Shown in pieces: positions 1-64,000 of a stretch of DNA of 64,000 nucleotides. Each line of letters opens with the position of its first letter. Position 1 is the first letter of the stretch. The DNA is taken from assembly GCF_900111255.1 (NCBI RefSeq), contig NZ_FOGP01000003.1, positions 124,001 through 188,000 on the forward strand. The letters are read 5' to 3'. A model generated the notes under the pieces. The model did no database searches and was not told where the DNA came from. It saw only the letters and a program-made list of their open reading frames with translations. The position numbers and the translations under genes are program-made. The DNA is from Parafannyhessea umbonata (lineage in GTDB: Bacteria > Actinomycetota > Coriobacteriia > Coriobacteriales > Atopobiaceae).

Positions 1-107
1 TGATAGACATCCCCAGCACCCTCGAGGCGCACGCGGCAGGCGAGCTTGGGGGCAACGAGGTGATCCTCTGGGAGGACGACCCCGTCTTCAGCACCCACAC
101 GATGTAG
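1..107 (+). CDS. C-terminal end of an unidentified protein (5' truncated)
   Basis: An open frame enters from the left edge (reading from base 3) and ends at the TAG at 105-107, giving about 34 residues ending in VFSTHTM. Codon use (GAG, GGC, CTC, ATC) matches the real genes nearby, which supports coding. The fragment is acidic and ends abruptly. It is too short to name a family, and I do not recognise it. Its last seven codons and stop have a diverged copy just downstream, described under repeats. Confidence 0.55.
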   Translation, partial: IDIPSTLEAHAAGELGGNEVILWEDDPVFSTHTM

Positions 108-192
108 GCGGCGAGGCCCTGCGGCCACGGAGTCGGTGAATCCGCCAAGGTCTTCAGAGCCCACACAACGTAGGCAACGAGGCCCCACGGAG
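84..192 (+). repeat. Imperfect tandem duplication of a gene tail
   Basis: Bases 84-132 and 150-192 align over their whole length with a few substitutions and one 5-6 base gap. Both copies contain GTCTTCAG, then CCCACAC, then TAGGC, then CGAGGCC, then CCACGGAG. In the first copy this is the last codons and stop of the truncated gene. The second copy still reads as VFRAHTT-stop in the matching frame but lies after the real stop. Confidence 0.7.
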
Positions 193-207
193 CGTCCGCG
201 GGCCTCG
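178..207. terminator. Stem-loop between convergent genes
   Basis: CGAGGCCC (178-185) pairs with GGGCCTCG (200-207), and the loop contains a smaller CGGA/TCCG stem. It sits between the tail of the left-edge gene and the converging aminotransferase stop codon at 215. There is no long T-run on either side, so it may be a weak bidirectional terminator or a transcript-end stabiliser. Confidence 0.45.
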
Positions 208-214
208 ACCCTTA

Positions 215-1417
215 TTACCACTGGTAGCCACCATATGAGTCGTACAGACGCTTGAATGCGGGCAGGCTCGTGCGAATGCACTCGTCAGACACGCAGTAGC
301 TCAGGCGGAAGTAGCCCTTTGCGGCGAAGTCGTCGGAGCCGACCACGTAGAGCCGCTCCTCGTTCGCCGCACGCTCCTGAAAGGCGTCGTCATCCGGTTC
401 GAGCGCACGCACCCACAGGTAGAACGCACCGTCGGGATGTACCACCTCGTAGCCGATCTTGGTCAGTCCGTCGAAGAGCAGAGCTCTCTTGCGCGCGTAC
501 TCCTCTACGGGGGCCGGCAGGTCGACGCAGCGCTCGATCACGCGGCAGAACAGGCTGTTGCAGATGGAGTTGACCACGCGCTGCGCACCCAGGATGGCAT
601 CGTAGACGCGCCCCGCGTGCCTCACCGTGCTTGGCACCCAAACGTAGCCCACGCGCTCGCCGGCAAGCGAGAGCGACTTGGACCAGCTGTAGCACACGAT
701 GGTGTTCTCGTAGTACTGCGCCACCCACGGACACTGCTTGCCGTCATACACGACCTCGCGATAGGGCTCGTCGGAAAGCAGGTAGATGGTCTGCCCCAGC
801 TCCTTCGACTTGCGACGCAGGAGCTCGCCCAACTTCTTGAGGGACTCCTCCGTGTAGATGGCGCCCGTCGGGTTGTTGGGCGTGTTGATGATTACCATGC
901 GCGTGGTGGGAACGATGGCGCGCTCGATGGCGTCCAGGTCCAGCTGAAAGGTCTCAGGCAGCGTCGGCACCTCGACGCAGCGGCAGTTCCACGCCTGGAT
1001 GTACATGCGGTACTCGGCAAAGTAGGGAACGGGGACGATGACGTCCTCGCCGGCCGTGGTGACCGCCGCGATGGTCGAGGTGATGGCCCCCGCGCAGCCG
1101 CCGGTCATAGCGATCTCGCTGGCGCGGGCATGCGCGTTGAAGCGACGGTTGAGGTTTGCGGCAACGGCCTGGCGCGTGGTCAGCCAGCCGTTGTTGGGCG
1201 GATAGCCATGCACGTCAATCGGGTCATACTCCTCAAGCACCTCGCGGATGGCCTCGTTCACCTCGGGCGGCGCCGAGACGTAGGGATTGCCGATGGAGTA
1301 GTCCCAGAAGTCGGTCACTCCCTGTTGGCGCAGTTCGGTCGTCTGCTCGTAGACCGTCCTGATCGCAGACTTGCCCGCACCGTAGTCATACATCCTCGAG
1401 TCGACACCGTCAGCCAT
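215..1417 (-). CDS. PLP-dependent class I/II aminotransferase
   Basis: Fold-type I aminotransferase of the aspartate-aminotransferase family, about 400 residues, the normal length. NTPNNPTG (near residue 180) and SDEPY (near 217) are the asparagine and aspartate/tyrosine regions that hold pyridoxal phosphate. SWSKSLSLAGERVGY (Lys near 247) is the Schiff-base lysine segment, and a C-terminal arginine region (FRLSYC) fits carboxylate binding. The amino-donor specificity cannot be read from sequence. I chose the ATG at 1417, preceded by GGAAGGGG five bases upstream. An ATG at 1441 with GAGGG also has a plausible ribosome site and would add eight residues. It stands alone, divergent from the nitroreductase gene. 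Confidence 0.9.
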   Translation of the reverse strand: MADGVDSRMYDYGAGKSAIRTVYEQTTELRQQGVTDFWDYSIGNPYVSAPPEVNEAIREVLEEYDPIDVHGYPPNNGWLTTRQAVAANLNRRFNAHARASEIAMTGGCAGAITSTIAAVTTAGEDVIVPVPYFAEYRMYIQAWNCRCVEVPTLPETFQLDLDAIERAIVPTTRMVIINTPNNPTGAIYTEESLKKLGELLRRKSKELGQTIYLLSDEPYREVVYDGKQCPWVAQYYENTIVCYSWSKSLSLAGERVGYVWVPSTVRHAGRVYDAILGAQRVVNSICNSLFCRVIERCVDLPAPVEEYARKRALLFDGLTKIGYEVVHPDGAFYLWVRALEPDDDAFQERAANEERLYVVGSDDFAAKGYFRLSYCVSDECIRTSLPAFKRLYDSYGGYQW

Positions 1418-1636
1418 CCTGTCCCCTTCCGTCGGTCCCATCGGTTCCCTCTTCCGGTAGACAGTGTGGCAATCCGGCGTTACGCGCCGAAATATAAGTT
1501 GTTTCCTCTACGGTGACGAAGCGTTTCTCGTCTGCGTCATCTGTCGCGACCCAGCGAGAGACGCGATTCCCGCAGCCCATACCAAATGGAAGGCGTAGAC
1601 TCATCAAAAAGGTGTCTACGAGAAGGACGTGCCAAC

Positions 1637-2353
1637 ATGCCCCACAGCAGCATCCTGGACGAAAGCCGAATCGACGAGGCCATCGCCGCTCGCCACTCGG
1701 TAAGGCAGTTCACGAGCAAGCCCATCGAGGGCGCGGTGCGCGAGCGACTCGAGGGGGCCGTGGCGTCCGTCAACGAGCAGGGCGGCCTGAACATCCAGCT
1801 AGCCTGCGACGAAGCCGAGGCCTTCTCGTCCTTCCTGAGCCACTACGGCAAGTTCGACAACGTCCGGAACTACCTCGCGCTCGTGGCCCCCAAGGACGGC
1901 GACGGGGCCGAGCTCTGCGGCTACTACGGCGAGCAGCTGGTCCTCCTGGCACAGCAGCTCGGGCTCAACAGCTGCTGGGTGGGCGGCACCTTCAGCAAGC
2001 GCAAGACGCGGTGCGCGGTAGCCAAGGGCCAGAGGCTGCTAGGCACCATCGCGCTAGGCTACGGCATCTCGCAGGGCACCCCCAGCAAGTCTAAGGGCAT
2101 ATCGGAGCTGTGCGCCACCCACGGGTTCGCGATGCCCGACTGGTTCCAGCGCGGCATGGAGGCCGCACGCCTGGCGCCGACCGCCTTCAACCGGCAGAGG
2201 TTCGTGTTCACCCTAAGCAAGGACCAGACCGAGGTAACGGCCAGCTCCGCCGGCGCCATGGCCGCGGTCAACCTGGGAATCGCGGAGTGCCACTTCGAGC
2301 TCGCCTCGGGCCACAGCGTCTCGGGCTCGGCGATGGAGCGCCGCAAGGCCTAG
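1637..2353 (+). CDS. Nitroreductase-family FMN-dependent oxidoreductase
   Basis: About 238 residues of the nitroreductase fold, probably an NAD(P)H- and FMN-dependent reductase in the cytoplasm. The N-terminal RHSVRQF (residues 18-24) is the usual phosphate-contacting FMN signature. LGLNSCWVGG in the middle and the later LAPTAFNRQRFVF segment match the typical family pattern in which a proline/asparagine stretch follows the flavin site. The frame is open from 1586, but the ATG at 1637 with AGAAGGA eleven bases upstream gives the expected N-terminus. It resembles the single-chain, internally duplicated TM-nitroreductase group more than the classic NfsB dimer. The physiological substrate is unknown. 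Confidence 0.85.
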   Translation: MPHSSILDESRIDEAIAARHSVRQFTSKPIEGAVRERLEGAVASVNEQGGLNIQLACDEAEAFSSFLSHYGKFDNVRNYLALVAPKDGDGAELCGYYGEQLVLLAQQLGLNSCWVGGTFSKRKTRCAVAKGQRLLGTIALGYGISQGTPSKSKGISELCATHGFAMPDWFQRGMEAARLAPTAFNRQRFVFTLSKDQTEVTASSAGAMAAVNLGIAECHFELASGHSVSGSAMERRKA

Positions 2354-2397
2354 TCGGCACTGGCGGCCGACCCATATGCCGGCGCTGGCCGTCGGCG

Positions 2398-2922
2398 TTA
2401 CCTGCCGGCGCGGGGGCCGGCTTCCTCCGCGTCGTCGGGCCCTAGGTCAAGAAAGAGCACGCGCGTCCCGTGTTCTCTCTGAAGCGTCACGAGGTCGTCC
2501 ATCTGGACGAACATCGTCGCGGTGTTGACAAGTGGGTGCGCATCGATGCGCCGCCCCTTCAGGTTTCTGTCGTAAATCATGGTAACGGTGCGACCCTCGT
2601 CGTTCAGCACGCCCCAGGGAGTCACGCTTCCCGCGACGAGGCCCAGCATGGATACGAGGTCCTTCTCGCTGGCAAACGAGAGGCGCCTGCTGGGAATGCG
2701 AGCGGCGAGCGCCTTGAGGTCGACCCTCTGGTCCTCGTGGGCCGTAACCAGGTAGTAGTTGCGCTTCTTGTCGTCGCGCAGGAAGAGGTTCTTGGTGTGG
2801 GTCCCCAGCTCGGGGATGCCCACGGCGTCACCCTCGGCGACCGTGAATATCGCCTTGTGATGATAGACCTCATAGGGCACGCCCCGCTCGTCAAGCATCT
2901 GGTAGAGATCGTCCTCGGTCAT
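2398..2922 (-). CDS. YbaK/ProX-type aminoacyl-tRNA deacylase
   Basis: A free-standing editing domain of the INS/YbaK superfamily, 174 residues, of the kind annotated prolyl-tRNA synthetase associated domain or ProXp-ala. These cytoplasmic enzymes hydrolyse mischarged aminoacyl-tRNA, typically Ala-tRNA(Pro). HHKAIFTVAEG near residue 21 and THTKNLFLRD near 42 (with the conserved lysine) are characteristic, as is the GSVTPWGVLND segment near 98. AAGGAGGAAGC immediately precedes the ATG, a strong ribosome site. It converges on the nitroreductase gene and lies upstream of nothing obviously related. Family assignment is firm; the tRNA and amino-acid specificity is inferred. Confidence 0.88.
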   Translation of the reverse strand: MTEDDLYQMLDERGVPYEVYHHKAIFTVAEGDAVGIPELGTHTKNLFLRDDKKRNYYLVTAHEDQRVDLKALAARIPSRRLSFASEKDLVSMLGLVAGSVTPWGVLNDEGRTVTMIYDRNLKGRRIDAHPLVNTATMFVQMDDLVTLQREHGTRVLFLDLGPDDAEEAGPRAGR

Positions 2923-2973
2923 GCTTCCTCCTTGTTCGGGGCAGGCGGGCGCGATCGGACCCGGACGTCCGTC

Positions 2974-3771
2974 CTAGGCGTCGATCAGCCCCAGACGGAC
3001 GCAGGCGTTATAGATGCCGTCGTGGTCGACGTCGTCCGTTACGAAGCTCGCCATCTCCTTCACCTCGGGGTTGGCGTTGCCCAGCGCGACGGAGGTGCCC
3101 ACGGCGTCGAGCATGCCGATGTCGTTGCCGCCGTCGCCAAAGGCCACGGCCTCCTCGGGAGAAATGCCGTACATCTCGAGCACGCGGCGCACCGCGCGGG
3201 CCTTGCCGCCGGCACGCGGGAAGACGTCCACGAAGTCGGGGTTCCAGCGCGTAAGCTTCACGTTCCTGCAGGCGCTGGTGAGCACCTCGGTCTCGCCCGT
3301 CGCCAGGTAGGCGTTGAGCTGGAAGATGTCGTTGTGCAGGGCCTCGTTGACGTCGCCCTCGGCAAAGCGCAGTCCGACCTGCCGCTCGACGCGCAGGACG
3401 CGCTCGGAGTGGCGGTTTACGTAGCAGCGGCCAGCCTCCATGAAGAGGCAGTCATAGAGCCCCCGGTTGACCTGCTCGACGACAGCCGCGATGTCGCCGG
3501 GGTCCATGGCCTCACGATAGAGAACCTCGTCGCGATTCAGGATGAACTGGCCGTTGAACAGGATGAAGGCCTCGAGGCTCTCGATGGGGATCTCGTCCAC
3601 CTGATAGGGAGGTCGGCCCGTGGCCAAGAAGCACTTGACGCCCCTGCGCTTGAGCTCGTTCAGGGCGATCTGCGCAGAGTCGGGGATGTGGTGCGTCTTG
3701 AACGACAGCAGCGTACCGTCGGCATCAAAGAAGGCCGCCTTGATGGGGCGTTCGACATTCCAAAGTGGCAT
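2974..3771 (-). CDS. Cof-type HAD-IIB family phosphatase
   Basis: HAD-superfamily hydrolase with a type IIB cap, 265 residues, normally a cytoplasmic phosphatase on sugar phosphates or nucleotides. Motif I is FFDADGTLLSF (residues 14-24) with the nucleophile aspartate. Motif II is FLATGRPP, and motifs III and IV include AVAFGDGGNDIGML near 215, where the metal-binding aspartates lie. The ATG is preceded by GAGGGTG. The gene is separate from coaX, which lies 54 bases upstream of it in transcription order. A paralogue lies at 6650-7513. The substrate is not predictable. Confidence 0.9.
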   Translation of the reverse strand: MPLWNVERPIKAAFFDADGTLLSFKTHHIPDSAQIALNELKRRGVKCFLATGRPPYQVDEIPIESLEAFILFNGQFILNRDEVLYREAMDPGDIAAVVEQVNRGLYDCLFMEAGRCYVNRHSERVLRVERQVGLRFAEGDVNEALHNDIFQLNAYLATGETEVLTSACRNVKLTRWNPDFVDVFPRAGGKARAVRRVLEMYGISPEEAVAFGDGGNDIGMLDAVGTSVALGNANPEVKEMASFVTDDVDHDGIYNACVRLGLIDA

Positions 3772-3825
3772 TAAGCACCCTCACTTCCGTCCAATTGAGA
3801 CCGCTAGCCACGCTAGGCCACGCGG

Positions 3826-4668
3826 CTAGCGCGACACGTTGACAAGGTAGATCTGATGGAGCCCGCGCAGGGTCAGGGCGCCATCCAAGGTCGTCCGATG
3901 GGCAAGAAGGGCGGCGACCCAGGCCGCGTCGTCTCCCGTCAGGACGACGGGCGCCTCCTGCCCCAGTTCATCAAAGACCCGGTCGAGGAGGCCGTCGATA
4001 CGGGCGGCCGACCCCAACACCACGCCGGCGCACATGGCGTCGCGCGTGCTCCTCGCAATGACCGACGAGGGCGCCTTGAGCTCGATGGAGGGAAGACGTG
4101 CCGCCGTCTGGGCAAGCGTGCGAGCCTCCAAAGGCATGCCCGGCGCGATGATGCCGCCCGCAAAGGCGCCCCTGGCATCGACCACCTCAATGTTGGCCGT
4201 CGTTCCCAGGTCGATGACCACGACCGGAGCGCCGTAGCGCCCGCGGGCGGACAGGGCGTCCGCGATTCGGTCCGGGCCGACCTCGGAGGGGTCGTTGTAG
4301 CACAGCCTGAGCCCCGTCTTGAGGCCCGGCCCCACGACCAGGGGCCGCGTCTTGCAGGAGCTGGCGAGCGCCTGGGTCCACGGGGCGACGAGCGTCGGGA
4401 CCACGCAAGAGAGGATGGCGCCCAGGGGAGGCCGCGCGAAGCCTCGCGACTCGTGCCCTGCGTCGCGGGCTGCCTCGAGGTCCTGGGCCAGAACGGAGAG
4501 CACCTGCATGACCTGCATGCGAGCCTCGTCGGAGGTCAGCGCCTTTGGCGTCGTGAGCTCCCAGGTCCCCAGGGGCTCCGCCTCCTTATCTCCGTCGGAA
4601 GAGAACAGCCCGAAGCGCGTCGTCGTGTTGCCCACGTCGACGGTCAGGCAGCATAGCGGTCTCGTCAT
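3826..4668 (-). CDS. coaX: Type III pantothenate kinase
   Basis: Catalyses ATP-dependent phosphorylation of pantothenate, the first step of coenzyme A synthesis. The N-terminal LTVDVGNTTTRFGLF (residues 7-21) is the ASKHA phosphate-binding loop. GPDRIADALSARGRYG (near 128) and VVVIDLGTTANIEVV hold the second phosphate motif and the aspartate typical of CoaX, and FAGGIIAPG follows. At 280 residues it is slightly longer than the usual 255-260, partly from an acidic insertion near residue 30. The frame extends upstream to 4707, but the ATG at 4668, with GGAG eleven bases before it, gives the normal start. It is divergent from the OPT transporter gene. Confidence 0.92.
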   Translation of the reverse strand: MTRPLCCLTVDVGNTTTRFGLFSSDGDKEAEPLGTWELTTPKALTSDEARMQVMQVLSVLAQDLEAARDAGHESRGFARPPLGAILSCVVPTLVAPWTQALASSCKTRPLVVGPGLKTGLRLCYNDPSEVGPDRIADALSARGRYGAPVVVIDLGTTANIEVVDARGAFAGGIIAPGMPLEARTLAQTAARLPSIELKAPSSVIARSTRDAMCAGVVLGSAARIDGLLDRVFDELGQEAPVVLTGDDAAWVAALLAHRTTLDGALTLRGLHQIYLVNVSR

Positions 4669-4839
4669 AAGTGCCAGCTCCGTTTCCTTACGCACTTCTC
4701 CCCCCATTGGTCAAAGGAGAGGTAGCTATACTGTAGCAAGTCTGACGCTCGTCCAGCGCCAGACGCAGGTAACCCGACTTCTCGGCCGCGGCATGAGCCG
4801 CCGCGCCAGGGGGAAGCGGATATACGCAAAGGAGACCAT

Positions 4840-6540
4840 ATGGACAACAGGAACGGCCGCGCCTCCTGGCGCGGGCAGCTGACGTTGCGCGGATCGATCG
4901 TCGGCGTACTTGGCTGCATCATCATCACGGCATCTTCCGCCTATACGGCGCTCAAGCTTGGGGCCCTGCCGTGGCCCATCGTGTTTGCGGCCGTAGTGTC
5001 GCTGTTCTTCCTCAAGCTGATGGGCAACGCCTCGCTCAACGAGGCCAACGTCACCCACACCATCATGTCGGCGGGAGCCATGGTCGCAGGCGGCCTTGCG
5101 TTCACCATCCCCGGCGCCTGGATGCTGGGACTCGCCGACGAGTTCGGCTGGCAGCAGATCTTCCTCGTAGCGCTCTGCGGAACCGTCTTGGGCCTGCTCA
5201 GCACCGCGCTCATCCATCGCCACTTCATCGTCGACGCCAAGCTTGAGTTCCCCACCGGAACCGCGGCCGCCGAGACCCTTCGCGCGACCGAGGCGGGCGG
5301 CAAGACCGGCACCCAGCTGTTCGCGTCGATGGGCATCGCAGGGCTCTACAGCCTGCTTCGCGACGGCCTGGGCATCATACCGACCATGCTGTGCACGCTG
5401 CCCATCCCCGGCGTGGCCTTTGGCATCTACAACTCGCCCATGATGCTCTCCATCGGCTTCCTGGTCGGCACCGGTGCCATGCTCTTCTGGATTGGCGGCG
5501 CGGTGTGCGCCAACTTCGGACTGATCGTCGGTGGCAGCGCCGCGGGCCTGTGGGACGTCGCAACCGCCCAGGGCATCGTGGCCAGCCTGGGCATGGGGCT
5601 CATGATGGGCTCCGGCGTCGCAACCGTCCTGAAGGACATCCTGCCCCAGGTCGCCGGCATCGTCCGCGGCCTGAGGAGCAGCTCCTCCGAGCAGGGTGAG
5701 GACGCACGCTCGCTCATGAGCGGCAGCGTCAGGACCGATGCGGGAATCCTGGGCGTGGGCGTCGCCGCCTGTGCGCTGCTGGCCTGCTTCGGGCTGGGCC
5801 TCTCCCCCGTCGCCTCCGTCGTGGTCGTCGCGCTCAGCTTCGTCACCACCATCATGAGCGCGCAGTCCTGCGGCCAGACCGGCATCGACCCCATGGAGAT
5901 CTTCGGCCTGATCGTTCTTCTGGCCATCGCCGCCCTGGGCGAGTCCTCCCAGGTGAAGCTGTTCTTCGTAGCCGGCGTCGTCGCCGTCGCCTGCGGCCTT
6001 GCCGGTGACGTCATGAACGACTTCCGCGCCGGTCACCTGCTGGGCACCGACCCGCGCGCGCAGTGGCTTGGCCAGGCCCTGGGCGGCCTGGTGGGCGCCG
6101 CCGTCGCCGCGGCCGTCATGGTCGCCCTCGTGAGCGCCTACGGTCCGGACGCCTTCGGTCCGGGCAAGGACTTCGTGGCAGCCCAGTCCTCGGTCGTCGC
6201 CACGATGATATCGGGCATCCCCAGCATCCCCTGGTTCGTCGGCGGACTCGTCGCAGGCATCGCCCTGTACTGGGCCAAGATTCCGTCCATGATGATTGGC
6301 CTCGGCGTCTACCTGCCCTTCTACATGTCGTTCTCGAGCTTCCTGGGCGTCATCGTCAAGCTTGTCTTCGACAAGGTCGTCGCCGCACGTCGCAGCAGCA
6401 TGACCGAAGAGCAGAAGGCGGCGGCAGCCGAGAGGGACAACGAGGCCGGGCTGGTCGTGGCCTCCGGCACCCTGGGCGGAGAGTCCATCGTCGGCGTCAT
6501 CATAGCGTTCGTGGCCGTGTTCGCGAGCCTGGCCGGCTAA
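4840..6540 (+). CDS. OPT-family oligopeptide/metal-chelate transporter
   Basis: A polytopic membrane protein of 566 residues with roughly 14 hydrophobic segments, matching the bacterial OPT (oligopeptide transporter/YSL) family. The N-terminal block GSIVGVLGCIIITASSAYTALKLG followed by LNEANVTHTIMSAG and FPTGTAAAETLRATEAGG are highly typical of the family (shown here in pieces). The family imports peptides or metal-siderophore complexes with protons; the cargo is unknown here. AAGGAG lies close upstream of the ATG. The gene is followed by a strong intrinsic terminator, so it is transcribed alone. Confidence 0.9.
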   Translation: MDNRNGRASWRGQLTLRGSIVGVLGCIIITASSAYTALKLGALPWPIVFAAVVSLFFLKLMGNASLNEANVTHTIMSAGAMVAGGLAFTIPGAWMLGLADEFGWQQIFLVALCGTVLGLLSTALIHRHFIVDAKLEFPTGTAAAETLRATEAGGKTGTQLFASMGIAGLYSLLRDGLGIIPTMLCTLPIPGVAFGIYNSPMMLSIGFLVGTGAMLFWIGGAVCANFGLIVGGSAAGLWDVATAQGIVASLGMGLMMGSGVATVLKDILPQVAGIVRGLRSSSSEQGEDARSLMSGSVRTDAGILGVGVAACALLACFGLGLSPVASVVVVALSFVTTIMSAQSCGQTGIDPMEIFGLIVLLAIAALGESSQVKLFFVAGVVAVACGLAGDVMNDFRAGHLLGTDPRAQWLGQALGGLVGAAVAAAVMVALVSAYGPDAFGPGKDFVAAQSSVVATMISGIPSIPWFVGGLVAGIALYWAKIPSMMIGLGVYLPFYMSFSSFLGVIVKLVFDKVVAARRSSMTEEQKAAAAERDNEAGLVVASGTLGGESIVGVIIAFVAVFASLAG

Positions 6541-6563
6541 CATCGGCGCCATGCGCAAACGAG

Positions 6564-6596
6564 AGGACCGCCCCGGCGAGCCGGGGCGGTCCTTTT
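6564..6596 (+). terminator. Intrinsic terminator after the OPT transporter
   Basis: AGGACCGCCCCGG pairs with CCGGGGCGGTCCT across a CGAG loop and runs into TTTT. It is symmetrical enough to serve the converging HAD gene as well. Confidence 0.9.
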
Positions 6597-6649
6597 GTCG
6601 CTCGCTATGATGCGGCGGAAGTCGGGAATCGACCGAACGGCAGGCCTCG

Positions 6650-7513
6650 CTATGCGCCGAAGCGCTCCAGCCCGGGAATGTGGCGCGAGAGGGAGAGCGC
6701 GATGCCGTCCTCGTTGTTGGAGAGCGTCACCTCGTTGGCAACAGCCTTGGTCTGCTCGACCGCGTTGCCCATGGCAACGCCGCAGCCAACGAGCTCGAGC
6801 ATGGAGGTGTCGTTCTGCGCGTCGCCGAAGGCCATGGCGTCGCGCAGGCCGATGCCCAGCCTCTCGAACGCGCACATGATGGCATTGGCCTTGTCTATGC
6901 CACGTGCCGTGAACTCGAAGAAGAACGGGGCCGTGAACATGGAGCTGAGCTTGCCCGAGAAGGGCGCGGCCATCTGCTCGTGATGGGCCTGGAGGTAGGT
7001 GGGCTCGCCGGCCACGAGAATCTTGCTGGTCTCAAAGTCCGCGAACGCGGCAAGGTCGCCCTTCTCGCAAAGCAGGTAGTTGTTGGAGCGGGCCTCGTAC
7101 TCGATGATGTTGTAGTAGGGGTCGGGAACGAAGTCCCTTCCAAGCGCGCAGCCAAAGACGTCAGTGGTGTAGATGTAGTCGCCGTGATAGAGCACGGGCC
7201 ACACGTCGAAGCCCTTCATGTGGTCGAGCACCGCCCTCACGTCCGCGGCACCCATCGGACGCGAGAAGTAGGTCTCGCCCGTGGCGCAGTCCATCACCTG
7301 GGCGCCGTTGTAGCAGATGAAGACTCCGTGGTTGCGATACATGTCGAGCTCCTCGGCATAGCGACGCAGGCCACCGGCCGGGCGGCCGCTTGCCAGCATG
7401 AGGCGGACGCCCTGCTCTTGGGCGGCCAGGAGCGCCTCGCGGGTCTTGGGCGTAATCTCCTTGCGGTCGTTCGTGAGGGTTCCGTCGATGTCCAGAAGTA
7501 TTGCCTTGATCAT
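6650..7513 (-). CDS. Cof-type HAD-IIB family phosphatase (second copy)
   Basis: 287-residue HAD hydrolase with an N-terminal LLDIDGTLTND nucleophile motif, MLASGRPAGG (motif II) and AFGDAQNDTSML (motif IV), plus a large type IIB cap. It belongs to the Cof/YidA group of phosphosugar phosphatases; the substrate is not known. Its AAGGAG ribosome site is embedded in the last codons of the upstream ACT-MBL gene, and only ten bases separate the two, so they are translationally coupled. That coupling suggests the phosphatase works with the ACT-MBL protein. It is distinct in sequence from the Cof protein at 2974-3771. Confidence 0.9.
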   Translation of the reverse strand: MIKAILLDIDGTLTNDRKEITPKTREALLAAQEQGVRLMLASGRPAGGLRRYAEELDMYRNHGVFICYNGAQVMDCATGETYFSRPMGAADVRAVLDHMKGFDVWPVLYHGDYIYTTDVFGCALGRDFVPDPYYNIIEYEARSNNYLLCEKGDLAAFADFETSKILVAGEPTYLQAHHEQMAAPFSGKLSSMFTAPFFFEFTARGIDKANAIMCAFERLGIGLRDAMAFGDAQNDTSMLELVGCGVAMGNAVEQTKAVANEVTLSNNEDGIALSLSRHIPGLERFGA

Positions 7514-7523
7514 ATGGTGTGTC

Positions 7524-8990
7524 CTACTCCTTCTTTTCGTACTCGAGCAGCCCGCCGTGGCCGCCCATGACCTGCCAGGAACCCGGTCCCAACAGTGCGA
7601 AAAGGTACTTTCGCTCGGTTCGCTCGAGCTCGGGGGCCGAGTCGACCGAGGTCATCAGGAAGGGCGACAGCAGGTTGAAGGCCCGCTGCGGCTTGGTCTG
7701 GCCATGAATGTTGATGAAGACGTCCCCCGAGACGCAGATGCGCTGGCCGCGCTCGATCAGCACGGTCTCGCCCCTCACGTGGCCTCCAGCGCCCTCCCAC
7801 ACCTCGAAGTGGAGCGGCCCGACATCCAGCCAGGCAGGGTCTCCCGTCGTCGAGCTGATCACGCGCGCGATGGGCTCCTCGGCGTCCTTGGGACGACGTC
7901 CCAGGCAGTGGAAGCCGCTCATCCAGGGGGACTCGTACCCCGTGATCATGTTGGTGATGGCCACGTAGGGCGCGTGGCTCGGGTTGCGCTCGCGCCAGTC
8001 CGGCTCGCCAGCGTGCTGGAAGCGGAAGTTGTCCATCACGTCGCCGACCGCGTGGACGCGGTCGAACAGGTCACAGCAACCTGCGTGGTCCACGTCCCCA
8101 TGGGTCAGGAAGAGCTCGCGGCGTCGCTCGTCCCAGTCGGGAAAGAGCTCGCGCAGGGTCGCCTCGAACTCCGCGCGGAAGCACGAGTAGCCCGAGTCGA
8201 TCGCGAAGATGGTATCCCCGCAGTCGAAGAGCCAGGTATTGCTGCCGCAGGGAGGCTCGATGAGCACGGAGGGCACGCCGCCGGCAGTCGAGAAGTGCGT
8301 GACGCGCCCGTTCTTGCGATACGCCTCCCCATGGCTGCCGCAGATGGCGTCGGCGAACTCCCTGAGGTAGGCGAAGGGCTTGTAGGGGTTGTTGGTGGTT
8401 CGCTCGAGGTTCTGGACGATGCGGTTGCTGTTGATCATGATGCTGCGGCACTGCTCTGAGTCCAGATCGAACATGGAGCCGATCTCGAGGGCGAAGTCGA
8501 CGTAGAAAAGGTTGTTGTCCAGCACGTCGACCGTCTTGTCGTACCTGCGAAGGACGGTGGGGCAGATGGCGTTGGCCTCGTCCATAAAGGCGACGAAGTC
8601 CTTCTCGCCCTCGACGTAGAGACCCATGAGAACCGACTGCTCGCCGCCGTGGTCGACGCGCGCGTTGATGTAGCTGATGTTGTAGCCGTAGCGGTCAACG
8701 AGCTCGAGCATGGGGACCATCGACCCGGGATGCGAGTCCATGCGCGACTCGATCAGCCTGACGTCACCAACCGAGGCCCGCTCGGGATGCAGGCCACGAC
8801 GGCTGAGCTCGGCCTCTGCGGCCTCTATCGCGGCCTCGGTGCCCTCCGCCTCGAGAAAGAAGGTGTGGACGTCAACCACCTTGTTGTAGTTGACGCGCAA
8901 GATGTCGAGATCAAGATCGCGGAACACGCGCGAGACCCCGAGAAACGACCCCGCCTTGTCGGGCAGTACGATGGCAAAGTTCTTCTTCAT
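7524..8990 (-). CDS. Tandem ACT domains fused to a metallo-beta-lactamase-fold hydrolase
   Basis: 488 residues in two parts. Residues 1-65 and about 78-150 are two ACT-like regulatory domains: the first begins with FAIVLPDKAGSFLGVSRVF, and the second contains RMDSHPGSMVPMLELVDRYG, both in the usual ligand-binding position. Residues about 225-485 form a metallo-beta-lactamase fold with LTHGDVDHAGC at 295-305, a CGDTIFAIDSG strand and an ICVSGDVFINIHG stretch. The canonical HxHxDH motif is HxDxDH here. The start at 8990 has GAGGAG eight bases upstream. ACT domains usually sense amino acids, so this may be an amino-acid-controlled hydrolase. Function is unknown beyond the fold. Confidence 0.8.
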   Translation of the reverse strand: MKKNFAIVLPDKAGSFLGVSRVFRDLDLDILRVNYNKVVDVHTFFLEAEGTEAAIEAAEAELSRRGLHPERASVGDVRLIESRMDSHPGSMVPMLELVDRYGYNISYINARVDHGGEQSVLMGLYVEGEKDFVAFMDEANAICPTVLRRYDKTVDVLDNNLFYVDFALEIGSMFDLDSEQCRSIMINSNRIVQNLERTTNNPYKPFAYLREFADAICGSHGEAYRKNGRVTHFSTAGGVPSVLIEPPCGSNTWLFDCGDTIFAIDSGYSCFRAEFEATLRELFPDWDERRRELFLTHGDVDHAGCCDLFDRVHAVGDVMDNFRFQHAGEPDWRERNPSHAPYVAITNMITGYESPWMSGFHCLGRRPKDAEEPIARVISSTTGDPAWLDVGPLHFEVWEGAGGHVRGETVLIERGQRICVSGDVFINIHGQTKPQRAFNLLSPFLMTSVDSAPELERTERKYLFALLGPGSWQVMGGHGGLLEYEKKE

Positions 8991-9163
8991 GTGGCGCTCC
9001 TCGTGGCACGCAAGAGTCATCCTTGCCACTTTAGCAAGACACGACACGCGCTACGCGCACGGTGGTCCCAACCATGTCAAGTACATGGGACGACAACATC
9101 TGATAGCCTGTACGAGCTGGTAATGAATTGGCGCGCGGACGCCCTTTTTTGCTGGGAGCACAC

Positions 9164-10027
9164 ATGGTACGCTTCATCCTTGTCGCAGAGACCGGTTCGG
9201 ACATCACCCCCGAGGTCGCGAAAGACTTGGGCATCGAGATCGTCCCCATGCACGTCAACTTTGGCGGCCACGACCTCGATGACGGCAGCTTCCCGCCCGA
9301 GGACCTCTACGAGAACTACCGTCGCACCAAGGAGCTCCCGCACACCAGCGGTTCCACCCCACAGGACTTCACGCGCGCCTTCAACCGCATCCACGCCGAG
9401 CATCCCGAGGCCCAGGTGGTATACCTTGCCTACTCCTCCGTCACGACGGTGAGCTATGCCTCGGCGCTGGCCGCCGCAGAGGGGCGCGACTACGTCACCG
9501 CCATCGACACCAAGAGCGTCAGCGCCGGTCAGGGCATGGTCGTCACCAACACGGCACGCTGGCTCAAGGCAAACCCCGAGGCGACCCTCGACGAGCTCAA
9601 GGCCTTCGTGGATGACCAGGTGGCGCGCATCCGCATGTCGTTCATCCCCGGCGACCTCGAGTACCTGCGCGCCGGAGGCCGCCTGTCAAACATCGCCTTC
9701 CTAGGTGCCACGCTGCTGCGCATCAAGCCCACGGTGGAGATCCAGGATGGCAGGCTAGTCGCCACCGACAAGCGTCGCGGGTCGCGCCTCAAGTGCATCG
9801 TCGCCCTGACGCGCCACTTCCTCGAGGCCGAGCCCCTGGACGCCGGACGCATCAGCTTCATCTACTCCGTGGGCGACGCACCCGACCCCACCGAGCGCGA
9901 GGCCGTCGAGCAGCTGGCCCACGAGCACGGCTTCGAGAGGATCGAGTGGGTCAAGACCGGCTGCGTCATCGCGTCGCACTCCGGCCCTGGCGCCTTCGGC
10001 ATCGTCGCCATGGCAAAGGGCGCGTAG
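9164..10027 (+). CDS. DegV-family fatty-acid-binding protein
   Basis: 287 residues of the DegV fold, which binds a fatty acid between two domains. In Gram-positive bacteria some DegV proteins (FakB) present fatty acids to the FakA kinase. Family landmarks are the N-terminal ILVAETGSDITPEVAKDLGI (the SDL/SD strand), HTSGSTPQDF (near 64), SAGQGMVV (near 115), and GRLSNIAFLGATLLRIKP (near 172). The ATG at 9164 has GGGAG seven bases before it; a TTG at 9128 is the only earlier candidate and is unlikely. It is divergent from the ACT-MBL gene. No fakA is present in this window. Confidence 0.9.
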   Translation: MVRFILVAETGSDITPEVAKDLGIEIVPMHVNFGGHDLDDGSFPPEDLYENYRRTKELPHTSGSTPQDFTRAFNRIHAEHPEAQVVYLAYSSVTTVSYASALAAAEGRDYVTAIDTKSVSAGQGMVVTNTARWLKANPEATLDELKAFVDDQVARIRMSFIPGDLEYLRAGGRLSNIAFLGATLLRIKPTVEIQDGRLVATDKRRGSRLKCIVALTRHFLEAEPLDAGRISFIYSVGDAPDPTEREAVEQLAHEHGFERIEWVKTGCVIASHSGPGAFGIVAMAKGA

Positions 10028-10048
10028 GCAGCGGGCGGCCGGGCAACG

Positions 10049-11578
10049 CTAGGCGTCTCCGCGCTCCGTCCTGATCAGGCGGTTGAGCGCATTCACATAG
10101 GCCTTGGCGGACGAGACCACGATGTCGGTGTCGGAGCCACGACCCGAATAGACCGCGCCGCCGCTCGCCACGATGCGCACGGTCACCTCTCCGATGGCGT
10201 CGATGCCGCGCGTGACAGCCTTGACTACGAACTCATGAAGGTCACCGTGAACGGCGACGACCTGGTCGATGGCCTTGTATGCCGCATCAACGGGACCGGC
10301 CCCGGTCGCCGCAGCGACATGCTCTTCTCCGTTTTCATCGGTGATGCGCACGGTCGCCGTGGGCGTCGCCACGTCTCCGCAGACCACCTGAACGGAAGAG
10401 AGCGTATAGACCGCGCTAACGTCTCGCTCGCGCTCCTGCGCAAGCGAGTCGAGGTCCTCGTCGAACACTTCCTTCTTCTGGTCGGCCACCTCGAGGAAGC
10501 GACGGTAGACGCCCTCGAACTCCGTCTGGGGAAAGCTGTAGCCGAGCTCTGCCAGGCGATGCCTGAGAGCAGCGCGGCCGCTGCGAGCCGACAGAATGAG
10601 CTCCGAGCCCTGAGCGCCGACCTCGTCGGGGTCGATGACCTCGTAGGTGTCGCGGGCCTTCAGCACACCGTCCTGGTGGATGCCCGACGAGTGCGCGAAG
10701 GCATTCGCGCCCACGATGGCCTTGTTCGCCTGGACCTGCATGCCCGTGACGCGGCTCACGAGTCGCGATGCCTTCGTGAGCTCGGACGCGACGACGTCGG
10801 TGTGGGCGTCGAGCGCGTCCTCGTGCATCCGGAGCGCCATGACCACCTCTTCGAGGGCGGCATTGCCCGCGCGCTCTCCCAGTCCATTGATGGTGCACTC
10901 AACCTGCGTGGCGCCCTCCCTCACGCCGGCAAGCGCCAGCGAGGTCGCCATGCCGAGGTCGTTGTGCGTGTGCACGGCGATGATCACGTCCTCGATGCCG
11001 CGAACGTGCTCGCGAAGCCCCCTGATGCGTGCGGCAAACTCCTCGGGCAGCTGGCAGCCCGTCGTGTCGGGAATGTTCACCACGGTCGCGCCCGCCTCGA
11101 CGGCCGCCTGAACGACCCGCTCAAGGAAGGACTGGTCCGCACGACCGGCGTCCTCTGCGTAGAACTGGACGTCCTCGACGTAGCGCTTGGCATAGGCGAC
11201 GCTGCGCCGTGCGCGCTCCACGCACTCGTCCTCGCTGATGCGCAGCTTCTCGCGCAGGTGCTGGGGAGAAACGCCCAGTCCCGTGTGGATGCGCGGGCGG
11301 CTTGCGCCCCGCAGCGCCTCGGCGGCGCAGTCGATGTCCTTCTCGACCGCACGGGCCAGGGCGACCACGGCGGCGTCGTCTCCCGCGAGCTGACCGATTT
11401 TCTGAACCGAGCGGAAGTCGCCCGGCGACGAGATGGGAAAGCCAGCCTCGATCGCGTCGACGTGCAGGCGCAGCAGCTGTCGCGCGATGATGAGCTTGTC
11501 GTCGGTGTTCATCGACGCGCCGGGCGACTGCTCGCCGTCGCGCAGGGTGGTATCGAAAATGTAGACCTTACGACTCAT
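10049..11578 (-). CDS. leuA: 2-isopropylmalate synthase
   Basis: Condenses acetyl-CoA with 2-ketoisovalerate, the committed step of leucine synthesis. The 509-residue length is right for a full enzyme with a C-terminal leucine-sensing domain. The N-terminal DTTLRDGEQSPGASMN is the HMGL-like catalytic motif, HTHNDLGMA (near 205) supplies metal-binding histidines, and the final 130 residues, including ATPTATVRITDENGEEH, match the LeuA regulatory dimer domain. The frame opens further upstream, but the ATG at 11578 has AAGGGG ten bases before it and starts the enzyme normally. It follows the trpF-like gene by four bases, so the two are one operon. The rest of the leu pathway is not here. Confidence 0.95.
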   Translation of the reverse strand: MSRKVYIFDTTLRDGEQSPGASMNTDDKLIIARQLLRLHVDAIEAGFPISSPGDFRSVQKIGQLAGDDAAVVALARAVEKDIDCAAEALRGASRPRIHTGLGVSPQHLREKLRISEDECVERARRSVAYAKRYVEDVQFYAEDAGRADQSFLERVVQAAVEAGATVVNIPDTTGCQLPEEFAARIRGLREHVRGIEDVIIAVHTHNDLGMATSLALAGVREGATQVECTINGLGERAGNAALEEVVMALRMHEDALDAHTDVVASELTKASRLVSRVTGMQVQANKAIVGANAFAHSSGIHQDGVLKARDTYEVIDPDEVGAQGSELILSARSGRAALRHRLAELGYSFPQTEFEGVYRRFLEVADQKKEVFDEDLDSLAQERERDVSAVYTLSSVQVVCGDVATPTATVRITDENGEEHVAAATGAGPVDAAYKAIDQVVAVHGDLHEFVVKAVTRGIDAIGEVTVRIVASGGAVYSGRGSDTDIVVSSAKAYVNALNRLIRTERGDA

Positions 11579-11582
11579 GCAG

Positions 11583-12254
11583 CTAACCCCTTTGCTCGGC
11601 CCCGCGCGCGGCTGCAAGCGCGGCCGACACGAGCTCCAAAGACTTCGTTCCGCCCACATCCAGGCGAGACCCCATACTCACGCCCCAGGGGCGCAGGTCC
11701 TCGACAGCCGCAGCGACGTTGTCCGCGCCAAGGCCGCCCGACAGCATGAACGGGCGGCGCAGTCCCTCGATGAGCGACCAGTCGAACGCCTCGTCGCGCC
11801 TCCAGTCGCCGTCCAGCAGGACGAAGTCGGCCTTGCTCTCGTTCGCCTTGCGGATGTCGTCCGGCCCCGCCACCAAAAACGCCTGGACGATGGGCACGTC
11901 CACCAGCTCTCGCAGGAAAGTGATGTAGGGGTTCTCCTCGCTCCCGTGAAGCTCGACGACGTCGAGGACCTCGTCGGCAAGCTCGGCCACCAGCCCCAAC
12001 GGCTGGTCGACGAAGACGCCGACGGCGGGGATGGTGGACTCCAGGTGTGAGACGAGGTTCCACAGCTGGTCGCGATCGACGCTCCATGGCACGCTGGGAT
12101 AGTCGACCAGAAAGCCGCATAGGTCGGGCGCGGCCTCGTTGACCACATGGACCTCCTCCTCGCGCGACACGCCGCGCACCTCGGTGCGCAAATAGCCGCT
12201 CGACCCGTACAGGATGTCGTGCGTGACAATTGTGGTGATGCGTCGTCCCAGCAT
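11583..12254 (-). CDS. TrpF-like (phosphoribosylanthranilate isomerase fold) protein lacking the catalytic cysteine
   Basis: A 223-residue TIM-barrel protein that aligns with phosphoribosylanthranilate isomerase along its length: GVFVDQPLGLVAELADEVL, VVELHGSE, DFVLLDGD (with the active-site aspartate near 148), and MLSGGLGADNVAAAVEDLRP with the phosphate-binding SGG (172-174). The family's catalytic KxCG motif is EVRG (25-28), so the general-acid cysteine is arginine. AAAGGGG precedes the chosen ATG. It sits 19 bases after nudC and 4 bases before leuA, with no tryptophan genes nearby. It may have lost isomerase activity or act on a different substrate. Confidence 0.7.
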   Translation of the reverse strand: MLGRRITTIVTHDILYGSSGYLRTEVRGVSREEEVHVVNEAAPDLCGFLVDYPSVPWSVDRDQLWNLVSHLESTIPAVGVFVDQPLGLVAELADEVLDVVELHGSEENPYITFLRELVDVPIVQAFLVAGPDDIRKANESKADFVLLDGDWRRDEAFDWSLIEGLRRPFMLSGGLGADNVAAAVEDLRPWGVSMGSRLDVGGTKSLELVSAALAAARGAEQRG

Positions 12255-12273
12255 GCGACCCCTTTCTGCCTTC

Positions 12274-13200
12274 CTACACTTCTCCCCTTGCAAACGCCTC
12301 GATCATTCTGTTCGTCAGGCTGGACGTGTCCTCGTGCGTCTTTGGCAGGTCGTCGCGCGACCACCACTCGCCCAGGCGCAGTTCCTCCCCATCGACGTGA
12401 ATCGAGGGGTCTCCCGCGACGTCGCAGAAGAACCCCGCGAGCAGCGAGTCCGTGAACGGCCAGGGCTGTGAGGCGTAGTAGCGTAGGTTACAGACGTCCA
12501 GGTCGACCTCCTCGCGCACCTCGCGCGCGACGGTCTGCTCGAGCGTCTCGCCCACCTCGCAGAAGCCCGCGACGAGCGCGTAGCGGTCATACCCGTGAGC
12601 GTACTTGGTCAGCAGCAGCTTGTCGCCGTTGGTGATGCCCACGATGACCGCGGGGTTCAGACGGGGATAGACGACGTTCTGGCAGGAGGGGCACGCGAGC
12701 TCGCGCGAGGTGGTCACGTGTCCCAGCTCTGCCCCGCAACGCCCGCAGTAGTGATTGAGCTCGTACCACCGGGCCAGCTGACGTGCCGTGATGGCGGCAA
12801 AGGCCAGGTGACGCGGCCGAAGGTAGCGCATGAGGTTCATCTGGGTGGGGACGAAGCCGGCACGGGAAAGCGCTGCCACGGCCGCTCCGAGCGGCTCGGT
12901 CCCCAGGCTGCCCTCGACCAGATAGAAACGCGTCCGGTCGATCGAGAAGAGCATGCGCGGAGCAAGCGTGCGTAGTGCCTGGACCGAAGTCCCTCTTGAC
13001 CCGTCGTCCTTTGACGTATCGTCCAGCGCGCGCTCCCAGTCGCGCAGGGTCGGAAGGACGAGCCCCGCCTCGCCCTGGGAGGCGATCACCTGCCCGCGAG
13101 TCTCGCGGTCGCGGGAGAACGCCAGAAGGACGTCGTCCTCGCGAGGGGAATCCGGGATGTAGCCGTTGTCAAAGAGATGAGCTCCGATGTCTTGGATCAT
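12274..13200 (-). CDS. nudC: NAD(+) diphosphatase (Nudix hydrolase)
   Basis: Cleaves NAD(H) to NMN(H) and AMP, and in other bacteria removes NAD caps from RNA. The 308 residues contain a zinc ribbon (CGRCG and CPSC near 168 and 185), then a complete Nudix box, GFCEVGETLEQTVAREVREEV, in pieces, and the NADH-selecting SQPWPFTDS that follows it. The ATG is twelve bases after the xylB stop, preceded by a G-rich ribosome site, and it overlaps nothing. Its position between a sugar kinase and biosynthetic genes is probably just operon packing. Confidence 0.93.
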   Translation of the reverse strand: MIQDIGAHLFDNGYIPDSPREDDVLLAFSRDRETRGQVIASQGEAGLVLPTLRDWERALDDTSKDDGSRGTSVQALRTLAPRMLFSIDRTRFYLVEGSLGTEPLGAAVAALSRAGFVPTQMNLMRYLRPRHLAFAAITARQLARWYELNHYCGRCGAELGHVTTSRELACPSCQNVVYPRLNPAVIVGITNGDKLLLTKYAHGYDRYALVAGFCEVGETLEQTVAREVREEVDLDVCNLRYYASQPWPFTDSLLAGFFCDVAGDPSIHVDGEELRLGEWWSRDDLPKTHEDTSSLTNRMIEAFARGEV

Positions 13201-13212
13201 GTGCCCCCCACG

Positions 13213-14691
13213 TTACAGAATCTGTTGATAGACAGACTGTAGCGCGGGATACAGGCTGTGCCACACATCGTAATGACCTTGATAGAGAGAGCGGATCTTT
13301 AGGTTCGGCATGACCATGCGCGGACTCACCTTGACCAGGGCGTGGGCGCACTCCCCCACGTCCGGGTACAACCCGGCCGAGACCGCCGCCAGCATGGCCG
13401 CACCGAAGGCCGGCGCCTGCTCGGTCTGGGGAATCTGGAGCGGAATGCCCAGCACGTCTGCCACGATGGCGCGCCACAGCGGGCTCTTTGCGCCTCCGCC
13501 GCAGATGGTCGAGGCCAGCACCTCAACCTCCTCCTCGCGCGCCGCCCCCAGGCAGTCGCACAGCGCGTACGCCACGCCCTCGAGCACCGCCTGCGTCATG
13601 TCGGCCCTGGACGTGTCCATGCGCATCCCCACGAATGCCGCACGTGCCCGCGGGTCGTTATGAGGGGTCCGCTCGCCCATGAGGTAGGGCAGGAAGTAGA
13701 CGTCGTTCTGCCCCAAGCGTCCACCCTGCACCAGCGCCTGCTCGGCCTCGTAGTCCGAGGCCTGAAGAATCTCGTCCATCCACCAGGCGTTGCAGCCGGC
13801 GCCCGTCAGGATGCAGCCCATCAGGTTGAAGCCGCCATCGGCCGAGCAGAAGCTGTGCAGCCGATTCCTCCCGTCGGTCAGGAAGCCCTCCGTCGTCATA
13901 AATATCGTACCTGCCGTGCCCATGACGATGTTGCAGCGGCCGGGCCCCACGGCACCCGTGCCCACGGCGGCGCTCGCGTTGTCGCCCGCACCCGCGCACA
14001 CCCTCACGCCCTCGGGAAGCCCCAACTGACGCGCGATCTCGGGCAGGACCTCGCCGACAGTCTCCCAGCTCTCGAACAGCTGCGGCAGCTGGCACTCGCG
14101 CAGTCCGCAGACGCTCATCATCGGGCGGCTCCAACTGCGATTCCGCACGTCCAGAAGGAGCGTTCCGGAGGCATCGGTGCAGTCGGTCGAGGCGACGCCC
14201 GTCAGGCGTAAGTTGACGTAGTCCTTGGGCAGCATCACCTTTGCGATGCGCGAGAAGTTCACGGGCTCCTCCTCGCGAAGCCACAGCAGCTTGGGAGCGG
14301 TGAAGCCGGTGTAGGCGACGTTTCCGGTGTAGGACGCGACGGTCTTCACGCCGACCTCGCGATTCAGATAGTCGACCTGATAGCGCGTGCGGCTGTCGTT
14401 CCACAGGATGGCCGGGCGGATGACCTCGCCCTTCTCGTCCAGAACGACGAGACCGTGCATTTGGCCGCACGACCCAAGGGCAACGACCTGCGAGGCATCA
14501 AAACCCTCCAGCAGGCGCGGGATGCAGTCGCATACGGCATTCCACCAGAGTTCGGGGTCCTGCTCGCTCCATCCTGGCTCGGGAAAGGACGTGGGATACG
14601 AGGCGCGCTCTATGTTCAAAACCGCCCCGGCCTCGTTCATGAGCAAGCACTTGGTGGCGGACGTCCCGATGTCCAAGCCAATAAAGAGCAT
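13213..14691 (-). CDS. xylB: Xylulokinase (FGGY family)
   Basis: Phosphorylates D-xylulose to xylulose 5-phosphate, the substrate of the phosphoketolase encoded nearby. The 492 residues begin with MLFIGLDIGTSATKCLL, the FGGY ATP-binding loop, and carry SCGQMHGLV (near 72), NDSRT, GAGDNASAAVGTG (near 235) and the C-terminal ICGGGAKSPLWRAIVADVLG segment. All match XylB rather than glycerol or gluconate kinases. GGGAGGGG precedes the ATG. It is divergent from the LacI regulator and heads the minus-strand run with nudC, trpF-like and leuA. No xylose isomerase is visible in the window. Confidence 0.9.
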   Translation of the reverse strand: MLFIGLDIGTSATKCLLMNEAGAVLNIERASYPTSFPEPGWSEQDPELWWNAVCDCIPRLLEGFDASQVVALGSCGQMHGLVVLDEKGEVIRPAILWNDSRTRYQVDYLNREVGVKTVASYTGNVAYTGFTAPKLLWLREEEPVNFSRIAKVMLPKDYVNLRLTGVASTDCTDASGTLLLDVRNRSWSRPMMSVCGLRECQLPQLFESWETVGEVLPEIARQLGLPEGVRVCAGAGDNASAAVGTGAVGPGRCNIVMGTAGTIFMTTEGFLTDGRNRLHSFCSADGGFNLMGCILTGAGCNAWWMDEILQASDYEAEQALVQGGRLGQNDVYFLPYLMGERTPHNDPRARAAFVGMRMDTSRADMTQAVLEGVAYALCDCLGAAREEEVEVLASTICGGGAKSPLWRAIVADVLGIPLQIPQTEQAPAFGAAMLAAVSAGLYPDVGECAHALVKVSPRMVMPNLKIRSLYQGHYDVWHSLYPALQSVYQQIL

Positions 14692-14920
14692 GAGCCCCTC
14701 CCGTCGCCCGGATCGTCAGACCTTTCCCATCGTAGCCCCACGCAGGCGGTACGCGACGAGGCTGCCTGCGAACGGCAGGAAATAGAGCGACCTAAAATGA
14801 TTCATAAACATGTCGCCAGCATTTTGCCTCCGCTTCCCGAACTCACATTACCGCTGGAAAAATAAACAAAAGTCCTCAATCAGAACCACTTCGGAAAGAG
14901 TACTTTAGTTATAAACACGT

Positions 14921-14936
14921 TTGCTAATCGTTTTGT
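14921..14936 (+). promoter_or_regulatory. Candidate operator upstream of the LacI-family gene
   Basis: TTGCTAATCGTTTTGT, 16 bases before the GTG start of the regulator. The reverse complement of bases 18685-18700 in the phosphoketolase leader differs at a single position. The centre is a CG step flanked by A/T tracts, as in LacI-family operators. This suggests autoregulation or control of the divergent xylB. Confidence 0.6.
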
Positions 14937-14951
14937 TCCAGGGAGTCCATC

Positions 14952-15953
14952 GTGAAGGTCGGAGTACGAGACATCAGTCGCAAGACGGGCTACTCGCCCG
15001 CCACCGTCTCCAACGCGCTCAACCGCAAGCGAGGCGTCAGCAAGGAGACGGCCGAGGCCATCCTTCAGGCAGCCCAGGAGCTTGGCTACCAAAGGCCCAG
15101 CAGGATAGACAGGATCCAGTTCATAGTCGCCCGCAAGAGCGGAAAGATTCTGGACGAGAGCGACTTCCACCCCGCCGTGGTCGACGGGGTCGAGCGCGAG
15201 GCCAAGGCAAACGGCCTGCCCACCAACTACATCACGGTCGACCTGAACGACCCGTCGGGGACCCAGCGCATGCGCCAGATGTGCCAGGACCCCTCCGGCG
15301 GCATCGTACTTCTGGGAACCGAGATGGACGAGGAGGACTACGCCCCGTTCTACGATTCGGTCGCGCCCCTCGTGGTGGTCGACGGCTGGTGTCAGCACAG
15401 CTTCATGGAGGCCATAGTCATCTCGAACGAGAGCTCGGCCTACCACGCCGTCCACTACCTCATCTCGAAGGGCCACAAGAAGATCGGCTACATCCAGGGA
15501 ACCACGAGCATCCGCAACTTCCCGCTGCGCGAGCGCGGCTGCAAGCGCGCCCTCGAGGAGGCCGGTCTGAGCTTCGACGAGAAGTACCGCGTCAAGGTCG
15601 GCACGTCGCTGCGCACCGCCTACCAGGATGCCAAGTCGTGGATCGACACGAACCCCGAGCTGCCCACGGCGTTCTTCGCCGAGAACGACGTGCTGGCCTG
15701 CGGCGTCGAGCGCGCGCTCATCGAGGCGGGCTACCAGGTGCCCGAGGAGGTCTCGCTCGTCGGCTTCGACGACCTGCCGGCCGCCACCATCATGCTGCCC
15801 GCTCTCACGACCATCCACGTCCCCAAGCACGACATTGGCAAGATGGCCGTCCAGAAGCTCATCGAGCAGGTAAAGAACCCGCACGAGTTCACCTGCACCA
15901 CGCACATCTCCACGACCTTCGTGGAGCGCGACAGCGTCTGCGAGAGGCACTAG
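14952..15953 (+). CDS. LacI-family transcriptional regulator
   Basis: 333-residue DNA-binding regulator with the standard layout: an N-terminal helix-turn-helix (RDISRKTGYSPATVSNALN, residues 6-24), a hinge near 50-60, and a periplasmic-binding-protein-like effector domain with FFAENDVLACGVERAL near 238 and SLVGFDDLPAATIMLP near 269. It starts at a GTG with AGGGAG about eight bases upstream. It is divergent from xylB and next to xfp. Together with the shared operator this suggests it controls pentose-phosphate or phosphoketolase genes. The effector is unknown. A terminator follows. Confidence 0.92.
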   Translation: MKVGVRDISRKTGYSPATVSNALNRKRGVSKETAEAILQAAQELGYQRPSRIDRIQFIVARKSGKILDESDFHPAVVDGVEREAKANGLPTNYITVDLNDPSGTQRMRQMCQDPSGGIVLLGTEMDEEDYAPFYDSVAPLVVVDGWCQHSFMEAIVISNESSAYHAVHYLISKGHKKIGYIQGTTSIRNFPLRERGCKRALEEAGLSFDEKYRVKVGTSLRTAYQDAKSWIDTNPELPTAFFAENDVLACGVERALIEAGYQVPEEVSLVGFDDLPAATIMLPALTTIHVPKHDIGKMAVQKLIEQVKNPHEFTCTTHISTTFVERDSVCERH

Positions 15954-15981
15954 CGGAGACGTCGGCAATGACGGCAGTGCC

Positions 15982-16036
15982 AAGGCGCGGAGACGGAAGG
16001 CGAGAAGGACTTCGCCGACCGACTCCGCGCCTTTTT
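15982..16036 (+). terminator. Intrinsic terminator after the LacI-family gene
   Basis: AAGGCGCGGAG (15982-15992) pairs with CTCCGCGCCTT (16023-16033) and is followed by TTTTT. A smaller GGCGA/TCGCC stem sits inside the long loop. Confidence 0.85.
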
Positions 16037-16162
16037 TGATGCGTGGTCACATGAAAAGGGGAGCCCCCTCGGACCCCCCTCTCTTAGTCCCCCTCAATCG
16101 ACCGGACGCCCACGGGCGAGCCGGCAGCGGCGTGTCGGGTGCGGTGTTCCTGTCAAGAGGCG

Positions 16163-18670
16163 CTACTCCTCGTTGTCGCCACCCGTCGAGGACATGGCCG
16201 CCGCGGAGTTGTCCTGCCCCACGACGTCGCGCCAGCACCACTCGGTGAAGCGGGGGTGGTCGTAGCCATTGGCGCAGGCGAACTCAAAGGCCTCCTGGCG
16301 GAAGGCGCGGTACTCGGCAATCTTGTCGGCGAACTCCTTTGCGTCGACCAGCTCGAGCGCATGGGCGGTCAGGGCGTAGCGGTCCATCTCGTTCAGGCGA
16401 AGCATGTCGAAGGGCGTCGTGGTGGAACCCTCCTCCATGTAGCCGTGAACGTGGAAGTTGTCATGGCCGGGGCGCTCGTAGATGAGGCCGTGAATCGTGT
16501 GGGCGTATGCGTGGAACGCGAAGAGTACGGGCACCTTGGTGCCGAAGAGCTCCGAGAACTCCTTGTCGGAAAGAGCCTCGTCGTTCTGACCCGCATTCTG
16601 GATCGAGAGCAGCTTGACGACGTTGACGAACTTCACCTTGAGGCCAAGGTCCTGAAGGGCGTCAGAGGTCGCGAGCATCTCGAGCGTGGGCACGTCGCCG
16701 CAGCAAGCGAGCACGATGTCGGGCTCTTCTCCCTTGGCCACATTGCCAGCCCAGTCCCAGGCCGCCGCGCCCTTCTGGAGCTCCTTCTGGGCGTCGTCAA
16801 TTGTCTGGAAGGTTGGCGCGGGCTGCTTGCCGGCGAAGATGGCGTTGATCCTGTTGGTGGAGCGGTATGCCTCCTGGCCCACGCAGAGCAGCATGTTGGC
16901 ATCGGCCGGATAGTAAATCTGGACGACGTGGTCGTTGTGGAAGTTCTTGTTGAGCAGCAGGTCCACGAAGCCGGGGTCCTGGTGGCTGAAGCCGTTGTGG
17001 TCCTGGCGCCAGACATGGCTGGAAAGCAGGATGTTGAGCGACGCAATGGGCTTGCGCCAGGGGATGTGCCGCACGGTTGCCTCAAGCCACTTGGCATGCT
17101 GGTTGACCATGGAGTCGACCACGTGGATGAACGACTCGTAGGAGCTCCAGACGCCATGGCGACCGGTCAGCAGGAAGCCCTCAAGAAGGCCCTCGCACTG
17201 GTGCTCGGAGAGTTGCTCGATGACCGAGCCGGTCGAGCTGAGGTAGGAGTCGTTCTCGGGATCGGCGTTGAAGCCGGCATCCCATTGCTTGTCGGTCAGG
17301 CGATAGGCCTCCTGCAGACGGTTGGACGCGGTCTCGTCAGGACCGAACACGCGGAAGTTGGTGAAGTTGAGCCTCATCACGTCCGCCGTGTACTGGCCGA
17401 AGACGCGCGACGCCTCGGTCATGCCGTAGCCGTGCCCCTTGCTGGCCACGTCGATCTCGTAGTCGTGGACATCGGGCAGCCTGAGGTCGTGGCGGAGCAG
17501 GCCGCCGTTGGCGTTGGGGTTGGCACCCAGGCGCAGGTCGCCCTCGGGCATGAACTCGGTAACCTCGGGGCGTAGGGAGCCGTCCCTATTCCAGAGCTCC
17601 TCGGGTTTATAGGAGCGGAGCCAGCCGCGCAGCACGCGGAAATGCTCGTGGGTGTCACGGGCGGACGCCAGGGGCACCTGGTGGGCACGCCAGGAGCCCT
17701 CGGTCTTCTTGCCGTCGATGTACTTGGGACAGGTCCAGCCCTTGGGCGTCTTGAAGACGATCATGGGGTAGGCGGGGCGCGCGGTCTCGCCGGCGAGGGC
17801 GCGCCACTTGATGTCACAGATCTCGTTGAAGACCTGCTCGAGCAGGGCCGCGAAGCGACGGTGGATCGAGATGGCGGGCTCGTCGTCGAAGCCGGCCACG
17901 AAGGTGTAGGGGTGGTAGCCCATGCCGCGGAAGAACTCGTTGCGCTCCTCATCGGAGATGCGGGCGAGGATGGTGGGGTTGGCAATCTTGTAGCCGTTGA
18001 GGTGCAGGACGGGCAGGACGATGCCGTCAGTCAGCGGGTTGACCAGCTTGTTGGTCTGCCACGACGTGGCAAGCGGTCCGGTCTCGGCCTCACCGTCGCC
18101 CACGACGGCGAAGGCGAGCAGGCTGGGGTTGTTGAGGACGGCGCCATAGGCGTGAGAGAGCGTGTAGCCAAGCTCGCCACCCTCGTGGATGGAGCCCGGA
18201 GTCTCGGGCGCGAAGTGGCTGGGGATGCCTCCGGGATAGGAGAACTGGCGGAAGAACTTCTGCAGGCCCGCCTCGTCGTCAGTGATGTCAGGGCGGATCT
18301 CGGCGTAGGTGCCATCCAGCTTGGACTGCGCGGTACCCGCGGGTCCGCCGTGGCCCGGCCCCATGAAGAAGACGACGCTCTGGCCATGGTCGTGGATGAA
18401 GCGGTTGACGTGGCCCATCAGGAAGTTCAGTCCCGGCGTCGTCCCCCAGTGCCCGACCAGGCGGTGCTTGACGTCCGCTCGGCCGAAGTCGCGCGTCTGA
18501 CCCGTCTGCTCATCGACGAAGTCGCTTCGCATGAGCGGGTTGCTCCTCAGGTAGATCTGTCCGACGGACATGTAGTTGGCGGCACGCCAGTACTTGTCGA
18601 CCCAAGCGATCTCCTCCTCGGGAACAGGCGCGTCGAGCTTCTTCCAGGGGGTACCCAGATCTTCAGCCAT
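16163..18670 (-). CDS. xfp: Phosphoketolase (D-xylulose 5-phosphate/D-fructose 6-phosphate)
   Basis: Thiamine-diphosphate enzyme that splits xylulose 5-phosphate (often also fructose 6-phosphate) with phosphate into acetyl phosphate and a C3 or C4 sugar phosphate. The 835-residue length is right. [20 protein letters not shown] (near 100-120), [34 protein letters not shown] in pieces, and [17 protein letters not shown] (ThDP region) are family signatures. The ATG at 18670 has GAGGGAG eight bases upstream, and a candidate operator lies just upstream of that. It is transcribed alone, divergent from galM. No clear intrinsic terminator was found. With araABD and xylB it forms the pentose route to acetate and lactate or ethanol. 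Confidence 0.96.
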
Positions 18671-18684
18671 AACAGTCTCCCTCG

Positions 18685-18700
18685 ACAAAACGTTTAGCAA
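18685..18700 (-). promoter_or_regulatory. Candidate LacI-type operator in the phosphoketolase leader
   Basis: On the minus strand the site reads TTGCTAAACGTTTTGT, identical at 15 of 16 positions to the site before the LacI-family gene. It contains the palindrome AAACGTTT. It lies 15 bases upstream of the xfp ATG and downstream of the candidate promoter, a position suited to blocking transcription. Confidence 0.6.
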
Positions 18701-18737
18701 CTATTTTGGCACCATGTGCCACGTTCCAACAGCCCCT

Positions 18738-18766
18738 ACGATAGGAAGTTACAAGAGGTCAATCAA
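18738..18766 (-). promoter_or_regulatory. Possible sigma-70 promoter for xfp
   Basis: On the minus strand, TTGATT (18761-18766) and TATCGT (18738-18743) are separated by 17 bases. Each matches the consensus at four of six positions. Transcription would start near 18731. Confidence 0.4.
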
Positions 18767-18800
18767 GACAATTCGCCCAACGGTAGGTGTTTATCTGGTC

Positions 18801-18811
18801 GTTTACTAAAC
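18801..18811. promoter_or_regulatory. Palindrome GTTTACTAAAC in the xfp-galM spacer
   Basis: A perfect 11-base palindrome (odd centre) in the divergent promoter region. Related TGTTTAG elements occur at 18884 and upstream of the arabinose operon near 29397. It is a possible second regulator site. Confidence 0.45.
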
Positions 18812-19100
18812 CAAATTAACCATTCGTGAATTACGTCAACAAATGACCTCTCTAAGATAGACAATGTGCAGATAAAATGCATTGTTTAGTAGCGTGCGAG
18901 CTTAACGAGAAGGGTTTCAGCCCCGCTTCTGTCCCACTCCTGAAGGACAAGGCGTTTTCACCCGTTTGCTAGGCACTTCTCCCCTCCATGCCTTGCGCCT
19001 ATCCTTCAAGCGGCCCCACCGAAACGTCAGGCGAAATCGAGCCGGGGCGCCTATGGTGGAGGCAGCGACATTACGCGAAACGAATCGACGGGAGAAGCAC

Positions 19101-20123
19101 ATGTCACTTAGGACGAGCGTCTTTGGCGTGACCGAGAGCGGTCACGAAGCGCACCTGTTCACCCTCGAGAACTCCCACGGCATGCGGGTCGAGCTGACCG
19201 ACCTGGGCGCATGCGTGGTCAGCGTTCGCGTACCCGACGCGCACGGGGGCCGTCCCGACGTCTGTCTGGGCTACGACGGCGTGCGTGGCTACGAGCACAA
19301 CTCCGCGGACTTCGGCGCAATCGTGGGACGCTGTGCCAATCGCATTGCGGGTGCCTCGTTCGAGCTCTCGGGAACCACCTACCGCCTTGCGGCGAACGAG
19401 GGGCCCAACAGCCTCCACTCGGGCCCACACCTGTACTTCGAGCGCCTGTGGAAGGCAACCGGGACGACGGACGACTCGGTAGCCTTCAACCTCCTGAGCC
19501 GTCGCGGCGACCAGGGATTCCCCGGCGCCGTCGACGTCAACGTCACCTACACGCTCACCGAGGAGAACCAGCTGGGCATCCGCTACGAGGCGACACCCGA
19601 CGACACGACGATCATCAACCTGACCTGCCATGCGTACTGGAACCTGAACGGGCACGCCTCGGGAAGCGTCCTTGGCCACGAGCTCCAGATCGAGTCGACC
19701 CACTACACGCCCGTCGATGAGCACCACATTCCCACGGGAGACGTCCTGCCCGTCGCCAGCACGCCCTACGACTTCATGACCCCCAAGGACCTGGGGGACG
19801 ACATCGCGCTCGTTCCCGGGGGCTACGACACCAACTTCGTGCTCCAGAACGAGGAGCGGCTCGAGCGCGCGTGCACCCTGGTGGGAGAGCGTTCCGGCAT
19901 CGCAATGGACGTCATCACCGACTCGCCAGCCCTGCAGGTCTACACCGCAGGCGGCCTTGACTGCATGGGAAAGGACGGCTGCCACTACGGGGACCACTGT
20001 GGCGTGGCGCTCGAGACGCAGTTCTACCCCGACGCGATCCACCACAAGGCCTGGCCGCAGCCCGTCTACGACGCCGGCCACGCCTTCCGCTTCACGACCG
20101 TCTTCGCTTTCAGGACCGCCTAG
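19101..20123 (+). CDS. galM: Aldose 1-epimerase (mutarotase)
   Basis: Interconverts alpha and beta anomers of free aldoses such as galactose, glucose or arabinose. The 340 residues carry the classic order: LTDLGACVVSVRVPD, NSADFGAIVGRCANRIAGASF (in pieces; with the Arg), NEGPNSLHSGPH (the NxLHGG-like motif near 100, with the conserved histidine), INLTCHAYWNLNGH (second histidine near 175), and a C-terminal GVALETQFYPDAIHH (catalytic glutamate). The third position of the N-LHSG motif is serine rather than the more usual glycine. The ATG at 19101 has GGAGAAG upstream. Its neighbours suggest a role in pentose catabolism. Confidence 0.93.
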   Translation: MSLRTSVFGVTESGHEAHLFTLENSHGMRVELTDLGACVVSVRVPDAHGGRPDVCLGYDGVRGYEHNSADFGAIVGRCANRIAGASFELSGTTYRLAANEGPNSLHSGPHLYFERLWKATGTTDDSVAFNLLSRRGDQGFPGAVDVNVTYTLTEENQLGIRYEATPDDTTIINLTCHAYWNLNGHASGSVLGHELQIESTHYTPVDEHHIPTGDVLPVASTPYDFMTPKDLGDDIALVPGGYDTNFVLQNEERLERACTLVGERSGIAMDVITDSPALQVYTAGGLDCMGKDGCHYGDHCGVALETQFYPDAIHHKAWPQPVYDAGHAFRFTTVFAFRTA

Positions 20124-20176
20124 CCCAAGCGCGGGGCGCGACGCCCCCTGAGCGCAGCCACGGCACGCACGAGCAC

Positions 20177-20213
20177 AAAGAGCCCGCCCGGCAACACCGG
20201 GACGGGCTCTTTC
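20177..20213. terminator. Bidirectional intrinsic terminator between galM and araD
   Basis: AAAGAGCCCG-CCCGG pairs with CCGGG-ACGGGCTCTTT around a CAACA loop. A-rich and T-rich flanks on both sides let it serve both converging transcripts. Confidence 0.85.
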
Positions 20214-20251
20214 GCAGGACACGCGGACGGGGCGCGTTGGAAGCGAAGTCG

Positions 20252-20965
20252 CTACTTGCCCTGGCCGTAGTAGGCGTTGGGGCCATGCTTGCGCATGTAG
20301 TGCTTGTCAAGCAGGTACTGGGGGGCAAGGCAGTCGTCGATGGCGCGACCCGAGGCATGGGCGAGCTGCTCTGTGTGCAGCGCCATCTTCGCGACCTCCT
20401 CGATCACGACAGCATGGTACACGGCGGCCGCCGCGTCCTTCCCCCACGAGAACGGGCCGTGGTTGCGAACCAGGCAGCCGGGGTGAGCAATGTGGTCGAC
20501 GCCCTCGAAGCCCTCGAGGATGACCTTTCCAGTGTTGAGCTCGTAGGCCTCGCGAATCTCGCCGGCGGTCAGCCCGCGCATGCAGGGAACGTCACCATAG
20601 AAGTAGTCCGCGTGCGTGGTGCCGTAGCACGGGATGGAACGGCCAGCCTGTGCCCACGACACGGCGTTGCTGGAGTGCGTGTGGACGACGCCTCCGATGT
20701 CCTCCCACGTCTTGTACAGGACCGCATGGGTCGCCGTGTCCGACGAGGGATTGAGCTCGCCCTCGACCTTGTTGCCGTCAAAGTCGACCACAACGAGGTT
20801 CTGCGGGGTGAGCTCGTCGTAGCTCACGCCCGAGGGCTTGATCACGAACAGACCCCTCTCGCGATCGACTCCCGAGGCATTGCCCCAGGTGAACACCACG
20901 AGGCCGTGCTTGGGCAGGTCCATGTTCGCCTCGTAGACCTCGTCTCTCAGCTCTTTGAGCATCAT
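20252..20965 (-). CDS. araD: L-ribulose-5-phosphate 4-epimerase
   Basis: Class II aldolase-family enzyme that converts L-ribulose 5-phosphate to D-xylulose 5-phosphate using zinc, the last step before the phosphoketolase. The 237 residues include [12 protein letters not shown] (near 25), [26 protein letters not shown] (zinc histidines near 95) and [13 protein letters not shown]. The gene starts four bases after the araB stop; GGGAGG lies in the tail of araB. Two adjacent ATG codons (20965 and 20962) are both possible starts, with 20962 having the better distance from AGAAGG. It is the last gene of the arabinose operon. Confidence 0.95.
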
Positions 20966-20969
20966 CCTT

Positions 20970-22580
20970 CTACGCCTCCCGTGAGAAGTGCTTCTCGGCG
21001 GCCTTCTCGGCCTCGTTCGCACGCTTGAACGCCTCGAGGAACGAGCGATAGCCCGCCACGTCGTCGGCATCGGGCTCGAGCGTGACGCCCTCCATGTCGG
21101 CGAAGACCTTGTTGTTGAGGAAGTCGGCCAGCGACTCGCCGTCGGCCTTTCTGAGCATGTAGGATGCGGCGACGGCCTGGCCCCAGGCACCGCCCTCGCC
21201 CGCCGTCGCCATGACGGTCACGGGAGCGTCGAGCGCGGCCGCGAGCAGGCTCTGCGCGACCTTGGGCGTCTTGAAGATGCCGCCGTGGCCGTAGAGCTTG
21301 TCGATCTTGACGCCCTGCGCCTTGAGGGCGTCATTGCCCGCGGCAAGCGCGCCGAAGGCCGCCATGATGTTCATGCGCATGAAGTTCGCGATGGTGAAGC
21401 GCGCGTTCTGCCCGCGCAGGAACAGCGGGTAGCCGGTCTGGACGCCCATGACCGTCTCGCCGCTGATGAACGGCAGCGAAACCAGGCCGCCCGCGTCCTT
21501 CTCGCCCGCGAGCGCCTCGTTGAACAGCGTGGTGTAGATGGAACCCTTGTCGACCTGGTGCCCCATGACGCGGCTGTAGTCGGCCAGCAGGTCGACCCAG
21601 TCGTTGATGTCCGAAGTGCAGTTGTTGCAGTGGACCATGGCAACGGGATCGCCCACCGGCGTGGTGACCAGGTCGATCTCAGGCGCGGTCGAATCCTTGA
21701 GCGCATGCTCGAGCACGACCATCGAGAACACCGAAGTGCCTGCCGAGACGTTGCCCGTGCGCTGGGCGACCGAGTTGGTGGCAATCATGCCGGTACCCGC
21801 GTCACCCTCGGGCGGGCAGAGGGGACATCCGCTCTGGAGGTCGCCCGACGGGTCGAGCAGTCTCGCGCCCTCCTCCGTCAGGTGGCCGGCCACCTCGCCG
21901 GCGACCATGACCTTGGGGAGAAGGTCCTCAACCTTCCACGCAACGCCCCTCGAGGCGACGAGCTCGTCGAAGGCCGCGATCATCTTCTTGTCGTAGTCCT
22001 TGGTGGTCGAGTCGATGGGAAACATGCCCGAGGCGTCTCCCACCGAGAGTGCCTTCTGGCCCGTGAGCTTCCAGTGCGCGTAGCCCGCAAGCGTGGTGAA
22101 GTGGGCGATCTTCGAGACGTGCGGCTCCTCGTCGAGCACGGCCTGGTAGATGTGCGAGACGCTCCAGCGCTCCGGAATGTGGAACGAGAAGAGCTGCGAG
22201 AGCTCCCTAGCCGCACGGGTCGTGGTGGTGTTTCGCCAGGTGCGGAAGGGAACGAGCAGGTTGCCCTCGGCGTCGAACGGAAGGTAGCCGTGCATCATGG
22301 CGGACACGCCCATGGCGCCGACCCTCGAGAGGGTGAGTCCGTACTTCTCGCTCACGTCGGCCTTGAGGCTGGCGTAGGCGGCGGCGATGCCATTCAGGAG
22401 CTCGTCCTCCGCATAGGTCCAGAAGCGCCCGTCGAAGCTGTTCTCCCAGTCGAAGGTACCGACGGCGATGGGTGCGTTGTGAGAGTCGTTGAGGACCGCC
22501 TTGATGCGGGTCGAGCCATACTCGATGCCCAGGGTGGTGGCGCCGTCCTCAATCTCGCGCTTGATCTGGTCAGTGGTCAT
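20970..22580 (-). CDS. araB: Ribulokinase
   Basis: FGGY kinase that phosphorylates L-ribulose, 536 residues, the usual AraB length. [16 protein letters not shown] (residues 17-32) is the ATP-binding loop. [15 protein letters not shown] (near 130), [44 protein letters not shown] in pieces, and [23 protein letters not shown] near 427 fit the family. It lies between araA and araD with araD starting almost at its stop. A stem-loop precedes it after araA, which may lower its expression relative to araA. Confidence 0.95.
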
Positions 22581-22596
22581 GACCCCTCCTTGATAG

Positions 22597-22627
22597 AAAA
22601 GGCCGCGCCCCAGGGCGGGACGCGGCC
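22597..22627 (-). terminator. Intercistronic terminator-like stem-loop between araA and araB
   Basis: On the minus strand GGCCGCGTCCC pairs with the later GGGCGCGGCC, followed directly by TTTTCT. It lies 34 bases after the araA stop and 17 bases before the araB ATG. Because araB and araD must still be transcribed, it probably acts as a partial attenuator. Confidence 0.7.
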
Positions 22628-22660
22628 GGGTGTTTACGAGCCCTTACCGGACGCGTCCTC

Positions 22661-24157
22661 CTAGCGATAGAAGACCTCGCCGAGCTTGAGGTCGCGCTGG
22701 AAGTCACGAAGGTTGGTGTTGGCGTCAATCACGACCGGCTCGATGTCCATGCTCTCGGCCCAGTCGACCATCTGGTCGGCTGACAGGTCGAACGACATCG
22801 CGGTGTGGTGCGCGCCGCCCGCATAGATCCAGGCGGTGGTGCCGACCTTGAGGTTGGGGCGCGGCTCCCAGAAGACGGTGCCGGTGGGGAGCATGGGCAT
22901 GGGCTTCTCGACGGGCTTGCAGTCGATGTCCTGGATGATCAGGCGGAATCGGTTGCCCAGGTCGACCAGGGAGGTTGCGATGGCCGGGCCGGTCTTGCCG
23001 GTAAAGATCAGGCGCGCGGGGTCCTCGCGCTCGCCCATCGACAGCGGCGTCGCGCGGATGGCGATGCGGCCCTCGGCGACGGAGGGGTCAACCTCGGACA
23101 TGTGGGACTCGAGGATGCCCTCCTTGCCCTTGACGAGGTTGTAGGTGTAGTCCTCCATCAGGGCAGAGCCCTTGGCGTCCTTCATGCCGGCGGTCATTAT
23201 CTTCATCAGGCGCACCATCGCGGGAGTCTTCCAGTCACCCTCGGGGCCAAAGCCGTAGCCCTTGGCCATGAGGCGCTGGATGGCCAGCGACGGGAGCTGC
23301 TTGAGGCCGCCGAGGTCGCCGAAGTGATCCGAGAAGGCGTTGTAGCCATGCTCGACGAGGAAGCGCTCGATGCCGATCTCCTGGGCGGCCTGAACTTCGA
23401 CGTGGCGACGGAACTCCTCGGGGTCACGCCCGTCGAGAACGAGCTCGTAGGTGTCGTAGTACTCGTCGGTGAGCTCCTTGACCTCGGCGTCGGTGACGGC
23501 GTCGACATAGGGGACGAGGTCGTTCACAGGCCAGGCGTCGACGGTCCAGCCAAGCTTGACCTCGGCTTCGACCTTGTCGCCATCGGTGACCGCGACGTTA
23601 CGCATGGTATCGGCGAAGCGGCAGACGCGGATGTTGCGGCTCTCGTTGATGCCCACCGCGACGCGCATCCACTGTCCGAGCTCGGCCTGCGCCTCGGGGT
23701 CCTTCCAGAAGCCGAAGACGACCTTGTGGTTGATGCGCATGCGCGCGAAGATGTGGCCGAACTCGCGCTCACCGTGGGCGGCCTGGTTCTCGTTCATGAA
23801 GTCCATGTCGATGGAGTCGTAGGGGATCTCCTCGTTGTACTGCGTCGCGAATTGGCACAGGGGCTTGCGGAGGTCCTGAAGGCCGTGAATGTAGGACTTG
23901 GAGGGCGAGAAGGTGTGGGCCCAGGTGATGATGCCGGCGCACTCGTCGTCCATGTCGGCAGCGCGGAACGTGCTCTGGATGACGTCGTTGGTCAGCAGGT
24001 TGGGCTTGACGACCACCTCGTAGGGGACGAGGTCGGACGCGTTGAGGGCGGCTGCCACCTCGACGGCGTGCTCGTGGACATGAGCGAGGACCTCGTCGCC
24101 ATAGAGGTCCTGGGTGCAGGGGCAGAACCAGAACTTGTACTTCTTGATCTCGAGCAT
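22661..24157 (-). CDS. araA: L-arabinose isomerase
   Basis: Converts L-arabinose to L-ribulose. The 499-residue length and content are typical: FCPCTQDLYG at residue 10-20, WAHTFSPSKSYIHGLQDLRKPL (in pieces; near 94), a metal-binding glutamate region GPEGDWKTPAMVRLMK near 307, and the C-terminal GGAHHTAMS with the paired histidines. The ATG at 24157 has AAGGAGG six bases upstream. It follows the last permease gene after a strong stem-loop, so transport genes come first in the operon. Confidence 0.97.
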   Translation of the reverse strand: MLEIKKYKFWFCPCTQDLYGDEVLAHVHEHAVEVAAALNASDLVPYEVVVKPNLLTNDVIQSTFRAADMDDECAGIITWAHTFSPSKSYIHGLQDLRKPLCQFATQYNEEIPYDSIDMDFMNENQAAHGEREFGHIFARMRINHKVVFGFWKDPEAQAELGQWMRVAVGINESRNIRVCRFADTMRNVAVTDGDKVEAEVKLGWTVDAWPVNDLVPYVDAVTDAEVKELTDEYYDTYELVLDGRDPEEFRRHVEVQAAQEIGIERFLVEHGYNAFSDHFGDLGGLKQLPSLAIQRLMAKGYGFGPEGDWKTPAMVRLMKIMTAGMKDAKGSALMEDYTYNLVKGKEGILESHMSEVDPSVAEGRIAIRATPLSMGEREDPARLIFTGKTGPAIATSLVDLGNRFRLIIQDIDCKPVEKPMPMLPTGTVFWEPRPNLKVGTTAWIYAGGAHHTAMSFDLSADQMVDWAESMDIEPVVIDANTNLRDFQRDLKLGEVFYR

Positions 24158-24199
24158 TGAATGCCTCCTTGAGACTGTGGGGCACAGGGCCCCCGGGGG

Positions 24200-24224
24200 G
24201 GCCGGGCGCACGGGGCGCCCGGCC
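24200..24224 (-). other. Perfect 10-bp GC stem-loop between the permease gene and araA
   Basis: GGCCGGGCGC (24200-24209) pairs with GCGCCCGGCC (24215-24224) around a five-base loop, with no following T-run. It lies in the gap between the permease stop and the araA start. It is probably an mRNA-stabilising or processing element rather than a terminator. Confidence 0.6.
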
Positions 24225-24239
24225 GAAGGAAAGGGGAGT

Positions 24240-25229
24240 CTACTTGATGACCTGGTTGGAGTCGCGGTCGGAGAAGAGTGCGAGGAACACCAGGAAGACG
24301 ACGCCCATGATGAGCTGCTTGGGAGCGGCCTCGAAGCCCATCATCGACAGGCCGCGGTCGAGGATGCAGTAGGTGAGAACGCCGACGACGATGTTGGAGA
24401 AGCGCACCTTTGCGCCGCCGGAGATGGGGAGTCCGCCCAGGACGAGGGCGAGCATGATCTGGGTCTCCATCATGTTGCCGCCAGTCGCGGTCACCGAGCC
24501 GTTGCGGATAGCGAGGATGAACGCCGCGAAGCCCGTGATCGCACCGGCCGCGATGTAAACGAGCGTCTTGGTCTTCTGGACCTTGATGCCGGCGAAGCGA
24601 GCGGCAGTCTGGCTTGCGCCGATGGCCTTGAGGTTGCTTCCCAGCGGCGTGAAGTTGAACACCACGTAGAACACTGCGAGGCACACGACGGTGATGGTCA
24701 GCAGGAGCGTCGGATTGTTGAGGCTCCCCTGCAGGTAGCCGGCGCCCTGTGCGGGGGCGTTGGTGGTCAGGAACGCGACGATGCCGCGCAGCAGGAACAT
24801 CATGCAAATCGTGACGATGAACGAGGCTATCTGCCTGCGCACGTGGAAGTACGCGTTGACCGCGCCGATGACCGCGCCGGTAAGGATGCCGCCGACCACG
24901 GAGAGCACGGGACTGACGTGCGAAAGCGTGCACACGACGATGCAGCACACGCCGATCATCGAGCCTTGCGAGAAGTCCAGCGACCCCATGGACATGATCA
25001 TGAAGACGCCGATGGCGGAGATCATGAGCACGTAGGTCGAGTTGAGAATCAGGCGCAGGTTCTTCATCTGGACGATCTTGCCCTGCGTCGCGACGGCGAA
25101 GAACAGAAGAATCAGAGCGAAGCCAATAAGAGGAAGGATCGAGCGGAAGTTGACCTTCGTAAGAAGGCCGCCTTTGCCCTTCTCCCCCATGGCGTTGGCC
25201 ATGACTGCGGAGTTGTTGGTGTCAGACAT
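24240..25229 (-). CDS. ABC transporter permease, RbsC-like, arabinose operon
   Basis: Inner-membrane subunit of a monosaccharide (CUT2) importer, 329 residues with about nine or ten hydrophobic segments. FNFTPLGSNLKAIGASQTAARFAGIKVQKTKTLVY (in pieces) contains the family EAA-like coupling motif (GxN..A..SGI pattern). GALILGGLPISGG-type sequence follows, here MLALVLGGLPISGGAKVRFSN. It is the second permease; the other lies at 26754-27704, so the channel is a heterodimer. It belongs to the L-arabinose operon by position; substrate is inferred. Confidence 0.9.
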   Translation of the reverse strand: MSDTNNSAVMANAMGEKGKGGLLTKVNFRSILPLIGFALILLFFAVATQGKIVQMKNLRLILNSTYVLMISAIGVFMIMSMGSLDFSQGSMIGVCCIVVCTLSHVSPVLSVVGGILTGAVIGAVNAYFHVRRQIASFIVTICMMFLLRGIVAFLTTNAPAQGAGYLQGSLNNPTLLLTITVVCLAVFYVVFNFTPLGSNLKAIGASQTAARFAGIKVQKTKTLVYIAAGAITGFAAFILAIRNGSVTATGGNMMETQIMLALVLGGLPISGGAKVRFSNIVVGVLTYCILDRGLSMMGFEAAPKQLIMGVVFLVFLALFSDRDSNQVIK

Positions 25230-25244
25230 TTGGTTCGCCTCCCA

Positions 25245-26738
25245 CTAAACCATCAGAGCGATGAGGTCTTGCTCGGTCAGCTCCCTGGAGCGCTCGAGCT
25301 CGCCGTTGATCTTGTGGTCCTTCATGACCAGGATGCGGTCGCACATGCCGATGAGCTCCATGATCTCCTCGGAGATGACGAGGATCGCCTTGCCCTGCTT
25401 GCGCATCTCGTCGAGAAGGGCATAGATGTCTGCCTTGACCTTGATGTCAATGCCGCGCGTAGGCGAGTCGAGGAGCAGGATGTCGGACTCGGCGCCCAGC
25501 CAGCGGGCGAGGACGACCTTCTGCTTGTTGCCACCCGAGAGCGCCGAGACGAACTGGTCGGTGTTAACCATCTTCACGGACATCTCCTTGGCGTACTTGT
25601 TCGCAAACTGTTTCTGCCTGCGCTTGGAGAGGGGAAGACCCATCTTGCGCAGCGAGGGCAGCGTGATGTTGTCCTGAATCGTGTCGGCAGTGAGCAGCGA
25701 CTCGTTGTCGCGGTCCTTGGACGCGTAGGCGATGGAGTGGTTGATGGCGGTGTTGATGTCCTTCACGGACGTGCCGTCAGCCAGGGTGACTTCTCCGCTC
25801 CTCTCGAACGACGCGCCAAAGAGCGCCTTGCCAACCTCGTGCATGCCGCACTCGGACAGGCCGCCGATGCCGAGGATCTCGCCCTTGTGCAGGTCGAGGG
25901 AGACGTCCTCGAGCTGGTTGGGGACGGAGACGTCCTTCATCGAGATGGCCACGTCACCTGCCATCGACCCCTCGTAGTCCTCGCGGTAGTAGTGCTCGGA
26001 CATCTGGCGACCAACCATCAGGGTCTTGAGCTCATCTTCCGTCACGTCCTTCGCGCTCACCGTCTTAATGAACTCGCCGTCTCGCAGGATGGAGATGGTG
26101 TCGCTCATGGCAAGGACCTCGGCCATGTCGTGACTGATGAAGATGACGGTGCGGTTGTCCTCGCGGACCTTGTTCATGACGGTAAACAGCTCGGCGCGGC
26201 CGTTCTGCGAGAGCGCCGTCGTGGTCTCGTCGACGACGAGGACCTTGGGACCGAACCATGTCGACTTGACGATCTCGACGAGCTTTCGGTCCTCGAAGTT
26301 GTAGTTCTCGATGGGGTCGACGGCCTTGATGTAGTCGAGGCCGTAGCTGTCAAGAAGCTCCTGGGCCTTCTTGATCATGGCTCCGGTGTTCTTGATGCCG
26401 CCGGAGATGAACTGGTCTTCGTCTCCCAGGAACATGTTCTCGGCGACGGTGAGGCCATCGAGCGTTCCCTGCTCCTGGACGATGACGGCAGCCCCGTGGT
26501 GGTTGGCGTCGACCTGGTTCTTGGGCTCGATGCGCTCGCCATCGAGCTCGAACGTGCCCTCGCCGATGCTGATGATGCCCGTCAGCATGTTGGTAAAGGT
26601 CGACTTGCCCGAGCCGTTCTCGCCGATGAGCGCGTGAATCTCGCCCTTGTTGAAGTCGAGGGAGACGTGATCTACGGCATGCGTGGGCCCGAACTGCTTG
26701 TCGATTCCCACGGCGTGGAGCATTACTTCCTTGGCCAT
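25245..26738 (-). CDS. Sugar ABC transporter, double ATP-binding protein (RbsA/AraG-like)
   Basis: 497 residues with two fused nucleotide-binding domains, which power arabinose uptake through the two flanking permeases. Domain 1 has a complete Walker A (GENGSGKST, 39-47) and Walker B with glutamate (VLVVDET, 166-172), but where the signature LSxGQ should be it reads NFEDRKLVEI (147-156). Domain 2 has LSGGNKQKV (400-408) but no Walker A and DS in place of the Walker B DE (424-425). One composite site therefore looks normal and one dead. It is 15 bases from each permease gene. Confidence 0.93.
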   Translation of the reverse strand: MAKEVMLHAVGIDKQFGPTHAVDHVSLDFNKGEIHALIGENGSGKSTFTNMLTGIISIGEGTFELDGERIEPKNQVDANHHGAAVIVQEQGTLDGLTVAENMFLGDEDQFISGGIKNTGAMIKKAQELLDSYGLDYIKAVDPIENYNFEDRKLVEIVKSTWFGPKVLVVDETTTALSQNGRAELFTVMNKVREDNRTVIFISHDMAEVLAMSDTISILRDGEFIKTVSAKDVTEDELKTLMVGRQMSEHYYREDYEGSMAGDVAISMKDVSVPNQLEDVSLDLHKGEILGIGGLSECGMHEVGKALFGASFERSGEVTLADGTSVKDINTAINHSIAYASKDRDNESLLTADTIQDNITLPSLRKMGLPLSKRRQKQFANKYAKEMSVKMVNTDQFVSALSGGNKQKVVLARWLGAESDILLLDSPTRGIDIKVKADIYALLDEMRKQGKAILVISEEIMELIGMCDRILVMKDHKINGELERSRELTEQDLIALMV

Positions 26739-26753
26739 GTTCTTCTCCCTCCC

Positions 26754-27704
26754 TTACTTGACTACCGCGCCGTTGCGACGCTTAGTGGTCAGCGTGACGA
26801 TGGCAAGCAGCGTGACGCCGGTGACGATGTTGTTGACGGTGGTGGGCATGCCGAGGGCGACGAAGCCCGCGAAGATCATGGCGACGATGTACTCGCCCAT
26901 GAGGATCGAGAGGACCGGATGTCCGTACTTCTTGAAAGCAAGCCCGAAGAACGTGCCCATCAGGGGCTGGAAGTTGAGGGCCTGGGAGAGCATGCCGGTC
27001 TGCGGGGTCTGGGCGGTGCCGTAACCCAGGTAGAGAATGGACATGACACCCATGAACGTTCCGCAGAGGGTGAATGCGATCGCCTTGTACTTGTCGACGT
27101 CGACGCCCATGTTCTTTGCGACGAGCTCGTTGGCGCCAATGGCGTTGGTGTACGTGCCGATCTTGGTGTAGTTCAGGATGAACCAGCAGAGGAGGAACGC
27201 GAGAAGGGCGACGATGAGGTTCCAGGGATAGGACCCGAAGAGCTTGTAGGCGTCGTCGAGACGCGTGCCGTTGACGTCGGCAATCCAAACCGAGAAGCTC
27301 TCGTAGATGAGGGAGAGTCCGGTCGTGACGATGATCGACGGAATATGCATCTTGATGTAGGCAATGCCGTTGGTGAGGCCGAGAATGACGCCCACGACAA
27401 CGGGAACCACGATGACGGAGAACCAGCCGAGTGTCGGGATGAGCGCGATTGCGGCAAGCTCGGCGGCAATCAGAATCGAGCCGATTGAGAAGTCGAACAG
27501 ACCCATGACGCAGATGAAGTACATGCCACAGCCGCCGATGGCGTAGATGAGGGCGGACTGCAAGTAGGACATGAGCTTGTCGGGGGCACCGAACGTTGCG
27601 GGGGCCCCGACCTTGAAGACCGCCCAGATTGCAAGGGCAATTAGTGCGAGAAGGCCGACGCCATACCACTGGCTCTGCTTTGCCTTCTTAAGAAACGATT
27701 GCAT
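26754..27704 (-). CDS. ABC transporter permease, arabinose operon
   Basis: 316-residue polytopic membrane protein of the RbsC/AraH type. ILNYTKIGTYTNAIGANELVAKNMGVDVDKYKAIAF (in pieces) holds the permease-ATPase coupling segment. The ATG at 27704 is preceded by AAGGAG; an earlier ATG in the frame has no better site. It follows the binding-protein gene after a strong stem-loop and lies 15 bases before the ATPase gene. Together with the permease at 24240-25229 it makes the membrane channel. Confidence 0.9.
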   Translation of the reverse strand: MQSFLKKAKQSQWYGVGLLALIALAIWAVFKVGAPATFGAPDKLMSYLQSALIYAIGGCGMYFICVMGLFDFSIGSILIAAELAAIALIPTLGWFSVIVVPVVVGVILGLTNGIAYIKMHIPSIIVTTGLSLIYESFSVWIADVNGTRLDDAYKLFGSYPWNLIVALLAFLLCWFILNYTKIGTYTNAIGANELVAKNMGVDVDKYKAIAFTLCGTFMGVMSILYLGYGTAQTPQTGMLSQALNFQPLMGTFFGLAFKKYGHPVLSILMGEYIVAMIFAGFVALGMPTTVNNIVTGVTLLAIVTLTTKRRNGAVVK

Positions 27705-27731
27705 GCATCGCTCCTTCCCTTTCCAGGTCAG

Positions 27732-27776
27732 CAAAAATCGGAGGGGCCCGAAAGTCCCAGGCGCCCCTCCGATTCA
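27732..27776 (-). terminator. Attenuator-like terminator after the arabinose binding protein
   Basis: On the minus strand AATCGGAGGGGC pairs with GCCCCTCCGATT and runs into TTTTTG. Partial read-through here would yield more binding protein than membrane subunits, as is common in sugar ABC operons. Confidence 0.85.
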
Positions 27777-27813
27777 GTTGATCGCTTACAACGGCGAAAC
27801 CAGCAAGAGGAAC

Positions 27814-29007
27814 TTATGCGTGACGCTTCTTCACGTCCTCGATCGAGAGAGACTCGGCGGCCTTGCAGAGGGCGTCGAAGTCGTCCTCCGCCAGCGCCTT
27901 GATCTCGTCCTCGTTGTAGGGAGCGTCGTCGACGAAGTACTTCGCATAGTCCTTGTACTCGTCGGAACTCGAGACGTAGACGTAGGGGAACTTGATCTCC
28001 TTGCCGAACTCGCCGTCCTTCACCTCGAGCTTGCCGGTGCAGGCCTGGTAGGTGAGGATGAACGCGTACAGCGGATCGCAGAAGTGACCGCCGGACTCGG
28101 CGAAGATGCCGCCGGACTCAAGCTGGTCGGCGAGGTCCTCGAGGAAGTCGGTGGAGACGACGGAAATCTGGCCCGTCTTGCCCATGTTGGCAAGCTGGCC
28201 GATGGAACCGACCAGCGGGTCTCCGCCGCCACCGGCGACAATCAGGGCGTCCATGTTGGGGTTGGTGTTGACGAACTGCTCGGTAACCTTTGCACCCTCA
28301 GCGGAGGAGGTGTTGGCGTAGACGGGCTCGGTCATGGTCGCCTGGTCGTCGGGGTGGGCCTGGTTCCACTCGTCGAGACCCTCCTTATAGCCCTGCCAGC
28401 GCAGCTGGAAGGTGGCGTCGCCGACGGTCCAACCCTCGAGACAGATGTTGCGGGCGCCCGTCTTGTTGGGGCCACCCTTCTCTAGAAGCAGTCCCATGAG
28501 GGTCTTGCCGTTGAGGACCTCGTCCTCGTGGACGGCACCGACGTAGAACTTGGAGTTCTTCGCGACCTCGTAGACGTCGGGGGAAGCCTCCTCGGAGATG
28601 ATACGGTAGAACTGGGTGACATACATCTCGTTCTCGTTACAGGTGTTGATGACGGAGGTCATCTCGGAGTCTGCGGAGTTGCAGATGATCATGCCGTTGC
28701 AGCCGGCAGCGGCGAGGGTCTCAGCAGATGCGGTGACCTGCTCGGAGACGTGACCCTGGTCGACGGTCTGGACCTCGCAGCCCAGGATGTCTGCGGCCTT
28801 CTTGCAGATTGCGACGGAAAGAGAACCAAGCGCGTCAGTGGAACTCCAGATCGAGATGCCGATCTTCTTGCCCTCGCCGGACGCACCGTCACCACCGTCG
28901 TCCGAGCCACCGCCACCGTTGCAGGCGGCCAGCAGCGCGGAAGCACCGAGGCCGGCACCGGTGACGCCCGAAAGCTTGAGGAAATCGCGCCTAGAAAGAT
29001 TGCCCAT
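27814..29007 (-). CDS. Sugar ABC transporter substrate-binding lipoprotein, arabinose operon
   Basis: 397-residue extracellular binding protein. The N-terminus has a twin-arginine-like SRRDFLK (residues 5-11), a hydrophobic segment, and a lipobox LLAAC with lipid-anchored cysteine at 29, followed by a Gly/Asp-rich linker. The mature part has the type I periplasmic-binding fold of the ribose/arabinose group, starting with KIGISIWSS, and SADSE/VAGGGGDPLVGSIG in the hinge region. The ATG at 29007 has AAGGGAG about eight bases upstream. It is the first gene of the operon, with its own terminator-like loop. Arabinose as ligand is inferred from araA, araB and araD downstream. Confidence 0.9.
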   Translation of the reverse strand: MGNLSRRDFLKLSGVTGAGLGASALLAACNGGGGSDDGGDGASGEGKKIGISIWSSTDALGSLSVAICKKAADILGCEVQTVDQGHVSEQVTASAETLAAAGCNGMIICNSADSEMTSVINTCNENEMYVTQFYRIISEEASPDVYEVAKNSKFYVGAVHEDEVLNGKTLMGLLLEKGGPNKTGARNICLEGWTVGDATFQLRWQGYKEGLDEWNQAHPDDQATMTEPVYANTSSAEGAKVTEQFVNTNPNMDALIVAGGGGDPLVGSIGQLANMGKTGQISVVSTDFLEDLADQLESGGIFAESGGHFCDPLYAFILTYQACTGKLEVKDGEFGKEIKFPYVYVSSSDEYKDYAKYFVDDAPYNEDEIKALAEDDFDALCKAAESLSIEDVKKRHA

Positions 29008-29651
29008 TCCAAAAACTCCCTTCAAACCCCTCTATCTTGTTTACCGAGTGCGCGTCTAGCCCAGATAAGCAGTAGAAACTTTTGGCCCCTGCCTACCGGA
29101 ATCAAGCGATGATTGTTTTGCAGATTGTTTTGTGCCTTCTGCTCCCACGCTGTCGTTCCGGAAACACATCGACCGAATGGATCGCCTTGCCAAAACCGAA
29201 CTAAAACAACGCTGTGGGATGGTCGTTTTTTCCTATGCCATCCCTCGCACAACTGAAGTTTTACTCCTGTTAACACCCGTTGTACTAGCCTTTGACTGTG
29301 AACGGTTGCGAAACAGTATTAAACGGCTAAACAGCTGTTAGATGCAGGTAAAACGTTCCTTTTGCAGGTATAAGTGGATGTAAACACATACCATTCTGTT
29401 TAGTTAACACGCAAGCGAATCGCGAACCCGTAGATGCCGACGGCGACAACAGGCGCCCCTTCTCGGCCATAACGTTTATCGAGCGCACGGCGACAGGTGC
29501 GTCACGCACACGCCCCACGGGCGACACGCGTACGTAAAATGAATGTCACGCGCGCATGCGCCTCTCGCGCATCGGCGCTGACGCATGCATAATGCTGTCT
29601 GAACGACCGTGATGCGGAGACAATGCCGTAAGGCAGAAGAAGGATGTGGAT
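29008..29651. promoter_or_regulatory. AT-rich regulatory region upstream of the arabinose operon
   Basis: A 644-base gap without a supported gene. It holds GATTGTTTTG twice in tandem (29111-29120 and 29123-29132), a run of AAACRG-type elements (GAAACAG, TAAACGG, TAAACAG at about 29310-29334), TGCAGGTA twice (29343-29350 and 29363-29370), a TGTTTAGTTAAC at 29397-29408, and ATAACGTTTAT near 29469. The repeated A/T-rich half-sites are what one expects of a multi-site operator region; the cognate regulator is not in the window. Confidence 0.6.
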
Positions 29652-31016
29652 ATGGCAATCACCCCAGACGAGGTAGCCGAGACCCTCAGCATGGTCACGG
29701 AGCAGAACCTTGACCTCAGGACCATCACCATGGGCATCTCGCTGCTTGGCTGCGCAGACGAGGACATGGACCGCATGTGCACCAAGATCTACGACCGCAT
29801 CACCAAGACCGCCGAGAAGCTCGTGCCCACGGCCGAGAACCTCGAGCGCGAGTACGGCATCCCCATTGCCAACAAGCGCGTCTCGGTGACGCCCATCGCA
29901 CAGGTCGCCGCAGGCTGCCCCGACGAGGACCTCACCCCCATCGCGCACGCCATGAACCGCGCGGCGGAGTCCCTGGGCATCGACTTCATGGGCGGCTTCT
30001 CCGCACTTCTCCAGAAGGGCATGGGCGCCACGGACCGCAGGCTCATCAACTCCATTCCGCACGCCATGGCCACCACGGACCGCGTCTGCTCTTCCCTCAA
30101 CATCGCAAGCACACGCGCGGGCATCAACATGGACGCCGTCCTCCTGTCCGCGCAGACCATGATCGACTGCGCCAGGGCCACGACCGACATCGACTGCTAC
30201 GGCGCGGCCAAGTTTGTTGTGTTCGCCAACATGGTCGAAGACTCCCCGTTCATGGCAGGCGCGACGCACGGCTCGGGCGAGGCGGACGCCGTCATCAACG
30301 TGGGCGTCTCCGGCCCCGGCGTCATGGCCGCCGCCCTGCAGCAGCTTCCCGAGAGCGCCTCTCTGATGGAGGTCGCGGAGCGCATCAAGCAGACCGCGTT
30401 CAAGATCACGCGTGCAGGCGAGCTCATGAGCCGCGAGGCGGCCCGTCGCCTGGGTGCCGAGAAGGGCATCGTCGACCTAAGCCTGGCACCCACCCCCGCC
30501 GCAGGCGACTCGGTTGCGAAGATCCTCGAGACCATTGGCGTCGGCGAGTGCGGCGGCCCCGGCACCACCTGCGCCCTCGCACTCCTGAACGATTGCGTCA
30601 AGAAGGGCGGCGTCATGGCGAGCTCCAGCGTCGGAGGCCTTTCCGGCGCGTTCATCCCCGTGTCCGAGGACGCCGGCATGATCCAAGCAGCCAAGGACGG
30701 TGCCCTGTCCATCGAGAAGCTCGAGGCCATGACCTGCGTCTGCTCCGTCGGCCTCGACATGATAGCCATCCCCGGTGACACGCCCGTCGAGGCCATCGCC
30801 GGCATCATCGCGGACGAGATGGCCATCGGCGTCATCAACACCAAGACGACGGCCGTCCGCCTGATTCCCGCCATCGGCAAGAAGGAGGGCGACGTCCTCG
30901 AGTTCGGCGGCCTGTTCGGCAGCGCCCCCGTCCAGCGTGTCAACCCGTTCGCGGGCACCGTCTTCGCGTATCGCGGCGGCCGCTTCCCCGCGCCACTCAA
31001 CTCGCTCAAGAACTAG
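29652..31016 (+). CDS. PFL-family protein (DUF711/UPF0210)
   Basis: 454-residue protein of the DUF711 family, structurally related to pyruvate formate-lyase-like folds but with no proven reaction. It starts [15 protein letters not shown] and carries [56 protein letters not shown] in pieces, and [23 protein letters not shown] near 360, all standard for the family. The chosen ATG at 29652 has AAGGA seven bases upstream. In many Firmicutes this gene follows a 90-residue ACT-domain partner gene, which is absent here. A strong terminator follows it. Confidence 0.9.
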
Positions 31017-31070
31017 GCGAAAGGGATCACGGGACGGCATCCCGGCAACAACCGCAGTGCATACGAGCAG

Positions 31071-31107
31071 GCGGGCATCGTGGTCTTCCACGATGCCCGC
31101 CCTTTTT
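31071..31107 (+). terminator. Intrinsic terminator after the DUF711 gene
   Basis: GCGGGCATCGTGG pairs perfectly with CCACGATGCCCGC around a TCTT loop and is followed by CCTTTTT. Confidence 0.93.
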
Positions 31108-31164
31108 CAAGCAGATGCTGTAAGCCCTTCTCGCCGGCGCAAGACGATGGGGATGAGCCGGTCG

Positions 31165-32091
31165 CTACTCGCCCAGGAAGAGGACCTCGGTCTCGAGTTT
31201 GACGCCAAACTGGCGCGCAACCTCCTTTTGTACGTGCTCGATGACGGAATGGACGTCCGCCGAGGTGGCATGGTCCACGTTAACGACGAAGCCCGCGTGC
31301 TTGGTGGACACCTCAGCGCCGCCCGCTCGGTAACCCCGAAGGCCCGCGTCGGAGATAAGCTTGCCGGCAAAGTAGCCCTCGGGACGCTTGAACGTGGAGC
31401 CCGCGCTCGGAAGCTCGAGCGGCTGCTTGGACTCGCGGCGCTGGGTGAAGTCATCCATCTTCTCTCGGATGGACTCCGGGTTCGCCTCGCGCAGGGAGAA
31501 CGTCGCGGAGAGCACAACGAGCCCCTCGGTGCGGATGCGGCTGGTTCGGTAGCCGAGCTCGAGCTGGTCGGCGGGGATGGTCTCGAGAGAGCCGTCGCCC
31601 ATGAGCACGCGCACGCTCTGGAGCACGTCGGCCATGCAGCCGTCGTAGGCACCGGCGTTCATGAAGCAGGCGCCGCCGATTGAGCCGGGGATGCCACAGG
31701 CGAACTCGAGGCCAGAAAGGCCAAGCTCACAGGCCATCTCCGAGGCCTCGCGAAGGTTGACGCCCGCCTGGCAGGTCATCTCTTCGCCCTCGACGCTCAC
31801 GTTCAGCAGCCCCTCGGTCAGCGAGATGATGACGCCGCGATAGCCCTCGTCGGAGACGAGCAGGTCGCTTCCACGCCCCAAGATAAAGAACGGCACGCCC
31901 CTCTCCCTGCAGAGGGAGACGACATCGTGCACCTCCTCGGGATCGTCCGGGATGACGAAGAGGTCAGCGGGGCCACCAATCTCGAAGGTGGTGTGGGCGC
32001 TCATGGGCTCATTCGCGAGGACGTTGTCCTCCCCCACTACCTGACGAAGCTTCCAAGACAAAGACTGCAAGTGGTCGGCACTGTCGGACAT
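31165..32091 (-). CDS. murB: UDP-N-acetylenolpyruvoylglucosamine reductase
   Basis: FAD- and NADPH-dependent reductase of peptidoglycan precursor synthesis that makes UDP-MurNAc. The 308 residues include HTTFEIGGPADLF (residues 32-44), FILGRGSDLLVSDEGYRG (FAD region), GLSGLEFACGIPGSIGGACFMNAGAY in pieces, and PSAGSTFKRPEGYFAGKLISDAGLRGYR (catalytic Ser near 228), all typical of MurB. The frame opens much further up, but MSDSADH at 32091 is the proper start. It has its own promoter with an extended -10 at 32139-32147. Confidence 0.95.
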   Translation of the reverse strand: MSDSADHLQSLSWKLRQVVGEDNVLANEPMSAHTTFEIGGPADLFVIPDDPEEVHDVVSLCRERGVPFFILGRGSDLLVSDEGYRGVIISLTEGLLNVSVEGEEMTCQAGVNLREASEMACELGLSGLEFACGIPGSIGGACFMNAGAYDGCMADVLQSVRVLMGDGSLETIPADQLELGYRTSRIRTEGLVVLSATFSLREANPESIREKMDDFTQRRESKQPLELPSAGSTFKRPEGYFAGKLISDAGLRGYRAGGAEVSTKHAGFVVNVDHATSADVHSVIEHVQKEVARQFGVKLETEVLFLGE

Positions 32092-32138
32092 GCCTTCTTC
32101 ACGCTCCTTGAAACGGCCGTTTGGCAAATCGTCCCCAT

Positions 32139-32147
32139 AGTATAGCA
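32139..32147 (-). promoter_or_regulatory. Extended -10 promoter element for murB
   Basis: On the minus strand the sequence TG-C-TATACT fits an extended -10 promoter (five of six in the hexamer plus the TG). It predicts a leader of about 40 bases to the murB ATG. Confidence 0.5.
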
Positions 32148-32258
32148 AGTGTGACAGCAGGACCCTCAAAGCGCATGGGCACCGCACGGCTCGTAACACG
32201 TCCGTCGCACCCCCCCGCCATACCTGGCCGCAACGCCATCTCAATTGCCCGCCGCCCT

Positions 32259-32286
32259 TTGACAGTTCACGAAGAAGTGATACCGT
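32259..32286 (+). promoter_or_regulatory. Probable promoter of the ribU operon
   Basis: A perfect -35 TTGACA at 32259-32264 with a TACCGT-like -10 region about 16 bases on. It is placed correctly to transcribe the FMN riboswitch that begins near 32297. The -10 match is poor. Confidence 0.5.
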
Positions 32287-32296
32287 TACCTAGTCA

Positions 32297-32434
32297 GTTT
32301 CAGGGCGGGGCGAAATTCCCCACTGGCGGTAACGAAGGCGAGAAGCGTCGAAGAAGTCCGCGAGCCACCATCACAATGCGTGGTTGACCTGGTGTGAGTC
32401 CAGGACCAACGGTTACAGTCCGGATGGAAGAAAC
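32297..32434 (+). ncRNA. FMN riboswitch (RFN element)
   Basis: The conserved RFN blocks appear in order: CAGGGCGGGGCGAAATTCCC, ACTGGCGGT, GTCCGCGAGCC, GACCTGGTGTGAGTCC, AACGGTTACAGTCCGGATG and GAAGAAAC. The P1 helix is GTTTC (32297-32301) with GAAAC (32430-32434). The ribU ribosome site GGAGGG (32435-32440) abuts the P1 3' strand. FMN binding should stabilise P1 and hide the ribosome site, giving translational repression. No separate terminator hairpin is visible between aptamer and start codon. Confidence 0.97.
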
Positions 32435-32444
32435 GGAGGGCCTC

Positions 32445-33026
32445 ATGGCCGCATCAACCACCAGCAGGCACGATACCCACTCGACCACCGCCCAGGGATC
32501 TGGCTGGTCCACAAAGCGCATCGCGATTACCGCGCTGTTCTGCGCCGTCTCCGCGATTTGCACGCTCGTGCTGGAGTTCCCGATCATCCCCGGCATCACC
32601 TGGCTCAAGTACGACCCCTCGGGAATCGTCGCGCTGATCGCCGGCTTCGCCTATGGCCCGGCAACCGCAGTCGTCGTGTCGATCATCCCGTACCTCGTGC
32701 ACCTTGCGACGCAGAGCGGGATCTACGGCGTCATCATGGCCGTTCTCGCCACGCTGAGCCTTTCGGTGCCCGCCGCACTCGTCTACAGGCGTTTAATGTC
32801 CCTCAGAGGAGCCGTCGCGGGAATGATCGTCGGAGCCGTCTGCTGCCTTGCGGCCTGCATCCTTGGCAACGTCCTCATCACGCCCCTCTATTCGGGCATG
32901 GCGACGGAGGCTGTCGTCGCGTTGATAGTCCCCGCCCTTCTCCCCTTCAACGTTCTTAAGATTGCCATCAACTGCGTCGCGACCACCCTGGCATACAAGC
33001 CCGTCTCCAAGGCACTCGCGGACTAG
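32445..33026 (+). CDS. ribU: Riboflavin ECF transporter, substrate-specificity (S) component
   Basis: 193-residue membrane protein with about six hydrophobic segments. It imports riboflavin as the S component of an energy-coupling factor transporter. ALFCAVSAICTLVLEFPIIPGITWLKYDPSGIVALIAGFAYGP (in pieces) resembles the RibU N-terminal region, and the riboswitch upstream fixes the cargo as riboflavin or a close relative. The ATG at 32445 has GGAGGG five bases before it. The ATPase gene starts eleven bases after the stop, so ribU, ecfA and ecfT are one operon. Confidence 0.92.
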   Translation: MAASTTSRHDTHSTTAQGSGWSTKRIAITALFCAVSAICTLVLEFPIIPGITWLKYDPSGIVALIAGFAYGPATAVVVSIIPYLVHLATQSGIYGVIMAVLATLSLSVPAALVYRRLMSLRGAVAGMIVGAVCCLAACILGNVLITPLYSGMATEAVVALIVPALLPFNVLKIAINCVATTLAYKPVSKALAD

Positions 33027-33036
33027 AGCACGCAAC

Positions 33037-34854
33037 ATGGAACCGGATAACGCCATCCTCGTCGACCTCGACCACGTCACGCTCAGATTCGAGAGGGGCG
33101 TGGTCGCCTTGAATGACGTGAGCCTTCGCATCCACGAGGGCGAACGCATCTGCATCCTCGGCGCAAACGGATCGGGAAAGTCGACCCTGGCGTCCGTCCT
33201 GTGCGGCCTGCTAGCGCCCGACCAGGGAGGGGTATCCCTTCTGGGTCGCAAGGTCGCCCAGGACGGTGACGTCAACTATGACGCCTACGAGGCCGTGCGC
33301 AGGGAGCTTGGCCTTGTGTTCCAAAACCCGGACGACCAGATTGTCACCACCGTGGTCGAGGACGACGTGGCCTTCGGTCCCGAGAACCTTGGGATGGCGC
33401 CCGAGCAGATAGAAACGCGCGTCAGGCGCGAGCTCAAGCGCGTGGCCATGCAGAGCTTTGCCAAGGCAGACCCCACCAGACTGTCCGGAGGCCAGAAACA
33501 GCGCGTCGCCATCGCGGGCGCGCTTGCCATGGGGCCGCGCGTCCTGGTGCTCGACGAGCCCGGCTCCTCGCTTGACGTGCGCGGAAGGCGATCGATAATG
33601 CGCGTGATGAACCGACTCCACGCAGCCGGGACAACCATCGTGCACGTCACCCACTTTATGGAAGAGGCCCTCTGCGCCGACCGAGTCATCGTGATGGACC
33701 ACGGTCGCATCATCCTCGAGGGTGAGCCGCAGCGAGTCTTCTCGCAGGGGGACACCATTCGCAATCTCGGTCTCGAAGAGCCCTTCTCCGCAAGGCTCGC
33801 CAGCAGGCTCGCACAGCTTGGCGTGCCCGTAAGATGGACCTGCAGCGCAGACGACCTCAAGGACCAGCTAGTCAACCTGGGGAAAGAGCTCGTGGTGGAC
33901 GACCTGGCCCCAGCCGGGACAAGGTCCCGTCTAGGCGCCCGCGACGAAGTCCCCGCCTCGCAGTCGCCACATGCGACAGAGGGCCGCATCAGCGCATCGG
34001 GCGTCTCGTATTCCTATGCGGGAACGAACGGCAGGCAGGCGGTTGGGGGAGCGTCGTTTGAGATTGCGCCAGGAACGAGCTGCGCCCTGATTGGCCAGAC
34101 CGGCTCAGGCAAGTCCACGCTCCTGCGCCTGATCTGCGCGCTCGAGAAGCCGGATGCGGGCCGCCTTGAGGTCAACGGCTTCGACGTGAGCAAGAGGCGT
34201 GAGCGCCGCATGCTGCACGGGCAGGTCGGCTACGTCATGCAGCATCCCGAGCGCCAGCTGTTTGCAGAAACCGTTTGGGAGGACGTCGCCTTCGGCCCAA
34301 CCAACCTTGGGCTTTCCGTCGAAGAGGTCGGGCACCGCTGCGTCAGCGCCCTCGATCTTGTGGGACTTGCCGACCAAGAGAGCGCCTCTCCGTTCGATCT
34401 GTCCGGAGGCCAGCAGCGCCTCTGCGCAATTGCGGGCGTGCTCGCCATGCGCCCCCGCCTCCTGATTCTGGACGAGCCGATGGCGGGGCTCGACCCACGC
34501 GGCCGACAGGCGATTCGATCGATCCTCGGGAAAATACACTCCCTGGGCGTGACGGTGGTGCAGGTCACCCACTCGATGGAAGACGCCGCGCTCCAGCAGC
34601 AGGTCATCGTTCTCGACCAGGGATCCGTAGTCGCACAAGGCACGCCTCACGAGGTCTTCAACGCCCGGACCGGTCAGACGCTTCACGAGCGCGGGCTCGG
34701 CCTGCCCCAATCCCTTGCCTGGGCGCAGGAGCTCGCCGCGTCGGGACTGGACCTGGGGCAAGACCCCCTGAACCTCAACGACCTCGCGCGGGCGATTGCC
34801 CATCAGCTCGACCCCGCGGCCTCTTCATCCCCACGCGACAGAGGAAAGGAGTGA
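33037..34854 (+). CDS. Fused double ATPase of an ECF transporter (EcfA-EcfA')
   Basis: 605 residues with two complete ABC ATPase domains. Domain 1: Walker A GANGSGKST near 45, Q-loop QNPDDQI, LSGGQKQRVA, Walker B VLVLDEPGSSLD, and an H-loop histidine. Domain 2: GQTGSGKST near 350, QHPERQLFAETV, LSGGQQRLC and LLILDEPMAGLD. In most ECF systems these are two separate proteins (EcfA1, EcfA2); here a linker of about 45 residues joins them. Both sites retain all motifs. It has weak ribosome-site matches (AGAGC) and lies between ribU and ecfT, making a dedicated riboflavin importer. Confidence 0.93.
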   Translation: MEPDNAILVDLDHVTLRFERGVVALNDVSLRIHEGERICILGANGSGKSTLASVLCGLLAPDQGGVSLLGRKVAQDGDVNYDAYEAVRRELGLVFQNPDDQIVTTVVEDDVAFGPENLGMAPEQIETRVRRELKRVAMQSFAKADPTRLSGGQKQRVAIAGALAMGPRVLVLDEPGSSLDVRGRRSIMRVMNRLHAAGTTIVHVTHFMEEALCADRVIVMDHGRIILEGEPQRVFSQGDTIRNLGLEEPFSARLASRLAQLGVPVRWTCSADDLKDQLVNLGKELVVDDLAPAGTRSRLGARDEVPASQSPHATEGRISASGVSYSYAGTNGRQAVGGASFEIAPGTSCALIGQTGSGKSTLLRLICALEKPDAGRLEVNGFDVSKRRERRMLHGQVGYVMQHPERQLFAETVWEDVAFGPTNLGLSVEEVGHRCVSALDLVGLADQESASPFDLSGGQQRLCAIAGVLAMRPRLLILDEPMAGLDPRGRQAIRSILGKIHSLGVTVVQVTHSMEDAALQQQVIVLDQGSVVAQGTPHEVFNARTGQTLHERGLGLPQSLAWAQELAASGLDLGQDPLNLNDLARAIAHQLDPAASSSPRDRGKE

Positions 34855-34855
34855 G

Positions 34856-35656
34856 ATGGCACTTCGGCTGAGCATCGGACAATACTATCCGGCAGAGTCT
34901 CCCATTCACAGGCTTGACCCGCGTGCGAAGGTTGGCTGCGCCCTTGTGGCGATGGCGTCAACGTTCCTCATCCGCACGCCGCTTCAGCTGGCGCTTGGGG
35001 TCGCCCTCGCCCTCGCACTCGTCGCCGCGACGCGCATCCCCGTGACAAAGGTTCTGGAGTCGATTCGCCCGCTCGTCACCATTCTTGTGCTGTTGGGTCT
35101 CTTCAACCTGTTTCTCGTCAGGGACGGAGAGACCCTGTTCGCTTGCGGCCCGCTCCTCATAGGCGCCGAAGGCGCCTGGTCTGCCGTACTCTACTCGCTG
35201 CGTTTGGCGATTGCCATCCTCATGGGCGCGCTCATGATGCTCACGACCACGCCCACCCAGCTGACCGACGCCTTCGACGCGGCCCTCTCGCCCCTCGCGC
35301 GACTGGGATTGCCCGCCCATGAGATTGCCATGGTCTTCTCGCTCATGCTCCGCTTTATACCGACCATCGCAGACGAAGCGCAAGCCATCGCCGATGCCCA
35401 GAGGACCCGCGGCGGAGCTCTGGGAGAGGGATCGCCCCTCCACCGTTGCCATGCCATAGCCGCCATCCTGGTCGCGCTTTTCGCAAGCTCCGTCCGTCAC
35501 GCCAACGACCTTGCGAGAGCGCTTGACGCACGGTGCTACGCCGGCGGAGAGGGGCGCAGTCACTGGCACCCCGCGCACATGCGTCCACGCGACTGGGCCG
35601 CCGTCGCAACGTGCGTGGCTTGCATTGCGGCGATTCTGTTCGCCGGGACGCTCTAG
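34856..35656 (+). CDS. ecfT: ECF transporter transmembrane (T) component
   Basis: 266-residue membrane protein with about five to six hydrophobic segments. It couples the ATPases to the S component. SPIHRLDPRAKVGCALVAM is the typical N-terminal motif, and the family's coupling helix signatures appear as AQRTRGGAL (ARG motif) near 181 and ALDARCYAG (second Ala-Arg-Gly-like motif) near 223. The ATG overlaps closely with the ATPase gene (stop 34852-34854, start 34856) and has AAAGGAG five bases upstream. The gene converges on sbcC with 32 bases between. Confidence 0.9.
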   Translation: MALRLSIGQYYPAESPIHRLDPRAKVGCALVAMASTFLIRTPLQLALGVALALALVAATRIPVTKVLESIRPLVTILVLLGLFNLFLVRDGETLFACGPLLIGAEGAWSAVLYSLRLAIAILMGALMMLTTTPTQLTDAFDAALSPLARLGLPAHEIAMVFSLMLRFIPTIADEAQAIADAQRTRGGALGEGSPLHRCHAIAAILVALFASSVRHANDLARALDARCYAGGEGRSHWHPAHMRPRDWAAVATCVACIAAILFAGTL

Positions 35657-35688
35657 CCACAAGAAGGAGCACTCTGCGCGCACCGAAC

Positions 35689-38600
35689 TCAGCCAGCGAC
35701 GCCCTCAATGCGGACCTTCGACCCCTCGCGACCCGCCTCGACGACGATCTTGCGATCAATCGACGAACGAAGCTCCTCGACGTGGCTGATGATTCCGACC
35801 AATTTGTCAGGGCCAGACAGCTCCGTCAGCGTCCTGACGGCGAGGGCCAGGGACTCCTCGTCCAACGTGCCGAAGCCCTCGTCCACGAACATGGCGTCCA
35901 GCTGGATTCCGCCCGCAGCCGCCTGCACCACGTCAGACAGTCCAAGTGCCAGCGCCAGGGACGCCTTGAACGATTCTCCGCCCGAAAGCGAGGAAGCCGG
36001 GCGGGGTTTGCCCGTAAACGTATCACGCACGTCCAGGCCGAGACCTGATTGGGCCGAGCCGCTCCGCTGCCCCTTCTGACGTTCCAGCTCGAAACGACCG
36101 TTGGTCATAACCGAGAAGCGCCCGTTGGCTGCCGCTATGACGCGATCGAACCAGCGTGCCTGAAGATACGTCTCGAAGCTCAGGCGCTCCTTGCCGCTCA
36201 GTTGCCCCGTCGCAGTCTTGGCGAGCGTTTCTATCTCGCCATATTGGTCGGCAATCTTTCGCGCTCGCTCCCTCAGCGCCTCCAGTGCCTCTTTTGCGCT
36301 GGCGTTTGCCGCAGCCCGCGCGGTCAGGCTCGTTATGGCATCCTCAACCTCACTATGCCGGGCGCCGACTTCATCCAGCTTCGAAGTGACCTCTTCAACG
36401 GATTGACCATCCGATTTGCGCAGTTCATCTATCTGTCCGGACAGAGTCTTCGCCCTCTCCAAAAGTTTGTCCCTACCGGACTCGGCATCCACAAGAGCCT
36501 TGCGCGCTGCCTCAATGCCTTCCGTGATGCGGAGTCCCCGCCCCTCGAGGCGGTCCGCCTCGGCCTTGGCGGCGACGCCACTCTCAAACTCAAGGCCATC
36601 GGCAAGGGTCTTGACCTTGGCCGAGGACGCGCTCAACGCTTCGCGCGCCCCCGCCTGCTCCGATGCGGCCCTCTTATGTCTGCCCTCAAGCTGAGCTTTC
36701 CGGGACTCCAAATCCGCCATCTTCTTGGACAGGTCGTCGAGCTCGTTGACGCGGGCGCGGGCGGAGTCGACATCCCTCCCGGCTTGCTCCAGCTCCCATT
36801 TCGCGGTGTCCGCCTGCTCGCGAGCACGGCTGACGTCCGGAAGGTTGAGACTCGCCCTGAACTCCTCGCAAGAGGCGGACGCGGCCGCCAGCTCATTGGA
36901 CGCCGCGGCACTCGCCTTGCGCAACTCCTCCAGGCAGGCGGCCGCCGCGTCTGAAGCGTCTCGCGCAGAGGACAGGTCGCGTTCCGCCTGCGCAAGTTCC
37001 TTGGCACGCTCCTCGGAACCGCTCAAGTCCCTCTTGGCCTTTTCGAGGTCTTTGCTCAGCTGCTCCAAGCGGCTTTCCACGACGTCGAGAGTTCCTACGC
37101 GCTCGACCAGCGCCTTGAGCTCGTTCTCTGCGGACTCACGCCTTGCCTTCGCCTCTCCCGAGCGCCTGGAGGCCTCATCCATCCTGTCGCGGCTCTCGCT
37201 CGAGGCCTCCCGTGCAGACCGCACGTCGGCCTCCGTTGGAGCAAACTCCCCAAGTTGGGCGGGGTGAGGATGCGACGTTGAGCCACAGACCGGACAGGGG
37301 CTTCCCTCGCTCAGGTCGCGGGCAAGGATGCCTGCCCGTGCATCGAGAAGCGCCCCCTCGAGGTCAGCCACCCTCGAGCTTGCCTCATGGTACTCACGCA
37401 CGGCAACGACGTAGGCCCCCTTGGCCAGCTCAGCCGACTTCCCCGCTTCCACTGCCATGACGGCACGGCGTCTGAGCTCGTCGCGATCTTCCTCCACGGC
37501 AACCTTCCGCTTTTCGAGGTCGTCGACGGTCGCTTTGCACTTGGCGGCCAAGGCCGGCGCATCCGAAAGCTCCTTGCGACGCACCTCGAGCGCCTCAACC
37601 GCCTTGGCGGCCTCGCCCAGGGCGACCTCGCCAGTGAGCAGCTCGTCAGCGGCATTTTTCGCCTTGTCTCCAAGCTGTTCAAGCTCGCCCTCGCGACGCG
37701 CAAGCTCGTTGCAGGACTCGAGGACCTTCTGGGCATCGCTCATCTTGCGTTGGGCGTTGCCGCGAACGGCCTCCGCCCTAACCAGGTTCTGCGGGGCCTC
37801 CTCGAGGTCCCCTCTGCGCGCCTTCATCTTCTCGAGGTCCCGGCAAACCAAGTCGAGATCCTTCTGCACGCCCCCAAGGACGGCGTCAGCGGTCTCGAGG
37901 CCCTTGCGCAGTTCTGCCTCCTTCGCGCGTTCGCGATCGAGCTCGTCATAGCGGACGAGCTGGTCGCGCAGCCGCGCGGCGGCTTCCGTAAACTCCCTGG
38001 CCTTTCCCGAGCACTCCTGCCAGGCAGCAAGCTCCCTCGTGCGGTTCTCCACCGCCTCGCCGGCGGGGCCGAGCTGCCCCCTTATCTCCTCGACCTTCCT
38101 CTCCAGCCCCTCCGCGCGACGGGCGCGATCAAGCAGGGTTGACAAGGCGGAGCGCTGGCCGTCGAGCTCTTTCCCCTCCGCGCGAAGGCGCTCCAGCACG
38201 GGAGCGTCGGCTTTCGTCTGTTCCTCGATAAGGCCCAGGAGGGCCTCCGCATTGGGCGCGGCAGACTCGCTCAGCGCCTCGAGCCTCTGGGCCCGGTCCT
38301 CGGAGCCACCGACCCTGACGGCCGAGCATGCCCCCTTGATTTGGTTGTTCACCTCGCCGTTTTCCCCACGAAGCCTCTTGCGCCGGTCGTCTAGGGCGTA
38401 TGCGAAGCGCTGGTAGGGCTCGGTTCCGAACAGCTTGCGCAGGATTTCTCCGCGCTCCGAGGTACCCGCCGCCAGCAGCTTGCGGAAGTCCCCCTGGGCG
38501 ATCATGACGATCTGGGAGAACTGCGCGCGGTCGATTCCCAGCAGCTCACCGACCTTGTTGTTGACGTCGGTCACGCGCGTCAGGACCTTTGCCTCGGGAT

Positions 38601-38964
38601 TGTCGAGCTCCTCGAGCTCCGCGTTCGCGTGCTCGGTGGCAATTCCGCTCCCCCGCTTGGCCGGACGCTCGTACTGCGGGTTGCGACGAACCCGGTAGCG
38701 CTTCCCCCGATGAAAGAACTCGAGCTCAACGTAGGTGGGCGTTGCACCATCCGCAAAGTCGCTTCGGAGTGAGTCGGTCTTCCGGTACGAGCCCGTGGCC
38801 TCTCCGTACAGGGCAAAGGCAATGGCGTCGAAGATCGTAGTCTTGCCGGCGCCGGTGTCGCCGCAGATGAGGTACAGACCATCGCTGCCAAGACTCGCGA
38901 AGTCGATTGCGGTCTTCTTTGCATAGGGGCCGAAGGCGCTCATGGTCAGCAGGGTGGGACGCAT
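35689..38964 (-). CDS. sbcC: Exonuclease subunit SbcC (Rad50-like)
   Basis: 1091-residue SMC-type ATPase of the SbcCD double-strand nuclease that opens hairpins and blocked ends. The N-terminus holds ICGDTGAGKTTIFDAI (Walker A, near 34). Two long coiled coils flank a zinc hook CPVCG near residue 555. The C-terminal signature LSGGESFKASLALALGLSDV and the Walker B region MFVDEGFGTLDEESL come near 1000. Length and order are standard. The single base between its ATG and the sbcD stop puts the two in one operon, with sbcD first. Confidence 0.96.
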   Translation of the reverse strand: MRPTLLTMSAFGPYAKKTAIDFASLGSDGLYLICGDTGAGKTTIFDAIAFALYGEATGSYRKTDSLRSDFADGATPTYVELEFFHRGKRYRVRRNPQYERPAKRGSGIATEHANAELEELDNPEAKVLTRVTDVNNKVGELLGIDRAQFSQIVMIAQGDFRKLLAAGTSERGEILRKLFGTEPYQRFAYALDDRRKRLRGENGEVNNQIKGACSAVRVGGSEDRAQRLEALSESAAPNAEALLGLIEEQTKADAPVLERLRAEGKELDGQRSALSTLLDRARRAEGLERKVEEIRGQLGPAGEAVENRTRELAAWQECSGKAREFTEAAARLRDQLVRYDELDRERAKEAELRKGLETADAVLGGVQKDLDLVCRDLEKMKARRGDLEEAPQNLVRAEAVRGNAQRKMSDAQKVLESCNELARREGELEQLGDKAKNAADELLTGEVALGEAAKAVEALEVRRKELSDAPALAAKCKATVDDLEKRKVAVEEDRDELRRRAVMAVEAGKSAELAKGAYVVAVREYHEASSRVADLEGALLDARAGILARDLSEGSPCPVCGSTSHPHPAQLGEFAPTEADVRSAREASSESRDRMDEASRRSGEAKARRESAENELKALVERVGTLDVVESRLEQLSKDLEKAKRDLSGSEERAKELAQAERDLSSARDASDAAAACLEELRKASAAASNELAAASASCEEFRASLNLPDVSRAREQADTAKWELEQAGRDVDSARARVNELDDLSKKMADLESRKAQLEGRHKRAASEQAGAREALSASSAKVKTLADGLEFESGVAAKAEADRLEGRGLRITEGIEAARKALVDAESGRDKLLERAKTLSGQIDELRKSDGQSVEEVTSKLDEVGARHSEVEDAITSLTARAAANASAKEALEALRERARKIADQYGEIETLAKTATGQLSGKERLSFETYLQARWFDRVIAAANGRFSVMTNGRFELERQKGQRSGSAQSGLGLDVRDTFTGKPRPASSLSGGESFKASLALALGLSDVVQAAAGGIQLDAMFVDEGFGTLDEESLALAVRTLTELSGPDKLVGIISHVEELRSSIDRKIVVEAGREGSKVRIEGVAG

Positions 38965-38965
38965 G

Positions 38966-40126
38966 CTACATCACCCCCGCAGACTGAAGCTCATCTGTCA
39001 CGACCTTGCGCTGGAGCTCCGAGAGCCCCTCACCGTTCTGAGACTTGTAGAAGTCGCAAAAGAGCTCGAACGGATCGAGGTTGTCATCCGGGGCGGCAGC
39101 ATCTGCGGCCACGCCAGCGGCGCGTGTGCGGGCATTGTCGTATTCGATGTTCATGACGTTGGGATAGGCCTCGCGCAGGCGGGCCATGGCGTTGGCGACA
39201 GGATGCTCGTCGGTAAGAACGACGTGCAGGTAGTCCTGCGAATCGGCCGCGGTGACCACCCGGTCGGACACGAGCTCATTCAAGGGGCCCTTTATGCGTC
39301 GGAGGTCATGCAGGGGCTTCAGGGGCACAAGCTCGATGCCAGGCTCTTCTCCCTTGGCGCCCATGGTCACCAAGACGGCCGACTTGTCGTAGTCCGCCTC
39401 GGAGAGCGAGTACTTGAGCAGCGAGCCGGCATAGCGCGCGGCCTCGCGGCCTATGCGCTGGGGACGATGCACGTGCCCAACCGCAACGTAGTCGAACGCG
39501 TCGAACACGTCGACGTCAACGTTGTCGAGTCCGCCCACGGACACCTCTGAGTCGCTCCTGTCTACGGCGGACCCCGTTGCCGTCACGAACTGATGGGTCA
39601 CGGCGACGTTGCGCCGCGAGGGGTCCACGGGAAGCGACTCCACAAGCGCACGGAGTGCGTCGTCGTAGCTCTCGATCTTGGCCTCCGGCAGGACCGCGCG
39701 CACGTCGGCCGGGCGGACGAAGGGGATGGGCCAGATGCTGACGGGGCCGAACTCGTCATTCAGCACGACGGGCTCAACGTTCCCGCGATACGCTCCCGAT
39801 ACGTAGACGTTCTGCTGCGCGAGGAAGTCCCCCGCATAGGACACGCGTTCCGCAGAGTCATGGTTCCCGGGAATGACGATGGCCGGCACCCCGGCCGACG
39901 CAACGCCCGAGAGGAACTCGCTCATCAGCTGGACCGCCTCGGCGCTGGGCTGGGCCTTGTCATACAGATCACCCGCAACGAGGAGGGCGTCAATCCCTCG
40001 CCCCACCGACTCCTCCCGCTTAAGCAGGTCGAGCAGTCCCCGCAGAACGTAGCGCTGGTCCTCGAGCATCGAATACTCGCAGACGCGCTTGCCTATGTGA
40101 AGGTCCGCAATGTGCAGCAGCCGCAC
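38966..40126 (-). CDS. sbcD: Exonuclease subunit SbcD (Mre11-like)
   Basis: Metal-dependent nuclease subunit of SbcCD, about 386 residues. The calcineurin-type motifs are LLHIADLHIGKRV (D and H), LLVAGDLYDKA (second D), VIPGNHDSAERVS (GNHD), and VAVTHQFV and GHVHRPQ (later histidines). Two GTG starts exist: 40135 places GGGAGG directly against the codon, while 40126 leaves eight bases and gives the usual MRLLHIADLH start, so I prefer 40126. It is the first gene of the sbcDC unit. Confidence 0.95.
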   Translation of the reverse strand: MRLLHIADLHIGKRVCEYSMLEDQRYVLRGLLDLLKREESVGRGIDALLVAGDLYDKAQPSAEAVQLMSEFLSGVASAGVPAIVIPGNHDSAERVSYAGDFLAQQNVYVSGAYRGNVEPVVLNDEFGPVSIWPIPFVRPADVRAVLPEAKIESYDDALRALVESLPVDPSRRNVAVTHQFVTATGSAVDRSDSEVSVGGLDNVDVDVFDAFDYVAVGHVHRPQRIGREAARYAGSLLKYSLSEADYDKSAVLVTMGAKGEEPGIELVPLKPLHDLRRIKGPLNELVSDRVVTAADSQDYLHVVLTDEHPVANAMARLREAYPNVMNIEYDNARTRAAGVAADAAAPDDNLDPFELFCDFYKSQNGEGLSELQRKVVTDELQSAGVM

Positions 40127-40334
40127 GGACGTCACCTCCCTCGCCGCGCGCGAAGCGCAGCCTCATGTGTCCAGACGATTCTATCAAGCACGCCGGACAT
40201 TAACCCCCCCTCCAAAGCGCCCCGTCCCAAGAGGGTCGCAATCGTGAAGATAATGAATGAGATTTATTTCAGTCTGTAAGTGAATTGCACAGCAAAAGCA
40301 CCGATAGCCAGAGGTTCGCCGTATCATAAAAAAC

Positions 40335-40359
40335 GGCGTGCGCCGACGCGCACGACGCC
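40335..40359 (+). other. GC-rich leader hairpin upstream of purL
   Basis: GGCGTGCGC pairs with GCGCACG-ACGCC with a two-base bulge, 44 bases before the purL ATG. There is no T-run after it. It could be an untranslated-leader structure affecting purL translation or stability; nothing matches a known purine riboswitch. Confidence 0.4.
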
Positions 40360-40402
40360 ACAAGTACGACCACCGAGCTCTCATGGGAAAGGGTAGTGAA
40401 CA

Positions 40403-43400
40403 ATGGTCTCACGCGTGTACGTCGAGAAGAAGCCGGGGTTTGACGTCGAGGCGCAGCAGCTGCGCCACGAGCTGCGCCACACACTGGGCATCAAGGGCCT
40501 CGAGGGACTTCGCGTCGTCAACCGCTACGACGTGGAAGGCATCACCAAGAAGCTCTTCGAGCAGTGCATCCCCACCGTCTTTAGCGAACCGCAGTCCGAC
40601 ACGGCAACCACCAGCATGCCCAAGGCCGCCAAGGGGGTCGAGGTTTTCGCCGTGGAGTTCCTCCCCGGCCAGTTTGACCAGCGCGCAGACTCCGCAAGCG
40701 AGTGCATCCAGCTGATCAGCCAGGGCGAACGCCCCGTGGTTGCCTCCGCAAAGCTCTACTACCTGCAAGGCGAGCTCTCCTCCGCCGACGTCGAGACCAT
40801 CAAGCGCTACGTCATCAACCCCGTCGAGGCGCGCGAGGCCTCGCTCGAAGTGCGCAAGACCCTCAAGGTCAACTACCCCAAGCCAGGCATGGTCGAAACA
40901 CTCGACGGCTTCCGAAAGATGACCAAGAAGCAGCTGGCTGCCTTCATAGAAGAACGCGGTCTTGCCATGGACCTGGCAGACATCCAGTTCTGCAAGGACT
41001 ACTTCAAGAGCGAGAAGCGCGACCCGACCATCACCGAGATCAAGATGATCGACACGTACTGGTCCGACCACTGCCGTCACACCACCTTCGGCACCGAGCT
41101 CGAGAACGTCACGATTGACGACGAGGTCGTCAAGCAGGCCTTCGAGCGCTACCTCAAGGTGCGCAAGGCACTGCGTCGCGGCAAGAAGCCCGTCACCCTG
41201 ATGGACATGGGCACCATCGGCGCCAAGTACCTCAAGAAGGAGGGAATCCTCAAGAACCTCGACGAGTCCGAGGAGATCAACGCCTGCACCGTCAAGGTCA
41301 AGGTCGACGTCAACGGCGAGGACCAGGACTGGCTCTTCCTCTTCAAGAACGAGACCCACAACCACCCCACCGAGATCGAACCCTTCGGCGGCGCGGCAAC
41401 CTGCATCGGCGGCGCAATCCGCGACCCGCTGTCCGGCCGCTCCTACGTCTACCAGGCCATGCGCGTAACCGGTGCCGCCGACCCCACCGTTCCCGTCAGC
41501 GAGACGATGGAGGGCAAGCTACCCCAGCGCAAGCTCGTCCGCACCGCAGCCGCGGGCTACTCGAGCTATGGCAACCAGATCGGCCTGGCGACCGGACAGG
41601 TGAGTGAGCTCTACCACCCCGGCTACATCGCCAAGCGCATGGAGATCGGCGCCGTCGTGGGCGCCACCCCCGCAAGCCACGTACGTCGCGAGTGCCCCAA
41701 GCCCGGCGACCAGATCGTCCTGCTTGGCGGTCGCACCGGCCGTGACGGCATCGGCGGCGCAACCGGCTCCTCCAAGGCACACAACGTCGAATCCCTCGAG
41801 AAGGACGGCGCCGAGGTCCAGAAGGGCAACGCCCCGACCGAGCGCAAGCTCCAGCGCCTGTTCCGCCGAGAGGACGCCTGCAAGCTCATCAAGCGCTGCA
41901 ACGACTTCGGCGCGGGCGGCGTCTCGGTCGCCATCGGTGAGCTGGCCGACGGCCTCTTCATCGACCTGAACAAGGTTCCCAAGAAGTACGAGGGCCTCGA
42001 CGGCACCGAGCTCGCCATCAGCGAGTCCCAGGAGCGCATGGCCGTCGCCCTCGACCCCAAGGACGTCGCGGAGTTCATGGGCTATGCCAAGGAGGAGAAC
42101 CTCGAGGCGACCGTCGTCGCAGAGGTCACCAAGGAGCCTCGCCTCAAGATGGTCTGGGAGGGCAAGACCATCTGTGACGTCAGCCGCGAGTTCCTGGACT
42201 CCAACGGCGCCTCCAAGCACCAGGACGTCCACATCGCGGCACAGGGCAGCTACGCTCCCGAATGGCCCGGCGACACGCTCGAACAGAAGATGGCCTCCCT
42301 CGTCCGCGACCTCAACGTCGCCTCCAACAAGGGCCTCTCCGAGCGCTTCGACTCCACCATCGGCGCCGCGACCGTCCTGATGCCCTTCGGCGGCAGGAAG
42401 CAGCTGACCCCCAGCATGGCCATGGTCGCCAAGCTCCCCGTGTTCGGCGAGACCACCACGGTCTCCGGCATGGCCTGGGGCTTCAACCCGTACCTCATGA
42501 GCGCCAACCAGTTCACGGGCGCCTACCTCTCCGTCGTCGAGTCCGTCGCCAAGCTCGTCGCGGCCGGCCTCGAGCACAAGAATGCCTACCTGACCTTCCA
42601 GGAGTACTTCGAGAAGCTGCGCCAGGAGCCCGAGCGCTGGGGCAAGCCCGCGGCCGCCGTCCTGGGTGCACTCATAGCCCAGCTCGACCTGGGCATCGGC
42701 TCCATCGGCGGCAAGGACTCCATGTCCGGCTCGTTCGAGGACCTCGACGTCCCGCCAACCCTGGTCTCCTTCGCGACGGCCGTGGGCAAGCTGGACCGCA
42801 TCACCTCACCCGAGTTCAAGCACAAGGACAGCAAGCTCTGGCTGGTCAAGCCCCACTACCTTGCCGACGGCATCACCCCTGAGGCAGACTCCTTCCTCAA
42901 GGTCCTCGACTTCGTCGAGCAGCGCATTGGCGACCACGACGCACTCGCGGTCTCAACGCCGGGCTATGGCTGCCTCGCCGAGTCGCTGTTCAAGATGTCC
43001 GTGGGCAACCAGATCGGCTTCGGCCTGACCAACGAGTTCGACGTCGACGAGCTCTTCAAGCTCGCCTACGGCAGCTTCGTGATCGAGACCACCGACTGCA
43101 CGTACATGCCTAAGGGGTCTGCCGACTTCGACGTCGTGGACCTGGGTGGCACCTCTGCAGAGTTCAAGATGTGGGCCAAGGGAGAAGTGCTTGACCTCGG
43201 CAAGCTGCAGGAGGCCTGGGAGCAGGGCATCGAGGGCGTCTTCCCCTACCGCGGCGCCGGCGAGAAGGTCGAGACCATCGACTTCGACGTTGCCGCCAAG
43301 GGAGTCCAGCGCATTTCTCCGCTGGTAAAGATTCCCAAGCCCCGCGTGGTCATTCCGGTCTTCCCCGGCAACAACTGCGAGTACGACTCCGCCGCCGCCT

Positions 43401-44134
43401 TCGAGCGCGTGGGCGCCGAGGCAAAGACCTTCGTCATCAACAACCTGACGCCCAATGCCGTCGCCGAGAGCACCAAGGCCTTCGTCGAGGAGGTCGCCAA
43501 GAGCCAGATCATCATGATCCCCGGCGGCTTCTCGGGTGGCGACGAGCCCGACGGCTCTGCAAAGTTCATCACGGCGTTCTTCCGCTCGCCCGCCGTCACC
43601 GAGGCGGTGCGTGACCTCCTGCAGAAGCGCGACGGTTTGATGCTGGGAATCTGCAACGGCTTCCAGGCGCTCGTCAAGCTGGGCCTCGTCCCCTACGGTG
43701 ACATCCGCCCGATGGACGAGACCTGCCCGACGCTGACCTTCAACACCATCGGCCGTCACCAGAGCCGCCTGGTGCGCACCCGCGTCGCGAGCAACGCCTC
43801 CCCCTGGCTTTCGAAGTGCAGCGTGGGAGACGTCCACACCATCGCGATCAGCCATGGCGAGGGTCGCTTCGTGGCATCCGACGAGCTGCTCAAGAAGATG
43901 CGCGAGACGGGCCAGATCGCCACGCAGTACGTCGACGAGGGCGGCGTCCCCTCCATGGACCTCAGCGTGAACCCCAACGGTTCCGTGCTCGCCATCGAGG
44001 GCATCACCAGCCCCGACGGCCGCGTCTTCGGCAAGATGGGACACACCGAGCGCTCCGGCAACGGCCTCTACAGCAACGTTCCCGGCAACAAGTACCAGGA
44101 GCTCTTCGAGGGCGGCGTCTCCTACTTCGCATAG
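40403..44134 (+). CDS. purL: Phosphoribosylformylglycinamidine synthase, single-chain type
   Basis: Converts FGAR to FGAM with glutamine in purine synthesis. This is the 1243-residue one-piece form found in clostridia and relatives, combining the amidotransferase with the synthase. Synthase landmarks are HCRHTTFGTE (near 225), FKNETHNHPTEIEPFGGAATCIGG (in pieces), and SSYGNQIGLATGQVSE. The C-terminal glutaminase has PGGFSGGDEPDGSAK, LGICNGFQALVKLG with the nucleophilic Cys near 1084, and a late GEGRF/HSER-like region with the catalytic His/Glu. AAAGGG precedes the ATG. No purS or purQ exists nearby, as expected for this form. Confidence 0.96.
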   Translation: MVSRVYVEKKPGFDVEAQQLRHELRHTLGIKGLEGLRVVNRYDVEGITKKLFEQCIPTVFSEPQSDTATTSMPKAAKGVEVFAVEFLPGQFDQRADSASECIQLISQGERPVVASAKLYYLQGELSSADVETIKRYVINPVEAREASLEVRKTLKVNYPKPGMVETLDGFRKMTKKQLAAFIEERGLAMDLADIQFCKDYFKSEKRDPTITEIKMIDTYWSDHCRHTTFGTELENVTIDDEVVKQAFERYLKVRKALRRGKKPVTLMDMGTIGAKYLKKEGILKNLDESEEINACTVKVKVDVNGEDQDWLFLFKNETHNHPTEIEPFGGAATCIGGAIRDPLSGRSYVYQAMRVTGAADPTVPVSETMEGKLPQRKLVRTAAAGYSSYGNQIGLATGQVSELYHPGYIAKRMEIGAVVGATPASHVRRECPKPGDQIVLLGGRTGRDGIGGATGSSKAHNVESLEKDGAEVQKGNAPTERKLQRLFRREDACKLIKRCNDFGAGGVSVAIGELADGLFIDLNKVPKKYEGLDGTELAISESQERMAVALDPKDVAEFMGYAKEENLEATVVAEVTKEPRLKMVWEGKTICDVSREFLDSNGASKHQDVHIAAQGSYAPEWPGDTLEQKMASLVRDLNVASNKGLSERFDSTIGAATVLMPFGGRKQLTPSMAMVAKLPVFGETTTVSGMAWGFNPYLMSANQFTGAYLSVVESVAKLVAAGLEHKNAYLTFQEYFEKLRQEPERWGKPAAAVLGALIAQLDLGIGSIGGKDSMSGSFEDLDVPPTLVSFATAVGKLDRITSPEFKHKDSKLWLVKPHYLADGITPEADSFLKVLDFVEQRIGDHDALAVSTPGYGCLAESLFKMSVGNQIGFGLTNEFDVDELFKLAYGSFVIETTDCTYMPKGSADFDVVDLGGTSAEFKMWAKGEVLDLGKLQEAWEQGIEGVFPYRGAGEKVETIDFDVAAKGVQRISPLVKIPKPRVVIPVFPGNNCEYDSAAAFERVGAEAKTFVINNLTPNAVAESTKAFVEEVAKSQIIMIPGGFSGGDEPDGSAKFITAFFRSPAVTEAVRDLLQKRDGLMLGICNGFQALVKLGLVPYGDIRPMDETCPTLTFNTIGRHQSRLVRTRVASNASPWLSKCSVGDVHTIAISHGEGRFVASDELLKKMRETGQIATQYVDEGGVPSMDLSVNPNGSVLAIEGITSPDGRVFGKMGHTERSGNGLYSNVPGNKYQELFEGGVSYFA

Positions 44135-44170
44135 GGTACGCGCAACTCGGTCGATTTAGCTAGATGGCGA

Positions 44171-44205
44171 GAAGGGCGTCGGCGTACCGGCGCCCTTCTT
44201 CCTTT
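44171..44205 (+). terminator. Intrinsic terminator after purL
   Basis: GAAGGGCG (44171-44178) pairs with CGCCCTTC (44191-44198) followed by TTCCTTTT. It may also serve the converging AIM24-family gene. Confidence 0.75.
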
Positions 44206-44237
44206 TGCAACGCTCGTGCGCCCTTGGTCGTTGCGCG

Positions 44238-44906
44238 CTAGCTGGACGGGATGAACGGCCTGATGGCGTTGGCGACGCCGCTGATGGGCATCGTCTGCAG
44301 CCAGATGCGGCCAGGACCCGTGAGGACGGTGTTGAAGAAGCCCTCGCCGCCCAGCATCTTGTTCTTGAGGCCGGCCACCTGCTGGATGTCAATCGAGACC
44401 GTCGACTCGAAGCCGGCGACGTAGCCGGTGTCGACCACCATCTGCTGGCCCGCCTCGAGCTGGTACTCGATCAGGTCACCGTCGATCTCGGCGAAGGCGA
44501 TGCCCGTGCCCGAGACCTTCTGCATGATGAATCCCTCGCCGCCAAATATGCCGGCGCCAACCTTCTTGTTGAAGAAGATGTCGAGCTTCACGCCCGGCTC
44601 GGCCGCCAGAAACGCGCTCTTCTGCAAGACAAAGGAGTTGCCGCTGAGCTGAATGGGAACGATTCTTCCGGGGAAGCTCGAGCCAAAGGCGATCATGCCG
44701 GCACCATGAGCGGTGTAGATGTTCTGGAACATGCTCTCGCCCGAAAAGGCCTTGCCAAACATCTTGCCGATGCCGCCTCCGACGGTTGTCATCTCCATGT
44801 TGGGCGTCATCCAGACCATGGAGCCCTTTTCGGTGATCATCTTCTCGCCGTCGGCCAGGTTGCAGAGCACGACGGGAAAGGCCCCGCCCTTGATGTCGTA
44901 GTTCAT
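44238..44906 (-). CDS. AIM24/TIGR00266-family protein
   Basis: 222-residue protein matching the TIGR00266 (AIM24) family of beta-sandwich proteins, often found near stress or envelope genes but without a proven biochemical function. It begins NYDIKGGAFPVVLCNLADGE and holds VWMTPNMEMTTVGGGIGKMF (near 32) and GEGFIMQKVSGTGIAFAEIDGDLIEY near 123 with the conserved glycines. The repeated Gly-rich turns, such as GAGIFGGEG and KMLGGEGFF, are typical of the family. It stands alone. No signal peptide or membrane segment is present, so it is probably cytoplasmic. Confidence 0.88.
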   Translation of the reverse strand: MNYDIKGGAFPVVLCNLADGEKMITEKGSMVWMTPNMEMTTVGGGIGKMFGKAFSGESMFQNIYTAHGAGMIAFGSSFPGRIVPIQLSGNSFVLQKSAFLAAEPGVKLDIFFNKKVGAGIFGGEGFIMQKVSGTGIAFAEIDGDLIEYQLEAGQQMVVDTGYVAGFESTVSIDIQQVAGLKNKMLGGEGFFNTVLTGPGRIWLQTMPISGVANAIRPFIPSS

Positions 44907-45132
44907 GATGCCCCCTCGGGTTGCTGCAGACTACACCGCCCCGACCCACTGGCGGGCCGGATTCTTTCCATTTTCCCACGCTGCGGCGCGCCCCGAACAA
45001 AGACAGCGGCACGCGGGCGTTAAGTTTTCGTGGGCGGAGGGCCAACGGCATCGCCCTCGAAACCCAAGAGTGCAAAGGTAGTCAATCGTAACTAGCAAAT
45101 CAAAAGGGCAATCGGCCCGAGGGGAGCGGCCA

Positions 45133-46212
45133 ATGGCGTCGAACGACGGCCTCCGCGGCAGCACGAAAACGAACGACAGCGCATTCCTTTCAAGCACGCA
45201 CGGCGTGCTCCTGTTTGCGCTCTGCAGCTGTTTCCTGTGGGGCTCGGCCTTCCCCTGCACCAAGGTCGGCAATGGCCTGTTCGCGATCGCCCGGCAGGAC
45301 ACGGCATCTCAGCTGCTGTTTGCCGGCGTGCGCTTCGTTCTTGCGGGCACGATGGTGATAGCCGCCATGAGCGTCGCACGCGGACGGGCACTCGTCCCCA
45401 AAAAGCGCGACTGGAGCGCAATCGCGCGCCTGTCGCTGTTCCAAACCATCCTTCAGTACGGGCTCTTCTACCCCGGCCTCTCGCACGCGAGCGGCACGTC
45501 GAGCTCGATCATAGAGGCCAGCAGCACCTTTTTGGCCATCATCCTCGCAGCGGTCGTCTTCAGGCAGGAGCGCCTGACCCCACGTAAGGTCATCGGCTGC
45601 CTGGTGGGCTTCGCGGGAGTCGCCCTGGTCAACGTCAAGGCCGGTGGCACGTTCACGCTCTCGCTCGGAGGAGAGGGGCTCGTGTTCTTCTCGACATTCG
45701 CGGCGGCCACCTCGTCCTGCCTGATCCAGGGCCTCTCCAAGGACCACGACCCGGTTCTCCTGAGCGGCTGGCAGTTCCTTGTAGGCGGCCTGGCACTCAC
45801 GCTCGCGGGGGCCTTCGCGGGCGGAACCCTGAGCCCCTGCGGCCCCGAGGCCATCGCACTTCTGGTCTACATGGGGTTCATCTCGGCGGCGGCCTACTCG
45901 CTCTGGTCGATGCTGCTTTCGGCAAACCCCGTCTCGCGCGTCACGGTCTTCGGCTTCATGAACCCGGTCTTCGGCGCCGGACTCTCCGCCCTCATCCTGG
46001 GCGAGAGGGCCAGCATCGACCCCGTGCGCGCGGGCCTTGCCCTCGCGCTCGTGTCCGCGGGCATCGTCGCCGTCAACCTGAAACTGCCCGCTCGTTCCGG
46101 CGGCACGGGACGGGCCACGCACGCCCGAAATGAGCTCGCGGGCATGCTGCGCAGGGGAATGCTTGAGCAGGAGGCTGCCGTGCGCGCCCTTACCGAGCGC
46201 CGCGCGGCATAG
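45133..46212 (+). CDS. EamA-family (DMT) exporter
   Basis: 359 residues with ten predicted membrane segments in two five-helix halves, the EamA layout of the drug/metabolite transporter superfamily. The first half starts near GVLLFALCSCFLWGSAFPCTKVG, an EamA motif with the small-residue Trp-Gly turn. ASGTSSSIIEASSTFLAIILAAVVF marks the middle of repeat one and PVSRVTVFGFMNPVFGAGLSALILGE repeat two (both in pieces). The substrate is unpredictable. The ATG has GGGGAG seven bases upstream. An approximately 40-residue hydrophilic C-terminal tail is longer than usual. Confidence 0.9.
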   Translation: MASNDGLRGSTKTNDSAFLSSTHGVLLFALCSCFLWGSAFPCTKVGNGLFAIARQDTASQLLFAGVRFVLAGTMVIAAMSVARGRALVPKKRDWSAIARLSLFQTILQYGLFYPGLSHASGTSSSIIEASSTFLAIILAAVVFRQERLTPRKVIGCLVGFAGVALVNVKAGGTFTLSLGGEGLVFFSTFAAATSSCLIQGLSKDHDPVLLSGWQFLVGGLALTLAGAFAGGTLSPCGPEAIALLVYMGFISAAAYSLWSMLLSANPVSRVTVFGFMNPVFGAGLSALILGERASIDPVRAGLALALVSAGIVAVNLKLPARSGGTGRATHARNELAGMLRRGMLEQEAAVRALTERRAA

Positions 46213-46265
46213 CGCCACACCAGGGACACGCGACCCAGCAACCAAAATCGTAGTGAAGGAGAATC

Positions 46266-46511
46266 ATGCACAAGAGCAAGCTCATCAAGGACACCACGCG
46301 AGAAGAGCGCATCGCCATCGTGCAGGAGGCCCTCTCGTGGGGCGACGAGTGCGACGGGGCCAGCACGCAGGCCGCTTCCGTCGACAAGTTCTATCTTCCC
46401 TACATCGAGGGCGAGTGCGAGCTGCGCGAGCTCAACATGCGCAAGGCCAGCACGAGCTACGTGCTCAGCGGCAACGACCGCGGGCAGAACGGCCCTTCCT
46501 GCATGATGTAG
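46266..46511 (+). CDS. Small hypothetical protein (81 residues)
   Basis: A short open frame with an excellent ribosome site, AAGGAG five bases before the ATG, 53 bases after the exporter. The protein is hydrophilic, with KLIKDTTREERIAIVQEALSW at the N-terminus, an acidic middle GDECDG, and three cysteines in total: one in DECDG, one in GECEL, and one in the C-terminal GPSCMM. No signal peptide or membrane segment is present. I do not recognise it. The even spacing of conserved-type codons suggests a real gene; context suggests transcription with the exporter. Confidence 0.7.
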   Translation: MHKSKLIKDTTREERIAIVQEALSWGDECDGASTQAASVDKFYLPYIEGECELRELNMRKASTSYVLSGNDRGQNGPSCMM

Positions 46512-46544
46512 CCCCGGGACACCCCGGCACGCAGGCCGAAGCCC

Positions 46545-47798
46545 CTACTCGGACTTGAGGCAGAGTATGTCCAGCGGCTCGACCGCAAAGGGCAGCTCGA
46601 CGCGATAGAGGTCCATTGCCCGGTTCATCTGTGACACGGGCTCCCACGAGCCGGTCGCCTCGTCCCAATGGTCAGCGGCCTCCAGGGAGCACTCCCTGAT
46701 AGGCTCCGTTGCGGAAAGCACCTGCAGGATGGAGCCGAAGGCTGCCCTGTTGCGGCACCTGACCTCACAGGAGTAGCCCCTGCCGCCGCCAAGGGGGGCG
46801 CACTTCTCGACCGTGGCAACCATGAGCCTGTCGCGCGCGTACTCCACGCGCCCCGGGTTCTGCGTGGGATTGCCGTAGAAGAAGCCCGTGGAGTACGGAC
46901 GGTGGCTCACGGCGTCCAGCTCGCCCATCCAGGCGGAGGCGGGCTCGCCATCCAGAACGTGACGGTAGGCGTTGGTTACGCAAGCCGTGTAGTAGGCGCC
47001 CTTGGCACGACCCTCGATCTTGATGGCCGAGACGCCGGCTTGGGCAAGGTCGCCCAGGTGGTCGAGCATGCAGAGGTCGTTCGAACTGAGGATGTAGCTC
47101 CAAGACCCGTCGTATTCGACGGGCATGCGGCGCACGTCCGGCTGGGACTCCTCGACCAGCGCCCAGCCCCATCGGCAGGGCTGTGTGCAGGCGCCCACGT
47201 TCGCGCCGCGCTCGCGCCCCACGAGCTCGCTCGAAAGGAGACAGCGCCCCGAGAGGGCCATGCACATCGAGCCGTGGGCAAACACCTCGATCTCGAGCTC
47301 GGGCGAGAGGCGCTCGCGCAGGCGGGCGACGTCCTCGACGCTCATCTCGCGGGCGAGCACCAGGCGACGGGCACCCAGGCGCGCATACTCCTCTGCGGCA
47401 CGCGCGTTCATGATGGAGGTCTGCGTCGAGGCGTGGATCTCGACGTGGGGGGCGTGCTCGCGCAGGAGCGAGATGGCCCCTAGGTCCGCCGCGATCGCCG
47501 CGTCGACACCTATCTCGTCGATAAAGTGCAGGTACTCGGGCAGCGCGTCGATGTCCTCGTCGCCCATAATCGTGTTGAGGGTCAGGTGCACGCTCACGCC
47601 CGCCGCATGGGCCTCCCGCACCGCCGCCACCAGTTGGTCGCGGTCGAAGTTCTTGCTGCGCGCGCGCATGCCCCAGCGGCTGCCCGCAAGGTAGACCTCG
47701 TCCGCACCAAAGTGAATGGCCTGGCGAAGCTGCTCGGGGCCGCCCGCGGGCGAGAGGAGCTTCATGGGCAGGGCTGATGCGGGGCGCTCATCCATCAT
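46545..47798 (-). CDS. Peptidase U32-family protein (TrhP/RlhA type)
   Basis: 417 residues of the U32 family, which includes tRNA uridine hydroxylases (TrhP) and a 23S rRNA hydroxylase (RlhA) more than true peptidases. It starts with the TIM-barrel region KLLSPAGGPEQLRQAIHFGADEVYLAG in pieces. The diagnostic stretch at about 177-215 is FAHGSMCMALSGRCLLSS followed by GANVGACTQPCRW, with four conserved cysteines. The next KIEGRAKGAYYTACVTNAYR is also typical. No clear ribosome site precedes the ATG at 47798; a second ATG (47795) follows directly and one at residue 12 (MKLLSPAGG) is possible. The role here is probably RNA modification. Confidence 0.88.
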   Translation of the reverse strand: MMDERPASALPMKLLSPAGGPEQLRQAIHFGADEVYLAGSRWGMRARSKNFDRDQLVAAVREAHAAGVSVHLTLNTIMGDEDIDALPEYLHFIDEIGVDAAIAADLGAISLLREHAPHVEIHASTQTSIMNARAAEEYARLGARRLVLAREMSVEDVARLRERLSPELEIEVFAHGSMCMALSGRCLLSSELVGRERGANVGACTQPCRWGWALVEESQPDVRRMPVEYDGSWSYILSSNDLCMLDHLGDLAQAGVSAIKIEGRAKGAYYTACVTNAYRHVLDGEPASAWMGELDAVSHRPYSTGFFYGNPTQNPGRVEYARDRLMVATVEKCAPLGGGRGYSCEVRCRNRAAFGSILQVLSATEPIRECSLEAADHWDEATGSWEPVSQMNRAMDLYRVELPFAVEPLDILCLKSE

Positions 47799-48005
47799 TC
47801 ATATCCGAATCCGGGCGCCTCGGACGGTGGCCGCGCGCCCCTTTGACGTGCGACGGCACCGTCGCGGCTCGTTTTCGTTCCAGCCCAGAGTACCTCACGC
47901 AAGGAGGCGCCGCGCGGCGTCGCCCTGCCCCGACAACAAACAAGCAGACCGCAGGGCGGCTATACTCGATTCGGCAGGCGGCCCCATCCAGAGACGAGGA
48001 CGAAA

Positions 48006-49133
48006 GTGTCAGGCAAACACGCGCGCAACCAGAAGACCGACCCCGCGAATGCAGGCGAGAGCACGTCTTGCGAACGGCATAACCGTCCGAAGGCGGTGGC
48101 GGCAGCGCTTGTCCTGGCTGCCGTCTGCGCGCTCGCGGCGCCGGCAACGCGCGAGGCGCTGTTCTCGCTCCTTTCCCGCCAAAAGACCGCAAGCGCCCAA
48201 CCCGCCGCAGAGGAGCAGGCGGGCGAGAAGGACGCAGGCGCCGAGGTCGACAAGGGCGCCGCAGACCCCAAGGAGAACCCGGCCGCAGCCGACGGGGAGG
48301 ACAAGACCCCGCTCGAGACGGGCGCCGCGGCATCGATGGCCACCGTCACCAGCGACGCGGGCATCACGTCCTGCGCGCCCGAGGGATTCGTCGACACACC
48401 GACCTATCAGAACCTCGAGTCCGCCGTCGCGACGTTTCGCGCGAGCGGCTACGACATGGGCTTCGCCTTGGTCGACCTTTCGACCGGCAGGTCCATCAGC
48501 TACCAGGCAGACAAGCTGTTCTATCCCGCGAGCAGCTGCAAGGCGCTCTACTGCACGGCCGTGCTCGAGACCACCGGGGGCAGCGCCGCAAGCACCAGCG
48601 GGGAGACCATACAGAGCTGCATCGTCAACTCTGACAACGACGCCTTCCGCAGCCTGCTGAAGACCTACGGCTACCGTACCTGGGGCAACTGGCTCTCGAG
48701 CTACGCCCCCGAGTCCGCGCGCGAGGCCTACACCTACAACTACCCACACATGAGCGCCAACGGAATGCTGGGCTGCTGGAAGGAGATATACCGCTTCGGA
48801 ACGTCCGGCGAGGCGGGCTCTGACCTTCTGACCTCATGCCTTGCGCAGTCCAACCACTCCGCCTGGGGAGGGCTGCTGCGCGACCGCTACACCGTCTGGT
48901 CCAAGCCCGGCTGGTACCCCGCCAACGAGGGGCTTGCCTCCACGGCGACCGCCGACAACGGCATCGTGTTCTCGGATTGCGGCGACTACGCCGTCGCGGT
49001 CCTCACCGACGCGCCCTCCGACTTCGACGCGCTCATGCCAGTGCTCGACGCGCTCAACGCCGCCCACGGCAAGATGTGCGGTGGCAGCTCCAAGCTCGTC
49101 CTGGCCTCACGGGGCGAGGGTGCCGCGGCCTAG
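48006..49133 (+). CDS. Secreted/anchored serine hydrolase of the class A beta-lactamase fold
   Basis: 375 residues: a cytoplasmic basic N-terminus, one membrane segment (about 29-46), an Ala/Glu/Lys-rich linker of roughly 60 residues, and an extracellular serine-hydrolase domain. The active-site serine motif SSCK is at 176-179 and SDN at 209-211, both standard. The third motif KTG appears as KPG (300-302). The start is a GTG at 48006. Proteins of this type in Gram-positives are usually cell-wall-related hydrolases rather than resistance enzymes; here the substrate is unknown. It lies alone, upstream of galE. Confidence 0.75.
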   Translation: MSGKHARNQKTDPANAGESTSCERHNRPKAVAAALVLAAVCALAAPATREALFSLLSRQKTASAQPAAEEQAGEKDAGAEVDKGAADPKENPAAADGEDKTPLETGAAASMATVTSDAGITSCAPEGFVDTPTYQNLESAVATFRASGYDMGFALVDLSTGRSISYQADKLFYPASSCKALYCTAVLETTGGSAASTSGETIQSCIVNSDNDAFRSLLKTYGYRTWGNWLSSYAPESAREAYTYNYPHMSANGMLGCWKEIYRFGTSGEAGSDLLTSCLAQSNHSAWGGLLRDRYTVWSKPGWYPANEGLASTATADNGIVFSDCGDYAVAVLTDAPSDFDALMPVLDALNAAHGKMCGGSSKLVLASRGEGAAA

Positions 49134-49310
49134 GGCGGAGGCGCTTCTCGCCTTGGAAACATGGTCAGTCACGTTGCCTAGCCTTTTCCGCGAGCTTGCC
49201 ATCCATACCGCGCACACGCCGCAACCGTATACTTCTTCCCGTTGCGTCTCGAACGCACCACGGCATGCGCGGCGGCGCAGGCCGGACAACGACATCCTGA
49301 AAGGACACCC

Positions 49311-50366
<1,056 letters not shown>

Positions 50367-50372
50367 GAGCCC

Positions 50373-51482
50373 GTGCCCAACAACGAAGCCCAGAGCAGCG
50401 AGGCTCCCCTGGGCGTCCATGCAGCCGAGAAGCACATGGGCGCCCAGGGCTTCGTCGCCTACCTCGCCGAGAGGCACCAGGCAATAGAGGACGCGCTCAG
50501 GCGAACGCAGCCAAACGCCGGCAAGGCGGGCGAGCCCGGTGACGGGATCCGCCTCGACCTGAGCCGCTACCTCTACGACCCCCTCTCGCGCTTCACCTCC
50601 TCCGGAGGCAAGCGCACGCGCCCGGCACTGTGCATGCTGGGCGCCGAGGCCGTCGGGGCCGACCCCGCGCGCGCCCTCTCGTTCGCCTGCGCCGTCGAGA
50701 ACTTCCAGAGCGCCGCGCTGATTCACGACGACATCGCGGACAAGGGCGAGCTGCGTCGCGGCGAGCCCTGCGTCCACGTGACCGAGGGCGTGGGCGTCGC
50801 CATCAACATTGGCGACCTCGCGCTCGTGAACGCCTCGCGCGTCGTTCTGGACGATGCGACCCTGGGTGCCGAGACCAAGCTCCGCCTGCTGCGCGAGCTC
50901 ACTGCCCTTGAGGAGCGGACAATCGAGGGCCAGGCGCTCGACCTGGGCTGGGTCCGCGACGGTCGCTGGAACATCACGCCCGACGACTACCTGTACATGG
51001 CGGCGCACAAGACGGCCTACTACTCGGCCGCCGTGCCGCTGGCCGCAGGCGCCATCTGTGGCGGGGCGAGCGAGCGCCAGGTGGGGGCGCTGCGCGAGTT
51101 CGGCATGAGCTGCGGCCTGGCCTTCCAGCTTCAGGACGACCTCCTCAACCTCGTGGGCGACGCCGCCGCGCAAGGCAAGGACTTCCGCAGCGACATTACC
51201 GAGGGCAAGCGCACGCTCGCGGCCGTCTGGGCCCTCGCGCAGCTCGACGAAGACGAGCGAGCCGAGCTGCAGGCACTTCTTGACAGCGGAACGACCGATG
51301 AGGGCGACCTGGCCCGCACGGTCGAGCTCATGAGGCAATCGGGGGCAATCGAGCACGTGAGGGACGAGGCACGCCGACTCGTCGACGATGCCAAGGGCCG
51401 TCTTGCTTCTGCGGACTTTTTTCCCAAGTCATATGCAACGCTCATTTCTATGGCAGACTTTTTTGTCGAGCGCCTGGGCTAG
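50373..51482 (+). CDS. Polyprenyl diphosphate synthase
   Basis: Condenses isopentenyl diphosphate onto allylic diphosphates; in bacteria with a cell wall this supplies lipid carriers, or quinone tails. 369 residues. The first aspartate-rich motif is IHDDIADKGELRRG near 117 and the second is LQDDLLNLVGD near 255; the chain-length-regulating region preceding the first motif (ACAVENFQSAALIH) has bulky residues suggesting medium chains, though length cannot be fixed. GGKRTRP near 77 is also conserved. It starts at GTG 50373, with GGAGTAAGAG upstream. The N-terminal approximately 45 residues are unusual and hydrophilic. Confidence 0.92.
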   Translation: MPNNEAQSSEAPLGVHAAEKHMGAQGFVAYLAERHQAIEDALRRTQPNAGKAGEPGDGIRLDLSRYLYDPLSRFTSSGGKRTRPALCMLGAEAVGADPARALSFACAVENFQSAALIHDDIADKGELRRGEPCVHVTEGVGVAINIGDLALVNASRVVLDDATLGAETKLRLLRELTALEERTIEGQALDLGWVRDGRWNITPDDYLYMAAHKTAYYSAAVPLAAGAICGGASERQVGALREFGMSCGLAFQLQDDLLNLVGDAAAQGKDFRSDITEGKRTLAAVWALAQLDEDERAELQALLDSGTTDEGDLARTVELMRQSGAIEHVRDEARRLVDDAKGRLASADFFPKSYATLISMADFFVERLG

Positions 51483-51514
51483 GCGCCTAACGACAACGGA
51501 TATCGGAGATTGAC

Positions 51515-52435
51515 ATGGATCCCATTCGCGAAGGCGCCAGCGGCGCCGCAGTTGAGGACATTCAGGAGCGCCTGGCGTCCCTCGGCTATGACATCGACGC
51601 AAGCGAGCGCGAGAGCAAGGCCTTCGGCCCCTCCACCGCTTCCGCCGTCGCGAAGTTCAGACTCGACCACGGAATGCAGTTGGGCGCCGAGATCGACGCC
51701 GCGACGTGGTCCGAGCTGGTCGACGCCTGCTACGAGCTGGGCGATAGGACCCTTTACCTGCGTCTTCCCAACCTTCACGGCAACGACGTGCGCGAGCTGC
51801 AGCAGAGGCTCAACATCCTTGGCTTCTCGTGCGGTGACGCAGACGGCTGCTTTGGCGTGCACACCGAGGCCGCGGTGAAGCAGTTCCAGGAGAGCCAGGG
51901 CATGCTTGCCGACGGCATGGCCTTCCCCGACACCTTCGACGCGATCGATCGCCTGCACCACGTGTGGGCGGGCAAGCCCGCCGCAGGTCCGCATCCCATG
52001 GGCGGCATGGGCTTCGCACGAGCGGCCAGCGTCCTGGACAACGTCCAGATCTCCATTGCTGCGGAGGACCCAATCTCGCGCAACGTCGCCGGCCGTATCT
52101 GGAACCTTGCCTCGGCCACCAGCGACAAGAGCGGACTTGACCTAATCGACAACGTCGATTCCCCGCGCGAGGGCGACACCGCCGTCATCCTGCTCTCGAC
52201 GCAGCCCCTGCCCGACGGCAGCAAGCTCGCCAACCTCACCGCCGACGACGTTGACACCCTTCCGGCGCGCCTGCGCACCACCTGCGAGAGCCGCCGCGCT
52301 GCCGGCAGCAGGGTCCCCGTCATCCGCGTGGAGCTTCCCCACGGCCTGGGGTACGACGGCACCTTCACCATGGGCGACGCCCAGACCTTCGCGGTCATGC
52401 TGCTTGACGCCATATGCTCGGCTTTCGATTTCTGA
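51515..52435 (+). CDS. Two-repeat peptidoglycan-binding protein with unknown C-terminal domain
   Basis: 306 residues. Residues 6-67 and about 89-147 are two PG_binding_1-type three-helix domains (REGASGAAVEDIQERLASLGY, then DVRELQQRLNILGFSCGDADGCFG, in pieces). The last 130 residues form an unassigned domain with GDTAVILLSTQPLPDGSKLANLTADD and a closing DGTFTMGDAQTFAVMLLDAIC. There is no signal peptide or membrane segment, although peptidoglycan binding implies extracellular work. The domain order recalls CwlM of mycobacteria, a cytoplasmic regulator of MurA, but the amidase domain is not recognisable. The ATG has GGAG eight bases upstream. It may be a transcript neighbour of the polyprenyl synthase. 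Confidence 0.72.
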   Translation: MDPIREGASGAAVEDIQERLASLGYDIDASERESKAFGPSTASAVAKFRLDHGMQLGAEIDAATWSELVDACYELGDRTLYLRLPNLHGNDVRELQQRLNILGFSCGDADGCFGVHTEAAVKQFQESQGMLADGMAFPDTFDAIDRLHHVWAGKPAAGPHPMGGMGFARAASVLDNVQISIAAEDPISRNVAGRIWNLASATSDKSGLDLIDNVDSPREGDTAVILLSTQPLPDGSKLANLTADDVDTLPARLRTTCESRRAAGSRVPVIRVELPHGLGYDGTFTMGDAQTFAVMLLDAICSAFDF

Positions 52436-52504
52436 TAAACTGAGTGAGCGGTGGCTAGGCCGAGCCGCGCAAGGCGTGGCCAGGCCCCCAACGCTGCGAA
52501 GCAT

Positions 52505-52579
52505 TGGGGTATCGTCCAGTGGTTAGGACACGGGTTTTTGGTGCCTGTAACCTAGGTTCGAATCCTAGTACCCCAGCCA
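52505..52579 (+). tRNA. tRNA-Gln (anticodon TTG)
   Basis: Folds into a full cloverleaf: acceptor TGGGGTA with TACCCCA, D arm GTCC/GGAC, anticodon arm CGGGT-TTTTGGT-GCCTG with anticodon TTG, T arm CTAGG-TTCGAAT-CCTAG, discriminator G and encoded CCA (52577-52579). It reads CAA/CAG glutamine codons. A terminator follows. Confidence 0.97.
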
Positions 52580-52589
52580 ACGCACCCTC

Positions 52590-52618
52590 GCCGGCGCCCA
52601 TGGGGCGCCGGCTTTTTT
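52590..52618 (+). terminator. Intrinsic terminator after tRNA-Gln
   Basis: GCCGGCGCCC (52590-52599) pairs with GGGCGCCGGC (52603-52612) around ATG and runs into TTTTTT. It isolates the tRNA gene from glmU. Confidence 0.92.
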
Positions 52619-52798
52619 CTTATCGAGAGCCCCTCCAAGACGTCGGCAGGACGCCAAGCGGCTGTGTGTAAATCGTCTGCATGCCGTCTGAAATGCGGTT
52701 CCGCCGATTCAGGCGATTATCATTAAAGAGCTGTGAACGCCACTTGATTGTTTGGGTGGCGCACGCCAAAACCGCTTACGCACACTGGAGGCCTCTAC

Positions 52799-54193
52799 AT
52801 GCCTGTAACCGCGATCGTCCTCGCAGCTGGCGAGGGAACGCGCATGAAGTCGCGCCACCCCAAGGTAATGCACCGCATGCTGGGAAAGCCCCTTGCCTGG
52901 TGGGCAGTCAACTCGGCGCGCAAGGCCGGAATCGAGCGAATCGTCCTCGTAGTCGGCAACGGCTCCGACGAAGTCCGCTCGTACTTCTCTGCTGACAAGG
53001 ACGTCGAGTTCGTCGAGCAGACCGAGCGTCTGGGCACCGGCCACGCGGTACGCGTGGTGCGCGACGCCCTGGGCGGGTTCGGCGGCCCCGTCGTCGTCCT
53101 TTCCGGCGACTCCCCGCTCGTCCGCCCCGAGACCATCGAGGCGCTCGTCGCCAAGAGCACGAGCGAGCACAACGCCTGCACCGTCCTAACCATGACCCCG
53201 CCCGATGTGACCGGCTACGGCCGCGTCCAGACCGACGAGTCGGACGCAGTCCAAGGCATCATCGAGCACAAGGACTGCACGCCCGAGCAGCGCGAGAAGC
53301 TCCTCGAGTGCAATTCGGGCGTCTACTGCTTCTGCGGCCGTCGCCTGAGCCAGAACATCGACAAGGTCGGCAACGACAACGTCCAGGGCGAGTACTACCT
53401 GACCGACATGGTCGGCATCTACGTGGGCATGGGCGAGCCCGTTGCATGCGTCCACTGCGACGACTACTCCGAGCTTCTGGGCGTCAACAGCCGCATCCAG
53501 CTTGCACAGGCCACCAAGATCATGCAGCGCCGCATCAACGAGGGCCTCATGGCCCGGGGCGTCACCATGCTCGACCCGGATCAGGTCTGGGTCGGGCCCG
53601 AAGCCACGATCGGGCAGGACTGCGTGCTTCTCCCCCAGACCTTTGTCTGGGGCAAGACCTCCGTGGGCTGCGACTGCACCATCGGCCCGAACAGCCGCCT
53701 CGAGAACGCCACGGTCGGCAACGGCTGCACCGTGGACGAGACCATCATCGTGGACTCCTCCATCGACGACGACGTCAACTGCGGCCCCCGCGCCTACCTG
53801 CGCGGCGGCACCCACTTCTGCAAGGGCGCCAAGGCCGGCACGCACGTCGAGCTCAAGAACTCCACCGTGGGCGAGGGCTCCAAGGTCCCGCACCTCTCCT
53901 ACATTGGCGACACCACCATGGGTGCCGGCGTCAACATTGGCGGCGGCTCAATCACCTGCAACTACGACGGTGTCCACAAGAACAAGACCTTCATCGGCGA
54001 CGGCGCCTTCATTGGCTCCGACACCATGATGGTCGCCCCCGTCAGCATTGGGGCAGACGCCATCACCGGCGCCAGCTCCTGCATCACCAAGGATGTCCCC
54101 GCCGGCGCGCTCGCCATCGAGCGCTCTGACGAGAAGATCATTGCCGGATACGCCGCAAAGCGCCGTGAGCGTCTCGAGAAAGGGAACAAGTAG
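52799..54193 (+). CDS. glmU: Bifunctional GlmU (UDP-GlcNAc synthesis)
   Basis: Makes UDP-N-acetylglucosamine from glucosamine 1-phosphate: acetylation by the C-terminal left-handed beta-helix, uridyl transfer by the N-terminal domain. 464 residues. AIVLAAGEGTRMKSRHPKVM (residues 5-24) is the uridyltransferase signature; LERLGTGHAV and VLSGDSPLV follow. From about residue 260 there are hexapeptide repeats, including GCTVDETIIVDSSI and VPHLSYIGDTTMGAGVNIGGG near 380. The ATG at 52799 has GGAGG seven bases before it. The prs gene begins two bases after the stop, one operon supplying sugar nucleotides and PRPP. Confidence 0.97.
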   Translation: MPVTAIVLAAGEGTRMKSRHPKVMHRMLGKPLAWWAVNSARKAGIERIVLVVGNGSDEVRSYFSADKDVEFVEQTERLGTGHAVRVVRDALGGFGGPVVVLSGDSPLVRPETIEALVAKSTSEHNACTVLTMTPPDVTGYGRVQTDESDAVQGIIEHKDCTPEQREKLLECNSGVYCFCGRRLSQNIDKVGNDNVQGEYYLTDMVGIYVGMGEPVACVHCDDYSELLGVNSRIQLAQATKIMQRRINEGLMARGVTMLDPDQVWVGPEATIGQDCVLLPQTFVWGKTSVGCDCTIGPNSRLENATVGNGCTVDETIIVDSSIDDDVNCGPRAYLRGGTHFCKGAKAGTHVELKNSTVGEGSKVPHLSYIGDTTMGAGVNIGGGSITCNYDGVHKNKTFIGDGAFIGSDTMMVAPVSIGADAITGASSCITKDVPAGALAIERSDEKIIAGYAAKRRERLEKGNK

Positions 54194-54195
54194 AG

Positions 54196-55191
54196 ATGTA
54201 CGAGAACCTGAGCCAGCCTCTCAACGTCGAGAAGAACATTCGACTCTACACGGGAACGGGCAACCCCCAGCTCGCACAGAGGATCGCGAACGTCCTGCAC
54301 CTCGAGCTCTCCGGCCTCAAGCTCGAGAAGTTCGCCAACGGTGAGACCTACGCCCGCTTTGAGGAGACCGTCCGTGGCAGCGAGGTCTTCTTCGTCCAGT
54401 CCATCGCCGGCCAGAACGTCAACGACCTGCTCATGGAGACCCTGATCGTCGCCGATGCCGCCACGCGCGCGTCCGCCGCGAGCTTTACGGTGGTCATCCC
54501 CCACTACGGCTATGCCCGCCAGGACCGCAAGGCCGCCTCGCGCGAGCCGATTACCGCCCGCCTCGTCGCAAACCTGATCGAGGCCGCCGGCGTCGACCGC
54601 GTCATCGCGCTTGACCTGCACTCCAACCAGATCCAGGGCTTCTTCGACATCCCCGTCACGCACCTGACCGCCCTCTACCAGTTCGGCGACTACTTCAAGA
54701 CCAAGAACCTCGACATGAATAACACCGTCGTCGTCTCGCCTGACATGGGCCGCGCGAAGGTCGCCAAGAAGCTCTCCGACTACCTGGGCTGCGAGGTCGC
54801 GATCGCCCACAAGAGCCGCCCGAAGCACAACGCCGCCGAGGTCATGGGCATTATCGGCAACATCAAGGGCAAGACCTGCATCGTCAACGACGACATGATC
54901 GACACCGCGGGCACCCTGGTGGGCTCCATCACCAAGCTGAAGGAGATGGGCGCAGGCGACATCTACATCAGCGCCACGCACGGCATCTTCTCGGGCCCCG
55001 CTATCGAGCGCCTCGAGAACGCCCCCATCGAGGAGTGCGTCGTCACCGACGCTATCCCCTGCGCCGTCGCCAACACCGTCGGCTCCAAGATCAAGAGCAT
55101 CTCCATCGCCCAGGAGCTGGCCGACGCCATCTACGCGGTCTACGCCGACAAGCCGGTCTCCGGCGTCTCAGGCGGAAACTCCGAGATGTAA
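54196..55191 (+). CDS. prs: Ribose-phosphate pyrophosphokinase (PRPP synthetase)
   Basis: Makes PRPP for nucleotide, tryptophan and histidine synthesis. 331 residues with two PRT-like domains. YARQDRKAASREPITARLVANLIEAAG and DLHSNQIQGFFDIP (in pieces) are family signatures, and the PRPP-binding loop is VNDDMIDTAGT near 234. The flexible active-site loop that usually reads KRR is KSR here. It starts two bases after glmU and is followed by a complex terminator-like inverted repeat, so the operon ends at or after prs. Confidence 0.96.
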   Translation: MYENLSQPLNVEKNIRLYTGTGNPQLAQRIANVLHLELSGLKLEKFANGETYARFEETVRGSEVFFVQSIAGQNVNDLLMETLIVADAATRASAASFTVVIPHYGYARQDRKAASREPITARLVANLIEAAGVDRVIALDLHSNQIQGFFDIPVTHLTALYQFGDYFKTKNLDMNNTVVVSPDMGRAKVAKKLSDYLGCEVAIAHKSRPKHNAAEVMGIIGNIKGKTCIVNDDMIDTAGTLVGSITKLKEMGAGDIYISATHGIFSGPAIERLENAPIEECVVTDAIPCAVANTVGSKIKSISIAQELADAIYAVYADKPVSGVSGGNSEM

Positions 55192-55224
55192 TAGGCGGCC
55201 TCCAGCTCGCCTAGCAGCACGACA

Positions 55225-55289
55225 CGCAAGGGCCGTCCCACTTGGGGCGGCCCTTTTTGCGCGGCGCCCCAAGTGGGACGGCCCTTGCG
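55225..55289. repeat. Perfect 25-bp inverted repeat overlapping a terminator between prs and pth
   Basis: Bases 55225-55249 and 55265-55289 are exact reverse complements (25 of 25), separated by 15 bases. The arm contains AAGGGCCG, which can alternatively pair with CGGCCCTTTTT inside the spacer to form a standard intrinsic terminator (about 55228-55256). The two folds are mutually exclusive, so this could be a terminator whose read-through transcript forms a long RNA hairpin ahead of pth. Confidence 0.85.
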
Positions 55290-55374
55290 ACCCACGGGGG
55301 CGCCAGCAGCGTCGCAGGTACAATATAAGATGAAGCCAGAAGAGAATCGCTGGACACGCACCAAAGGACACGTC

Positions 55375-55971
55375 ATGGCCAAGCAGGCACAACCCAAAGA
55401 GATAAAGCTGATCTGCGGCCTGGGCAACCCAGGACCCGAATACGCGCGCACCCGACACAGCGCGGGCTTCGCAACCGTCGACGCGCTCGCGGAACGCTCG
55501 CACGTCTCGTACTGGAAGAGCCAGGCGGGCTGCGAGATGGCCGACGCCAAGCTGCGCGCGGGCGGCGAGCTTCATGAGGTCATCCTCGCCAAGCCGCAGA
55601 GCTACATGAACACCAGCGGCGGCCCCCTCTCCAAGCTCATGCGCGAGCTGCGCATATCGCCCCAGGAGATTCTGGTGGTGCACGACGAGGTGGACCTGCC
55701 CGTAGGGACCATCCGCGTCAAGTGGGGCGGTGGGCTCAACGCCCACAACGGGCTGCGCTCGATCGCAGACAAGCTCGGCACGCGCGACTTCGCGCGCCTG
55801 CGCTTCGGCATCGGCAGGCCGCCCGGAAAGATGAGCGTCGCCGACTACGCGCTGCGCCAGCTCAAGGGCAGCTTTTTAGACGAGTTCGAGGTCACCGCCC
55901 AGGACGCGGCCTCAGCCTGCGAGAAGTGCCTCGAGCGTGGGGTGCTCTGGTGCCAGGACAGCATCCGCTAG
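55375..55971 (+). CDS. pth: Peptidyl-tRNA hydrolase
   Basis: Releases tRNA from stalled peptidyl-tRNA. 198 residues with ICGLGNPGPEYARTRHSAGF (residues 10-29) carrying the active-site asparagine and histidine, KPQSYMNTSGGPLSKLM, VVHDEVDLPVGTIRVKWGGGLNAHNGLRSI (Asp near 102) in pieces, and FARLRFGIGRP. All catalytic elements are present. The ATG at 55375 is preceded by AAAGGA at seven bases, and TACAAT lies about 50 bases upstream as a possible -10. The frame could start further up, but the family begins here. Confidence 0.96.
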   Translation: MAKQAQPKEIKLICGLGNPGPEYARTRHSAGFATVDALAERSHVSYWKSQAGCEMADAKLRAGGELHEVILAKPQSYMNTSGGPLSKLMRELRISPQEILVVHDEVDLPVGTIRVKWGGGLNAHNGLRSIADKLGTRDFARLRFGIGRPPGKMSVADYALRQLKGSFLDEFEVTAQDAASACEKCLERGVLWCQDSIR

Positions 55972-56072
55972 CGGGCGGGCAGGGTTTCTCGACGGCTTCT
56001 TCGGGCTCCTCGGCACCCGCACCCTCGGCGAGCCCCAAGCTCTGCCGAGCAATAGCGTCCAACAGCCAATAC

Positions 56073-56104
56073 GTCACGCATTTTCGTGACTGGTTAGCTA
56101 TCAT
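56073..56104 (+). promoter_or_regulatory. Palindromic operator overlapping the nfnAB promoter
   Basis: GTCACG (56073-56078) and CGTGAC (56085-56090) form a perfect six-base inverted repeat with a six-base spacer, ending in a TATCAT -10-like box at 56099-56104. The palindrome covers the expected -35 region. It suggests control by a dimeric regulator; the identity is unknown. Confidence 0.5.
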
Positions 56105-56200
56105 GTCGAGTTGCGAGCGCACGGGGGGCGCTCGCCGTAACGGTATTCGCGGCGGTGCGCCGCTGCGCAAGTGGCAGTGTTTTGTGAGAGGAGTTCGTTG

Positions 56201-57043
56201 ATGTACAAGATCCTCGAAAAGACGCAGTTCTCGGAGAAGGTCTTCAAGTTCCGCATCGAGGCACCAGAGATGGCCAAGCACGCCCACGCTGGCCAGTTCC
56301 TGATGGTGCGCCCGAACGAGAGCGGCGAGCGCGTTCCGTTCACGTTTGCGGACTGGAATGCCGAAGAGGGCTGGGTCGAGTTCATCTTCATGGTCGTCGG
56401 AAAGACCACGACCATGCTGTCCTCGTACGAGGCCGGAGATTCCCTGCTCGACGTCACGGGCCCCCTTGGCCAGCCCACCGAGATGGGTGACGGCAGGTGG
56501 TGCGTCATCGGCGGCGGCGTCGGCCTCGCCATCGCATTCCCGGTCGCTCGTCAGCTGGCGGCGACCGGCCACGAGGTGCACGCCATCATGGGTGCCCGCA
56601 CCAAGGACCTCCTGCTGCTCGAGGACCAGTTCAGGGCCATCCTACCCGAGGACCACGTCCACATCACCACGGACGACGGCTCCTACGGCGAGAAGGGCGT
56701 CGTCACTGCCCCCCTCGAGCGTCTGCTGGATGCCAAGGCCGTCGACCAGGTCTTCTGCGTCGGCCCCGTCCCGATGATGAAGTTCTCCACGCTCACCGCC
56801 CAGAAGTTCGGCACCCCCATCACCGCGTCGCTCAACCCCATCATGGTCGACGGCACGGGCATGTGCGGCTGCTGCCGCGTCGAGATCGACGGCCAGACCA
56901 AGTTCGCTTGCGTCGACGGCCCCGACTTCGACGCAACGAAGGTCGACTGGGATGACCTTCGCGCACGTCAGGCTGCATACCGTACCGAGGAGGGCCAGTC
57001 CCTCAAGGCCTATGAGGAGGCGAACTGCGCATGCCACAGGTAA
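56201..57043 (+). CDS. nfnA: NfnA-like small subunit, ferredoxin-NADP reductase/transhydrogenase
   Basis: 280-residue flavoprotein of the ferredoxin-NADP reductase family, similar to the small subunit of the NADH-dependent ferredoxin:NADP oxidoreductase NfnAB, also called the sulfide dehydrogenase/SudB group. FLMVRPNESGERVPFTFAD (FAD-binding region), VIGGGVGLAIAFPVARQL (nucleotide loop near 107), and a C-terminal DGTGMCGCCRVEIDGQTKFACVDGPDFD (in pieces) which binds a [2Fe-2S] cluster. The ATG at 56201 has GAGAGGAG eight bases before it. The large-subunit gene overlaps its end by 13 bases. It runs ferredoxin-dependent bifurcation with NfnB. Confidence 0.88.
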   Translation: MYKILEKTQFSEKVFKFRIEAPEMAKHAHAGQFLMVRPNESGERVPFTFADWNAEEGWVEFIFMVVGKTTTMLSSYEAGDSLLDVTGPLGQPTEMGDGRWCVIGGGVGLAIAFPVARQLAATGHEVHAIMGARTKDLLLLEDQFRAILPEDHVHITTDDGSYGEKGVVTAPLERLLDAKAVDQVFCVGPVPMMKFSTLTAQKFGTPITASLNPIMVDGTGMCGCCRVEIDGQTKFACVDGPDFDATKVDWDDLRARQAAYRTEEGQSLKAYEEANCACHR

Positions 57044-58443
57044 ATGGTCGCTGGGTTGCCGACATGAAGGCACCCCGCACTGCAGACAACGAGGAGCCCG
57101 CAGAGGAGCGTGCCCGCGACTTCCGTCCGGTCGACCGCGGTTTCACCGAGGAGATGGCAGTCGCCGAGGCCGAGCGCTGCATGAGGTGCAAGAACCCCAA
57201 GTGCGTCCAGGGCTGCCCCGTCAACATCAACATCCCCGCCTTCATCGAGAAGATCGCCGAGAGGGACTTCGGCGCCGGCCTGGACATCATCCGCGAGTCC
57301 TCGATGCTGCCCGCCATCTGCGGCCGCGTCTGCCCGCAGGAGAACCAGTGCGAGGGTAAGTGCATTCGCGGCATCAAGTCCGAGCCCGTCGCAATCGGCC
57401 AGCTCGAGCGCTTCCTGGGCGACCAGCCCGAGCTCGCGAGCAAACCCGAGATGAAGCCCTCCAATGGCATGAAGGTCGCCGTGATCGGCTCCGGCCCCTC
57501 CGGCATCACCTGCGCCGGTGAGCTGGCGCGCAACGGCTTCGAGGTCACCGTCTTCGAGGCGTTCTTCACGGGCGGTGGCGTTCTGGTCTACGGTATTCCC
57601 GAGTTCCGTCTGCCCAAGGCCGTTGTCAAGCGCGAGATCGACGGCCTGAAGGACATGGGCGTCAAGTTTGAATTCAACTCCGTTATGGGCAACCTCGCTG
57701 ATGCCGAGGAGCTTCTGGGCGAGAAGGGCTTCGACGCGATCTACGTCGCAACCGGCGCCGGCCTCCCCAAGTTCCTGAACATCCCGGGCGAGAACCTCCC
57801 CAACGTCTTCTTCGCCAACGAGTACCTCACGCGCGTGAACCTGATGAAGGCGAACAAGTTCCCCGAGTTCGACACCCCCACCAAGCATGGCAAGCAGGTC
57901 ATCGTCTTCGGCGGCGGCAATGTCGCAATGGACGCCGTCCGCACCGCAAAGCGCCTGGGCGCCGAGCGCGCGATCATCGCCTACCGCCGCACCGAGGACG
58001 AGATGCCTGCCCGTAAGGCCGAGCTCCACCACGCCAAGGCCGAGGGCGTCGAGGTCATGCCGCTTGTCTCCCCCCTCGAGTTCCTCAAGGGCGAGGACGG
58101 CAACGTCTGCGGCGTGCGCGTGCAGAAGATGGAGCTGGGCGAGCCCGACGAGTCCGGGCGCCGTCGCCCCGTCCCCATCGAGGGGGCCGTCGAGGAGATT
58201 CCCTGCGACGTCGCGATCTCCGCAATCGGCACCAACGCCAACCCCTTCGCCAAGAAGATTGGCGGCATGGAGCTCAACAAGTGGGGCTACATCATCGCCG
58301 ACGAGGAGACGGGCCGCACCTCCAACCCCAAGATCTGGGCAGGCGGCGACATCGTCACCGGCGCCGCAACGGTCATCCTGGCCATGGGCGCGGGCAAGAA
58401 GGCTGCCGCCGACATGACCAAGGTGCTGACGGACCAGGAGTAG
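57031..58443 (+). CDS. nfnB: NfnB-like large subunit (NADPH-dependent glutamate synthase small-chain type)
   Basis: 470 residues of the GltD-like family, combining an N-terminal [4Fe-4S] domain with a FAD/NADPH-binding domain. Cysteine clusters CMRCKNPKCVQGCPVN (near 52) and CGRVCPQENQCEGKC (near 92) bind two clusters. VAVIGSGPSGITCAGELARNGF (near 150) is the FAD loop, VIVFGGGNVAMDAVRTAKRLGA near 290 the NADPH loop, and IWAGGDIVTGAATVILAMGAGKKAA completes it (both in pieces). The ATG at 57031 overlaps the small-subunit gene and is preceded by GAGGAGG. Context decides for Nfn over glutamate synthase: no large glutamate synthase is present. Confidence 0.9.
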   Translation: MPQVNGRWVADMKAPRTADNEEPAEERARDFRPVDRGFTEEMAVAEAERCMRCKNPKCVQGCPVNINIPAFIEKIAERDFGAGLDIIRESSMLPAICGRVCPQENQCEGKCIRGIKSEPVAIGQLERFLGDQPELASKPEMKPSNGMKVAVIGSGPSGITCAGELARNGFEVTVFEAFFTGGGVLVYGIPEFRLPKAVVKREIDGLKDMGVKFEFNSVMGNLADAEELLGEKGFDAIYVATGAGLPKFLNIPGENLPNVFFANEYLTRVNLMKANKFPEFDTPTKHGKQVIVFGGGNVAMDAVRTAKRLGAERAIIAYRRTEDEMPARKAELHHAKAEGVEVMPLVSPLEFLKGEDGNVCGVRVQKMELGEPDESGRRRPVPIEGAVEEIPCDVAISAIGTNANPFAKKIGGMELNKWGYIIADEETGRTSNPKIWAGGDIVTGAATVILAMGAGKKAAADMTKVLTDQE

Positions 58444-58487
58444 CCAAGCGACGTCCCCCAAGCGGAAGGCGCGCGAAAGCGATTCAG

Positions 58488-58519
58488 ACGGAGGCCGACC
58501 CCGAAGGGTCGGCCTCCGT
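58488..58519 (+). terminator. Stem-loop after nfnB
   Basis: ACGGAGGCCGACCC (58488-58501) pairs perfectly with GGGTCGGCCTCCGT (58506-58519) around CGAA. The downstream T-run is weak (TCTC), so it may be a poor terminator. Confidence 0.7.
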
Positions 58520-58647
58520 TCTCAAACGAACGTTATGCCATGTGCATTTGGCCGTGCGACGCACAAGCGGCGCTTCGCACGGCCCCAGGCCCCGCCCATG
58601 CACTACCATTGACGAGGCAAGCCACACCCAAAGAAGGGGGACCTTTG

Positions 58648-59313
58648 ATGCAGGACTACAAGCGCGAGTTCATTCAGTTCATGGTCGACAGCCACGTGCT
58701 CAAGTTTGGCGACTTCACGCTCAAGAGCGGTCGCAAGTCCCCGTTCTTCATGAACGCAGGCGCCTACGTGACCGGCGAGCAGCTCCTGATGCTGGGCCGC
58801 TACTACGCACAGGCAATCCACGACAACTTCGGCGACGACTTCGACATCGTATTCGGCCCGGCATACAAGGGCATCCCCCTGTCCGTCGTGACCGCCGTCG
58901 CCTATCACGAGCTCTATGGCAAGGAGATTCGCTATTGCTCCGACCGCAAGGAGGCCAAGGACCATGGCGCCGACAAGGGCCAGCTGCTGGGCGCCGAGCT
59001 GAAGGACGGCGATCGCGTCGTCATCGTCGAGGACGTCACCACCTCGGGCAAGTCGATCGACGAGACGTACCCCAAGCTGAAGGCCGCAGCCGACGTCGAC
59101 GTCAAGGGCCTCATCGTTTCGCTCAACCGCATGGAGGTCGGCAAGGGCGGCAAGGTGTGCGCGCAGCAGGAGATCCAAGAGAAGTACGGCTTCCCCGTCA
59201 CCAGCATCGTCAGCATGGCCGAAGTCGTCGAGGAGCTCGAGGGCTCGGTCATCACGCCAGAGCTCAAGGCCGCCATCGACGCCTACTACGAAAAGTACGG
59301 TGCGAAGGAGTAG
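58648..59313 (+). CDS. pyrE: Orotate phosphoribosyltransferase
   Basis: Makes orotidine 5'-monophosphate from orotate and PRPP, in pyrimidine synthesis. 221 residues. LKFGDFTLKSGRKSPFFMNAG (near 18), a GPAYKGIPLSVVTAVAYHEL strand, and the PRPP loop RVVIVEDVTTSGKSIDE near 130 (Asp-Asp replaced by Glu-Asp, still normal) are typical. The ATG at 58648 has AAGGGGG eight bases upstream. It is separated from nfnB by a stem-loop and followed by a strong terminator, so it may be its own transcription unit. Other pyr genes are not here. Confidence 0.95.
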   Translation: MQDYKREFIQFMVDSHVLKFGDFTLKSGRKSPFFMNAGAYVTGEQLLMLGRYYAQAIHDNFGDDFDIVFGPAYKGIPLSVVTAVAYHELYGKEIRYCSDRKEAKDHGADKGQLLGAELKDGDRVVIVEDVTTSGKSIDETYPKLKAAADVDVKGLIVSLNRMEVGKGGKVCAQQEIQEKYGFPVTSIVSMAEVVEELEGSVITPELKAAIDAYYEKYGAKE

Positions 59314-59367
59314 ACCTCGGGCCAAAGCCCCCATACGGCCGCGAGGGAGGTCGCAGGGACAAATATG

Positions 59368-59412
59368 AGACTGGTGGAGAAGCACGTACTTCTCCACCAG
59401 TCTTCCTTTCTC
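59368..59412 (+). terminator. Strong terminator after pyrE
   Basis: AGACTGGTGGAGAAG (59368-59382) pairs perfectly with CTTCTCCACCAGTCT (59389-59403) around CACGTA, followed by TCCTTTCTCTT. It may also serve the converging glycosyltransferase gene. Confidence 0.85.
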
Positions 59413-59454
59413 TTGCGGAGGCGCACGAGGCGCTGTGACACCAGCTCCCCACCC

Positions 59455-60525
59455 CTAGCGGTTGGCCTTGAGCGTCGCGAAGAGCTTTGTGTTGTGGCGC
59501 TTCACGAACGAGATGAACTTGCCCTCGCGATACGCAAGCGCAGCGTTCCTCTGCCTGATCGGCGCGAGCATCATCTGCATCATGCGGGAGTGCGGACGCG
59601 CCACGGCGACGGCAACCTGAGCTCGGTCAGTCGAGATCATGCGCTCGATCTCGGCCATCTTCTGGTGGACGCTCAGCGTGCACTTGGGGTTGCAGACGTT
59701 TTCGATGCAGCCCACGAGTCGCTCCGCATAGCGGCGCTGGACCATCTCCATGCTGGCAGCGTCACCGTCGAGTCCCCAGTGGTGGTAGAGGTCGAGCATC
59801 CAGCCATGCTCCTCCTCGCGCTTGTCGTACATGTCCGGCCTCCAGCGCGCGGTCTCGGACTCGCTGCGCTGACGGATGAAGTGGTAGTACGGGTGCGAGA
59901 TGACGCCTACCTTCTGGACGTCGCGAATGTAGTCGAGCACGTAGGGAAAGTCGTCCCAGAACGTGGGACGGAACCTCAGCCCAAGCTCCTCGATGCGCGA
60001 GCGCAGGAACAGCTTGTTCCAGGGTGGATACAGCTGGTTCACGTCGAACAGTCGCCATGCGGCGGCGCGGAAGTCTGTCTGGGTTGCGAAGACCGCATCG
60101 GGGCAGTTCTTCACCTCGGTGGTGTGCTGGTCGGCGGCGCCGTAGTAGGTGTCGATGTAGAAGCCGGCAATGACCAGCTCGAGGTCATGCGCGTCGCCGA
60201 ACTTGACCATGTCGGCGAGCATCTGGGGCTCCGCCCAGTCGTCGGCGTCGAAGAACATCACGTACTTGCCGCGGGCACGGTCAAGCGCATTGTTGCGTGC
60301 TGCCGGTGCGCCGCCGTTCTCCTGGTGGATGACCGTGACGCGGATGTCCCTGTCGGCGATGGAGTCCAGAATCTGGCCGGTGCGGTCACTCGAGCCGTCA
60401 TCGACGGCCAGAAGCTCCCAATCCTCAAAGGTCTGGTGCTGCAGGCTCTCGACCGCCCTTCGCACGTACCTGTCGACGTTATACGCCGGCATGATGATCG
60501 ATATCTTGGGCAACCTTGGGGTCAT
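59455..60525 (-). CDS. Family 2 glycosyltransferase
   Basis: 356-residue GT-A-fold enzyme. ISIIMPAYNVDRYVRRAVESL (residues 8-28), WELLAVDDGSSDRTGQI (near 40), and VMFFDADDWAEPQMLADM near 87 (the DxD-like metal-binding aspartates) are the usual GT2 order. The last approximately 150 residues include FWDDFPYVLDYIRD and a Tyr/Arg-rich acceptor region. Sugar donor and acceptor are unknown; it may glycosylate wall polymer, capsule or protein. I start at 60525, with GGAG about eleven bases upstream; a GTG at 60546 is the alternative. It stands alone between terminators. Confidence 0.88.
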   Translation of the reverse strand: MTPRLPKISIIMPAYNVDRYVRRAVESLQHQTFEDWELLAVDDGSSDRTGQILDSIADRDIRVTVIHQENGGAPAARNNALDRARGKYVMFFDADDWAEPQMLADMVKFGDAHDLELVIAGFYIDTYYGAADQHTTEVKNCPDAVFATQTDFRAAAWRLFDVNQLYPPWNKLFLRSRIEELGLRFRPTFWDDFPYVLDYIRDVQKVGVISHPYYHFIRQRSESETARWRPDMYDKREEEHGWMLDLYHHWGLDGDAASMEMVQRRYAERLVGCIENVCNPKCTLSVHQKMAEIERMISTDRAQVAVAVARPHSRMMQMMLAPIRQRNAALAYREGKFISFVKRHNTKLFATLKANR

Positions 60526-60685
60526 GCTGCGATATCTCCAGACCACGGGGTTCGAACTACACGGGCGAGGCCAAACGGGACTCGCCGCACAGGGTGATTA
60601 TCGCCTAGCGCGCAAGCTGCCATGTGAACGTGGCGTGATTATCAAAGGATTTCAGCAGATTCACAGACCGAGGAACCCGTGAACG

Positions 60686-61453
60686 TCACTGCGCGGCGAC
60701 CAGGATTCCCAGCTGGACGCCAAGCTGCACGGGGTCGAGAACCGATCGCGTCCCGCCCGCACCGTTGTCCTCCGACGTGACGGCGGCGTCGAAGTGCTGG
60801 AAGTTCGCGACACCGATGGACTGGACGAGCTCGGCGAGGCTCATCATGTCGCTAACGCTCATGTCGGTGTTGATGGACGAGAAGATGTCGGACGCGGACC
60901 CCAGGATGGCCGAGACGCCATGCCCCTTGAGCGCAGCAACCTTGTCCCAGACGTCCTCCGTCGCGACGACCACGTGGGTCATCCTCAGGTTTGACGCACC
61001 GGCGATGGGGACGATGCAGGCGGAGGGCCCCTGCTCCTGGTAGAGCTCGGCCAGGGTCGTCTCGGTCTCGCCGTTCGCGACCTTGGTGTCCAGGGGAATC
61101 GACGCGATTGCGGCCGTACGGGCCGTCGCGTCGAGCGTGAGGATCTCGGCACGCTTCAGCTGGGGCTTCTCGGCGCTCACGTCGTCAACGGTGAGCACGA
61201 GGACGTTAGTGAACGAGTGCGACGAGAAGGAATAGCCATCTGGGCTGGTGGCGCCCTCCTGGGACTTGACCGCACTGCCGAGGGCCTCGTCCGAGATGCG
61301 GGTCGGCTGGTTCGCCTTGCCCCAGAGGCTAGACACCACAAGGGCGAGCGCGACGAAAATCACCACGAGGACGGCAACCGCCACCGGGTTGAACTTAGGA
61401 TCGTAGTGCCAAACGTCCGTGCGCTCGAACTTCTCGCGCTCCTTGAAAAGCAT
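60686..61453 (-). CDS. Divergent LytR-CpsA-Psr (LCP)-like membrane protein
   Basis: 255 residues with one membrane segment (about 23-43) and an extracellular domain. TNVLVLTVDDVS (near 82), a RAEILTLDATARTAAIASIPLDTKV region (near 101-125, in pieces), and ASNLRMTHVVVATEDVWDKVAALKGHGV (near 159, in pieces) follow the order of LCP ligases that attach wall polymers. In those enzymes the motif is SIPRDT; here it is SIPLDT, and the catalytic-type arginine is missing. It may be a pseudo-enzyme or a regulator. The ATG at 61453 has GGGAGG five bases before it. It lies after lsrF in transcription order and may be independent. Confidence 0.55.
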   Translation of the reverse strand: MLFKEREKFERTDVWHYDPKFNPVAVAVLVVIFVALALVVSSLWGKANQPTRISDEALGSAVKSQEGATSPDGYSFSSHSFTNVLVLTVDDVSAEKPQLKRAEILTLDATARTAAIASIPLDTKVANGETETTLAELYQEQGPSACIVPIAGASNLRMTHVVVATEDVWDKVAALKGHGVSAILGSASDIFSSINTDMSVSDMMSLAELVQSIGVANFQHFDAAVTSEDNGAGGTRSVLDPVQLGVQLGILVAAQ

Positions 61454-61503
61454 GGTGCCTCCCTGCAGCCAATCGTTTCTGTACCGATGATACCCAATGA
61501 GAG

Positions 61504-61541
61504 GGGACGCCGCCCCCGGAATGCCCCGGAGGCGGCGTCCC
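61504..61541 (-). terminator. Stem-loop after lsrF
   Basis: GGGACGCCGCC (61504-61514) pairs with GGCGGCGTCCC (61531-61541), with a smaller stem in the loop. The T-run is poor. It lies 22 bases past the lsrF stop and probably ends the lsr operon. Confidence 0.6.
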
Positions 61542-61562
61542 GCCATGCTTTTGGCAGCCAGG

Positions 61563-62456
61563 CTACGCCTTGCTGGCGTCGCTGACCGAGTCCTGCAAGA
61601 ACTCGTAGGCCTCGGCATCGGTGTAGCCCTCGTGGACTATCTTACCGACTGCCTGCGCCATCTGGACGGGATACGGGCTCTGGAAGATGTTGCGCCCCAT
61701 GTCAACGCCGCGAGCACCCTTGCGAATGACGTCGAAGGCAAGGTGAAGCGCGTCCTTCTCGGGAAGCTTCTTGCCACCGGCGACGACGATGGGCACGGGA
61801 CAGGCGGCAACGACCTCCTCGAAGTCCTCGCAGTCGTAGGTCTTCACCATCTGGCAGCCCATCTCGGCTATGATGCGCGTCGCAAGCTTGAAGAAGCGGC
61901 CCGTGCGCTCCATGTCCTTCCCCACCGCGCAGACGCCGAGGGTCGGAATGCTGTAGCGGAAGCCCGCGTTGATGGTGCGGCTGAGGTTGTCGATGCTCGA
62001 GAGCTGCCCGTCGCCTCCGATGAAGGTCTGGACGGCCATGCAGTCGGCGTTCAGGCGGATCGCGTCCTCGATGTCGACGGCAACGACCTCGTGGGAGAGA
62101 TCCTCCTGCAGCATCGAGGAGCCCGAGGTGGTGCGCAGGGCGACGGACTTCACAATCTCGGGCGGCACGCAGTCGCGCAGGGCGCCGCGCGTCCCCATGA
62201 AGACGTCGATGTAGGGCGCGAGCCTGGGGAGCAGCAGGTCAAGGCGCTCGAGACCGGCCGTGGACCCCATGAAGTAGCCATGGTCGAAGGCGAACATGAC
62301 CGTGTTGCCGCTCTTGGGACTGAAGATGTTAGACAGGTGCTTCTTCATGCCCCAATCGAGGCTGTTCGCGCCCTTGACGTAGAAGCCCCTGTCGTTGGCG
62401 AACGGGATGTCAACGTGGTAGTCCTTTGCCACCTTGACCCCATCGAGATCTGCCAT
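61563..62456 (-). CDS. lsrF: LsrF, AI-2 phospho-product thiolase/aldolase
   Basis: Class I aldolase-fold enzyme that processes phosphorylated autoinducer-2 products, transferring an acetyl group to CoA in the Lsr pathway. 297 residues match LsrF closely: KGANSLDWGMKKHLSNIF (residues 28-45), TVMFAFDHGYFMGSTAGLERLD (near 52), VGKDMERTGRFFKLATRI (near 178), and VPIVVAGGKKLPEKDALHL with GVDMGRNIFQS near 250 (Schiff-base region, in pieces). The start MADLDGVKVAKDY is shared with characterised LsrF. A stem-loop separates it from lsrB upstream. No lsrG follows. Confidence 0.92.
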   Translation of the reverse strand: MADLDGVKVAKDYHVDIPFANDRGFYVKGANSLDWGMKKHLSNIFSPKSGNTVMFAFDHGYFMGSTAGLERLDLLLPRLAPYIDVFMGTRGALRDCVPPEIVKSVALRTTSGSSMLQEDLSHEVVAVDIEDAIRLNADCMAVQTFIGGDGQLSSIDNLSRTINAGFRYSIPTLGVCAVGKDMERTGRFFKLATRIIAEMGCQMVKTYDCEDFEEVVAACPVPIVVAGGKKLPEKDALHLAFDVIRKGARGVDMGRNIFQSPYPVQMAQAVGKIVHEGYTDAEAYEFLQDSVSDASKA

Positions 62457-62486
62457 GGTGCGTTCCTTTCTGCGTTTCCCGCAAGA

Positions 62487-62518
62487 GGAGGGCCGGCGGG
62501 CGAGCCCGTCGACCCTCC
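62487..62518 (-). other. Intercistronic stem-loop between lsrB and lsrF
   Basis: GGAGGG (62487-62492) pairs with CCCTCC (62513-62518), enclosing a GGCGGG/CCCGTC stem. There is no T-run. The pattern resembles the loop after the arabinose binding-protein gene and may stabilise the upstream lsrB message. Confidence 0.5.
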
Positions 62519-62540
62519 GCGTTACAGATCCGAGAAGTAA

Positions 62541-63671
62541 TTAGAAGTCGTAGTCGCCGACGTTCTTGGAGGTAAAGACGAGGCGCTCGGGGAGCAGGAT
62601 TACGCCGTTGTTCTCGTCTGCAGTCTTGGCGCCCTCAGAGATCGAGTCATTGGCCAGAACCTCGCACTCGCCGATGTCGGGAATGTCGATCTTGTCACCG
62701 ACCTTGACCTTGTTGCCCGCCGCAAGGAACGCCGAGACGTAGCACCCCATGGCACCCTGCAGGCCGCAGTCCCAAAGGCCCCAGTTGTAGATCGTGCCGT
62801 GGTCGCAGAAGTCCTTGATGGACATGGGCGACGCGAAGCCGGTAATCGTGATCTTCTGGGCATCGTAGCCCTTGTTCTCGGCGGCCTGGCACTGGCCAGG
62901 CAGGGCCGTGGAGTCGTTGCAGATGATCAGGTCGATGTCCGAGTAGGCGTCCAGGATGGACTCGCCGATGGAGATGGCCTTCTCGGCGTCCTGCTCGGAG
63001 TAGTAGTTGTCCTCGTGGACGTTGGTCCAGTTGGGATACTTCTCCTTAATGACCTTCTCTGCCGCGACGTGCCAGGAGTTCTGGTCGGTAACGGTCGCCT
63101 GCGAGTAGTGCCAGACGTACTTGATGGGGTCCTTCTCGGGATCCTTGCCGCGCTGCTTGAGACCGTCGACGGACATGTCAATGAGCATCTGGCCCAGGAT
63201 CTCGGGCGTGCCCTGGGAGACCATGAGCGCGCGATCTTCCGGGTTGGCGTCGGAGTCCCAGGCGCAGACGGTCACGCCCGCGTCAGCTGCGGCCTTCAGC
63301 GCGTCGGAGACGCCTGCCGCGTCGACCGTCGAGATGCACAGCGCGTCCACGCCCGCAGCGACGACGTTGTTGATGACGGAGACCTGCGCGGAGACGGACG
63401 CCGTCGCGTCTCCCTGGTAGTCAACGGTGAAGCCCCAGTCCTTGGCGTGCTTCTGGGCACCGTTGTTGGCGGACTCGAAGAAGGCGTTTCCGGTCACCTT
63501 CGGGATGAAGGCAACGGTCTTACCCTTGATGTCGCCGCCCTCGGACGCGCCGGAGCCAGAGGAGCCACCGTCTGCGGGGGCCTGGCCGCCGCAGCCCATG
63601 AGCCCAAGACCCAGGAGCGCAACCGTGGAACCACTTGCCTTGACAAAGCTACGACGTGAAAGCTGACTCAT
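62541..63671 (-). CDS. lsrB: LsrB-like autoinducer-2 binding lipoprotein
   Basis: 376-residue lipoprotein: SRRSFVK at 5-11, hydrophobic segment, lipobox LMGC with cysteine 27, then a Gly/Ser linker. The mature domain matches LsrB: VAFIPKVTGNAFFESANNGAQ (in pieces; lysine near 57), a WDSDANPEDR (aspartate near 138), SQATVTDQNSWHVAAE (Asp-Gln pair), an NDSTALPG stretch and VILLPERLVFTSKNVGDYDF at the C-terminus. These residues surround autoinducer-2 in LsrB, though one position differs (see findings). It lies between lsrD and lsrF and delivers AI-2 to the importer. Confidence 0.9.
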   Translation of the reverse strand: MSQLSRRSFVKASGSTVALLGLGLMGCGGQAPADGGSSGSGASEGGDIKGKTVAFIPKVTGNAFFESANNGAQKHAKDWGFTVDYQGDATASVSAQVSVINNVVAAGVDALCISTVDAAGVSDALKAAADAGVTVCAWDSDANPEDRALMVSQGTPEILGQMLIDMSVDGLKQRGKDPEKDPIKYVWHYSQATVTDQNSWHVAAEKVIKEKYPNWTNVHEDNYYSEQDAEKAISIGESILDAYSDIDLIICNDSTALPGQCQAAENKGYDAQKITITGFASPMSIKDFCDHGTIYNWGLWDCGLQGAMGCYVSAFLAAGNKVKVGDKIDIPDIGECEVLANDSISEGAKTADENNGVILLPERLVFTSKNVGDYDF

Positions 63672-63701
63672 AAAACTACCTCCAAATGCTGTAACCCCGC
63701 C

Positions 63702-64000
63702 CTATACCTTCGCTACTTCCTTCTTGCCGAGCAGCGACTTCAGCCAGGGAAGGACCCCCATGCTTCCGGCTGCCGAACGGCCAAGAATGATCACCATCAG
63801 CAGGACGCCGATGGGGATATCCAGATACTGCGTACCGACCTTGAAGCAGAGCGGCATGCCAAAGCGCACGAGGCCGATCGCGAACGATGCGAGCGCCACG
63901 CCGATGACGGAGCCCTTCCCGCCGGTGACCAGCGTGCCGCCCAGAACGACTGCAGTAATGATGTCCATGGTGAGGTCGGCGCCGAGGTCGGACTTCGCGG
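63702..64000 (-). CDS. lsrD: ABC permease of the AI-2 (lsr) transporter, N-terminus beyond the window
   Basis: C-terminal part of a RbsC-type permease. The frame is open to the right edge, so the ATG at 63968 is an internal methionine. LGADLTMDIITAVVLGGTLVTGGKGSVIGVALASFAIG (in pieces) is the conserved permease signature block, and two or three hydrophobic segments follow to the stop. The position directly upstream of lsrB with a 30-base gap, in the known A-C-D-B-F order, suggests lsrD rather than lsrC. The rest of the operon lies outside the window. Confidence 0.75.
   Translation of the reverse strand, partial: AKSDLGADLTMDIITAVVLGGTLVTGGKGSVIGVALASFAIGLVRFGMPLCFKVGTQYLDIPIGVLLMVIILGRSAAGSMGVLPWLKSLLGKKEVAKV

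Follow-up and report, generated by a model that had tools for sequence, protein, structure and literature searches.

Why should a perfect inverted repeat of 25 bp stand between the prs and pth genes of Parafannyhessea umbonata, overlapping the terminator of the first of them? We have studied this question in a window of 64,000 nucleotides, which is the whole stretch of DNA analysed here. The answer which we favour, with a probability of about 0.6, is that the first 25 bases of the prs terminator were recently duplicated on the spot, in inverted orientation, and that the copy now lies 15 nt further downstream. The genes are found in the order glmU, prs, pth, all of them on the + strand, and 183 nt separate the prs stop (55191) from the ATG of pth (55375). 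The features are as follows, in window coordinates:

54196–55191, + strand: prs (ribose-phosphate diphosphokinase), upstream of the repeat; open reading frame, TIGR01251 at 356 bits against a cut-off of 113
55225–55249, + strand: left arm of the 25-bp inverted repeat, which spans the 5' arm of the terminator, the loop and a portion of the 3' arm
55228–55258, + strand: predicted intrinsic terminator of prs, in which AAGGGCCGTCCC and GGGGCGGCCCTT form the stem, ACTT is the loop and the T-run reaches 55258; from folding and shuffles
55250–55264, + strand: 15-nt spacer between the arms, with the last bases of the terminator stem and the T-run
55263–55304, + strand: alternative downstream hairpin in which the right arm pairs with 55291–55304; -31.5 kcal/mol, z -4.6
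55265–55289, + strand: right arm, the exact reverse complement of the left arm, downstream of the terminator
55319–55324, + strand: possible -10 of pth, TACAAT, past the repeat; a weak candidate from the sequence, with no good -35
55375–55971, + strand: pth (peptidyl-tRNA hydrolase), the downstream gene; TIGR00447 at 194.7 bits against a cut-off of 100

The sequence-only reading of this region had described the repeat as perfect and as unlikely to arise by chance, and both statements stand. The two arms are complementary in 25 of 25 positions. The next-longest perfect inverted repeat in the window has 15 bp. When the 64-kb window was simulated four times with a second-order Markov model, none exceeded 12 bp: chance is ruled out. 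We also made an estimate by hand: with 64% G+C the pairing probability is about 0.27 per position, which for 25 consecutive pairs at a given place gives about 6e-15. In the whole 275-kb contig the repeat is again the longest, and the runner-up has 19 bp. The latter is found in positions 47,507–47,569 of the contig (C6) and is AT-rich (TAACTTATCTAGACATGTT). A perfect hairpin of 15 bp is found in the window at 59367–59404, between two convergent genes (58540–59313 on the + strand, 59455–60546 on the - strand); it is likely to be a bidirectional terminator.

The terminator itself is predicted to be ordinary and strong. Its fold at 55228–55255 has a stem of 12 pairs and a loop of 4 nt, with -25.0 kcal/mol and z -5.0, and is followed by TTT; none of 200 shuffles was as stable. 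It has the stable GC-rich stem-loop of intrinsic terminators and a T-run right 3' of the stem (TTTTT at 55254–55258, two T being inside the extended stem). The fold had been reported before as using half of arm one; it is real, but it takes nearly all of that arm (55228–55249) together with the first six bases of the spacer. A bidirectional terminator was rejected, as the minus strand has no T-run. Terminator-like sites of the shape GCAAGGGCC...GGCCCTTTTTGC are also found at unrelated loci, for example at one of those (L007) in Olsenella intestinalis.

The partner of this terminator is rare. About 27 terminator-like sites are present in its own contig; when the 120 nt downstream of each were searched for an inverted partner, only the one at prs gave a long match, of 25 nt, and the others had at most 8. 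This screen within the own genome covered contig C6, one of 13 contigs. Among 60 terminators in the loci retrieved, none had an inverted partner of at least 13 nt on either side.

Could the two folds form a regulatory switch, an attenuator or riboswitch-like device in which they alternate and control pth? The sequence-only reading had suggested it, pointing out that the long hairpin and the terminator exclude each other. They do. The hairpin formed by the full 25-bp arms has -60.7 kcal/mol (z -9.0). Pairing of the right arm with 55291–55304 is an alternative, and it allows a second hairpin to stand beside the terminator. Over positions 55225–55374 the state with the long hairpin reaches -79.4 kcal/mol, versus -67.6 for the terminator plus the downstream hairpin, a difference of about 12 kcal/mol which favours the long hairpin. 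We also considered whether the downstream sequence CCCACGGGGGCG is a third copy of the unit, but it is not significant: 0.16 of the shuffles and 0.33 of the random stretches score equally high.

The order of transcription speaks against a switch. By position 55255 the polymerase has finished the terminator stem, and by 55258 the T-run, while the competing arm appears only at 55265–55289; the terminator would fold before the long hairpin. Since the competing arm is transcribed after the T-run, it has no antiterminator action in cis on the polymerase which is making it, and it can affect only transcripts which have already escaped. An attenuator needs its competing arm in the RNA before the terminator stem has been finished, and here it lies beyond the T-run. 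Most transcripts would end at the T-run, with the second arm still unmade, and the arm would thus not regulate termination. Attenuators also have a structure conserved with compensatory changes; in our case there is no sign of conservation or covariation, since neither the congener nor any other gap which we have read contains the repeat. A search in Rfam gave nothing near the gathering score for the repeat, and its matches to MIR918 and DUF3800-IV reflect a bare hairpin. A switch is therefore very improbable in spite of the two exclusive folds and their difference in energy.

The repeat is found at a single locus. The search for copies elsewhere had been proposed in order to detect a mobile element, and no second copy is present in the own genome; homologous repeats in 100 related genomes were reduced to short look-alikes of the terminator stem. 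A palindromic element of the REP or MITE type inserted behind prs finds some analogy in the palindromic repeat-like sequences present in the prs-pth gap of other Atopobiaceae, such as the TTGGGGACAGTCCCCAA family. However, the multiple dispersed copies of REP and MITE elements are lacking here, the relatives only give the short look-alikes, and the right arm copies the local terminator itself. Such an insertion appears extremely improbable. With one partnered terminator in contig C6, no second copy and only short matches in relatives, the repeat looks like a single local event, not a repeated element.

Its presence in relatives had also been put forward as a check, and the repeat is found in none of those examined. 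The congener O. intestinalis KCTC 25379, whose prs is 92% identical, has a prs-pth gap of 107 nt which contains an unrelated hairpin (ACGCGGCCGAA...TTCGGCCGCGT) and cannot be aligned with that of the window. No other congener offered a readable gap: the contig of a second one breaks off within prs, and a search for its pth gave none. About 40 further gaps from Atopobiaceae have unrelated hairpins, none at all, or other long perfect repeats (37 bp in L099, 21 bp in L132). The duplication is apparently lineage-specific. On the other hand, these two repeats count against a reading by duplication only, as they could hint at a recurrent function in the gap. Perfect repeats of at least 15 bp are present in 11 of 41 prs-pth gaps; among 50 control gaps of these loci 7 have them, a modest difference by counts. 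Long perfect hairpins are fairly common between genes in Atopobiaceae, so the prs-pth gap is not shown to be special, and we have rejected its interpretation as a hairpin hotspot.

Several other palindromes were found in these loci. L099, an uncultured Coriobacteriaceae MAG, has the 37-bp hairpin (with a 3-nt loop) in its prs-pth gap and another one of 39 bp in a second gap of the same locus; their sequences are related (GGGGATACTCCCC...GTAC) and possibly form a palindromic repeat family. The prs-pth gaps of L090, L097, L101, L107, L110, L124 and L125, from Thermophilibacter/Olsenella relatives, have in common the palindrome AATTGGGGACAGTCCCCAATT just past the prs stop, with outer arms which vary between species yet remain largely complementary. 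The prs-pth gaps of L092, L103, L108, L114 and L119, from several MAGs, contain a long hairpin whose interior is similar (around CATTGCTCAGCGTTCGCTTCGC) while its outer arms differ; they look like one family of repeat elements. Downstream of prs in another genome (G007), terminator-like units GGGCAAATGGGCTGCGGCGGCGGGTGCCCGTTTGTGCC form a tandem array.

How may the right arm have originated? It is established in E. coli that template switching at quasi-palindromes, in which the polymerase copies the nascent strand, perfects imperfect inverted repeats (PMC7202029). The terminator is a quasi-palindrome and the inverted copy of its first 25 bases is absent from relatives, which fits an origin by template switch. 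The replicating strand would have copied the terminator region back in reverse. Both arms are free of mutations, which is compatible with a recent origin and also with selection.

A different origin would be an artefact of sequencing or assembly. The repeat is known from one assembly, and fold-back chimeras can yield perfect inverted copies close to hairpins, so that a chimera formed at the terminator hairpin might have been retained. However, the repeat lies well within a contig of 274,672 bases, in a near-complete genome (99.81%), and the sequence past it runs on into an intact pth gene. We consider an artefact improbable, and less likely than the template switch.

Transcripts which escape the terminator deserve separate attention. 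In this minority of read-through RNA the right arm would refold the transcript into one long hairpin, with a stem of at least 25 pairs. The sequence-only reading had mentioned RNase III in this context. The minimum length quoted for a substrate of this enzyme is 22 nt (PMC5371410), and the repeat provides an uninterrupted duplex of 25 perfect pairs. The RNase III gene (rnc) is present in the genome; given this gene and such a stem, targeting of the read-through RNA is possible. The long hairpin would probably be cut, separating the prs and pth RNAs. If the duplicated arm has any effect, it is probably this separation, which would be minor and not under conserved selection.

A stronger version would make the repeat a selected processing element: read-through from prs would be frequent, and cutting of the long hairpin would set the prs:pth ratio, the upstream RNA retaining a protective 3' hairpin while the pth mRNA is released or degraded. 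The length and stability of the stem, the presence of the enzyme and the precedents of pflBA and aceEF in E. coli (PMC5371410) are in its favour. In some relatives the prs-pth gap is merely 13–25 nt, consistent with cotranscription, and the hairpin of O. intestinalis sits just ahead of pth. However, the long hairpin is not conserved, a strong terminator comes before it, and the weak -10 candidate of pth lies downstream of it. We consider this version unlikely. A dedicated promoter for pth has weak support in turn: a consensus promoter scan of the gap gave no match, and of 41 gaps 8 have -10-like words in front of pth, versus 4.6 expected.

A related proposal is an element for disposal of read-through coupled to the terminator. 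Escaped transcripts would refold into an RNase III substrate; the refolding would destroy the terminator hairpin, the enzyme would cut prs from pth, and leakiness would be corrected after the fact. A search of the literature on prs-pth read-through found nothing relevant. We give this proposal little credit.

The favoured reading, a terminator with a local inverted duplication, is a known kind of feature: it is a curiosity rather than a conserved genetic switch. It illustrates clearly how terminators, since they are palindromes, may seed longer perfect hairpins between genes. It is also a warning that a perfect long hairpin beside a terminator need not be a switch. If the right arm does deliver escaped transcripts to RNase III, it would give termination a simple second safeguard.

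Among known systems, the closest precedent for a possible action of this hairpin is pflB-pflA of E. coli, where RNase III cuts a hairpin in RNA which has probably passed a strong rho-independent terminator (PMC5371410). Both cases have a long hairpin past a strong terminator and near a possible downstream promoter. The hairpin of prs-pth differs in being unconserved. With intrinsic (rho-independent) terminators in general the locus shares a GC-rich stem of 12 pairs, a loop of 4 nt and a T-run shortly after the prs stop codon; it differs from them by the perfect inverted copy of 25 nt of the first part of the terminator, 15 nt downstream, which is absent at the other terminators screened. The products of template switching at quasipalindromes in E. 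coli reporters (PMC7202029) have in common with our repeat a perfect inverted repeat where an imperfect palindrome was already present. In those products one arm has been corrected, whereas the inverted copy behind prs adds sequence next to the palindrome.
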